NCBI GenBank assembly: GCA_903837595.1 | Contig: CAILVI010000330.1 | Coordinates: 1 to 34,381, forward strand | DNA from: an uncultured Thiodictyon sp. | GTDB lineage: Bacteria; Pseudomonadota; Gammaproteobacteria; Chromatiales; Chromatiaceae | Length of the DNA stretch: 34,381 nt | Direction of reading: 5' to 3' | Shown: one piece after another, positions 1-34,381 of the stretch | Numbering within the stretch: position 1 is the stretch's first letter | Layout: the number at the start of each line of letters is the position of its first letter | The notes under the pieces: model-generated | Database searches by the model: none | The model's input: only the letters and a program-made list of their open reading frames with translations | Told to the model about the DNA's origin: nothing | Translations under genes and position numbers: made by a program

Positions 1-213
1 ATTGAACGACGGATTGAGGCACTGGAGCAGTCCACCCCCATTCAGTACAAGCCCGATTTCAGCGGTCTGACCCGGGAGGAACGGGCAGAGCTTCGGATAA
101 TCCTTGAGTCGATAGGCGACGGACGGATGACGCCCGAGGAAGCCCGTGCACACGTCGCACAGCACGGGATCGGACCGCGGCGGCTATTCGCGGAAGATCA
201 GGCGACGGCTTGA
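1..213 (+). CDS. 3' end of a small coiled-coil protein of the RIxxLE type (partial)
   Basis: Frame 1 is open from the window edge to a TGA at 211-213, giving 70 residues of C-terminal sequence; the start lies outside the window. The visible part begins IERRIEALEQ, the same seed found at the N-terminus of five small minus-strand proteins at 7575-8762. A charged helical stretch follows, containing TREERAELR and MTPEEARAH. In the other copies the RIxxLE seed sits within the first 10-13 residues, so only a few residues are probably missing. Function unknown. The resemblance to the second element's cargo suggests that this end of the window belongs to a related element. The reading frame is clear; the family link is inference from a short motif. 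Confidence 0.55.
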   Translation: MERRIEALEQSTPIQYKPDFSGLTREERAELRIILESIGDGRMTPEEARAHVAQHGIGPRRLFAEDQATA

Positions 214-461
214 CGACGTGGGTCTTGCAGGGACGGCGGGATTTGGCGCAAGATTGGCGCCGTCGCTGGTGGCCTTCGCAGGGCCACCAGCACAAAGACC
301 GACCGCGCTAACGGTTGAGCACCGGCACTACAGATTGTACAGCACCCCGGCCCGTCGTCTGGCGTCCGTCGTGGTGACTGCCAGGACCCCGCCCGGAGTC
401 CGTCTGTCGTGCCTATGCCCGCCCTCCCGCGGTCAATCGCCAGCAACCGGAGATTGACCCC
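214..461. other. Non-coding gap with one strong hairpin
   Basis: No convincing gene on either strand. A 9-bp perfect inverted repeat (266-274 with 282-290, CTGGTGGCC/GGCCACCAG, 7-base loop) could terminate the upstream partial gene, although no T-run follows. A Shine-Dalgarno-like CGGAG lies about 450-454, ahead of the next gene. Confidence 0.4.
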
Positions 462-665
462 ATGATGACCACGAACACCTCCCCCTTGACCGGCGACGCC
501 GCCGACGAACTGTCACGCATCGCCTTGGAAATGATCTGCATCGGCAACCTGATCGGCCAGACCAAAGACATTGGACGCCCGGACGGGATTCACTCGTTGT
601 TGTCTGGCTGGGCAAGCGACCTTGACGCCCTAGTCGAGACAGGCGCCGCGAAGGTGACAGCATGA
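462..665 (+). CDS. Small hypothetical protein (67 aa)
   Basis: ATG at 462 (a second in-frame ATG at 465), preceded by CGGAG at suitable spacing. The 67-residue product is acidic and probably helical (DAADELSRIALEMICIGNLIG), with no signal peptide, membrane segment or recognised domain. Its stop overlaps the next gene's start in an ATGA, so the two are probably translationally coupled. Short overlapping genes of this kind are typical of phage-like and satellite elements. Function unknown. Confidence 0.6.
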   Translation: MMTTNTSPLTGDAADELSRIALEMICIGNLIGQTKDIGRPDGIHSLLSGWASDLDALVETGAAKVTA

Positions 666-967
666 ACACCGACACCTTCACCCCTTACTCTGGCCTTGGA
701 TCGCTGCTGCATCGCAATGGGCACCTGCTGAGCACCACCGAGCAAGACCGCGAAGCCGCAGAAACCGCCGCGTTCAGTCTGGCGTCTGGCCTTGGGGTTA
801 TTGGCAAGATGCTGATCCACTGCGACGCCAAACAGCTTGGGCCGGCCGACCTAACGACGTTCGGTGACTTCCTGGTGACGACGGGCGAAGTCCTTGGGTC
901 GCTGCTGAACATCGCCAGCCATGACGCGCCCGGCACGACTGCTGAGGCGTCGCCCACCACCGCCTGA
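662..967 (+). CDS. Small hypothetical protein (101 aa)
   Basis: ATG at 662 overlaps the previous stop by 4 bp. The product has 101 residues with a central helical region (EQDREAAETAAFSLASGLGVIGKML, hydrophobic in part but not a clear membrane segment) and a low-complexity Thr/Ala/Pro tail. A rho-independent terminator follows 23 bp downstream, so this is the last gene of a short operon with the 67-aa gene. No family recognised. It may encode a structural or regulatory component of the element to the left. Confidence 0.6.
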   Translation: MNTDTFTPYSGLGSLLHRNGHLLSTTEQDREAAETAAFSLASGLGVIGKMLIHCDAKQLGPADLTTFGDFLVTTGEVLGSLLNIASHDAPGTTAEASPTTA

Positions 968-990
968 CCACCTACCGCTCCCATCCACCG

Positions 991-1015
991 AGCCCGCCGT
1001 GTGCGGGCTTTTTGT
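991..1015 (+). terminator. Rho-independent terminator
   Basis: A 7-bp stem AGCCCGC/GCGGGCT (991-997 with 1003-1009), a 5-base loop and the T-rich tail TTTTTGTT, 23 bp after the stop of the 101-aa gene. Confidence 0.85.
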
Positions 1016-1056
1016 TGATGACCAACCGGCCCTAGTCGGAGCCAGCAAGAGATGAG

Positions 1057-1353
1057 TCATCGCGTACGAACAAATTGCCCAGTTCGCGTGTCCATCACCT
1101 GATCTTGGCCAGCAGGCGCGTAGAAGCGACCGTCAGAGCCGAACGCAGACTGGCCAGCAGGCGCGCTACCAGACGGGTGATAGTTGCGGTAGGAGTAATC
1201 CTGGTTGCGCGACTGGGTGCCGTCGGTCCGGCCGTACATATCGCCGCTCGGGCCTTGCCAAGCGGTGCTGCCGTCGTCGAATTGGACAAGGGTGTCAGCC
1301 ATGGCGGGGGTGGAGGCCAGGAGGGATGCGAGAACGAGCAATGCGAGTCTCAT
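1057..1353 (-). CDS. Small secreted or periplasmic protein (98 aa)
   Basis: The start is set at the ATG at 1353 because it opens a textbook Sec signal peptide: MRL, a hydrophobic core (ALLVLASLLAS), then a TPAMA cleavage site before DTLV. The longer open frame upstream adds 60 residues with no such feature. The mature part (about 78 aa) is rich in Gly, Ser, Tyr and Gln (YGRTDGTQSRNQDYSYRNYH, DGRFYAPAGQDQVMDTRTG). That composition suggests a small exported protein that may be disordered or surface-bound. No family recognised. It is transcribed towards the terminator at 991-1015, so the two transcription units converge. Confidence 0.65.
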   Translation of the reverse strand: MRLALLVLASLLASTPAMADTLVQFDDGSTAWQGPSGDMYGRTDGTQSRNQDYSYRNYHPSGSAPAGQSAFGSDGRFYAPAGQDQVMDTRTGQFVRTR

Positions 1354-2088
1354 GGTTTTTCCTGTGAGGTTGAGATCAACGTAAGCATAGTGGATGGGAT
1401 GGGGTCCTGCTGGATTTCTTGCTTTCTCAACATTCGCGCAGCCCTCGAACTGCTGACCGATGACACGCCCCCCCATACACACCCGCCGACCCGTACACGC
1501 CGACCCCTGATTGATAGGTTTTGCCTGTGGCACGGCTCATGCTTAATGCAAAGCGCGTGCCCTATCGTCAAGTGTGTATGGCGACTGGGCACCGGCGGGG
1601 TGTACGGCTGCCGATGGGGTGCGGGATCGCCACCCCATAGCGGTACTTCCTGCAAGTTGAGGCGCTACCTGTTCCACTGCGTCACGGCCAAGGGCGGATG
1701 CTCCGGCGGTGCCTGGCTGTGACGGTTTTGACGGTGGATCAGACGGTGAGTCTCTGGCGCGCGTGTGTCGGCCCCCTGGTGAGCGGGGTACTCTGCACCG
1801 GCTTGGTGCGCTGTGTACGGCTCAAGCACAAGGGTCGCGTTTCAGAATCGACCCTTCACGGAAGCCGGATTTCAAGGCCGGGTTGCGGCTGGTGAGCGGG
1901 ATCAAGCGACGGGCCCTAAATCGTGGTCGGGTCGAGGTCCGCGCGATCCTGCCGGCTGGCTTCCACCGGGTGACGAGCGCGACCGCACACGCTGCACCTG
2001 GACTGCGATAAACCGGGTTCAGTGTGTACGGCTGGCGATGGTTCCCAGGGGACGGGGACACCCTGCCGGGAAACCCATCAACCGAGAA
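1354..2088. repeat. Non-coding stretch with regularly spaced GTGTACGGCT motifs
   Basis: No gene is supported over about 730 bases. The 10-mer GTGTACGGCT occurs at 1600-1609, 1813-1822 and 2024-2033, intervals of 213 and 211 bp. A variant (GTGTATGGC) starts at 1574, and an inverted copy (CCGTACAC) lies at 2441-2448, beyond the att site. The first and third copies also share the following GATGG. This may be a binding-site array or decayed long repeats. Confidence 0.4.
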
Positions 2089-2110
2089 ACGGGGACCAGA
2101 ACGGGGACCA
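2089..2110 (+). repeat. Tandem ACGGGGACCA repeats, candidate arm-type sites of the left element
   Basis: ACGGGGACCA occurs at 2089-2098 and 2101-2110 (12-bp period), with a partial third copy at 2052-2060. They precede the terminator-att arrangement at 2132-2214, just as the paired GTGCGCC repeats (16006-16026) precede the terminator-att arrangement at the right end of the second element. A role in integrase binding is inference from this matching geometry. Confidence 0.45.
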
Positions 2111-2131
2111 CTTTGCCCCCGGACAAGAAAA

Positions 2132-2159
2132 AAGGGCGTAGCCGTGAAGCTAAACCCTT
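2132..2159 (-). terminator. Imperfect terminator next to the left att copy
   Basis: Read on the minus strand: an 11-bp imperfect stem (2159-2149 with 2142-2132; one wobble pair, one mismatch), a 6-base loop, then a T-run (TTTTTTCTT). It ends 7 bp before the att repeat at 2167, the same spacing as the terminator at 16037-16064 to the att at 16071. The two flanks also share AAGAAAAA and CCCTTG. Confidence 0.5.
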
Positions 2160-2166
2160 GTTTTAC

Positions 2167-2214
2167 TTGGAGCCGATGGGCGGATTCGAACCGCCGACCT
2201 ACTGATTACGAATC
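2167..2214. repeat. Left att copy (48-bp direct repeat)
   Basis: Identical over 48 bases to 16071-16118. It carries the 3' half of the tRNA-Thr gene including CCA, then diverges after GAATC. No 5' half of a tRNA follows, so this copy is a non-functional junction remnant. Confidence 0.9.
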
Positions 2215-2669
2215 GTGTGTATACCACATTGTACAACAAAGGACAGCAAGAAAAACAGCCTTTTACGTCGTCTCGGTTGTTGCGCTTGCTTGTGGGTAAG
2301 TGCCGATATTTGCGAGCAAGTGCGCCACCAGTGCGCCACGACTAAGACTGCCCCCTTTGATTTATGTGCCAGCCTGGAAGGCTTGCAGGGGCCGAAGTCA
2401 TGGCGGCTTGGCCAGGGTTCAGTTGGGTTGCAGGCGCCCGCCGTACACACAAGCTAGTGTCTGGCATTCTATGGAGTAGCTGGCCAGGTGGAGCCGGGCG
2501 ACTGCTACCGACCACACGTAAGCTAGCCTTGAGCTTCACGAGTTTTGTATATACAGTTAGGGACAAGCAAGGTGAACATGCCTGGCACGCCTGAGTTTGC
2601 GAGGGAGCGTGTGCGTGTACCTCTGCCAGCAGCGTACACATACAGCGTGAATACGGAGATTGATCCACA
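2215..2669. other. Non-coding left end of the element with paired arm-type repeats
   Basis: No gene supported. AGTGCGCCAC occurs twice at 2319-2328 and 2330-2339 (11-bp period). The same paired arrangement occurs at 16006-16015 and 16017-16026 beside the right att site. TGTACAACAAA after the att (2231-2241) also recurs upstream of the integrase near 15762. These are likely integrase or excisionase binding sites, by position. GGAG (2656-2659) is the probable ribosome-binding site for the next gene. Confidence 0.5.
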
Positions 2670-2954
2670 ATGGGTTTGGTTATTTCGCCCCAGGTACGTG
2701 CAAAGCTCGCGCAAAAGACTCCGCCAGTTACCGAGTCCGAGATTTTGCAGTGCTTTGCTAATCGATCCGGCAACTATCTCATCGACTCCAGGGAAAATAA
2801 TCAGACCGACCCACCCACTCGGTGGTTTATTGCAGAGACAGATTATGGAAGAAAGCTCAAAATTGCTTTCATCCCGAAAGATTCCAATGTGATCGTTAAG
2901 ACGGCCTACGATCCAAACCCAACTGAAGAAAAGATTTACGGCCGGTTCGGTTAA
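2670..2954 (+). CDS. BrnT-like toxin (small RelE-fold-like protein)
   Basis: 94 residues from ATG 2670, with GGAG 10 bases upstream. The pattern (VISPQVRAKLAQK, ILQCFANRSGNYLIDSRE, TDPPTRWFIAETDYGRKLKIAFI, VIVKTAYDPN, YGRF) matches a widespread family of small proteins with a RelE/BrnT-like fold, often annotated as DUF4258 or, wrongly, as ADP-ribosyl-dinitrogen reductase hydrolase. A central WFIAET strand followed by KLKIAFI and KTAY is what a compact ribonuclease-type toxin would show. It is followed 56 bp later by a gene with a CopG/BrnA-like domain, the usual partner order. Role as mRNA interferase and module for element maintenance: inferred from family and neighbour. Confidence 0.65.
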   Translation: MGLVISPQVRAKLAQKTPPVTESEILQCFANRSGNYLIDSRENNQTDPPTRWFIAETDYGRKLKIAFIPKDSNVIVKTAYDPNPTEEKIYGRFG

Positions 2955-3010
2955 CTTACGAGCCGTAATTGCGACCATTGGGTCGCGCTCTTGCGAATGA
3001 GGTTAAGCAA

Positions 3011-3370
3011 ATGACATCCAAGTGCAAACTCCCAGGCAGTGACGAGTTGTGGGACACCGGGGAACTTGGCAGCGATCCTAATTTCGCCGAGCCATTACCT
3101 GTGACATCGGCCGATTCGGAAGCGGCCATTGATACGTCCCTTGAGTTACAACCGATCTCGATCCGCCTACAGAAATCGTTGATCGAAGATTTCAAACTCA
3201 TTGCAGACTTGAACGGATTGGGGTATCAGCCCCTGATGCGGCAAGTTCTTACGCGCTTTGCAGACAGCGAGAAGAAGCGATTTCTGCGCGAGCTTGCGGC
3301 GAATGTCGCCGCGGAACGGCTCGAAGCTCAAGCTTGCCATGACGAGCTTAAGACAGGCACCGGCGGTTGA
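3011..3370 (+). CDS. CopG/BrnA-like antitoxin
   Basis: 119 residues. The start at ATG 3011 is chosen because GAGG lies 8-11 bases upstream; the longer TTG start at 2969 has no such site. The first half is acidic and Pro/Ser-rich (GSDELWDTGELGSDPNFAEPL), probably the flexible toxin-binding part. The second half holds a ribbon-helix-helix-like block: QPISIRLQKSLIEDFKLIA then GLGYQPLMRQVLTRFA, typical of CopG/BrnA antitoxins that bind both toxin and promoter. Together with the upstream gene it forms a probable type II toxin-antitoxin pair that would favour retention of the element. Autoregulation is known for the family; no operator was identified here. Confidence 0.65.
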   Translation: MTSKCKLPGSDELWDTGELGSDPNFAEPLPVTSADSEAAIDTSLELQPISIRLQKSLIEDFKLIADLNGLGYQPLMRQVLTRFADSEKKRFLRELAANVAAERLEAQACHDELKTGTGG

Positions 3371-3921
3371 TTCGGCTGTCATCTGAAGTCCTGTTGATCG
3401 ATACAGCGAATCATAATCCGCCTGAGATACGCAAGCTGGAGTGCCTAGTGTCTTGAGGTTTAAGACGGTGTGCGGCCTGGGAGGTCGCCCCGTCGCGCGA
3501 TGCGCCCGTTTTACCCGGCCTCAAGAAATGCCCGGACGGGGCGGGCTAGGTAGCTGGGAGCGATACGGTTCAGGTGGTGGCGGCAGGCTCCAGAGCGTCA
3601 CCCATCGCCGTGAACAAGTGCCACGCTGGCATTCTGGCGCAGTCCACAACCCCGCCGATGGCGGCGTGCGTCCCCCCATGCGGGGCGGTCTGCCGCGTCC
3701 ATTGCACCGATCATGTAGCCGCGTCCGCGCTCACTGTGCGCTTCGTCGGACCGGCGATCCACAGTCGGCCGAGTGTTGCCGGCCGGGACCAGAGCCGGAC
3801 ATTTGGCTTGGCCCTTGGGCTTCGGTACGATGCCCATCGGCGGGCAGGCATCGACCATCCAAGGCATGCAAGGCCCCGAGGGGTTTCCCTCCCCACTCGT
3901 CAGGCAGTCAACGGACAGCAC
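3371..3921. other. 550-bp gap without a convincing gene
   Basis: Several frames are open because of high GC, but none has a good start or a recognisable product. A minus-strand frame (3598-3867, 89 aa, containing GQAKCPALVPAGNTRPTVD) could be a small gene or remnant, but it has no clear ribosome-binding site. The stretch must hold the promoter of the two-gene PLD-J / Trp-repeat unit. No clear -35/-10 pair stands out. Confidence 0.4.
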
Positions 3922-5334
3922 ATGGAAACGACCGCCCATTTCGAGAACATCCCCCAAGAGATCGCCAGGCGGTTGAGCGCGGCGACGCAAGAAATCGTCG
4001 TTGCGGTCGCCTGGTTCACCGATCGCGACCTCTTCGACGTGCTGTGCCGACAGGCCGGGCGGGGCCTGCGGGTGCGCCTCGCGGTCCTCGGCGACCGGAT
4101 CAACGTCGGGCCGGGACGGCTCAACTTCCAGCGCTTGCAGGACTGCGGCGGTGAAGTCTTCCTGATCGCCACGGGCGGCGACCGCGACCCGATCATGCAC
4201 CACAAGTTCTGTGTCATCGACCGCGCGACCGTCATCATCGGGTCCTACAACTGGACCAAGCGGGCACAGGACAACGACGAAAGCATCACCGTCATTGCCG
4301 CCGGTGACGACGTTGATAGCGGGATCGCCGCCGACTACCTGACCGCCTTCGATGCGCTCCTGTGCAAGCATGGCCACGGCACACCGGCCATCGACCAGGC
4401 CCAGATTCGCCGCCGTCTGGAGATCGTCCGCAACCTCCTGTTGTTCGACGAGTGGGACACCCTCGCCCCACAACTCGACAAACTCCGCCCCGCGGGCGCC
4501 GCGGCCCGTCTCGAACCGCTCTTTACCGCCCTGCAAGGCCGCGACACCGCCACGGCACTGACCTGGATCGACGAGTACCTGAAGCACGCCACGGCCCTGA
4601 CCATCGCCACGGACCAGGAAATCACCGACCTGCGCCTGACCCTGCGCGGCCTGGAGTATCAGGTCACCGCCCTGTCCGACGACAAGGCCGAGATCGAGCG
4701 GCTGATTCATGCCTTCTCCCTGCGCACCAGTCACGAGATCGGGGACCTGATTACCCGTTATTTGGAGCTACGCGCGGACAAGCTCCGCCGCCAGGCCACG
4801 ACCGAGAGGGATGCCGAAGCACAAGCCGACAGCGCCCGCGCCGACTACGAGGAATACCGCGACGCCAACGAGGCCGCCCGCGAAACCCCGGCGGCCCCGC
4901 AACTCCCGCCCGATGACCTGCGGGAACTCAAACGCCTCTATCAACAGGCCAGCCAGAAGTGCCACCCGGACAAGGTGGGCGAGGCCGACCGCAACCACGC
5001 CAACCGGCTCTTCGTTCAACTCCAGGCCGCCTACCGCAACAACGATCTGGGGGGCGTGCGCGCCATCCATGCCGCGGTACGCGAGGGGCACCTGTTCGTC
5101 GACCGCTCCCTGACCCTGACCGAAGCCGAGTCACTGGGCCACGCCATCACGGTACTGCGCCGCGACCTGGATCAGCTCGCTACCCAGGTCCATCAACTGC
5201 GCCGCGCGGACACCTACCGCACGCTCAAGGACCTGACCGACTGGGACGCCTATTTCGCCGAACAGCGGGTTGCGCTGGAACGGGCGATTGAACAACTGGA
5301 AGCGGAGCTTGCCCAGCATGAACAAGGCGCCTGA
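3922..5334 (+). CDS. PLD-fold nuclease fused to a helical region and a J-domain-like module
   Basis: 470 residues from ATG 3922 (residues METTAHFENIPQEI, the usual N-terminus of single-HKD phospholipase-D-like proteins); the ribosome-binding site is weak. Residues about 1-150 are the PLD domain with H93-x-K95-x4-D100 and GSYNWTKRA. One HKD motif per chain implies a dimeric nuclease of the Nuc type. A long helical/coiled-coil section follows (about 150-330). Residues about 335-390 resemble a J domain with H348-P349-D350-K (KCHPDKVGEADRNHANRLFVQLQAAY). A C-terminal coiled coil ends the protein. The J-like segment could recruit a DnaK partner or act as a protein-binding module. It overlaps the next gene by 17 bp, so the two are probably made together. 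Role in defence or in competition between mobile elements is inference from nuclease, partner and location. Confidence 0.75.
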   Translation: METTAHFENIPQEIARRLSAATQEIVVAVAWFTDRDLFDVLCRQAGRGLRVRLAVLGDRINVGPGRLNFQRLQDCGGEVFLIATGGDRDPIMHHKFCVIDRATVIIGSYNWTKRAQDNDESITVIAAGDDVDSGIAADYLTAFDALLCKHGHGTPAIDQAQIRRRLEIVRNLLLFDEWDTLAPQLDKLRPAGAAARLEPLFTALQGRDTATALTWIDEYLKHATALTIATDQEITDLRLTLRGLEYQVTALSDDKAEIERLIHAFSLRTSHEIGDLITRYLELRADKLRRQATTERDAEAQADSARADYEEYRDANEAARETPAAPQLPPDDLRELKRLYQQASQKCHPDKVGEADRNHANRLFVQLQAAYRNNDLGGVRAIHAAVREGHLFVDRSLTLTEAESLGHAITVLRRDLDQLATQVHQLRRADTYRTLKDLTDWDAYFAEQRVALERAIEQLEAELAQHEQGA

Positions 5335-7456
5335 GTCCAATCCCAGCGCACTGGTTGCCCGTAGCCCCAAGACGCTGGCCATTGCCAACCGGCAATTGCA
5401 CATTGCCGGGCAGGCGCTCGCGCGGATTGAGAAAGAGCGATATATCGAGTTCTTTGCGACACATCCACAGGCGCGGGAAATATTCATAAACGCGGTTTCT
5501 AACTATTACCCGCTAAGCGAGGGGCTGATCGAAAAGTACCGGGATAGGTGGGATTGGGCGCGCCTTAGTGTCAACAAGAGGATCGCTTGGACCAGCACAT
5601 TGATAGAACGGTATGTCGATCAATGGAATTGGGGGGCGCACGGCCTTAGCTTGAACGATGGCGTACCGTGGACCGAAACACTGATCGAACGCCACTTTTA
5701 TCGGTGGCACTGGGGTTTTTTTGGCCTCAGCATGGGCGATCATCTACCGTGGACCGCCACACTGATCGAGCGGTATACGGATCGGTGGGATTGGAAGGTC
5801 TTGAGCAATAATGACTCACTGCCGTGGACCGATGGGCTAATCGCGCGATATGCAGGCCGGTGGGATTTCGAAATGCTCAGCGCCAATAAAGGGTTGCCTT
5901 GGACACGGTCGCTTATTGATCGTTATGCTGATCGCTGGGGTTGGAAGTCTTTCCTCAGCAGTAACGAGTCACTTCCTTGGTCCGAAGCGTTAATTGAGCA
6001 TTACAAAGCTCGGTGGGGCTGGCCTGCGCTCAGTCGGAATAAGGCACTGCCATGGTCTCTGGAACTCATCAAGCGATATTCGGATCGCTGGGATTGGCGT
6101 GGACTGAGCTGGAATGAAGGGTTGCCGTGGACCCTTGAACTGATCGAGCAGTGTGCGCTACGTTGGGATTGGAAGGCGCTCGCTGCGAATGCCGGGCTTC
6201 CGTGGTCCGCGCACCTGATCGCACGACATGCAGACCGCTGGGACCACAATCGTCTAAGCAGCAACGCTGGGCTTCCTTGGTCCGAACGCCTCATTGAGCA
6301 GTATGCGGACCGCTGGAATTGGTCGGTACTGAGCGGAAACCCTGGGCTGCCGTGGAGCGAGGCCCTGATCGAGTACTACGCGGATCGGTGGGATTGGAGC
6401 GCTTTAAGATTCCCTGAGTACTTGGGAATGGTTCTGCGCCAGTGGACGGAGGACGAAATTTGCGCAGTGATGGACAAGCAAGCTCGGGACACTGTGGCGG
6501 TACCGGCGCGATTGACGGAAGAGGATGCATCCAGGTCGGTTTCGATGGCTGAGTCTGAATCTCAGAAAGTGGTCAGGAGCAACAGTCAAGGATCATCAAG
6601 TCACTGGCAAGAGTTCTATCGGGCTGGTGTGGTCGCTGCGGTCCGTCACCTTGAGGCAGGCGCGCGTGCCTATCCCGATTTCACCCGCGCCATGGTGCAA
6701 GAACTTGGAGATGGGTCGCGGCCGTACCTGCGTAGTTGGTACGAAGGCTTGCGCTGCTACCCAGGATTCGATCCTATGGGGATGACGCCGGCAGCAGAGA
6801 TCGACGTGGCGTCCGAGGCGTCGGTTGATCTCCCAAGGGCCAACCGTCAACACGCGCAAACCGCGCTTGACCCGAACACCATGCTGGCAGGCATGACGCT
6901 GTCTGTCTCTTACATCGAAACCGGAACGCAACGGTTCGTTGATTTTGCAAAGCGCGTCTCCGAAGACTTGGCGAAACCGCTGACCGAACTCCGGCCCTAC
7001 CTGCGGGCCTGGTACAACAGCGCACGGGATATGCTCGACGAGGCCGGACAGGATGTGTCTGACATGGACGACCCGACCACTGTGCTTAGAGAATTTGAAC
7101 GGCTTTGCTCTGAATTAGCGCAAGGCGAGGCGACCGCTGCCGGCGCGGTTCCGGTTCACCCTGAGCGGATGACACAGCGCGATGTACTGAACCCCTTCAT
7201 GGATAAGCTTGAAGACCTGTTGCGACAAGAGGACGACCCGCCAGCAACGATGCGATGGCTGGAGACTTACCTCTATGACGAAGGTCTGGTAGGAGGAATG
7301 CGAACCGACAACCCAATGGCCTTTGCGATCGACTTAATGGAGAACCTGTTAGAAAAAGACCCCGACAGCTACATCGTTCCGCCTAAAGACCCACGAGCGT
7401 TCGAGAACGCCGAGGAGCTGATTCTAGCCATGCTTAAAGGGACTTGGGACCACTAA
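5318..7456 (+). CDS. Trp-rich tandem-repeat protein (twelve ~26-aa repeats)
   Basis: 712 residues from ATG 5318, which has GGAG 11 bases upstream and lies inside the end of the PLD-J gene. Residues about 61-367 are twelve near-perfect repeats of 25-27 aa with the pattern LPW(S/T)xxLIERYxDRWDWxxLSxN. The regular Trp/Leu spacing suggests a stacked solenoid for binding a protein or nucleic acid. The C-terminal half carries two diverged copies of another block: residues about 428-486 (GVVAAVRHLEAGARAYPDF, PYLRSWYEGLR) and about 521-580 (MTLSVSYIETGTQRFVDFA, PYLRAWYNSAR), then an acidic helical tail. There is no signal peptide or membrane segment. I do not know a named family for the 26-aa repeat. 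As the partner of a nuclease/J protein, a sensor or substrate-recognition role is plausible but inferred. Confidence 0.8.
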   Translation: MNKAPESNPSALVARSPKTLAIANRQLHIAGQALARIEKERYIEFFATHPQAREIFINAVSNYYPLSEGLIEKYRDRWDWARLSVNKRIAWTSTLIERYVDQWNWGAHGLSLNDGVPWTETLIERHFYRWHWGFFGLSMGDHLPWTATLIERYTDRWDWKVLSNNDSLPWTDGLIARYAGRWDFEMLSANKGLPWTRSLIDRYADRWGWKSFLSSNESLPWSEALIEHYKARWGWPALSRNKALPWSLELIKRYSDRWDWRGLSWNEGLPWTLELIEQCALRWDWKALAANAGLPWSAHLIARHADRWDHNRLSSNAGLPWSERLIEQYADRWNWSVLSGNPGLPWSEALIEYYADRWDWSALRFPEYLGMVLRQWTEDEICAVMDKQARDTVAVPARLTEEDASRSVSMAESESQKVVRSNSQGSSSHWQEFYRAGVVAAVRHLEAGARAYPDFTRAMVQELGDGSRPYLRSWYEGLRCYPGFDPMGMTPAAEIDVASEASVDLPRANRQHAQTALDPNTMLAGMTLSVSYIETGTQRFVDFAKRVSEDLAKPLTELRPYLRAWYNSARDMLDEAGQDVSDMDDPTTVLREFERLCSELAQGEATAAGAVPVHPERMTQRDVLNPFMDKLEDLLRQEDDPPATMRWLETYLYDEGLVGGMRTDNPMAFAIDLMENLLEKDPDSYIVPPKDPRAFENAEELILAMLKGTWDH

Positions 7457-7574
7457 GGGCCGTAGGCTGACCGTTCCGGGGACAGTACATTTAATTCAGC
7501 TTGAGGCCAGTCTCGATTGAGTAAACTGCCCACGGGATTCCCCGAAGTTTTTGATAAAGCCCGCAGAGCTTCTT
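7457..7574. repeat. R1-type inverted repeat between convergent genes
   Basis: GGGGACAGTACATTTAATT (from 7478) is mirrored by ATTGAGTAAACTGCCC (7517-7532), giving an imperfect palindrome of about 55 bp. Related sequence occurs at 23407-23455, 28898-28920 and in decayed form at 25311-25326. It may also end transcription for the two convergent units. Confidence 0.6.
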
Positions 7575-7994
7575 CTATTTTCTGATCCCGACAGCGGTAC
7601 GATCATTTTTGGTCACAGGAAATACCGCGGTGCCGCCTACCCGCATCAAAGCCCCGTCAGGTCCGACGTAGAGGTATCGTTCCCACCCCAAGGGGCGATG
7701 CCCGGGGAACCCGAACCAGCGCAGGAGTAAGACTTTGCCGCCGATCAGCACGCGCAGACGATGCGGGTGCGCGGACGGTTCGCCCCGGAGCGGATAGGGG
7801 CACGGTACGCCAGCGGTCGCCAGGCCGCACAGTTCGGCGGCTTCGTCGGGGGTGATCGCCGACGCACCGACATCGGTACAGGCGGATCGGTAGACCTCTA
7901 ATTCAATGTCGGTCAGACTGGAAAAGTCGATCTTCTCAGTGACTGGCGCGGTCTTTTCCAGTCGTTCAATGCGCCGTCGAATCGGTTGGATCAT
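7575..7994 (-). CDS. RIxxLE small-gene array, member 5 (139 aa)
   Basis: 139 residues from ATG 7994, which overlaps the preceding stop by 4 bp (ATGA). It is the last and longest member of the array. The N-terminus MIQPIRRRIERLEKTAP shows the shared basic, heptad-like seed. The rest is a different domain: helical (DIELEVYRSACTDVGASAITPDEAAEL), then a beta-rich part with GGKVLLLRWFGFPGHRPLGW and YLYVGPDG. The RIxxLE seed probably mediates pairing between members; the downstream part may carry a separate activity. No known family. TAA-type stop at 7575. Confidence 0.65.
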   Translation of the reverse strand: MIQPIRRRIERLEKTAPVTEKIDFSSLTDIELEVYRSACTDVGASAITPDEAAELCGLATAGVPCPYPLRGEPSAHPHRLRVLIGGKVLLLRWFGFPGHRPLGWERYLYVGPDGALMRVGGTAVFPVTKNDRTAVGIRK

Positions 7995-8170
7995 GGCTGT
8001 TGCTCCAAGTCCTTGGCGCCTTCCACGAACTTCACCATCATGAGTCGAGCGCCTTGCCGGAGATACTCGGCGGCCTCCTCATCGGTCGGCGGCGCGAAGA
8101 GGACAACAACCCGGTTGCCGGGGTCGCGAGCCTCAAGCGCCTTGATGCGTCGCTCAATGGGTTTACTCAT
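7991..8170 (-). CDS. RIxxLE small-gene array, member 4 (59 aa)
   Basis: 59 residues, starting MSKPIERRIKALEARDP and ending at the TGA at 7991-7993, which overlaps the next start. After the seed come VVVLFAPP, an acidic segment TDEEAAEYLRQGARLMMV, and a short charged tail. The shared seed, the overlaps on both sides (8 bp with the gene before, 4 bp with the gene after) and conserved strand make it credible despite its length. Layout resembles member 3, which also has a VLLVIGEPTPEQQ strand-turn-helix after the seed, so the two are probably duplicates. Confidence 0.6.
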   Translation of the reverse strand: MSKPIERRIKALEARDPGNRVVVLFAPPTDEEAAEYLRQGARLMMVKFVEGAKDLEQQP

Positions 8171-8345
8171 CGCTGCCTCTCAAGTTGTCGCGGCCATTGT
8201 CGGGAATGTGAACCGCGACCCTAACCCGTCCGGAGTCAATCGCACCCTGTTGCTCGGGTGTCGGCTCGCCAATGACCAGCAGGACCGATTGCGCCGGGTC
8301 GGCTTGTGCCTCCAGTGCTTCAATGCGGGTGTTGAGCGGTTTCAT
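8163..8345 (-). CDS. RIxxLE small-gene array, member 3 (60 aa)
   Basis: 60 residues from ATG 8345: MKPLNTRIEALEAQADP, then VLLVIGEPTPEQQGAIDSGRVRVAV and an Asp/Arg tail. TAA at 8163-8165 overlaps the next gene by 8 bp, and its start overlaps the previous gene by 26 bp. The hydrophobic strand after the seed parallels VVVLFAPPTDEEA of member 4. No known domain. Very probably part of one polycistronic message with the other members. Confidence 0.6.
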   Translation of the reverse strand: MKPLNTRIEALEAQADPAQSVLLVIGEPTPEQQGAIDSGRVRVAVHIPDNGRDNLRGSDE

Positions 8346-8547
8346 CTGTGCCTCTCGCTTCTTGGGGGTAAAGTTTCCGCCGGAGTCGCTCTATCTCCGC
8401 GTCAATCTCCGGATCGGGGGGAAGCGCGGCGCATATCGGTTTCAGGCGCGCGATTTCTGCATCAAGCTCCTGATCGGTCATCGTTCGCGGGTCCTTTCCT
8501 ACGGCGGATTGGGCCTCCAGGCGAGCAATGCGGGTACTGATGTTCAT
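8320..8547 (-). CDS. RIxxLE small-gene array, member 2 (75 aa)
   Basis: 75 residues from ATG 8547: MNISTRIARLEAQSA, then two charged helices (MTDQELDAEIARLKPI and EIDAEIERLRRKLYPQ). The heptad-like spacing of Ile/Leu and the high Glu/Arg content indicate a coiled coil. It overlaps its neighbours by 4 bp upstream and 26 bp downstream. The helix MTDQELDAEI resembles MTDAELSAEY in member 1. Function unknown. Confidence 0.6.
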   Translation of the reverse strand: MNISTRIARLEAQSAVGKDPRTMTDQELDAEIARLKPICAALPPDPEIDAEIERLRRKLYPQEARGTDETAQHPH

Positions 8548-8762
8548 TCGCTGATCCGATTCATTCCGGCACGCTTGCGAGCGGCCAGAATCGAGTCAGC
8601 GAGCGACGGCAAGCCCGGGTTAGCTGCAACGCGGTCGATAACTGACTTCATGCCCAGGTCGCCGCGGTACAGCCGGGACAGCCGATCATATTCGGCGGAA
8701 AGTTCTGCATCGGTCATTTTGGCGCCCTCAAGTGCCTCGATGCGTGGTCTAAGTGGCTTCAT
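8544..8762 (-). CDS. RIxxLE small-gene array, member 1 (72 aa)
   Basis: 72 residues from ATG 8762, overlapping the stop of the DUF5681-type gene by 4 bp. N-terminus MKPLRPRIEALEGAK, then MTDAELSAEYDRLSRLYRG and a mixed helical tail (ADSILAARKRAG). The preceding gene ends with a C-terminal ESRIAALESRR, the same seed, so the array may have grown by duplication of that tail. No known family. Confidence 0.6.
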   Translation of the reverse strand: MKPLRPRIEALEGAKMTDAELSAEYDRLSRLYRGDLGMKSVIDRVAANPGLPSLADSILAARKRAGMNRISE

Positions 8763-9163
8763 CGCCTCGACTCCAGGGCCGCGATGCGGCTTTCCAGTTC
8801 GGTGAACTCCCGGACCTTGACCAGTGCGGACAATGCCCCGGCGATGGTCGCGGCCTGATCGGGTGACAGGGCGCCGGCGGCCAGGGCCTTCAGAACGGCC
8901 ACAGGGGCGCCGGTCAGGTCGGACACCTCAATGCCCGGGGGCAGGTTCGCGGGCGCATCGGTGGGCCGCAGGGCGGGCAGGCACCGATCAAGCACCAGTC
9001 TTGCCGCGGTCGGGTCTCCGCTCTTGGCCTGCTCAACCAGGGCGGCAAGGATGTCGGGTGCGTCGCGCAGCAGGTCGGCGCGCAGCTTGGCGGGGCCTTC
9101 GGGCTTCGGCTTGCGGGGCCGCCCCTTGGGGTTGCCGGTTTCTCCCGGCTGGAATTGTGCCAT
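8759..9163 (-). CDS. DUF5681-type small protein (terminase-small-subunit-like neighbour)
   Basis: 134 residues from ATG 9163, chosen because AGAGGA lies about 9 bases upstream and the product then begins MAQFQPGETGNPKGRPRK, the hallmark FxPGxSGNPxGRP opening of DUF5681 proteins, commonly coded in phages and islands. The frame is open further upstream to an ATG at 9307 that overlaps the previous stop (ATGA), so a 182-aa form is possible. The middle is helical (AKLRADLLRDAPDILAALVEQA). The last residues ELESRIAALESRR carry the coiled-coil seed of the downstream array. Family role is not established; some members lie near terminase or replication genes. Confidence 0.7.
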   Translation of the reverse strand: MAQFQPGETGNPKGRPRKPKPEGPAKLRADLLRDAPDILAALVEQAKSGDPTAARLVLDRCLPALRPTDAPANLPPGIEVSDLTGAPVAVLKALAAGALSPDQAATIAGALSALVKVREFTELESRIAALESRR

Positions 9164-9303
9164 GGGGGTTTTCCTCTGTTTCGGGCCTGCAAGAAACAGG
9201 CGTATCAGGGCGCCGGCCACGGGGGCGGGTCGGCTCTTTCGGTCGAATCGCTGCCAGATGCCCCGGCTGATGGTGGCGCACAGCATGGCGCGGGAGTCGT
9301 TGA

Positions 9304-9750
9304 TCATGCGGCGCCCTCGGGTGCAATGGACTCCGACACCGGGCGCCAAAACACCACGTCCGCCAGGCACGCGGGCGTGTCGAACGCCAGTCGCTCGGTC
9401 GAGCCGTCGGCGTAGGTCACCAACCAGGACCGGAAGCGCGGCGCCGATGGGTCAGGCTCAGTTGCGCGCAACAGCCCGGCCCAGCACTCAAGGACGGCGG
9501 GTCGGTTCTGGATATCCGGCCAGTCAGGACCGGCGGCGGCTTCCAGATAGGACAGACTGAACCCGTGCCAGTCGGGGGCGGTGTCGGAAATTTCGCCCTG
9601 ACTATCGATTTTTCCGGGGGAACCCAGAGAACCGGGGGAACTGCATTGATTCACAAAAGGTTCCCCGGTTCCCTCACCAGGGAACCGCGAGGGAACCGGG
9701 GGAACCGCAGAGAGAACCGCCAGCCGCGCAAGCAGTGCGTCAACGCTCAT
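9304..9750 (-). CDS. Hypothetical protein with embedded GGTTCCC repeat (148 aa)
   Basis: 148 residues from ATG 9750, preceded by AGGAGG and overlapping the primase stop by 4 bp, so the start is well supported. Residues about 11-49 (VPPVPSRFPGEGTGEP...SSPGSLGSPGKID) are Pro/Gly/Ser-rich and are encoded by the repeat at 9604-9718. The remainder is folded-looking: W-H-G-F-S-L-S-Y-L-E-A-A, RPAVLECWAGLLRA, SWLVTYADGSTERLAF, CLADVVFWRP. No family recognised. It always travels with the primase here by translational coupling; a role in replication is inference. Confidence 0.65.
   Translation of the reverse strand: MSVDALLARLAVLSAVPPVPSRFPGEGTGEPFVNQCSSPGSLGSPGKIDSQGEISDTAPDWHGFSLSYLEAAAGPDWPDIQNRPAVLECWAGLLRATEPDPSAPRFRSWLVTYADGSTERLAFDTPACLADVVFWRPVSESIAPEGAA
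9604..9718 (-). repeat. GGTTCCC repeat, copy B (inverted relative to copy A)
   Basis: Read on the minus strand this ~115-bp segment aligns with plus-strand 11458-11570: clusters of GGTTCCC(C/T), a hairpin, GAATCAATGCAGTTCCC, and a final GGTTCCCCCGGAAA. The hairpin at 9667-9686 has a perfect 8-bp stem GGTTCCCT/AGGGAACC with a 4-base loop. It lies wholly inside the 148-aa gene. Confidence 0.8.
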
Positions 9751-12581
9751 GCCGCATCCTCCTGGGGCGCGATGGCGTAAAGGCCCTGGGATCGCCCCTG
9801 TACCTTCACCTTCTTGGACCGCTTGCCATCGTCGCGTTCCACAATCCACTTGGAACCGTCCAGGGCCTCCAGCACGCGCCGGAAGTCGAACCCGGGTGCC
9901 GCCTCTCGCAGTCCACCCGGGGTGAACAGGTAGACCCGCCCGGCCGTCGTGTCCTTCCACCAGCCGGCGCGGTCCCGGGTGACTGGTTGCCGGGTGTCTC
10001 CCTCGGACGCCAGCGACGAAAAGCGGGCATCCCCGTGGGCCGCAATGAAGTCCGCGACCGATTGCAGGACTTGGCGGGTCTCGGTGTGCCCCTTGGGGCG
10101 GTTGGTCTTCCAGGCGGCGAACGCGCCGACCGCGGCGGCCAGGGCGTCACCTTCGGACCAAGGGACGATGCCCCACTCAATCGCCAGCTCGCCGGCCAAG
10201 GCCACCAGGGCGAACGCACCGGATGCCCGGCCCTCAAGTTCGTTGTCGGCCGCAAACTGGGGTAGCGCGGAGGTCTTGGCGTACAGGTCGCCCCAATCCT
10301 TGGCATCGGCGATGATCCGGGCGACGAAGGCGGGGCCGGCGTGCCCGTAGTGGACCGCCGCAGCGGTGCGCAAGGCGTCAGAGAGGGCGCGTCCGTCTGC
10401 CAGGTCATGCAGCGTGTCGAACACCCCCAAGCGCCGGGCACAGGGCACGTCCAACAGGCGGGCTTCCTGGCCAGCCTTGGCGGCCTTCCCGCCCTCTGCC
10501 ATGGTCGCGGTCAGGGTCCGCTCGCCACTCGACAGCAGGACCACGCGCCAGCGTTGCACGGCTCTGGCCCCGCCCGTGCGGGCGCCCCGGCTCTTGCCGG
10601 TGCCGTTGCCGATGCTGTAGACGATGCTCCCAATCTCGCGCGGGTCCGCCTCGCTGATCTCGTCCAGCACCAGGGCGGTATCAGTCAGGGCGGCGGCCAC
10701 GCCTTCCAGGCCGTTGCCGGTGGCCTTCCAGGTGCGGATGAACCCGGCCCCGCCCCAACAGGAGGCGCCGGCAGTCAGCAGGGTGCTCTTGCCGGTGGAA
10801 CTGTCGCCGACGAAGTGGAACCCGCAACCGACCCGGTGGACCTTCGCCAGCAAGGGGCCAGCCAGGGCCGCAGCCACGCTGAACACCAGCATGGGGTTAT
10901 CGACGCAGCGGGCCGCGATGGCCTCCCGCCAGCCGTCAGCGGTGCCGCCCATGCTGAACGCGTCGTGCTGGGCGTGCTCGGACTGGTAGCGGACCTCTCC
11001 CGAACCAATGATGCGATCCGGGAGGACAAAAATGCTCCCGTCGCCATGCCAGCCGGTGGACGTGGCGGCCAGGACTCGCCGCTTAGGGTGGCGACTCATC
11101 AGGCACTGATTCAGTAGCCGGTGACTGACGGGGTCGATCCTGACACCCAGGTCCAAGAGTTCGCCGCGCAGTTCTTCGCCGCTGCCCTTCAGCAACCGCA
11201 TGGGCATGGACCATTCCCGCCAGCGTCCGCAAGCGTTCTGGAATCGCAGCAGCAACCCATAGTCGGCGTCGTGCTCACCGTGGGCGATGGCGTCGGCATA
11301 GAGTGGCGAGCATATCCACTGGTCTACGTCTTCCACCTCGTCGCCTTTCCCTTTGTAGCCGTGCCAGTACAGACCTGGGGGGCCGAACCCGGTCCAGTCC
11401 TCATGCACATCAAACCCGGGCCGGTCGACGGGGGGCTTGGTTCGCGCAGTTTCCTTGGCGGTTCCCTGGCCCGGTTCCCCCGGGTTCCCTCGCGGTTCCC
11501 CCGTTGGGGAACCTAAAACCGCCTCTCGAATCAATGCAGTTCCCTGGGTTCCCCCGGTTCCCTCGGAAATAACGAAAGGATTGGCGATTTTCGCCCACTT
11601 CGCGACGGCTAGGCGGTCAGCGGTCCACCCGTCCGACAGCGCATCGGCCGCGTCCCAACCCGGCGGTAGTTCGTCGGCCAGGCTCGACAAGTCCAAGACC
11701 TCGACCGATGCCGCGCCGGCAGCATAGGTCAGCGCCGACACCGTGCGCGCATACTGCGCCCCGGGCTCGTCGTGGTCGGGCCAGATGCGGACGTGCCGGC
11801 CAGCCAGGGGAGACAGGTCCGACTTTGCCGGGCTCTGCGCTCCGTTCATGGTCGTGGTGGCCACCAAGTCAGGCACCAGCACGGCTACGGCATCGGCGGC
11901 CTTCTCGCCCTCTGCGATCAAGACCGGGGCACCAGGCCGGGCCGCCAGCAGGTTCAGATGGTAGAGCGGGCGGGGCACGGCGGGCGCCTTCCAGGTCCAG
12001 CGGGTGCCGTCCCAGGTCTGGGGCCGGAACTCCTTGCGCCCGTCCGGGTGGTCGAACCGCAGGACATAGGCCACGGGTTGCCCGTCGCTGTCGCGGTACT
12101 CCCAGGTGGCGGACGGCTCACCGAGCTTGCCGGCCGTGGTTGGGCGCATCGCCAGCGCCTCAGCCGGTATCGGCGCCAGTACCGTTGGGGTGGGCTCAGG
12201 GGCCGGTGCCGTTGGCTCGGTGGCCTTAGGGTTGGACTTGGCGGGGGACGGCTCGCATTGGACGCCATAACGCTCGGACAGGGCCGCGCGGGCTTGGTCC
12301 AGGTCCAGACGGTCATAGGCCATGGCGAAATCAATCACGCTCCCGCCCTTGGCCCCGCATCCAAAGCAGTGATAAGCGCCGGTCTTGGCGCTCACGGCGA
12401 AAGACCCGTCATGGTCGGTATGCAGGGGACAGGGGAAAAGCTGCGACCATCCCTTGTCGTTAACCTTCAGGGCGGGGGCGTGCTCGATCTCGCGGACGTA
12501 GAACGCAAACGGGTCGATGGCGGCCTTGAGGGCTCGCGGGGTGGGTGGCGGCCCCGGGGGGCGCTCGGTCGTGTTGGTCAT
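9747..12581 (-). CDS. Primase-helicase: CHC2 zinc finger, Toprim-like and DUF927-type ATPase
   Basis: 944 residues from ATG 12581 (GAGGAA about 9 bases upstream; the longer frame to 12662 adds a low-quality extension). Residues 51-75 form a CHC2 zinc finger (C51, H54, C72, C75), as in DnaG-type primases. Residues about 230-330 look like a Toprim domain (VLIAEGEKAADAVAVLVPDL, VRIWPDHDEPG). The C-terminal half is a DUF927-type helicase/ATPase with Walker A GDSSTGKST near residue 595 and Walker B TALVLDEIS. Together they would prime and unwind DNA for autonomous replication of the excised element. Residues about 338-374 are a Gly/Pro/Thr-rich linker encoded by the GGTTCCC repeat at 11458-11570. 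The stop overlaps the start of the 148-aa gene. Confidence 0.85.
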   Translation of the reverse strand: MTNTTERPPGPPPTPRALKAAIDPFAFYVREIEHAPALKVNDKGWSQLFPCPLHTDHDGSFAVSAKTGAYHCFGCGAKGGSVIDFAMAYDRLDLDQARAALSERYGVQCEPSPAKSNPKATEPTAPAPEPTPTVLAPIPAEALAMRPTTAGKLGEPSATWEYRDSDGQPVAYVLRFDHPDGRKEFRPQTWDGTRWTWKAPAVPRPLYHLNLLAARPGAPVLIAEGEKAADAVAVLVPDLVATTTMNGAQSPAKSDLSPLAGRHVRIWPDHDEPGAQYARTVSALTYAAGAASVEVLDLSSLADELPPGWDAADALSDGWTADRLAVAKWAKIANPFVISEGTGGTQGTALIREAVLGSPTGEPRGNPGEPGQGTAKETARTKPPVDRPGFDVHEDWTGFGPPGLYWHGYKGKGDEVEDVDQWICSPLYADAIAHGEHDADYGLLLRFQNACGRWREWSMPMRLLKGSGEELRGELLDLGVRIDPVSHRLLNQCLMSRHPKRRVLAATSTGWHGDGSIFVLPDRIIGSGEVRYQSEHAQHDAFSMGGTADGWREAIAARCVDNPMLVFSVAAALAGPLLAKVHRVGCGFHFVGDSSTGKSTLLTAGASCWGGAGFIRTWKATGNGLEGVAAALTDTALVLDEISEADPREIGSIVYSIGNGTGKSRGARTGGARAVQRWRVVLLSSGERTLTATMAEGGKAAKAGQEARLLDVPCARRLGVFDTLHDLADGRALSDALRTAAAVHYGHAGPAFVARIIADAKDWGDLYAKTSALPQFAADNELEGRASGAFALVALAGELAIEWGIVPWSEGDALAAAVGAFAAWKTNRPKGHTETRQVLQSVADFIAAHGDARFSSLASEGDTRQPVTRDRAGWWKDTTAGRVYLFTPGGLREAAPGFDFRRVLEALDGSKWIVERDDGKRSKKVKVQGRSQGLYAIAPQEDAA
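11458..11570 (+). repeat. GGTTCCC repeat, copy A
   Basis: Six or more GGTTCCC-type heptamers, a perfect hairpin at 11494-11513 (8-bp stem GGTTCCCC/GGGGAACC, loop CGTT), GAATCAATGCAGTTCCC and the end GGTTCCCTCGGAAA. It lies inside the primase gene in the opposite orientation to copy B, without breaking the frame. Compared with copy B, the last stem pair is C-G instead of T-A. Confidence 0.8.
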
Positions 12582-12698
12582 GTGATCGGTTCCTCTGGCG
12601 TAGGGAACCGACCGGAAAGGCAGGCAGGGGCAGGCGCAGTTTTCCCGCGGGTGCGGTAACATATGCTTGCCGGTGCACGGACTCTTACCAGTCGGTGC
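12582..12698. other. Short gap upstream of the primase
   Basis: Separates the small basic-protein gene from the primase. GAGGAACC near 12594 is the primase ribosome-binding site. No clear promoter was identified. Confidence 0.4.
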
Positions 12699-12878
12699 TT
12701 AGTCGCGGGGGGTCTCGACAACCCTCCGCGGACGGCCTACAGAATACGCTTGTTGATCGCCCCGCTCCAAGCCCGACCGGATGCCCCCCGGCCGGGTTTT
12801 CTCGTTTCTGGGGGCTGGCCAGCGGTTGCGGGCCTTGGCGCGGCGGGACTGGCGACGGTCGCTGCTCCGGGTGGTCAT
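12699..12878 (-). CDS. Small basic protein (59 aa)
   Basis: 59 residues from ATG 12878, with GGAGG at ideal spacing and the start overlapping the stop of the AlpA-like gene by 4 bp (ATGA). The product is strongly basic (MTTRSSDRRQSRRAKARNRW, then EKTRPGGIRSGLERGDQQ), about a quarter Arg/Lys. Such a protein would be expected to bind nucleic acid. No family recognised. Its position between a putative excisionase and the primase suggests a regulatory or replication-accessory role, by inference. Confidence 0.55.
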   Translation of the reverse strand: MTTRSSDRRQSRRAKARNRWPAPRNEKTRPGGIRSGLERGDQQAYSVGRPRRVVETPRD

Positions 12879-13204
12879 GCCGATGCCTCCAGGATCGCCA
12901 CGGGCGCCGGCAGGGACCGACGGCGGGGCGCGACCTTCTGTCCGGGCTTGGGCTTCGGGGGGCTCAACTGCGGACTGGTCCGCATCCACGCCAGGAACAT
13001 CTCCGGGTCGATCAGTACGCGCCGACCGACACGCACGACGGCACCGGACTCGGCCAGGCCGTTGTTGTCCTCGTTGAAGATCGCCCAACGGGTGCCGCCC
13101 TCGGTCAGGGCGGGTTGTTGTTGGGCCAGTTGCTTGACCGTCAGAAAGACACGAGACGGGGGCGGAAGGGTGACAGGGGCGGATGTAGTTACATCGGGTT
13201 GCAT
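12875..13204 (-). CDS. AlpA/excisionase-like DNA-binding protein
   Basis: 109 residues from ATG 13204 with GAGGAA about 7 bases upstream. The core, VFLTVKQLAQQQPALTEGGTRWAIFN then NNGLAESGAVVRVGRRVLIDPEMFLAWMR, fits the winged-helix layout of AlpA/Xis-type proteins: a helix-turn-helix followed by the wing strand VGRRVLID and a helix ending in W. The tail is basic and Pro-rich. In similar islands such proteins drive excision and regulate integrase. Tandem 9-bp repeats 100 bp upstream (13304-13330) could be its operator. Confidence 0.65.
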   Translation of the reverse strand: MQPDVTTSAPVTLPPPSRVFLTVKQLAQQQPALTEGGTRWAIFNEDNNGLAESGAVVRVGRRVLIDPEMFLAWMRTSPQLSPPKPKPGQKVAPRRRSLPAPVAILEASA

Positions 13205-13232
13205 CGGAGTTCCTCGCCAAGGTTAGAACACG

Positions 13233-13252
13233 CAAGCCCTTGGTTGGGCTTG
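13233..13252. promoter_or_regulatory. Hairpin in the leader of the AlpA-like gene
   Basis: CAAGCCC/GGGCTTG (13233-13239 with 13246-13252), a 6-base loop, followed on the plus strand by ATTGTTTT. On the plus strand this resembles a terminator; on the minus strand it lies in the untranslated leader and could affect expression. Confidence 0.4.
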
Positions 13253-13303
13253 ATTGTTTTCAACTGTAGCGAGGGGTAAAGGCGGAAGCATCCCGCCGCG
13301 GGT

Positions 13304-13330
13304 TAGACGGGATAGACGGGATGCGCGGGA
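13304..13330. repeat. Three tandem 9-bp repeats (TAGACGGGA type)
   Basis: TAGACGGGA at 13304-13312 and 13313-13321, followed by TGCGCGGGA. Located in the gap between the integrase-coupled gene and the AlpA-like gene; a possible operator or iteron cluster. Confidence 0.45.
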
Positions 13331-13334
13331 CGGA

Positions 13335-14516
13335 TCAGCGGCCTATTTCGGGGTCGCTCTGCGCTGGTCTTGGTTGCGGGCGCTCGTAGTTCCTCAGGGC
13401 AGTCCCGATGTGGTCTTGCAGGGCAGTCGGTTTCAGGCTCGTAAGCCCTTGTTCAAGGAGGTAGCCCGCTACTCCGGTTCCCTTTACTCCCCCGCCCGCA
13501 AAAGCCTTGCCGTCCGCCATGAGCGGAACCCTGGGGCTGTGCTGCGCCTCAGCCAGTGCTTGCGCCAGTGCGCCAATGACCCGGTACAAGGTGTCCTCGG
13601 TCCTGGTCGCGCGGCGCTTGCTGGGGGTAGTGATTGGTGACTCATCGTCCGAGAGGAATGCCCCAAATGCCGGATCGAGTTGATCGCTCGGCCTCTCGGC
13701 TTGGAATCCTTCCATAACCGCTTTGTGCAGTTCGTTCGGTATCATTGGGACTGCGCTCCATCCGCGGTCGCCTGGACGCTCATCCATTATGGTCCAAACG
13801 TCGCCACCGAAAAAGGCGCCGTCGAATTCATCACGCCAAAGAAAGACACCAGAGGGCAAGCACAGAATCGAGTCGCGCCGCCAGAAGGCATAGCTTTCTT
13901 CCCGTGACATACCAGCCGCGTCGAGTCTCGCAGACAGGGCCTTAAGGTTTTTTACAACCATGTCCCATTCTTTGGGCTGCATTTCAACCAGGTCGCCGTT
14001 GTCGCTCAGGTGATACGCGCGTAAACGCTTGGCCAACTTCCGGGCTTCTTTGCGTTGCGCCAACTCGGCAGCAACCGCGTCAGGAGATAACGTCCAGGCG
14101 GTCACGAACGGCAGGGCTCGCGCCGGGATTGCTTCCCGGCCCGTGACGGTCACGACAACGCTCTTATGGCTGGCCTCAAGTGAAGGCATCGCGCCCCCAA
14201 GCTGTGGCAAGCCCCGCACTACTCCGATTGCGCCGGCTGACTCCGCCCGATCCTCGGGAAAGAGAAAGGGCATTGCCGACCGTTGCCCGGTGCTCTCTGC
14301 CCAGTCGCGTAAGTCGGAGCGCTGGAAATAGACGCTTTTCCCGACATCGCGGCATGGGACTTCCCGCTTTAGGCGCGCGGCTATTACTTCCAGTTTGCGG
14401 TAGTCGGCATCCTTGAAGTCTATTCCTTGGGGAGGGTTGCGGTCACAGCAAAGAAACGCGGCATCATGGGTGACATATTCGGGTTGTTGATCCCAAAAGG
14501 CATAGTCCGGTTTCAC
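13335..14516 (-). CDS. Integrase-coupled hypothetical protein (393 aa)
   Basis: 393 residues. The GTG start (14514-14516) overlaps the integrase stop in a GTGA, so translation is coupled. The N-terminal part resembles a winged/HTH adaptor: AFLCCDRNPPQG, DYRKLEVIAARLKREVPCRDV, then SVYFQRSDLRDWAES, as in proteins that choose between helix and wing contacts. The middle and C-terminal parts are helical and charged (ELAQRKEARKLAKRLRAYHL, WRRDSILCLPSG). The final 100 residues carry TEDTLYRVIGALAQALAEAQ. I know of no functional assignment. Position right after the integrase suggests a role in excision or element control. Confidence 0.6.
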   Translation of the reverse strand: MKPDYAFWDQQPEYVTHDAAFLCCDRNPPQGIDFKDADYRKLEVIAARLKREVPCRDVGKSVYFQRSDLRDWAESTGQRSAMPFLFPEDRAESAGAIGVVRGLPQLGGAMPSLEASHKSVVVTVTGREAIPARALPFVTAWTLSPDAVAAELAQRKEARKLAKRLRAYHLSDNGDLVEMQPKEWDMVVKNLKALSARLDAAGMSREESYAFWRRDSILCLPSGVFLWRDEFDGAFFGGDVWTIMDERPGDRGWSAVPMIPNELHKAVMEGFQAERPSDQLDPAFGAFLSDDESPITTPSKRRATRTEDTLYRVIGALAQALAEAQHSPRVPLMADGKAFAGGGVKGTGVAGYLLEQGLTSLKPTALQDHIGTALRNYERPQPRPAQSDPEIGR

Positions 14517-15619
14517 TTTGCGCCCTCCCCAAAGTACCGCTGATTCATCCGCTCGACTACGCTTGCCGTGTGCGCCTCGCTCAAATGGGCATACCGCTTA
14601 ACCATGCTCAAGGTCTTGTGTCCCAAGACTTCGGCAATCTCGGCAAGGCTCGCGCCGTTCATGGCCAGGTAGCTTGCCGCGGTGTGCCGCAAGTCGTGCC
14701 AGTGGAAATCCTCAATCTCTGCGCGCTTCAGGGCCGTCTCGAACGGGGTCCGCAGGTCTACGGGCTTCGGGGGTCGGGTGCGCCCTGGGAAGATCAGGTC
14801 AGTATCCAGGCACCGGACCTTGGCGCGCTCCCGTAGCAACTCCAGGGCGGGACCGGCCAGGGGCAGAACCCGAATCTCGCCGTTCTTGGTCTCGTGCAGG
14901 GTGGCAACCCGGCGGACAAGGTCTACCTGGGGCCAGCGCAAGCACATGATTTCTTGCTGGCGGGCGCCGGTGGACAGGGCGAGAATAACGGCGGGGTACA
15001 AGTCGCGGTTGCTCGACTCCCGGCAGGCGGTCAGGAAGCGTTCGCGCTCTTCGTCGGACAGGAACCGCACCCGGCCGCGGGGCTCTTTGGGCTTCGTTAC
15101 CTTCAAGAGCGGGTTGAACTCGATCCACCCCCATTCCTTCACGGCCACGGTGAAGGCGTGCGACAGGGCCGCAAGGTAGCGGTTAACGGTGGCTGGCGAG
15201 CGATACCGCTCGGGTCCGGCGTGGGTCGGGTCCTTGGCCTTGGTCTGGACGGGCTCACGGCTCAGGGTGTCGCGATACTCCGCGAGTAGGGCCGGGGTCA
15301 CGTCGGCCAGGGTCCGGGCGCCAATCTGGTCTTTCCACCAGGTCAGTTGTTGGACCTGCGGACCTTGGGTCTTGTCCTTCTTCTTGGGCAACTCGTCGCG
15401 GGTGTAGCGGTCTACCAGGTCGGCCAGGGTGTGCCGCTTGGCCTCGACCGTGCCGAAGTGCCGCCCCTCCCGGATCGCGCTTTCCGTGGTCTGTGCCCAC
15501 TTCTTGGCGTCGGTCTTGCGGGTGAAAGTGGCGCGTTGCGCAGGGTAGCCTTTCAGCCGGACCTCGACACGGTAGGACGTGGCGCCAGTGCTGTCGGTGC
15601 GTTCGGTGATGGTGGCCAT
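14513..15619 (-). CDS. Tyrosine recombinase (integrase)
   Basis: 368 residues from ATG 15619. Catalyses site-specific insertion and excision at tRNA-Thr. N-terminal arm-binding part (residues about 1-65, TITERTDSTGATSYRVEVR with KTDAKKWAQ), SAM-like core-binding domain (about 66-170), and catalytic domain (about 185-350) with the full set R220 (STGARQQE), K245, H308-x-x-R311 (HDLRHTAASY), H334 (GHKT) and Y343 (VKRYAHL). Length and motifs match island/phage integrases that use tRNA genes. It reads away from the tRNA, about 450 bp inside the att site, with paired GTGCGCC repeats between. Its stop overlaps the next gene, so expression is coupled. Confidence 0.95.
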   Translation of the reverse strand: MATITERTDSTGATSYRVEVRLKGYPAQRATFTRKTDAKKWAQTTESAIREGRHFGTVEAKRHTLADLVDRYTRDELPKKKDKTQGPQVQQLTWWKDQIGARTLADVTPALLAEYRDTLSREPVQTKAKDPTHAGPERYRSPATVNRYLAALSHAFTVAVKEWGWIEFNPLLKVTKPKEPRGRVRFLSDEERERFLTACRESSNRDLYPAVILALSTGARQQEIMCLRWPQVDLVRRVATLHETKNGEIRVLPLAGPALELLRERAKVRCLDTDLIFPGRTRPPKPVDLRTPFETALKRAEIEDFHWHDLRHTAASYLAMNGASLAEIAEVLGHKTLSMVKRYAHLSEAHTASVVERMNQRYFGEGAK

Positions 15620-16005
15620 GGGTCAGGCCCCCATGGTCGGACAGGTGCGGGCGGTATACTTGGCGGTAGCCATGGCGAAACCTCTCAAACAGGTTACGTG
15701 GTGGTCAGGGTCCCGGGTCGGTTGGCGCCGTCCCGGGGTCCGTCTATCTCTGGCCAAAGTGTACAACAAACGGCCAAAAATGCCAACGCCTGATATCTAA
15801 TCATGTGTTGGCTTTACTTAAGCATTTGCTCTTATTGTCCTTAGTTGGTGCGCCACGGGTCCGCGGCGCACTGGCGGCGCAGTTCAGAAAAAAACGGCGT
15901 TGTTCGGGGCCGGTTTTGCCGGTCGCGGGTGGGCGGTTTCGTGTGTCTTGGGATCGCTCAACCCGGGGCCGGGTCGGTGCGCTTCGTGGTGGGGTGTTGT
16001 GAGCT
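15620..16005. other. Integrase upstream region
   Basis: No gene supported. A lone GTGCGCCAC at 15848-15856 and GTGTACAACAAA near 15760 repeat motifs seen at the element's left end. The integrase promoter must lie here. Confidence 0.4.
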
Positions 16006-16026
16006 AGTGCGCCGTGAGTGCGCCAC
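16006..16026. repeat. Paired arm-type repeats at the right end
   Basis: AGTGCGCCGT (16006-16015) and AGTGCGCCAC (16017-16026), 11-bp period, about 45 bp inside the att site. This matches the pair at 2319-2339 in sequence, period and orientation. Confidence 0.5.
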
Positions 16027-16029
16027 GAC

Positions 16030-16064
16030 AAAGAAAAAGGGCTTGCCATTTCTGGCAAGCCCTT
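16030..16064 (-). terminator. Strong terminator downstream of tRNA-Thr, supplied by the element
   Basis: Read on the minus strand: a perfect 12-bp stem (AAGGGCTTGCCA and its complement, 16053-16064 with 16037-16048), a 4-base loop, then TTTTTCTTT. It begins 7 bp after the CCA end of the tRNA and lies inside the element. Confidence 0.9.
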
Positions 16065-16070
16065 GATTTA

Positions 16071-16147
<77 letters not shown>

Positions 16148-16318
16148 GCACCGGACTCGGGAGTATAGGGGATGCGCCCCCACGGCTCAACCTGGACGAG
16201 CCAACTTTCCCGTCAGCTCAGCGCTTGGCCCCAGGACAGCCCATGGACCAGGCAGACAGCGGGCGCCAAGGATCGCCCTGGAGGGCGACCTACAGCCCCC
16301 GGCCCGGGAGGTCATCAG
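16148..16318. other. Gap between tRNA-Thr and ispH
   Basis: No gene seen. It should hold the tRNA promoter (minus strand) and the end of the ispH transcript. No clear terminator stem was found. Confidence 0.3.
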
Positions 16319-17272
16319 CTAAACGCCCCCCGTCGCCCCCTCGCCCGCAAGCTCCCGCGGCAGCGGAAACACCATGTGTTCACGGATGCCCGACTGCTCC
16401 TCCACCGCCTGCGCACCCCACTCCCGCAGGCGGGCGATGACCTGCTCGACCAGGACCTCCGGGGCGGACGCGCCGGCGGTCACGCCCACCCGCTGGCCCG
16501 CCGCGATCCACTCGCGCTCGATGTCCTCCGGACCGTCGATGAGCCAGGCCGGGCAGCCCTGCTTTTCCGCCAGCTCCCGCAAGCGGTTGGAGTTGGAGCT
16601 GTTGCGCGAGCCGACCACCAGCAGCAGGTCGCAGCGCCCGGCCAGTTCGCGCACCGCGTCCTGGCGGTTCTGGGTCGCATAGCAGATGTCGCTGCGCTTG
16701 GGACCCTGGATTTGCGGGAAGCGCTCATGCAGGGCCGCGATGATCGCGGCCGCGTCGTCCACCGACAGCGTCGTCTGGGTCACGTAGGCGACCCGCTCCG
16801 GGTCCCGGATCTCAAGGCCAGCACAATCGGCCGCCGACTCCACCAGGTGGATGCGGCCGGTGTCGCCCACGCACTGGCCCAGGGTCCCCTCGACCTCCGG
16901 GTGGCCGCGGTGGCCGATGAGGACGACATCAAGGTCGGCCTTGCAGTGGCGGGCGACCTCCAGGTGGACCTTGGTCACCAGCGGGCAGGTGGCATCGAAC
17001 AGCCTGAAACCGCGCGCCTGGGCCGCGTCGCGCACCGCCTGGGCGACCCCGTGGGCACTGAAGATCAGGGTGGCCCCGGCCGGGACCTCGTCGAGTTCGT
17101 CGATGAAGATGGCGCCGCGCTGCTTGAGTCCTTCGACCACGAAGCGGTTGTGCACCACCTCGTGGCGAACATAGATCGGGGCACCGTAGAGGTCGAGCAC
17201 GCGCTCGACGATGGCGATGGCGCGGTCGACACCGGCACAGAAGCCGCGTGGGTTGGCGAGGAGTATGTCCAA
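16319..17272 (-). CDS. ispH: 4-hydroxy-3-methylbut-2-enyl diphosphate reductase
   Basis: Iron-sulfur enzyme of the last step of the MEP pathway, turning HMBPP into IPP and DMAPP in the cytoplasm. I place the start at the TTG at 17272 because the family begins [19 protein letters not shown] and because the alternative ATG at 17362 would leave only 44 bp to the divergent rimO. The 4Fe-4S cysteines lie in NPRGFCAGV (C12), [12 protein letters not shown] and [12 protein letters not shown]. Other family signatures are [27 protein letters not shown] and TAGASAPE. Length about 317 aa, normal for the family. The next gene, rimO, is transcribed divergently. Confidence 0.93.
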
Positions 17273-17406
17273 GGCGTTACCGGATAGGCTGGGCGTAAAC
17301 GCCGCATCCTTACGCAATCGCCGGGCCGTCGCAAGGGGGGATTTCCCGGCCGGCGGCCTCATCCGGCCTTCTTTAGCGTTTGTGTCGCCCGCCCCCCGCC
17401 AATACC

Positions 17407-18822
17407 ATGCCCATCAACCCGAGTCGAAGGCCGAGGGCCTTCCACACTCATCCCCGCGATCCCGGAGCCACCCCCTTGGCCACACCAGAGCACACCCCCG
17501 CCCGCCCGCCCCGCATCGGTTTCGTCAGCCTGGGCTGCCCCAAGGCGACGGTGGACTCGGAGCACATCCTGACCCGCCTGCGCGCTGAGGGTTACGAGAT
17601 CACCCCCAGCTACGACGGCGCGCAGCTCGTCATCGTCAACACATGCGGTTTCATCGACGCGGCGGTTGCGGAGTCTTTGGAGGCCATCGGCGAGGCCCTG
17701 GCCGAGAACGGCCGGGTGATCGTCACCGGCTGCCTGGGCGCCCGCGCGGAGCTGGTCCGCCAAGCCCACCCGCGGGTGCTCGCCATCACCGGACCGCACG
17801 ACCTGGACGCGGTGATGAGCGCGGTCCACCACGAACTGCCCGCCCCCCACGACCCCTTCCAGAGCCTGGTGCCGCCCCAGGGCGTGCGGCTCACCCCGCG
17901 TCACTATGCGTATCTGAAGGTCTCCGAGGGCTGCAACCACCGCTGCAGCTTCTGCATCATTCCGAGCCTGCGCGGGGACCTGGTCAGTCGCCCGCTGGGC
18001 GAGGTGCTGACCGAGGCCGAACGGCTGGTGGAGTCCGGGGTGCGGGAGCTGCTGGTCATCGCCCAGGACACCAGCGCCTACGGGCTCGACCTGCGCTACC
18101 GGCCGGACTTCTGGAACGGCCGCCCGCTCAAGACGGACCTGGTCACCCTGGCCCGCTGCCTGGGCGAGCTGCCGGCCTGGGTGCGGATGCACTATGTCTA
18201 CCCCTACCCCCATGTCGATGAGCTGATCCCGTTGATGGCGGACGGGGTGATCCTGCCCTATCTGGATATGCCGCTGCAGCATGGCGCGGAGCGGGTGCTC
18301 AAGGCCATGCAGCGGCCGGCCGCGGCGGAGCGCGTCCTGGAGCGCCTGGAGCGCTGGCGGGCGATCTGCCCGGACCTGGTCCTGCGCAGCACCTTTATCG
18401 TCGGCTTCCCCGGGGAGACTGACGCGGAGTTCGAGACCCTGCTCGACTTCCTCCGCGCCGCGCGCCTGGACCGGGTCGGCTGCTTCCCCTACTCCGCGGT
18501 GGCGGGGGCGACGGCCAATGCCCTGCCCGACCCGGTGCCGGAGGAGGTCAAGCAGGAGCGCCTGGCCCGCTTTATGGAGGTGCAGGCCGAGATCAGCGCC
18601 GAGAAGCTGGCGGGCCGGATCGGGCAGCGGCTCACGGTCCTGGTGGATGAGGTGGGGGACGACGAGGTGATCGCCCGCAGTGTGGGGGACGCCCCGGAGA
18701 TCGACGGCGTGGTCGTCATCCCCGGCGCCTGGGAACTCGACCCGGGCGATTTCATCGAGGTGGTGGTCACCGACTCCGGAGACCATGACCTGTGGGCCGA
18801 GCCGGTGGAGGAGGAGGACTAA
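17407..18822 (+). CDS. rimO: Ribosomal protein uS12 methylthiotransferase
   Basis: 471 residues from ATG 17407. Radical-SAM enzyme that adds a methylthio group to Asp89 of ribosomal protein S12. N-terminal UPF0004 domain with C44 ([12 protein letters not shown]), C80 (NTCGFID) and C109 (TGCLGA) for the auxiliary cluster. The radical-SAM motif is C176-x3-C180-x2-C183 (GCNHRCSFC), followed by IPSLRG. Also present: [36 protein letters not shown] and a C-terminal TRAM-like domain ending near [15 protein letters not shown]. The leading ~30 residues before [12 protein letters not shown] are a poorly conserved extension. Followed after 3 bp by the decarboxylase gene, so probably co-transcribed. Confidence 0.93.
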
Positions 18823-18825
18823 GCG

Positions 18826-21273
18826 ATGCAGCGGCGTGAATTCATCGTCGGCGCCGCCACCAGCGGCCTGGTGTTGGCCAGTGACGCGGCGCTGGCCCGC
18901 AGCGCGCCGCGCACACCCCGTGACGCAACGCCGCTCGCCCAACCCCCGGCGAGCGCGTGCCTTCCCGGCACCGCGCCCAAAGTGGCCGGTAGTGCCGACC
19001 CCCTGGCCATGCGGGCGCTGCTGGTTTCCGACACACTCGCCCAGGACACGGCCCTGGGCCGGCGCACCAGCGAGTTGCGCGCCGAGCTGGAGCGGCGGCA
19101 GGTGGTGGTGGTCACATCCGCCCAGGCGGACGACGCCCGGGCCATCGTCGGAGCCGATCCGGCGCTCCAGTGCGTGCTGCTCGACTGGGATCTCGCGGGC
19201 GACTACCACACCGGGTCCATGGCGGTCCTGGACGCGGTGCGGGCGCACAACGCCGAGGTACCGGTGTTTCTGCTGGCGGACCGCACCAGCGCCTCGGCCA
19301 TCCCGCTGGCGGCGATGCAGGGCGCCGACGACTTCATCTGGATGCTGGAGGACACCACCGACTTCATCGGCGGACGCATCGTCGCCGCCATCGAGCGCTA
19401 TCGCGCCCGCATCCTGCCGCCGATGTTCAAGGCCCTGGTGGACTTCTCGCGGGTCTATGCCTATTCCTGGCACACCCCCGGCCACAGCGGCGGCACTGCC
19501 TTCCTCAAGTCCCCGTCGGGGCGCGCCTTCCATGCCTTTTTCGGCGAGTCGCTGCTGCGCTCCGATCTCTCGCCCGCGGTGGGCGAGCTCGGCTCACTGC
19601 TAGACCACTCCGGCCCCATCGGCGCCGGGGAGCGCAACGCCGCCCGGGTCTTCGGCGCCCACCGAACCTATTACGTCACCAACGGCTCATCGGCCTCCAA
19701 CCGCGTCATCCTGATGGCGAGCGTCATCCGCGACCAGGTTGCGCTGTGCGACCGCAATTGCCATCGGTCGGTGGAACACGGCATGACCATGTCGGGGGCC
19801 ATCCCGACCTATCTGATCCCGTCGCGCAACGCGCTGGGTCTGATCGGGCCGATCCGCCCGGAGCGACTCAGCGCCGCGGCCATCAAGGCCGCCATCGCCG
19901 CCAACCCGCTGGTGACCGGCCCGGTCGACCCGACCCCGGTCCATGCGGTGATCACCAATTCCACCTATGACGGCCTCTGTTACCACGTCGGGCGGGTGGA
20001 GGAGCTGCTGGGCGCGAGCGTCGACCGCCTGCACTTCGACGAGGCCTGGTACGGCCATGCCCGCTTCAACCCGCTGTACCGCGACCGCCACGCCATGCAC
20101 GGCGACCCGGCCAAGCGCGGCGCGGACCAGCCGACCGTCTTCGCCACCCAATCCACCCACAAGCTCCTGGCCGCATTGTCGCAGGCGTCCATGATCCATG
20201 TGCGCGACGGCCGCCGACCCATCCCACATGAGCGCTTCAACGAGGCGTTCATGATGCACGCCTCCACCTCCCCGCTCTATCCGCTGATCGCCTCGCTCGA
20301 TTGCTCGGCGGCCATGATGGACGGGCCGGGCGGGCTCGCACTCACCACCGAAGCCATCCGCGAGGCGGTCGACTTCCGCCAGGGCCTGGGGCGGTTGGGG
20401 GCCGAGCTGAAGACCAAGGGCGACTGGTTCTTCTCGGTCTGGCAGCCGGAGACCATCACCGACCCCGGAACCGGCCGGTCCCTGCCCTTCCACCTGGCGC
20501 CCGCGGAGCTGCTCACCACCAACCCGGCCCCCTGGGTCCTGCGCCCCGGGGCGGCCTGGCACGGCTTCGGCGATATCGCCGACGGCTATTGCCTGCTCGA
20601 CCCCATCAAGGTCTCGGTGGTCACACCCGGCATCTCGCCCACCGGGGCACTGGGCGACCATGGCATCCCCGCAGCCGTCGTCACCGCCTTTCTGGACGCC
20701 CAGGGGATCGTGGCCGAGAAGACCACCGACTTCACCATGCTCTTTCTGTTCTCGCTCGGTATCACCAAGGGCAAGTGGGGAACGCTGATCAATGCCTTTC
20801 TGGACTTCAAGCGCCATTACGACGCCAATACGCCGCTCGCCGCCACCCTGCCGGCCCTGGTCGAATCCACCGGCACGCGCTATGCGGGCCTGGGCCTCAA
20901 GGACCTGTGCGACACCCTCTATGCCGCCATGCGCGAATTGCGCACTACCGGCCTGATGGCAGAGGCCTTCTCCGTACTGCCGCGCCCCTCCGTGAGCCCG
21001 GTGCGCGCCTACGAGTCACTGGTGCGCGGGCAGGTGAAGGCGCTACCTTTGCAGGACCTGGCCGGGCGCGTGGTCGCGACCGGGGTCGTGCCCTACCCGC
21101 CCGGCATACCGCTGCTGATGCCCGGGGAGGAGGCGGGGGCGGCGGATGGGCCGGTACTGGGGTATCTCAAGGCGCTGGAGGCCTTTGATGCGCGGTTTCC
21201 TGGGTTTACGCATGATACGCATGGGGTCGAGGTGGTTGAGGGGGGGTATCGGGTGTTGTGTTTGGAGGGGTGA
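18826..21273 (+). CDS. Orn/Lys/Arg decarboxylase with twin-arginine-type N-terminus
   Basis: 815 residues from ATG 18826, with a strong GGAGGAGGAGG upstream and only 3 bp after rimO, so the start is firm. The body is a PLP-dependent basic amino-acid decarboxylase: receiver/wing-like N-domain (RALLVSDTLAQDTA, VLLDWDL), then SWHTPGHSGGTAFLKS, FGAHRTYYVTNGSSASN, DRNCHRSVEHG, NSTYDGLCY, FDEAWYGHARF and TQSTHKLLAALSQ with the Schiff-base lysine K446. Such enzymes make cadaverine, putrescine or agmatine and resist acid stress; which substrate cannot be told from sequence alone. Unusually, the protein opens MQRREFIVGAATSGLVLAS, fitting the RRxF twin-arginine signal with Ala-rich cleavage region (AALARSA). 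Periplasmic location would be exceptional for this family. Confidence 0.9.
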   Translation: MQRREFIVGAATSGLVLASDAALARSAPRTPRDATPLAQPPASACLPGTAPKVAGSADPLAMRALLVSDTLAQDTALGRRTSELRAELERRQVVVVTSAQADDARAIVGADPALQCVLLDWDLAGDYHTGSMAVLDAVRAHNAEVPVFLLADRTSASAIPLAAMQGADDFIWMLEDTTDFIGGRIVAAIERYRARILPPMFKALVDFSRVYAYSWHTPGHSGGTAFLKSPSGRAFHAFFGESLLRSDLSPAVGELGSLLDHSGPIGAGERNAARVFGAHRTYYVTNGSSASNRVILMASVIRDQVALCDRNCHRSVEHGMTMSGAIPTYLIPSRNALGLIGPIRPERLSAAAIKAAIAANPLVTGPVDPTPVHAVITNSTYDGLCYHVGRVEELLGASVDRLHFDEAWYGHARFNPLYRDRHAMHGDPAKRGADQPTVFATQSTHKLLAALSQASMIHVRDGRRPIPHERFNEAFMMHASTSPLYPLIASLDCSAAMMDGPGGLALTTEAIREAVDFRQGLGRLGAELKTKGDWFFSVWQPETITDPGTGRSLPFHLAPAELLTTNPAPWVLRPGAAWHGFGDIADGYCLLDPIKVSVVTPGISPTGALGDHGIPAAVVTAFLDAQGIVAEKTTDFTMLFLFSLGITKGKWGTLINAFLDFKRHYDANTPLAATLPALVESTGTRYAGLGLKDLCDTLYAAMRELRTTGLMAEAFSVLPRPSVSPVRAYESLVRGQVKALPLQDLAGRVVATGVVPYPPGIPLLMPGEEAGAADGPVLGYLKALEAFDARFPGFTHDTHGVEVVEGGYRVLCLEG

Positions 21274-21560
21274 GGCTGGGTTTGGTGGTTGGTTGGCCGC
21301 GAGTCGGGCAGCCGCCAGCAGTCATTCCGGCCGGGACGCCGGAATCCGGGCCAGGGATGGTACGCTGAGAGCACGCGGGGGCTCTACTGGCTGCTGCATG
21401 CCCGCCGGGGATGTTGACAAACCGTGCAAGATTTGATCGACTACCAGCGACCCGCAGTGTTACGGGGTAGTTCGTCCGCAGAAATGTAGTTAGGCAATCC
21501 AGAAAGCTCATTGATGTTCAGCAGAAAAAACAACATGATCAAGATCACAAGGATTTCGAA
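21274..21560. repeat. Intergenic region with a REP-type palindrome
   Basis: ATTCCGGC (21324-21331) pairs with GCCGGAAT (21338-21345). Similar GTCATTCCGG starts near 24962. The GC-rich core ends here; the sequence turns AT-rich from about 21480. AAGGA at 21549-21553 is the ribosome-binding site of the next gene. No gene supported. Confidence 0.6.
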
Positions 21561-23324
21561 ATGAAAGAAGCAGAACAAAAACAATTAGCACATGACTCAC
21601 CACAAGTTTGTTTATTTGACCTTGAAAAATCCATTTTAGATGCGCTTACAGGAGCGTCGTACAACTGCAATAGCGGCTCATTAGGAAGGCTAGTTCGCGT
21701 TCCAAACAACAAAAGAAACGAACATCATTTTTTGCAACTAAATCATTCGATCCCCGTCAATCTTCATGAGCATGATATAATCGTTTTAAACATGGATTTC
21801 CATGAGAAATCTGATTACAAAGAAAATGAAGTTTCACTCGACAACGTTACCGGCCACTCCATCCATGCATTACTTAGCATATTCCCTGAAAAAATATTTA
21901 ACCCCAGGCCTTACTCTACGCTGGCAGTTTCCAATGAAATTAACAAGATACTAAATAGAGAGTCCATCGTAATAATATTTGCAAGCAGCCAAGAAAGAGT
22001 TATTTACAAAGAAGTAGAGATTACTTCATACGAAAACAAAATCACTAATGAGCGAGAATTGACTAGCACTTGCTTTTATGATGGCTTCCCATATTGCCAC
22101 AACAAAACTGGCCGAAAAGTCAAGTCGCCAGATAAAGCGACAGCAATAACACCTTTACTACTAAAGCACTCGAGCGACACCTCATATGGCTTGGTGTTTG
22201 ATCACCCCACACATTGGGAGGACCATAAACAGGTGAAAGACAATGATTTTATCCCATTACTCATAAATAATGATGGAGAGATTATTTCCTTCTATCACGC
22301 CTACAAAAAGGGAGCCGTTTTTGTCTTTCCATGTATAAATGACAAAAGGTCTTTTTTATTGGAGCTATTTAATAGCTATCTATCAGAAATATTTCCTAAT
22401 TTATTTCCTTATCATAGCCAGTTCGGATGGCTGGATAACGGAGATTACTTGCTTCCAGGCGAATTTAAGTTAATTGAAGAAAAAAGAATAATTGAAAAAC
22501 GCTACTCAAGCGAAATGGAGAAAAATCGCAAGGCCATAGAAAAAATCAAAGACGACTTTAGCTTCCTTCATGATCTGATATCAGAGTCAGGCCATCAACT
22601 CGTTTCTTCTGTTGAGCATTATCTTAAATGGCTAGACTTCCCGAGTGTAATAAATTTCGATGAGACCAATCCAGACATCTTAGAGGAGGATCTCCAAGTC
22701 GACTGTGGAGATAAGCTTTTAGTTGTGGAAATTAAAGGTATCGGCGGAACGTCAACAGATAAGGATTGCTCGCAAATAAGCAAGATTAGATATCGCCGTG
22801 CTGAGCAAAGAAACAAGTTTGATGTATCTGGCTTATATATCGTAAACCATCAACGATATATGCCACCTAAAAAAAGAAATACCCCCCCGTTCACTGAAAA
22901 CCAAATAAAGGACGCACGCTTGGATAAACGCGGATTGCTAACTACTTACGATTTATATAGAGCTTACTTTATGGTAGAAAGTGGAATTTTATCAAAAGAT
23001 GAAGTCCGTGACAGGCTATTTGACTATGGCCTCGTAGAGTTAGAACCAAAAGACCTTATTAGGCTAGGAACTCCCCAAGAGTATTTTATGTCAGGCACTG
23101 TAGCGATACTTAACCTCCGTAATATTAATTTGAAAAACGGCATGGATTTGTTCGTAAAGAAAAATAGCGAATATGAAAAAGTTAAAATTTTATCTATAAG
23201 AATCAACGAGGAAGAAGTAGATCAGGTGACAAATGGAGAAATCGGAATAAAGCTCGACAGGGCAGCAAGAAAGAACTCAGAATTCTTTACAAAGAGGGAG
23301 AAAACTGGCCAGATTCAATTATGA
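21561..23324 (+). CDS. PD-(D/E)XK nuclease-like protein with EF-Tu-type C-terminal barrel
   Basis: 587 residues from ATG 21561 (AAGGA 8 bases upstream). Strikingly AT-rich codons compared with both flanks, which points to recent transfer. Residues about 1-350 match nothing I know. Residues about 335-430 look like a restriction-endonuclease fold: PSVINFDETNPDILEEDLQVD then the DKLLVVEIKGIGG strand, giving D381/D384...E390-x-K392, and a helix-rich tail (QISKIRYRRAEQRNKF). Residues about 512-575 (GTVAILNLRNINLKNGMDL, VKILSIRINEEEVDQVTNG, EIGIKLD) resemble the EF-Tu domain 2 barrel. Sequence reads like a defence or restriction protein; this is inference. No methylase or helicase lies beside it. 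Confidence 0.6.
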   Translation: MKEAEQKQLAHDSPQVCLFDLEKSILDALTGASYNCNSGSLGRLVRVPNNKRNEHHFLQLNHSIPVNLHEHDIIVLNMDFHEKSDYKENEVSLDNVTGHSIHALLSIFPEKIFNPRPYSTLAVSNEINKILNRESIVIIFASSQERVIYKEVEITSYENKITNERELTSTCFYDGFPYCHNKTGRKVKSPDKATAITPLLLKHSSDTSYGLVFDHPTHWEDHKQVKDNDFIPLLINNDGEIISFYHAYKKGAVFVFPCINDKRSFLLELFNSYLSEIFPNLFPYHSQFGWLDNGDYLLPGEFKLIEEKRIIEKRYSSEMEKNRKAIEKIKDDFSFLHDLISESGHQLVSSVEHYLKWLDFPSVINFDETNPDILEEDLQVDCGDKLLVVEIKGIGGTSTDKDCSQISKIRYRRAEQRNKFDVSGLYIVNHQRYMPPKKRNTPPFTENQIKDARLDKRGLLTTYDLYRAYFMVESGILSKDEVRDRLFDYGLVELEPKDLIRLGTPQEYFMSGTVAILNLRNINLKNGMDLFVKKNSEYEKVKILSIRINEEEVDQVTNGEIGIKLDRAARKNSEFFTKREKTGQIQL

Positions 23325-23349
23325 AAATATACAATAAAGGGGTCAATCA

Positions 23350-23455
23350 AGGAGTTCGGAGTTCCGGAGTCGGAGTTCCGAGTTCCGGAGCGGAGTTGGA
23401 GTTCCGGGGACAGTTTACTTAATTCGGGATTAAGGCCAAGAGGGGCCAGGCTCAA
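23350..23455. repeat. GGAGTTCCG mini-satellite and R1 repeat
   Basis: About seven short units of GGAGTTC/CGGAGTT run 23350-23405. They lead straight into R1: GGGGACAGTTTACTTAATTC (from 23405), ending near GGCCAGGCTCAATT. No gene. Confidence 0.65.
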
Positions 23456-23480
23456 TTACAAATCCGAAAAATAAGAGAAT

Positions 23481-23548
23481 GGGGTCAGGTCTTGCAATCA
23501 AGCATTTTCGCATCCTCGCGCGGATGCGCGATTGCAAGAGTCGACCCC
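23481..23548. repeat. R2 repeat (GGTCAGGTCTTGCAA type), copy 1
   Basis: Outer arms GGGGTCAGGTCTTGCAAT and ATTGCAAGAGTCGACCCC; the centre differs from the other copies (GCATCCTCGCGCGGATGC). Imperfect inverted repeat. Confidence 0.7.
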
Positions 23549-23673
23549 GATCTGTGTGTGACCCCGATCTGTGCGAAGTTTTCCGCTGCCGTCACGGTCA
23601 GCGGAAGACTCGGGGATGATGTGAAACACTACCAAGAAAGGGAAGTCACCAGCGCCATCGAGGCCGTCACGAA

Positions 23674-23886
23674 ATGAAAGACAGCGACCGATATCACAAG
23701 TGGGTGGAGTGGAGCGATGAAGATCAAGTGTACATCGGCAAATGCCCGGACCTAATGACTGGCATCCATGGGGACGACCCGGTTTCCCTGTACAGTGAGT
23801 TATGCTCAGTTGTCGAAGATGTAATCATCCATTTCAAGGCGGAGGCCCGGAGTCTTCCAGCAGCCAAGGGCCGTAGGTTGGGGTGA
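23674..23886 (+). CDS. HicB-like antitoxin ending in a REP element
   Basis: 70 residues from ATG 23674. The pattern YHKWVEWSDEDQVYIGKCPDLM, GIHGDDPVSLYSELCSVVEDVI is the HicB beta-sheet/helix fold (RNase-H-like) that neutralises HicA toxins. A start directly at the end of a short upstream frame (ATGA overlap) is seen, but no HicA gene is recognised on either side. The last residues and the stop (GRRLG-TGA) come from the REP palindrome at 23873-23952, so the usual C-terminus may be lost. Could be an orphan or a decaying antitoxin. Confidence 0.6.
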   Translation: MKDSDRYHKWVEWSDEDQVYIGKCPDLMTGIHGDDPVSLYSELCSVVEDVIIHFKAEARSLPAAKGRRLG

Positions 23887-23952
23887 GAAACGAACCCCAA
23901 CATATTTCAGGCAGCGCCCTGACGTTGGGGTTCCTTCGTCACCCCAACCTAC
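23873..23952. repeat. REP palindrome R3 (GTAGGTTGGGGTGA type)
   Basis: Perfect 14-bp arms: GTAGGTTGGGGTGA (23873-23886) and TCACCCCAACCTAC (23939-23952), with inner CGAACCCCAAC/GTTGGGGTTCCTTCG also pairing. Half copies lie at 24675-24703, 29690-29700 and 30319-30350. Confidence 0.8.
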
Positions 23953-24164
23953 AGACTCGCTCAGAGACGAATACGCACGTGAGTTCAACTAAGACGCTGC
24001 GGCTATTTTTGGAGACCTAATAGCAAAACAGTCCATGCACCCGGAAGGAGTGGTCTCATTAGCCCCGCGCAGGGTCAATGGATTAGCAATCAGCCTCGAA
24101 GCGGACAAAAGGCGCCACCCGAAGAATGGGCGCCTGCAAAACCGTTAGCCGTCTAGAGTCCGCC

Positions 24165-24620
24165 ATGATCACGATCGGCACGATCCACACTCCGTACAAG
24201 ACAAAGGAAGACTGTCCTATCCAACCCGCCTTCGCGAGCCAAGAGCCCTCGCGTGTTGAGGTATTCCCTGAGTTTTCCGCTGGCCTTAAGGATGTCGAAA
24301 CGTTTTCGCATATCTACCTTCTCTACCAATTCGACCGTGCCGGTGAAATTCAATTTGTCCGCCCGACCTTCTTGGCCGACACACCTCGTGGCGTTTACGC
24401 ATCGCGTCATCCGAGTCGCCCTAACAACATTGGGTTGTCTGTTTTGCGCTTGCTCCGACGCGAAGACAATGTCTTGTTTGTCGAAGGAGCCGATATGCTC
24501 GATAAAACGCCGCTCTTGGACATCAAGCCATACCTGGCCCAATACGACGCCATCGCGAATGCCAGCGCTGGTTGGACGACTGAACTTCAGTGGCGTGGAA
24601 AGCCCCGGGGGCGCGAATGA
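24165..24620 (+). CDS. trmO: tRNA (t6A37) N6-methyltransferase, TrmO-type (copy 1)
   Basis: 151 residues from ATG 24165. The SAM-dependent enzyme methylates t6A at position 37 of tRNA-Thr. Family signatures: IGTIHTPYKTKEDCPIQPAF at the N-terminus, VETFSHIYLLYQFDRA, PRGVYASRHPSRPNNIGLSVLRLL, EGADMLDKTPLLDIKPYL and a final WRGKPRGRE. Same length as the canonical single-domain TsaA/TrmO (VirR-like) family. TGA overlaps the lipoprotein ATG, so they are coupled. A second copy lies at 29812-30267 with about 20 residue differences. Confidence 0.85.
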   Translation: MITIGTIHTPYKTKEDCPIQPAFASQEPSRVEVFPEFSAGLKDVETFSHIYLLYQFDRAGEIQFVRPTFLADTPRGVYASRHPSRPNNIGLSVLRLLRREDNVLFVEGADMLDKTPLLDIKPYLAQYDAIANASAGWTTELQWRGKPRGRE

Positions 24621-24880
24621 AGGCATGGCTAAAGGAACGAGGGTCGAGCGGTCTTTCAGCAAACAGGACCGTCAGTTGGGGTTCCTTCGTCACCCCAGCC
24701 TACGGACTGACTTTGCTCTTCATTTCAGCCTGCACCACCGAGGCTTGGTATGAAGGCGTAAGAACCGGTGCGGAAAACGAGTGCAGGAACCAACCCGGCA
24801 GCGCCGCCGCAGAATGTCTGTCGCGTCTCAACAAGAAGACCTATCAGGAATACGAAAAGGAGCGTCTCGGCGCCAAATAG
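24617..24880 (+). CDS. Small lipoprotein with a REP-encoded N-terminal segment (copy 1)
   Basis: 87 residues from ATG 24617, overlapping the trmO stop (ATGA). Hydrophobic LTLLFISAC gives a lipobox with C39; the mature part (TTEAWYEGVRTGAENECR, then CLSRLNKKTYQEYEKERLGAK) is small and charged, with two further Cys. Residues about 19-30 (VSWGSFVTPAYG) are the translated R3 half-palindrome. A lipoprotein signal normally begins within 20 residues of its Met, so 30 extra residues before the core suggest REP insertion between start and signal. Function unknown; linked to trmO in both copies. Confidence 0.65.
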   Translation: MKAWLKERGSSGLSANRTVSWGSFVTPAYGLTLLFISACTTEAWYEGVRTGAENECRNQPGSAAAECLSRLNKKTYQEYEKERLGAK

Positions 24881-25006
24881 CTGATGTGCCTCTGCTTCAT
24901 CGCAATACCTCAAGCGCAAAGCGGACTACGCCGGAGGTGCCGGGTAAACAGCGCCTTGACCGTCATTCCGGCCGAAGCCCCGGGGCGCACAGCGCCCAAC
25001 ACATGC

Positions 25007-25030
25007 GTGACACCGCTCGAGCGGTGTCAC
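25007..25030. repeat. Perfect 24-bp palindrome in a copy-specific insertion
   Basis: GTGACACCGCTC and its exact complement meet at CTCGAG. It lies within the ~90-bp insertion that copy 2 lacks, downstream of a GTCATTCCGG REP arm. Confidence 0.8.
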
Positions 25031-25074
25031 GAGAGGCCGCGTGGTTTGCGCCCGCAACCGCACCGGAGAGAACC

Positions 25075-25272
25075 ATGGCAGCACAAGCAGTCGTCCGTAA
25101 CTTCCAGGCCGCAATCCTGGCCATTGCTGCTGCGCGGTTGGGCCGGCCCCTGTCGGATAAGGAGCACGCCTTCGTGACCCGGCGGGAAGGACTCATTGCG
25201 CTTGAGTCTATTCATGACGTCGTCTCGACGCTATCCGGCCTTCAATTGGAGCAATACCTGAACTCGGAATGA
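25075..25272 (+). CDS. Small hypothetical protein (65 aa, copy 1)
   Basis: 65 residues from ATG 25075 with GGAGAG upstream: MAAQAVVRNFQAAILAIAAA, RLGRPLSDKEHAFVTRR, EGLIALESIHDVVSTLSG, ending EQYLNSE. Mainly helical, with an Ala-rich helix. Copy 2 (30633-30800) ends ten residues earlier because of a TAG. No family recognised. Confidence 0.5.
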   Translation: MAAQAVVRNFQAAILAIAAARLGRPLSDKEHAFVTRREGLIALESIHDVVSTLSGLQLEQYLNSE

Positions 25273-25352
25273 CGGCTGTTCGCACAGACCTACGCCATTG
25301 CCGGCACAGTATACTTAAATCCGCCCAAGGCAGCCGCGATGAGGTCGCCCCC

Positions 25353-26624
25353 TTATCGGACACGGAGCGGGGAATCGGCGGTCTCCTTCATGCCGATGGT
25401 CGCGGCACCCGCGATCAGGGTCATCGCGGCAATCGCCCAGCCCAGCGCGACCAAGCCGCCATTCGTCGACAGGGTCGTGGCGATCATCGGCGCGAAACCG
25501 CCGACGCCGGCCGCGGCCAACCCATAGGGCACGGCAATACCGGCGGCACGCACGGCCTGCGGGAGCATCTCGGGAAAGGCCGCGAACGCCCCGGCCGCCC
25601 AGATGCACATCAGCGCGACGGCGAAGAGTTGGGCGATGAGTTGATGGGCGACGCTGCCATCGAGCGAGGCCATCACTGGAATAGCAAACAGACCGGCGAT
25701 GGCAAACAGGCGAATCGTCCAGCGCCGCCCGATCCGGTCGGACAACAGGCCGAGGAAAGGCGAGGCCACCAGCATCGCGGCCGATCCGATGGTATTGACG
25801 TGCGCTGCCTGCTCCGGGGTGATGGCGGTGAAGGTCGGTCCGAGCGAGGGGAGCAGCGAGCTGAACCCATATAATACGAAGGCCCCGGCGCTAGCGATGG
25901 TCAGGATCCGCACCATGGCAATACGATGGTCGCGCCACAATTCGCGAAAGGGTTGTCGGCGACGCCGTTCCTCTGCGGGCACCTGGTCGGTCTCGGGCAA
26001 GGTGCGTCGCAGCGCGAGGCCGCTGAGCGCGACCAGACCGCCGACGCCGAACACGATGCGCCAGCCAAACGACTCCATCTGCGCCGTGTCGAGGAATACA
26101 TGCAGGATGCTGATCAGCCCGGCCACGGCGAGCGTGCCCAGCGCGACGCTGCTCTGGTAGGTGGCAGCGAACAGGCCGCGCCGACCGTCCGGGGCGCTCT
26201 CGGCGAGATAGGTTGCACTGCCGCCAAGTTCTGGCCCGAGCGCGAAACCTTGCATCAGGCGCAGGACCACGAGCAGCAGCGGCGCGAGCAGACCGACGCT
26301 GGCGTAGACCGGCAGCAACGCGATGCCGAAGGAGGCCGCGACCATCAGCGTCACGGACACGACCAGCCCGGGGCGACGGCCATGCCGGTCGATGAAGCGG
26401 CCCAGCACGATCGCACCCACTGGCCGCGCCAGGGACCCGACGGCGAAGACCGCGAACGACGACAGCAGCACGGACGCTGGATCCTCATGGGGAAAAAACA
26501 ACTTCCCGAAGTAAGGCACCAGCAGCGAGTAGGCCATCCAGTCGTAGAATTCGATGGCGTTTCCGATATTGACGCCCAGCAGCACACGCACGAATCCAAC
26601 GGTACGGTCAGATGAAGGAAGCAC
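25353..26624 (-). CDS. MFS transporter, MHS (metabolite:H+ symporter)-like
   Basis: 423 residues; GTG at 26624 chosen for GAGG 6-7 bases upstream (the frame extends to a GTG at 26672 without one). Twelve hydrophobic segments. Family signatures: NIGNAIEFYDWMAYSLL (the FDWY-like first helix of MHS symporters), GSLARPVGAIVLGRFIDRHGRRP between helices 2 and 3, RLMQGFALGPELGGSATYLAE, and LLSDRIGRRWTIRLF in the second half. Relatives transport citrate, alpha-ketoglutarate, proline or betaine with protons; substrate cannot be told. Opposite strand from both flanking genes. Confidence 0.85.
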   Translation of the reverse strand: MLPSSDRTVGFVRVLLGVNIGNAIEFYDWMAYSLLVPYFGKLFFPHEDPASVLLSSFAVFAVGSLARPVGAIVLGRFIDRHGRRPGLVVSVTLMVAASFGIALLPVYASVGLLAPLLLVVLRLMQGFALGPELGGSATYLAESAPDGRRGLFAATYQSSVALGTLAVAGLISILHVFLDTAQMESFGWRIVFGVGGLVALSGLALRRTLPETDQVPAEERRRRQPFRELWRDHRIAMVRILTIASAGAFVLYGFSSLLPSLGPTFTAITPEQAAHVNTIGSAAMLVASPFLGLLSDRIGRRWTIRLFAIAGLFAIPVMASLDGSVAHQLIAQLFAVALMCIWAAGAFAAFPEMLPQAVRAAGIAVPYGLAAAGVGGFAPMIATTLSTNGGLVALGWAIAAMTLIAGAATIGMKETADSPLRVR

Positions 26625-26894
26625 GAGGAACCTCGGTGGAAAGCGGATACGACGCCAAGCCAATCCAAACACCCGAAACCGGATAGGGTCCCGATCTTAG
26701 TCGCGCCGCGGACCTCGGGCAGGCGGAGTTGCGGCGCACACGCACGCGGGCGCCATCGGACGCCCCTGGGCTGGCAAGGGGCGCGATCGATCACTGCCGC
26801 AGGTACCCGATCGACACGACGGTGGGCATCCGTCACCGGGTGCTGACGCAGCTAGCCGACGAAGGCCAGCGGGGTTGCTCCCAAGGAGGCCGCA
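26625..26894. other. Gap upstream of the MFS gene
   Basis: Holds the transporter promoter and leader. A GC-rich open stretch is present but no product is recognised. Confidence 0.3.
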
Positions 26895-26977
26895 GGGTCA
26901 GGTCTTGCAAGCATGCATTGCCTGACGATGGTCGGTTGCGAGACCTGACCCGTGTCCCAATCACGCATGCGTGATTG
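26895..26977. repeat. R2 repeat copy 2 followed by a 20-bp palindrome
   Basis: 26895-26951 is the fullest R2 copy: GGGTCAGGTCTTGCAA pairs with TTGCGAGACCTGACCC (one mismatch) around CATTGCCTGACGATGG. At 26958-26977 CAATCACGCA and its exact complement form a palindrome. GACCTGACCCCA follows. Confidence 0.8.
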
Positions 26978-26999
26978 CACGACCTGACCCCATCCCTTC

Positions 27000-27600
27000 T
27001 TATGCCCGATAAGACACCCCAAAGGCATGCGGCCGTCGCCGGCCTGCCCGGACGCACCGTGCTCTACGATTTCCCCCGTCCCCACGCCGTTTCAGGGCTC
27101 ATCGGCGCCTCGTGTCCCAACACTGACGGCTTCATCGTTTCACCTCGTCCGGGAGTCTCCGGGGCTTCCCGAGTTCTCCAGCGCCTCTCTTCCTGCATGC
27201 CAGGACTTAAGGACTCCGGCGGACCTCCCCGCCCAAGCCATTGCGGGCGGTTCGTGTTGCCTTCAAGCAAGTTAAGACTGTCGGCATCCGCATTTGGCTT
27301 TTCGAAGCTGCCCCGATCTGAACAAGGGCACTTCAGGGAGCGCGACCGCCCCTGCGGCCTACAGGATTCTCTCTGTACGCTTGCCCCGTGTCTTGTTCGC
27401 AGGTTACCCTGCTTCGTAACGGGGCCAACACTCCATACGGGCGGACGGCTAACCCTTACCCGACGGGGATTTTCACCCCGCATGAGACGCCGAGCTTCGC
27501 TCGGTGCTATAGCTTTCGGCCTAAAGAGCGCGCGCGACCGGCGATGTGCTGCTTTGCGGACTAATGGCTGGCGCCCGCCGCCGTGGCCTGAATAGGCTAC
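27000..27600 (-). ncRNA. Possible group II intron 5' fragment (no reverse transcriptase)
   Basis: No protein is credible on either strand. Read on the minus strand the stretch resembles the structured leader of bacterial group II introns ahead of their maturase gene: GGGGTGAAAATCCCCGTCGG, GGGTTAGCCGTCC, GGGTAACCTGCGAACAAGAC, TTTAACTTGCTTGAAGGCAA-like, GAAATCGTAGAGCACGGTGC. It stops at about 27000 where an R2 repeat begins, and no maturase or domain V is seen. The assignment rests on memory of similar leaders, not on a search. Confidence 0.35.
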
Positions 27601-27756
27601 TTAGGACGCTCATGACTAACCAAGTCGGAGAATCGCAGATGGCTGGCTCGCGCAAACCAGGCACCATTGGGACTTAAGGTGAGCCACAAGACTTGGACGA
27701 CGGAACCATGATTCGGGCGCTGACTCCTCGGCCAGGCCCGGTCGGCGTGGATCATA

Positions 27757-28257
27757 GTGAGTCCTTTTGGCAAGCAGTATTCGGAGATCCTGAAGCCGAC
27801 ATCGAAACTGCCGCAGCCGGGGGCGTTGCTGGCCAAGAAGGGCAGCGTCGCGGCCGTGCTGGAAAGCGTGGGCAAGTCGCGCGCCACCGTCAACCGGTTG
27901 AGTATGGTGTTCCGCGTGACCGGACCGACGCTGCTCGCGCTGGACATCAAGATCACGACCATCGTCGTGATGAAGGCGCCTGCGGAACAGCGCAGCCGCA
28001 TGGCGGCGCGCGAATACACGGGCTTGGGCTTTGGTGTGGCAGGCGGCGCTGGAGGTGCTTGGGCGGGGTGCGTCACCCTGGCGGCCCTGGGGTCGCCGAG
28101 CCTGGCGCTGCCGGTCGTCGGCGAGGTGACCAAGGGAACTCTGTGCGCCGTCGGCGGCATTCTGGGCGCACTTGGCGTCGGCTGGGTGGGGCGCGAGGTG
28201 GGTAAGGCCGCCGGGGAAGCGGCCTACGACTTCGTGACGATGTTCCGATGGGAGTAG
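27757..28257 (+). CDS. Glycine-rich membrane-inserting protein, effector-like
   Basis: 166 residues from GTG 27757; ribosome-binding site weak, and the frame begins 33 bp after a stop at 27721-27723, so it may be the C-terminal remnant of a larger toxin. Residues about 1-80 are soluble (KPTSKLPQPGALLAKKGS). Then come two hydrophobic Gly/Ala-rich segments: GLGFGVAGGAGGAWAGCVTLAAL and GTLCAVGGILGALGVGWVGREVG, like glycine-zipper hairpins of pore-forming effectors. It overlaps the next gene by 10 bp. That gene has the features of an immunity protein, so a toxin-immunity pair is plausible. Confidence 0.5.
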   Translation: MSPFGKQYSEILKPTSKLPQPGALLAKKGSVAAVLESVGKSRATVNRLSMVFRVTGPTLLALDIKITTIVVMKAPAEQRSRMAAREYTGLGFGVAGGAGGAWAGCVTLAALGSPSLALPVVGEVTKGTLCAVGGILGALGVGWVGREVGKAAGEAAYDFVTMFRWE

Positions 28258-28613
28258 TCTCACGCTATTTCGAGCGATTAGCCGCCGTGGTTCGGCCAAG
28301 GCCCGCCGCGCCCCCCGCGGTTTCGGCCGACGCCGAAGGCTTGCGGATCGGCGGCGAACTGGTGGCGTGGAGCGACGTGCGTCGTCTAGATGCCTACAAG
28401 CGCGACATTTTCGTCGGCGATTTATGTCTGGCCATCCTCACCGCGGGCAGTCGGGTGTTCGAGATCAACGAGGCGTCGCCCGGCTGGAAGGATGCAGGGG
28501 ACGGGATCGAGCGGTTCCTGCCGGGTTCGCTGCCCCACGCCGAGTGGACGTTGCGGCTGATTGCCGCCGACCCGGGTGAATCGGTGGCGATTTATCCCGT
28601 GACAATAGCTTAG
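28248..28613 (+). CDS. Immunity-like small protein (121 aa)
   Basis: 121 residues from ATG 28248. Sequence GGELVAWSDVRRLDAYKRDI, GDLCLAILTAGSRVFEINEA, SPGWKDAGDGIERFLPG and EWTLRLIAADPGESVAIYP matches a common layout of small soluble proteins found next to polymorphic or type VI toxins (WxDVxRxxAYKRDxxxxDLxC... IxExxxGW). Beta strands flank the KRD motif. Overlap with the upstream gene indicates coupled translation. Family as an immunity protein is inference from similarity to such neighbours. Confidence 0.55.
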   Translation: MGVVSRYFERLAAVVRPRPAAPPAVSADAEGLRIGGELVAWSDVRRLDAYKRDIFVGDLCLAILTAGSRVFEINEASPGWKDAGDGIERFLPGSLPHAEWTLRLIAADPGESVAIYPVTIA

Positions 28614-29053
28614 TAGGCCGGGCAACGGCTTTATCGCTGCCAGACATTTCACACAACGAAGAGACCGGGGGTCAGGTCTTGGGTCAGACCGCGATTGCCT
28701 GATTCGCGCAGCGTAACGCAACACGTTAAGAGGTAAACATAATGACCCGTGTCTCTGAGATCGAAATCGCTGTAGCGCAGCTCTCCTGCCAAGACCTTTC
28801 CGTTTTTCGCGGGAAAACGGCGGGAAAACGGGGGGAAAACGGGGACAGACAACGATTTCCCAGCTCGCTTTTACCTAAAGTGGCCTATCCGTGAATTCCG
28901 GGGACAGTTTAATTGATTCCAAAGAACCGAGGGGCCAAGTCCTGCAATTTTGCATTGCCTGACTATCGTCGGCTGCAAAACATGACCCTTGCACCCATGT
29001 TGCTAACCCGAAATACGTCCGCCCTCACCCCGACCCAATTCGAATACTAAACG
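28614..29053. repeat. Repeat-dense intergenic region (R2, R1 and GGGAAAACGG repeats)
   Basis: Truncated R2 at 28668-28700. Three tandem GGGAAAACGG units lie at 28818-28847, inside the truncated gene listed separately. R1 starts at 28898 (GGGGACAGTTTAATTGATTC). A full R2 copy lies at 28931-28988. Three families are nested in 320 bp. Confidence 0.7.
28742..28894 (+). pseudogene. Truncated antitoxin-like gene
   Basis: ATG 28742 has AGAGG 8 bases upstream. The first 23 residues (MTRVSEIEIAVAQLSCQDLS, VFR) match the opening of small addiction-module antitoxins (pattern ExxVxxLSxxDLxxFRxW). Just after FRG the frame runs into GGGAAAACGG repeats and ends at 28894 after 50 residues, with no toxin partner. 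I read this as a gene cut by repeat insertion. Confidence 0.45.
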
Positions 29054-29422
29054 ATGGCGTGGGTGCTAATCACCGAAGGAGGCTTGACCGTCCCCTTAGA
29101 CCTGAGTCGGGCCGCCTCAGGCTTCACCATGACGGGATACAGCGAGGCCCATCGCAAGGTCTTCTTGGGGGCCAACGCCTATCCAGGGTCAAATGCAGTG
29201 GAGGCCAACGCGCGGATGTCAGTTCTGGCGTGCCTTGCGCATGAGTATGCCCACGTCGAGCGCCATGAGCTGGGTTACAGTCGGCCCACAGGGCTTCCCG
29301 ATGTGCTGCTTGCCGAAGCAGAAACCAGCATCCACGCATCGCTTCATCGAATCCTTGGCCGACGAGACCGTGAGGACCTCGTCGAGGATGCCAGAGATCG
29401 CCTTATGCGCTGGTTGGCGTGA
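29054..29422 (+). CDS. Small HEXXH metallopeptidase-like protein (122 aa)
   Basis: 122 residues from ATG 29054; no good ribosome-binding site. Zinc motif H63-E64-Y-A-H67 in CLAHEYAHVERHELGY, with downstream acidic residues (LLAEAETSIHASLHR) that could supply the third ligand. The N-terminal half is beta-rich (VLITEGGLTVPLDLSR). Directly upstream an in-frame MLLTRNTSALTPTQFEY ends in TAA at 29048-29050, 3 bp before this ATG; it could be the original N-terminus cut off by a nonsense change. Could be a toxin or regulator-cleaving protease of the ImmA type; unproven. Confidence 0.55.
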   Translation: MAWVLITEGGLTVPLDLSRAASGFTMTGYSEAHRKVFLGANAYPGSNAVEANARMSVLACLAHEYAHVERHELGYSRPTGLPDVLLAEAETSIHASLHRILGRRDREDLVEDARDRLMRWLA

Positions 29423-29459
29423 TCCGCGACATCACCATCATTCTAAAGAGAGAAAGAAT

Positions 29460-29669
29460 ATGAAAGTCGAACCCAGCGGCGTTGTCATGTTCGGGACCTG
29501 CGTCGTGCAAACAAGCGTATGCGTTGCTAAAGAGGCCGCCCCCATCACCGCGGTCTGGACAGTGCCCAATCGAACGCAAATTGGCGTTTGCTCAGCATGT
29601 TTAAACGAGCAACTTCGGGCAGGGAAATGGATGATTGAAGGCGCTCGGCCTGCTGCAGTTGCGCGATAG
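29460..29669 (+). CDS. Small Cys-rich hypothetical protein (69 aa)
   Basis: 69 residues from ATG 29460 with GAGAG upstream, 37 bp after the HEXXH gene, so likely co-transcribed. Four cysteines (C14, C21, C44, C47, the last two as CSAC) fit a zinc-ribbon layout. No family recognised. Confidence 0.5.
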   Translation: MKVEPSGVVMFGTCVVQTSVCVAKEAAPITAVWTVPNRTQIGVCSACLNEQLRAGKWMIEGARPAAVAR

Positions 29670-29811
29670 GCAGGCTAAAGAGGGCCGTAGGTTGGGATGA
29701 GTTTCATTACCCCCGCCCAAGGTCAATGGATTGGCAATTAGCTCGAAGCCGGTACAAGGGGCCATCCGAAAAATGGCCGCCGAGAAAACCGTTAGACCTC
29801 TGGAGTCCGCC

Positions 29812-30267
29812 ATGATCACGATCGGCATGATCCACACTCCGTACAAGACAAAGGAAGAGTGTCCTATCCAACCCGCCTTCGCAAGCCAGGAGCCCTCGCG
29901 TGTTGAGGTATTCCGTGGGTTTTCCGCCGGTCTTCAGGATGTCGAAACGTTTTCGCATATCTACCTTCTCTATCAATTCCACCGTGCCGGCGAAATTCAA
30001 TTCGTCCGCCCAACCTTCTTGGACGACACGCCTCACGGCATTTACGCATCGCGTCATCCGAGTCGTCGTAACAGCATTGGGCTGTCTGTTGTGCGCTTGC
30101 TCCGACGCGAAAAAAATGTTTTGATTGTTGTAGGAGCCGATATGCTGGATCAGACGCCGCTCTTGGACATCAAGCCATACCTGCCCCAATACGACGCCAT
30201 CGCGAACGCCAGCGCCGGTTGGACGGCGCAACTTCAGTGGCGTGGCAAGCCCCGGGGGCGCGAATGA
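29812..30267 (+). CDS. trmO: tRNA (t6A37) N6-methyltransferase, TrmO-type (copy 2)
   Basis: 151 residues, same length as copy 1 (24165-24620), with substitutions spread along the chain, such as MIHTPYKTKEECP, FRGFSAGLQDVETF, HGIYASRHPSRRNSIGLSVV and VVGADMLDQ. Core motifs are intact, so both copies could be active. ATGA overlap with the lipoprotein gene is kept. Confidence 0.85.
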   Translation: MITIGMIHTPYKTKEECPIQPAFASQEPSRVEVFRGFSAGLQDVETFSHIYLLYQFHRAGEIQFVRPTFLDDTPHGIYASRHPSRRNSIGLSVVRLLRREKNVLIVVGADMLDQTPLLDIKPYLPQYDAIANASAGWTAQLQWRGKPRGRE

Positions 30268-30527
30268 AGGCATGGTTAAAGGGGCCAGGGTCGAGCTGTC
30301 TTTCAGGAAACTGGACCATAGGTTGGGGTTCCTTTGTCACCCCAACCTGCGGACTGACTTTGCTCCTCATTTCAGCCTGCACGACCGAGGCTTGGTATGA
30401 AGGCGTAAAAAGCGGTGCGGAAAGCGAGTGTAGAAACCAACCTGGCAGCTCCGCCGAAGAATGTCTGTCGCGTCTCAAAAAAAAGACATATCAGGAATAC
30501 GAAAAGGAGCGTCTCGGCGCCAAGTAA
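30264..30527 (+). CDS. Small lipoprotein with REP-encoded N-terminal segment (copy 2)
   Basis: 87 residues, same length as copy 1. LTLLLISAC lipobox with C39, then TTEAWYEGVKSGAESECR and CLSRLKKKTYQEYEKERLGAK. The R3 half-palindrome (30319-30350) is translated as IGWGSFVTPTCG. Since both copies carry it at the same place, it was inserted before the duplication and its frame has been kept since. Confidence 0.65.
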   Translation: MKAWLKGPGSSCLSGNWTIGWGSFVTPTCGLTLLLISACTTEAWYEGVKSGAESECRNQPGSSAEECLSRLKKKTYQEYEKERLGAK

Positions 30528-30632
30528 CTGATATGCGTCTGCTTCATTGCAATACCTCGACCAAGAACCCGACTCCGCCGGCGCTGCCGGGTAGACTGCA
30601 CCCTTGCGGCCGCAGCCGCACCGGGGAGAACC

Positions 30633-30800
30633 ATGGCAGCAGTCGTCCGTAAGCTCCAGGCCGCAAGCCTGGCCATTGCTGCTGCGCGGTTGGGCCGGCC
30701 CCTATCGGATACGGAACGCGCCTTCGTGACTCGGCGGGAAGAACTCATTGCGCTTGGGTCCATTCATCACTTCGTCTCGACGCTATCCTGCACTCAATAG
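30633..30800 (+). CDS. Small hypothetical protein (55 aa, copy 2, shortened)
   Basis: MAAVVRKLQAASLAIAAARL, GRPLSDTERAFVTRREELIAL. A TTG-to-TAG change relative to copy 1 ends it at 30800, ten residues early. It also lacks two N-terminal residues (MAAV against MAAQAVV). Could be functional or decaying. Confidence 0.45.
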   Translation: MAAVVRKLQAASLAIAAARLGRPLSDTERAFVTRREELIALGSIHHFVSTLSCTQ

Positions 30801-30816
30801 GAGCAATACCTGAACT

Positions 30817-31302
30817 ATGACAGACATCGATACCAAACCCCAGGCTGAACCCCGGGCCAATGATAGCGAAGCCTCCGAAGAGGGAAGCCTGGACGACATG
30901 TTGTCGGAATTGCGGATTTTGCTGCAAGGTGCCCAAGTGCTTACTGCTTTCCTGATTGTGCTACCCTTCAACCAAGGCTTCGAAAAAATTCAGGATTTCG
31001 AGAAATGCGTTTATACTGCAACTTTTCTCTGCTCCATTACCAGCCTGGTATTTTTTAGTGCTCCGGCGGCGCATCATCGCCTGGCACGTCCTCTGGTAAA
31101 CCGGGAGTTGTTTAAAACTTTTGCCACCCGCATGATTTTAGTGGGGCTGGTGTTTCTTTCTTTCGCCCTGATCCTGGCTACACAACTTGTAGTTTCGCAT
31201 GTCATCGGATCCGTCGTAAGTATTTTCGTAACAGCATTTGTCGGCCTGCTTATCCTTGTCATCTGGTGGTTGTTTCCCCTGACATATAAAGAGCGATTGT
31301 AA
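30817..31302 (+). CDS. DUF6328 membrane protein
   Basis: 161 residues from ATG 30817. Acidic cytoplasmic N-terminus, then the family pattern DDMLSELRILLQGAQVLTAF, LPFNQGFEKI, and four hydrophobic segments (LTAFLIVLPFNQ, ATFLCSITSLVFFSAPAAHH, MILVGLVFLSFALILATQ, VVSIFVTAFVGLLILVIWW). DUF6328 proteins are four-helix inner-membrane proteins of unknown role, sometimes annotated as antiporter-like. Its ribosome-binding site (TAGGAGC) is the 3' end of the shortened gene before it. Confidence 0.8.
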   Translation: MTDIDTKPQAEPRANDSEASEEGSLDDMLSELRILLQGAQVLTAFLIVLPFNQGFEKIQDFEKCVYTATFLCSITSLVFFSAPAAHHRLARPLVNRELFKTFATRMILVGLVFLSFALILATQLVVSHVIGSVVSIFVTAFVGLLILVIWWLFPLTYKERL

Positions 31303-31456
31303 ACGCAGGGGAAAAGGGTCCAGGCTTAATTGGTTTTCAGCTTTTCAGCAAAAGCGGCAAGGATACCTCAGGGTCAGTACCCATTAACCAATGGGCATCA
31401 TCGTAAAGGGTGCTATCCCCTTTACCCTATAAATCATTCCGATTGGAGAACTAGCA
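31303..31456. other. Short intergenic region
   Basis: AGGGTCAGTACCCATTAACC near 31369 is the only repeat-like text. GGAG at 31446-31449 serves the next gene. Confidence 0.3.
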
Positions 31457-31735
31457 ATGAGAGCAACTTGGAAAGATGCGGTCCTTGCCGAGAGCAGAGA
31501 CACCGTCACCGTTGAACGGAATCAATACTTCGCGGCGGAATCAATCGATCGGCAATATTTTCGAGAAAGTAGCACGCACAGCGTATGCCCCTGGAAAGGA
31601 GAGGCCAGTTACTACGATATTGTAGTGCATGGTGAAACCAACAAGGATGCCGCGTGGTACTACCCAGAGCCAAAAGAGGCAGCCAAAGAGATTAAAGGGC
31701 GAGTAGCATTTTGGAAAGGGGTCAGAGTGGCATAA
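31457..31735 (+). CDS. DUF427 protein
   Basis: 92 residues from ATG 31457, with GGAG 7 bases upstream. The pattern KDAVLAESRDTVTVERNQYF, FRESSTHSVCPWKGEASYYD, and AAWYYPEPKEAAKEIKGRVAF is diagnostic of DUF427, a small beta-barrel family of unknown function with a conserved CPWKG turn. Full length for the family. Confidence 0.9.
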   Translation: MRATWKDAVLAESRDTVTVERNQYFAAESIDRQYFRESSTHSVCPWKGEASYYDIVVHGETNKDAAWYYPEPKEAAKEIKGRVAFWKGVRVA

Positions 31736-31745
31736 GGAACTGCGG

Positions 31746-31801
31746 CGCCAGGTCTTGCAATCATGCGTTACCTGACTATGGTTGGTTGCAAGACCTTACC
31801 C
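31746..31801. repeat. R2 repeat, copy 5
   Basis: GCGCCAGGTCTTGCAATCAT ... GGTTGGTTGCAAGACCTTACC; ends one base before the ATG of the spherulin-like gene. Confidence 0.7.
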
Positions 31802-32560
31802 ATGCCTACCGCATCTCTCTATTTGAGGATCGTGGTATTGGGCATTCTGCGCCTGAGCCCGGAAGCAGAGGCCGGACTCTGTCAAGGAGCTGCCATTCCT
31901 GCCTATTTCTACCCCGGTGCCTTATGGACGACGTCCATCGCCTCGGTACCGCGCACGGCGATTATGATTATGAACCCTGACAGCGGACCAGGTGCCAGTA
32001 AGGACGCCAACTATGTCAGTGCAGTAAATGCAGCACAAGCGGCAGGCATCAAGGTGTTGGGCTACGTTCACACCAACTATGGCAGCAGGCCCATAAGTCA
32101 AGTTCAAACTGAAATTAATTTGTATAAACGATGGTACGGCGTGGACGGCATTTTCCTCGACCAAACGGCGCCCAGCGCCACCGATCTCGCCTATTATCAA
32201 TCGCTGGCCAGTTACATCCGGGGAAGGAATAATAGTTTTGTGATGCTCAATCCCGGTGTGATCCCCGACCAGCGGTATGTCACGCTGGCTGATACGACTG
32301 TTGTTTTCGAACAATCCTATGCCGCTTATCGGACTTGGGTTCCACCGTCTTGGATTCATGACTATCCTGCGGCAAAGTTCACGCATTTGGTTCACACCAC
32401 AACAACCAGCGCACAGATGGCTAGTGCCATTGAGTTGTCAAGATCCAGAAATGCTGGGCTTGTCTATGTTACCCATGACATACCAACTAATCCATGGGAT
32501 AGCCTCCCGATCTATTGGCAGACGGAATTGATCACACTGACGACGAAATGTCCCTCATAG
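31802..32560 (+). CDS. Spherulation-specific family 4 protein (secreted)
   Basis: 252 residues from ATG 31802. N-terminal hydrophobic stretch (LYLRIVVLGILRL) followed by a possible cleavage site (AEAGLCQG). The body matches spherulin-4-type TIM-barrel proteins, related to glycoside hydrolases: AIPAYFYPGALWT, IMIMNPDSGPG, GIKVLGYVHTNYGSRP, WYGVDGIFLDQTAP, FVMLNPGVIPD and VFEQSYAAY. The conserved acid in DGIFLDQ is the likely catalytic residue. Substrate unknown. The R2 repeat abuts the start and no Shine-Dalgarno is visible, so the natural N-terminus may be altered. Confidence 0.75.
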   Translation: MPTASLYLRIVVLGILRLSPEAEAGLCQGAAIPAYFYPGALWTTSIASVPRTAIMIMNPDSGPGASKDANYVSAVNAAQAAGIKVLGYVHTNYGSRPISQVQTEINLYKRWYGVDGIFLDQTAPSATDLAYYQSLASYIRGRNNSFVMLNPGVIPDQRYVTLADTTVVFEQSYAAYRTWVPPSWIHDYPAAKFTHLVHTTTTSAQMASAIELSRSRNAGLVYVTHDIPTNPWDSLPIYWQTELITLTTKCPS

Positions 32561-32653
32561 GGCAAGAGAAGCAAGAAGCTATTATCTGGCTGCCCCCACG
32601 GAGGAGGACAAGTCTCGCACCGTAGCATTCCGATGAAGGCAAGATGAGACGTT

Positions 32654-32764
32654 ATGCGTCGTCAAGGCAACGGAATCGCGGATTTTCTTTTTTGCACGAC
32701 ATGTGGGGTATTGGTCGGAGTTATTTATCAAGAGAGCTGCCATGTGTATGGCACCTTGTCATAA
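32654..32764 (+). pseudogene. Short remnant with CxxC motif
   Basis: 36 residues: MRRQGNGIADFLFCTTCGVL, VGVIYQESCHVYGTLS. The FCTTCGVLVGV pattern resembles the middle of small zinc-binding GFA-like proteins, which are much longer. The frame ends at a TAA and a REP palindrome follows, suggesting truncation. Confidence 0.35.
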
Positions 32765-32795
32765 TCCCGGCCACTGCCCTAGTGACGAGGTCGTT

Positions 32796-32853
32796 GGTCC
32801 GCACAGCGAGCCCTACGGGCGCGACGCAATCCGCAGGGTCCGCTGTGCGGACC
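32796..32853. repeat. REP palindrome R4
   Basis: Perfect 13-bp inverted arms GGTCCGCACAGCG (32796-32808) and CGCTGTGCGGACC (32841-32853), with a 32-base centre. Confidence 0.8.
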
Positions 32854-33002
32854 GATCGCTTGACCGGAACGATGATCAATGCCTGCGGCGCGCACGACGG
32901 ATATAATGGTTAGTCGTTAGGCCGCTCAGCTGGCGGCAGACAACCCTCTGAAATAGGTCTGCACGGCCCTACGTAAACAGGACGCGCGCACTGGAGTTCC
33001 AA

Positions 33003-34025
33003 ATGGCATCATCAAGAGTCATCAAATCGTTCGAAGGGCTGCCTGAAGAGCTTTATGTTCGACAGCCCGCGATTGGGCGCATGCCCGCAGCAGCAAGAAA
33101 GTTAACCACGCCAAACAGCCTGGAAGAGTTTTACGAATTGCTGGAAAGAGAATCTTGTGATCAGAAGCTCTATGATGACAAAAGACTTACCACTGAAATT
33201 GTCTTGGGGTTTCCTGAGATTGACTCCGCAGGCAGGAGACCAGCGCTTCCTCTCTCAGCGGCTAATATTGCTACGTGCAGGGAGCATTTTCTAAGTCACA
33301 TGATCCCTGAGCTTCATTATGTGAACAGCGACCGGCTCAGCGAACTATATGATGATACCTTCCGCGAAGGAGTGGTTAAGAAACTACTGCTGGAAATCAA
33401 GAATCAGAGCAATCTTGAGATTGACTCGAATATCATCACCGTGGTGGATTTTTTCTTAAGCGATAAAGAAAAATTGAAATGGGCTGCTGACACAACACTT
33501 CCGCAAATCAGCAGGCAGCAAATGCTTAAGCGCTATATTGAATATGGCATCTCTACCGATAGAATCGCTTTAGGCTTAGAAACCCTTGATCAAACTCTGC
33601 TGGACACGGCGGCATTGGAACAATATGAACAGGAGGTAGATCAGGCTCGCAATCGCTTCACCCTCATAGAACGGCATGTCGAACGCAACAGAATAGCAGC
33701 AAGAAAGAGGGCGGCGTTTAGAATTATTGACCGCCTAAGAAACGCCGGGCAGTGGGTGCTCATTAACGCGGAGTTCTTGATCGAAAAGACCAGTTCCGGA
33801 GGGTTCTGTTTTGAATTCCTTCATCCTGTTAGCGATTATTTGGGGTCACGCGTCCGCATCTTGGTTCTTGAAGTTCCCGAAGCAGAGTTTTCAACCGGGT
33901 TTTCTCGACAGTACTCAAGGCTGGCCGGAAATAGCAAATCGATGAACGTGTTCGGCCATGTGTTTCAACCGCTAACAGACAATGAACCATACGAATATAT
34001 CATTAAACCCTACGCGATATTTTAA
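33003..34025 (+). CDS. Hypothetical protein (340 aa)
   Basis: 340 residues from ATG 33003 with GGAG 6-9 bases upstream. Soluble, mixed charge, lower GC than the core genes. Visible parts: N-terminal ELYVRQPAIGRMPAAARKLT; a helical middle (QISRQQMLKRYIEYGISTDR, EQYEQEVDQARNRFTLIERH with a basic KRAAFRIIDRLR); a C-terminal part EFLIEKTSSGGFCFEFLHPV, VRILVLEVPEAEF. No domain is recognised. A single gene with REP elements on both sides, probably acquired. Confidence 0.6.
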   Translation: MASSRVIKSFEGLPEELYVRQPAIGRMPAAARKLTTPNSLEEFYELLERESCDQKLYDDKRLTTEIVLGFPEIDSAGRRPALPLSAANIATCREHFLSHMIPELHYVNSDRLSELYDDTFREGVVKKLLLEIKNQSNLEIDSNIITVVDFFLSDKEKLKWAADTTLPQISRQQMLKRYIEYGISTDRIALGLETLDQTLLDTAALEQYEQEVDQARNRFTLIERHVERNRIAARKRAAFRIIDRLRNAGQWVLINAEFLIEKTSSGGFCFEFLHPVSDYLGSRVRILVLEVPEAEFSTGFSRQYSRLAGNSKSMNVFGHVFQPLTDNEPYEYIIKPYAIF

Positions 34026-34381
34026 CGGGGGGGCGGTTTCAAGTTTGAAGTGCAACAACCGCGTTCAAAAGCCTTATTTCCTGTTACATGACCGTCTCGG
34101 GCGTAAGAAGGCCGGGGAGTTTCGGAGTTACTGGGGCAGTATGCTTGACTCAGCGCCTGGCCACACTCGATTGAATATGCTGTTCACGGAACTCCAGATT
34201 TCGGCCATGCACCTTGATCATCGTCCCTGCCAGCGGGGCTCCCTCCGCAACCGGAGGTCGAGGCTTTAGCCGGTGGCGGCGCCCGACAGATCCATGAGAA
34301 TTCAGTGCGCACAAATGCCGGACCGGCTAACGGCCATGGCGCCCGCACCACCCCGCAAGGTGAAGGTGGCGGGCGCCTTGG
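34026..34381. other. Window end: no gene recognised; terminal palindrome
   Basis: Several frames are open but none is convincing. GGCGCCCGC (34338-34346) and GCGGGCGCC (34369-34377) form a hairpin with a 22-base loop, of REP type. Confidence 0.4.

Follow-up and report, generated by a model that had tools for sequence, protein, structure and literature searches.

Inverted iteron-like modules within and beside a primase-DUF927 helicase gene: candidate half-origins of an integrative element

Introduction

In an origin of the lambda type, the iterons lie inside the gene of the O initiator, in DNA that codes for a linker. Origins of the SaPI type carry two sets of repeats close together around an AT-rich stretch, and in P4 two repeat clusters are both needed in cis. 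By the annotation of the P4 record, the repeats of ori run as three, one inverted and two; this cluster stands some 2 kb upstream of the alpha gene with other genes between, while crr, named there 'cis required region', follows immediately after the 3' end of alpha. In SaPI, according to the published account (PMC7581432), the iterons come directly after the Rep gene and are bound by the C-terminal domain of Rep. Helicases with a DUF927 domain are present in many phages, plasmids and islands; in the accessible parts of the open literature, a body of text that leaves most subscription journals outside, the replication starts described for them are the SaPI origin and a putative origin of SCCmec.

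The window considered here is the whole 34,381-nucleotide contig CAILVI010000330.1 of an uncultured Thiodictyon sp. A preliminary description of this DNA had drawn attention to an inverted pair of GGTTCCC repeats inside two genes, and had suggested a replication origin or iteron array for the primase, or else a mobile repeat. We propose that the two copies, called P and D below, each form one half of a bipartite iteron origin belonging to an integrative element, a reading to which we assign a probability of roughly three in four.

The Element and Its Primase-Helicase

The element is about 13.9 kb long and is bounded by an exact 48-bp direct repeat of the tRNA-Thr 3' end, with the left copy at 2167-2214 and the right copy at 16071-16118, within the 3' part of tRNA-Thr (16072-16147, minus strand). 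It encodes a phage-type integrase at 14513-15619 on the minus strand (PF00589, E 4e-32; phrog_1, E 4.5e-75). The primase-helicase gene occupies 9747-12662 on the same strand and specifies 971 amino acids, in which Pfam and PHROGs place a CHC2 zinc finger at residues 70-137 and DUF927 at residues 429-703. The C-terminal region is winged-helix-like, and the middle is probably TOPRIM-like, judging from relatives. In sequence the protein matches PDB entries 8tch (E 1.3e-18) and 5dgk (E 1.2e-11). An AlphaFold2 model of the helicase (pLDDT 92.4) was matched by Foldseek at E 3e-21 to 2e-19, with TM scores of 0.63/0.66 for Cch (5dgk) and 0.58-0.59/0.64 for SaPIbov1 Rep (8tch). By sequence match and modelled fold, then, the protein is predicted to belong with SaPI Rep and SCCmec Cch among the MCM-like initiator helicases. 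The next frame downstream (9304-9750, minus strand; 148 amino acids) begins with a start codon that overlaps the primase stop as ATGA, and D makes up its 5' part; the longer frame 9304-9960 has no match in Pfam or PHROG.

Two Copies of One Module

When the plus strand at 11431-11600 is aligned with the reverse complement of 9581-9745, 119 of the 160 aligned positions are identical and 15 are gap positions, and a separate repeat search likewise recovered inverted repeat pairs at the two arrays. The window contains 17 copies of the word GGTTCCC where 6.8 are expected; none of 100 shuffles reached 17, and 13 of the 17 copies fall in the P and D arrays. The inverted pair of the preliminary description is thus real and far above chance.

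The core of each copy is a module of about 89 bp that consists of six 7-mers at fixed spacing, two direct, one inverted and three direct, with site starts near 0, 9, 32/33 (inverted), 63/64, 72/73 and 81/82. The module is present twice, in inverted orientation, and the two halves are 1766 bp apart. The P core (11473-11562, plus strand) runs antisense in the primase gene over about residues 367-397, between the CHC2-containing N-terminal part and DUF927, with the open frame maintained. Its sites start at 11473, 11483, 11507 (inverted), 11538 (one change), 11547 and 11556, the first pair being spaced 10 and not 9; extra sites outside the core pattern stand at 11439 (one change), 11460 and 11494, all on the plus strand within 11439-11500. 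The D core (9618-9706, minus strand) adjoins the helicase gene end at 9747, directly downstream, and covers about residues 15-45 of the next product, with sites at 9700, 9691, 9667 (inverted), 9636 and 9627 (one change each) and 9618, and with extra sites within 9659-9718 at 9659 (plus), 9680 (minus) and 9712 (minus, one change). A word-blind scan of the whole window for this geometry, with a maximum score of 42, gave 39 for P and 40 for D; the remaining matches were one of 35 that overlaps D and one of 33 at 10116-10206.

Both arrays lie inside open frames and in opposite directions relative to their genes, as had been noted. The view that both encode linkers holds for P, which falls in the interdomain-linker part of the primase, but not for D, which encodes the N-terminal part of the next product. 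The two geometries are read in different directions and frames, and the peptides they encode are unlike despite the common DNA geometry, which makes codon-driven low complexity an unlikely source of the resemblance.

Conservation among Related Elements

The search for further copies in relatives, which had been suggested at the outset, found the module spacing kept in 20 related elements while the 7-mer varies, usually in both copies; the words include GGTTCCC, GGTTCGC, GGTTACG, TGTAACG, TGATACC, GGTCCCA and others. At a scan score of at least 36, P and D occur together in 15 of 98 DUF927 loci, with no module in 460 kb of shuffled sequence. When the threshold is lowered to 34, 20 of 162 loci have both P(-) and D(+) and 29 of 162 have inverted module pairs at D, with one match in 474 kb of shuffled sequence, although the word-blind scanner also fires on 9-bp coding repeats in natural DNA. 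P is in the '-' and D in the '+' orientation in all 20 elements, and loci with modules at D outnumber those with modules at P. The same scan found no such module in 80 of the 162 loci; 66 of 93 testable D zones are enriched for one 7-mer, and many of the module-less loci carry other arrays. In some relatives that lack P, two modules form an adjacent pair shortly after the end of the helicase gene, separated by a gap of 0-101 bp (median 14) with an AT fraction of 0.00-0.88. In L176 a possible decayed P module is seen at the usual place, too degenerate to claim.

The word is shared between the two halves of an element. For the twelve distinct P words, exact copies in the D zones of the same elements number 70, whereas the D zone of another element has 0.09 on average, and none of 20,000 permutations reached the observed count; at least three exact copies of the own P word are present in 16 of the 20 D zones. 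In L270, L272 and L302, the D word found by the scanner is unlike the P word. Mean spacer identity is 0.58 between P and D of one element and 0.51 between P and D of different elements, compared with 0.60 for P-P and 0.53 for D-D. Since the mean within pairs is only 0.58, only some elements look recently copied between halves (0.88 in L195 and 0.87 in L304; 0.67 in the window), and gene conversion may account for the common word in part. The P type may have arisen once: a quick tree, built from 92 of 142 usable rows with the rows labelled 'none' thinned to every fourth, places all 19 P(-)D(+) rows inside one supported clade of 36 rows, but the label requires nine changes.

The association of the module with DUF927 genes extends over many genomes and viral contigs. 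When viral contigs were scanned with the window helicase part alone, no relative was found; a scan with an alignment query kept 80 of 94, 64 of them distinct. Of 146 family genomes, 44 matched a bare pattern of paired GGTTCCC no more than 6 bases apart, which says little by itself because a reversed control matched many genomes too. Among the loci retrieved around these pattern matches, clusters of at least three GGTTCCC belong to the DUF927 elements and to L031, L170, L171, L172 and L180.

Comparison with Described Origins

The window resembles the SaPI and SCCmec systems in its DUF927/MCM-like initiator helicase, in the fold match and in the repeats directly downstream of the gene. The SaPI-like PT1028 has AGTTCCC as three direct, one inverted and two direct copies right after the rep stop; its array contains no module at a score of at least 33. 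The window differs from SaPI in the fusion of its helicase to a primase, in the location of one module within the gene, in the coding nature of both modules and in the spacing of the six sites. Nor are its two halves, at 1766 bp, close together as the two SaPI repeat sets are.

In the window, as in P4, a single repeat forms two clusters to either side of a primase-helicase gene, with one cluster just past the gene. The spacing of the P4 repeats is different, with no module at a score of at least 33 in the annotated ori and crr stretches, and the linker of alpha has no annotated cluster. The likeness to lambda O is that the candidate P sites fall within the linker-coding sequence of an initiator gene; lambda O belongs to another initiator family and has a single cluster, which is not known to have an inverted partner past the gene. 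On P4 ori and crr and on origins within primase genes, the accessible parts of the open literature (including PMC9942202) held nothing on point, and among the literature matches listed for GGTTCCC repeats there were only unrelated papers.

A Bipartite Origin and Its Alternatives

The case for a bipartite origin is built on a geometry fixed under many words, the sharing of the word between P and D, the side-by-side pairs in relatives, the helicase match and the analogy with SaPI. The likely ligand would be the element's own primase-DUF927 protein, which would bind by its C-terminal region. One helicase assembly would be positioned by each module, and on the excised circle the inverted pair would position two assemblies facing opposite ways. 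In the window type, the '-' half is found upstream of the helicase domain at a distance of about 1.77 kb, inside linker-coding sequence, so that the coding sequence of the helicase domain comes between the candidate half-origins, which may cooperate by looping or by separate loading. Several observations weigh against the bipartite origin: the loci without a module, the three elements with unlike words, the response of the scanner to coding repeats, the different spacing in the P4 ori and crr and in the PT1028 array, and a negative covariation test described below. A further point against it is that the SaPI model has one melted bubble between the repeat sets, an arrangement that halves 1.77 kb apart do not allow.

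Alternatively, D alone could be the origin and P a control site for the same protein, for setting copy number through P-D pairing or for repression of the protein's own gene by internal binding. D sits where SaPI origins sit and is the more widespread of the two, P is inside the initiator gene, and P4 likewise has two clusters of one repeat. We nevertheless consider this division of labour improbable: P and D are the same module under the same orientation rule in every one of the 20 elements, and the P-less relatives (29 loci) have the second module at D instead, in inverted orientation, which is what one would predict if the two were parts of a single origin.

The modules could also be sites for another protein of the element, involved in partition, excision or transcription control, with their location at the primase gene incidental. 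Binding by the primase-helicase is something that we infer, and the covariation that we expected between the word and the C-terminal domain was not found. In partial Mantel tests on 24 elements (25 were aligned; L161, with an ambiguous word, was left out), word distance was correlated with helicase distance when C-terminal distance was controlled for (r 0.27, p 0.001), but not with C-terminal distance when helicase distance was controlled for (r 0.06, p 0.26). The ratio of C-terminal to helicase divergence was alike in close pairs with the same word (1.51, 21 pairs) and with different words (1.54, 15 pairs). Sliding windows of 40 columns gave their highest values, 0.32-0.38 with no significance test, near domain residues 504-518 (the wing) and 197. 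L165 and L250, from one genome, have the words GGTTCCC and GGTTCGC and are 94% identical over 431 helicase residues and 78% over 115 C-terminal residues, a single pair that proves nothing about word reading by this domain. Against sites for an unrelated protein stand the association with DUF927 genes across genomes and viral contigs and the binding of such arrays by SaPI Rep downstream of its own gene, and we regard that explanation as quite unlikely. An origin with iterons for the primase, as first suggested, is the best-supported reading in view of the geometry, the common word changes, the adjoining SaPI-Rep-like helicase and the downstream pairs; the covariation that it led one to expect did not appear.

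The case for a single-strand hairpin or a structured RNA, in which one base pair has changed in a compensatory way, comes from the perfect 8-bp stems with 4-base loops, which are indeed present in both copies, at 11494-11513 on the plus strand (extra site 11494 with inverted core site 11507) and at 9667-9686 on the minus strand (extra site 9680 with inverted core site 9667), a C-G pair closing one and T-A the other. Each of these hairpins, however, joins the lone inverted core site to an extra site that is absent from most relatives. The inverted core site by itself gives long-loop pairings only, 9 of 40 modules have a perfect stem of at least 7 bp with a loop of 3-8, the compensatory pair is likewise unconserved, and there is no Rfam match in 9000-13500 up to E 1. 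A role for the hairpin is very unlikely in this light. A frame-tolerant mobile repeat of the REP or MITE kind is hardly credible even though one element carries two copies and copying between halves may occur in some elements, because the host genome has no other array (weak matches of 16-28 bases only, up to E 10) and relatives carry other words at these positions, with the orientation unchanged.

If the bipartite origin is correct, the module offers a search rule for the origins of DUF927 helicases and a set of naturally occurring binding-site pairs that differ in word, and one stretch of DNA serves both as half an origin and as a protein-coding linker. We would go further only tentatively, at somewhat less than even odds, and suggest a class of elements whose origin is split by the coding sequence of its own helicase, with inverted, coding half-origins 1.7-2 kb apart that act jointly at a distance and combine a rigid geometry with a 7-bp 'address' that drifts in concert and differs between co-resident elements. 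In the six genomes whose words were read, the word differs in all eight pairs of co-resident elements.

A six-site module repeated around the helicase domain

The inverted pair of GGTTCCC repeats reported in the preliminary description was borne out, and its coordinates, stems and open reading frames all stand on re-checking of the sequence. Within the window, the stretches around P (11473..11562, plus strand) and D (9618..9706, minus strand) align with 119 identities over 160 positions, and GGTTCCC occurs 17 times against 6.8 expected, a count reached in 0 of 100 shuffles. P runs antisense to the primase gene (9747..12662, minus strand), and D lies in the sense direction in the 5' part of the frame that follows (9304..9750, minus strand). 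Comparison of these arrays with relatives of the same family yielded a module of six 7-base sites: two direct (0 and 9), one inverted (32/33), and three direct (63/64, 72/73 and 81/82). Both P and D carry additional sites beyond this core, and the first two sites of P are 10 apart.

The word that fills the sites varies among elements. Besides GGTTCCC there are GGTTCGC (locus L250), GGTTACG (L188), TGTAACG (L159, L213), TGTTACG (L214), TGATACC (L215, a second element of the window's own genome, on contig C536), GGTCCCA (L195), GGTAGCG (L194), and more. In the 24-bp stretch from the inverted site to the triple, spacer letters such as CCATTGCTGG or CAATCAAGGC recur under different words.

Within one element, the two halves usually share their word. 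Among 20 elements with both P and D there are 12 distinct P words, and exact copies of the P word in the elements' own D zones sum to 70, a total reached in 0 of 20,000 permutations; a foreign D zone holds 0.09 on average. At least three exact copies were present in 16 of the 20, the four below this including L161 (one copy) and L302 (two); for L270 and L272 the scanner gave a D word unlike the P word. Since the window's P and D have part of the spacer in common (identity 0.67), copying between halves is suggested for its lineage. The mean spacer identity over elements is only 0.58 within P-D pairs, against 0.51 between elements and 0.60 from P to P.

Word-blind scans of DUF927 loci

The geometry was also scored without regard to the word, as six 7-mers at module spacing (maximum 42); the window's P scores 39 and its D 40. 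At a threshold of 36, P and D were both found in 15 of 98 distinct DUF927 loci and D alone in 27, 12 of these as an inverted pair, and shuffled sequence gave 0 modules in 460 kb. A second scan added 64 distinct viral-contig loci (162 in total) at a threshold of 34, where shuffled zones gave 1 match in 474 kb. P(-) with D(+) was found in 20 loci, an inverted pair at D in 29 ('-' then '+' in 26, '+' then '-' in 3), and other arrangements in 33, from which L263 (a GC-rich chance match) and L303 (a contig starting within the gene) were set aside; 80 of the 162 had no module at this threshold. In the tree, the 29 include many near-identical viral contigs, so the independent count of inverted pairs is lower. 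Paired modules carry unlike words in L282 and L191. One 7-mer was enriched in 66 of 93 testable D zones.

Natural DNA sets a stricter test than shuffled sequence: 1.31 Mb of loci retrieved by the bare GGTTCCC pattern gave 57 matches, mostly 9-bp coding repeat runs in a few contigs, three of the 57 being the DUF927 family itself. Long CAAGG-type 9-bp coding repeats, possibly encoding collagen-like proteins, trigger the scanner in viral contigs L064, L120, L044, L137 and L143. At L180 (G119:C12, 5807-5925) 15 GGTTCCC stand in a row at 8-bp spacing, and no DUF927 match is among those reported for that genome.

Placement of the halves within coding sequence

P and D lie 1729-2055 bp apart in the 20 elements (median 1770), so that the DNA coding for the helicase domain stands between them in elements of the window's type; the exception is L167 (4193 bp), whose primase-helicase gene is interrupted. 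Its two gaps (in genome G132) are about 1.2 kb each, and in L166 (G076) the gene is interrupted by about 3.5 kb after the P module. The P module of L176 sits farther upstream, at -942, which by interpolation would place it just past the CHC2 domain, in a different linker. In L158, L204 and L207, which lack P, two opposite modules adjoin at D in the order of the window's P and D; gaps in the 29 D pairs are 0-101 bp (median 14).

In 19 of the 20 elements, all but L194, the open frame of the helicase runs through P. A frame with ATG or GTG, taken as the longest frame and not as a gene prediction, runs through D in all 20, starting at -4 (ATGA overlap) in 11. The encoded peptides are unlike, as in L164, where P gives EGTEGTKGT and D gives VPPVPS and GSLGSPGSP; the shared geometry therefore belongs to the DNA.

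A candidate iteron origin

Of the readings in the preliminary description, that of an origin or iteron array is best supported, and we put at roughly three in four the probability that P and D form an iteron replication origin. An AlphaFold2 model of the helicase from 43 sequences (mean pLDDT 92.4) matches SCCmec Cch (5dgk; TM 0.63/0.66) and SaPIbov1 Rep (8tch; TM 0.58-0.59/0.64), with MCM helicases next, and sequence and predicted fold group the helicase with these two proteins. Helices and strands in its C-terminal region follow the winged-helix order; in an earlier low-confidence model this region gave a weak TcpK match (E 0.13). Passages of PMC7581432 describe Cch as a DUF927-bearing kin of SaPIbov1 Rep, and the SaPI Rep C-terminal domain as recognising an iteron origin directly downstream of the Rep gene, apparently as two hexamers. 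Word distance correlates with helicase distance (r 0.27, p 0.001); given helicase distance, it has no correlation with C-terminal distance (r 0.06, p 0.26), and the ligand is thus proposed from homology rather than covariation. The absence of a module from half of the loci and the different spacing in P4 and PT1028 (below) also tell against the origin reading. In genome G028, L165 (C1:556984-559839, GGTTCCC) and L250 (C1:3618061-3620919, GGTTCGC) are 94% identical in their helicase parts and 78% in their C-terminal parts, a natural pair for specificity studies.

The suggestion of a hairpin kept by a compensatory change was not supported. Each stem (11494..11513 in P, 9667..9686 in D) consists of the inverted core site and one extra site, and 9 of 40 modules contain a perfect stem of at least 7 bp whose loop measures 3-8; the C-G/T-A change therefore does not speak for a conserved structure. 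A mobile repeat, also proposed, found no support.

It is worth pointing out that two one-word clusters around a primase-helicase gene are already known from P4, whose ori is annotated with six type 1 repeats (three, one inverted, two) and whose crr, directly past alpha, has the same repeats. However, the spacing in P4 ori, P4 crr and the PT1028 array is unlike that of the window's module, which the same word-blind scan did not find in any of the three. The lambda origin lies within the O gene. In the literature searched, what appears new is a module that stays fixed while its word varies, a half-origin within an interdomain linker, and the coding nature of both halves.

The element and its surroundings

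The window makes up contig C330 in a draft genome of 7.8 Mb. An exact 48-bp repeat of the tRNA-Thr 3' end (2167-2214 and 16071-16118) flanks both the integrase and the primase gene and bounds an integrative element of ~13.9 kb, with a LytB-family gene beyond its ends. The primase gene product (971 residues) combines a CHC2 zinc finger with DUF927; we infer a TOPRIM-like middle, since relatives carry a separate 'toprim' gene 5' of DUF927. Cargo within the element is possibly defence-related: a PLD-like protein weakly similar to DrmC (3574-5334) and a frame of 728 aa that PHROG matches link to a DarB-like antirestriction family (5270-7456). A DUF5681 protein (8759-9370) adjoins the D gene, and the tRNA-Val predicted by ARAGORN within the primase gene (9870-9955) is probably false. 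Outside the element, a 587-aa frame with no Pfam match (21561-23324) lies in a low-G+C stretch, with G+C of 0.38 at 22-23 kb against 0.6-0.7 in the surroundings.
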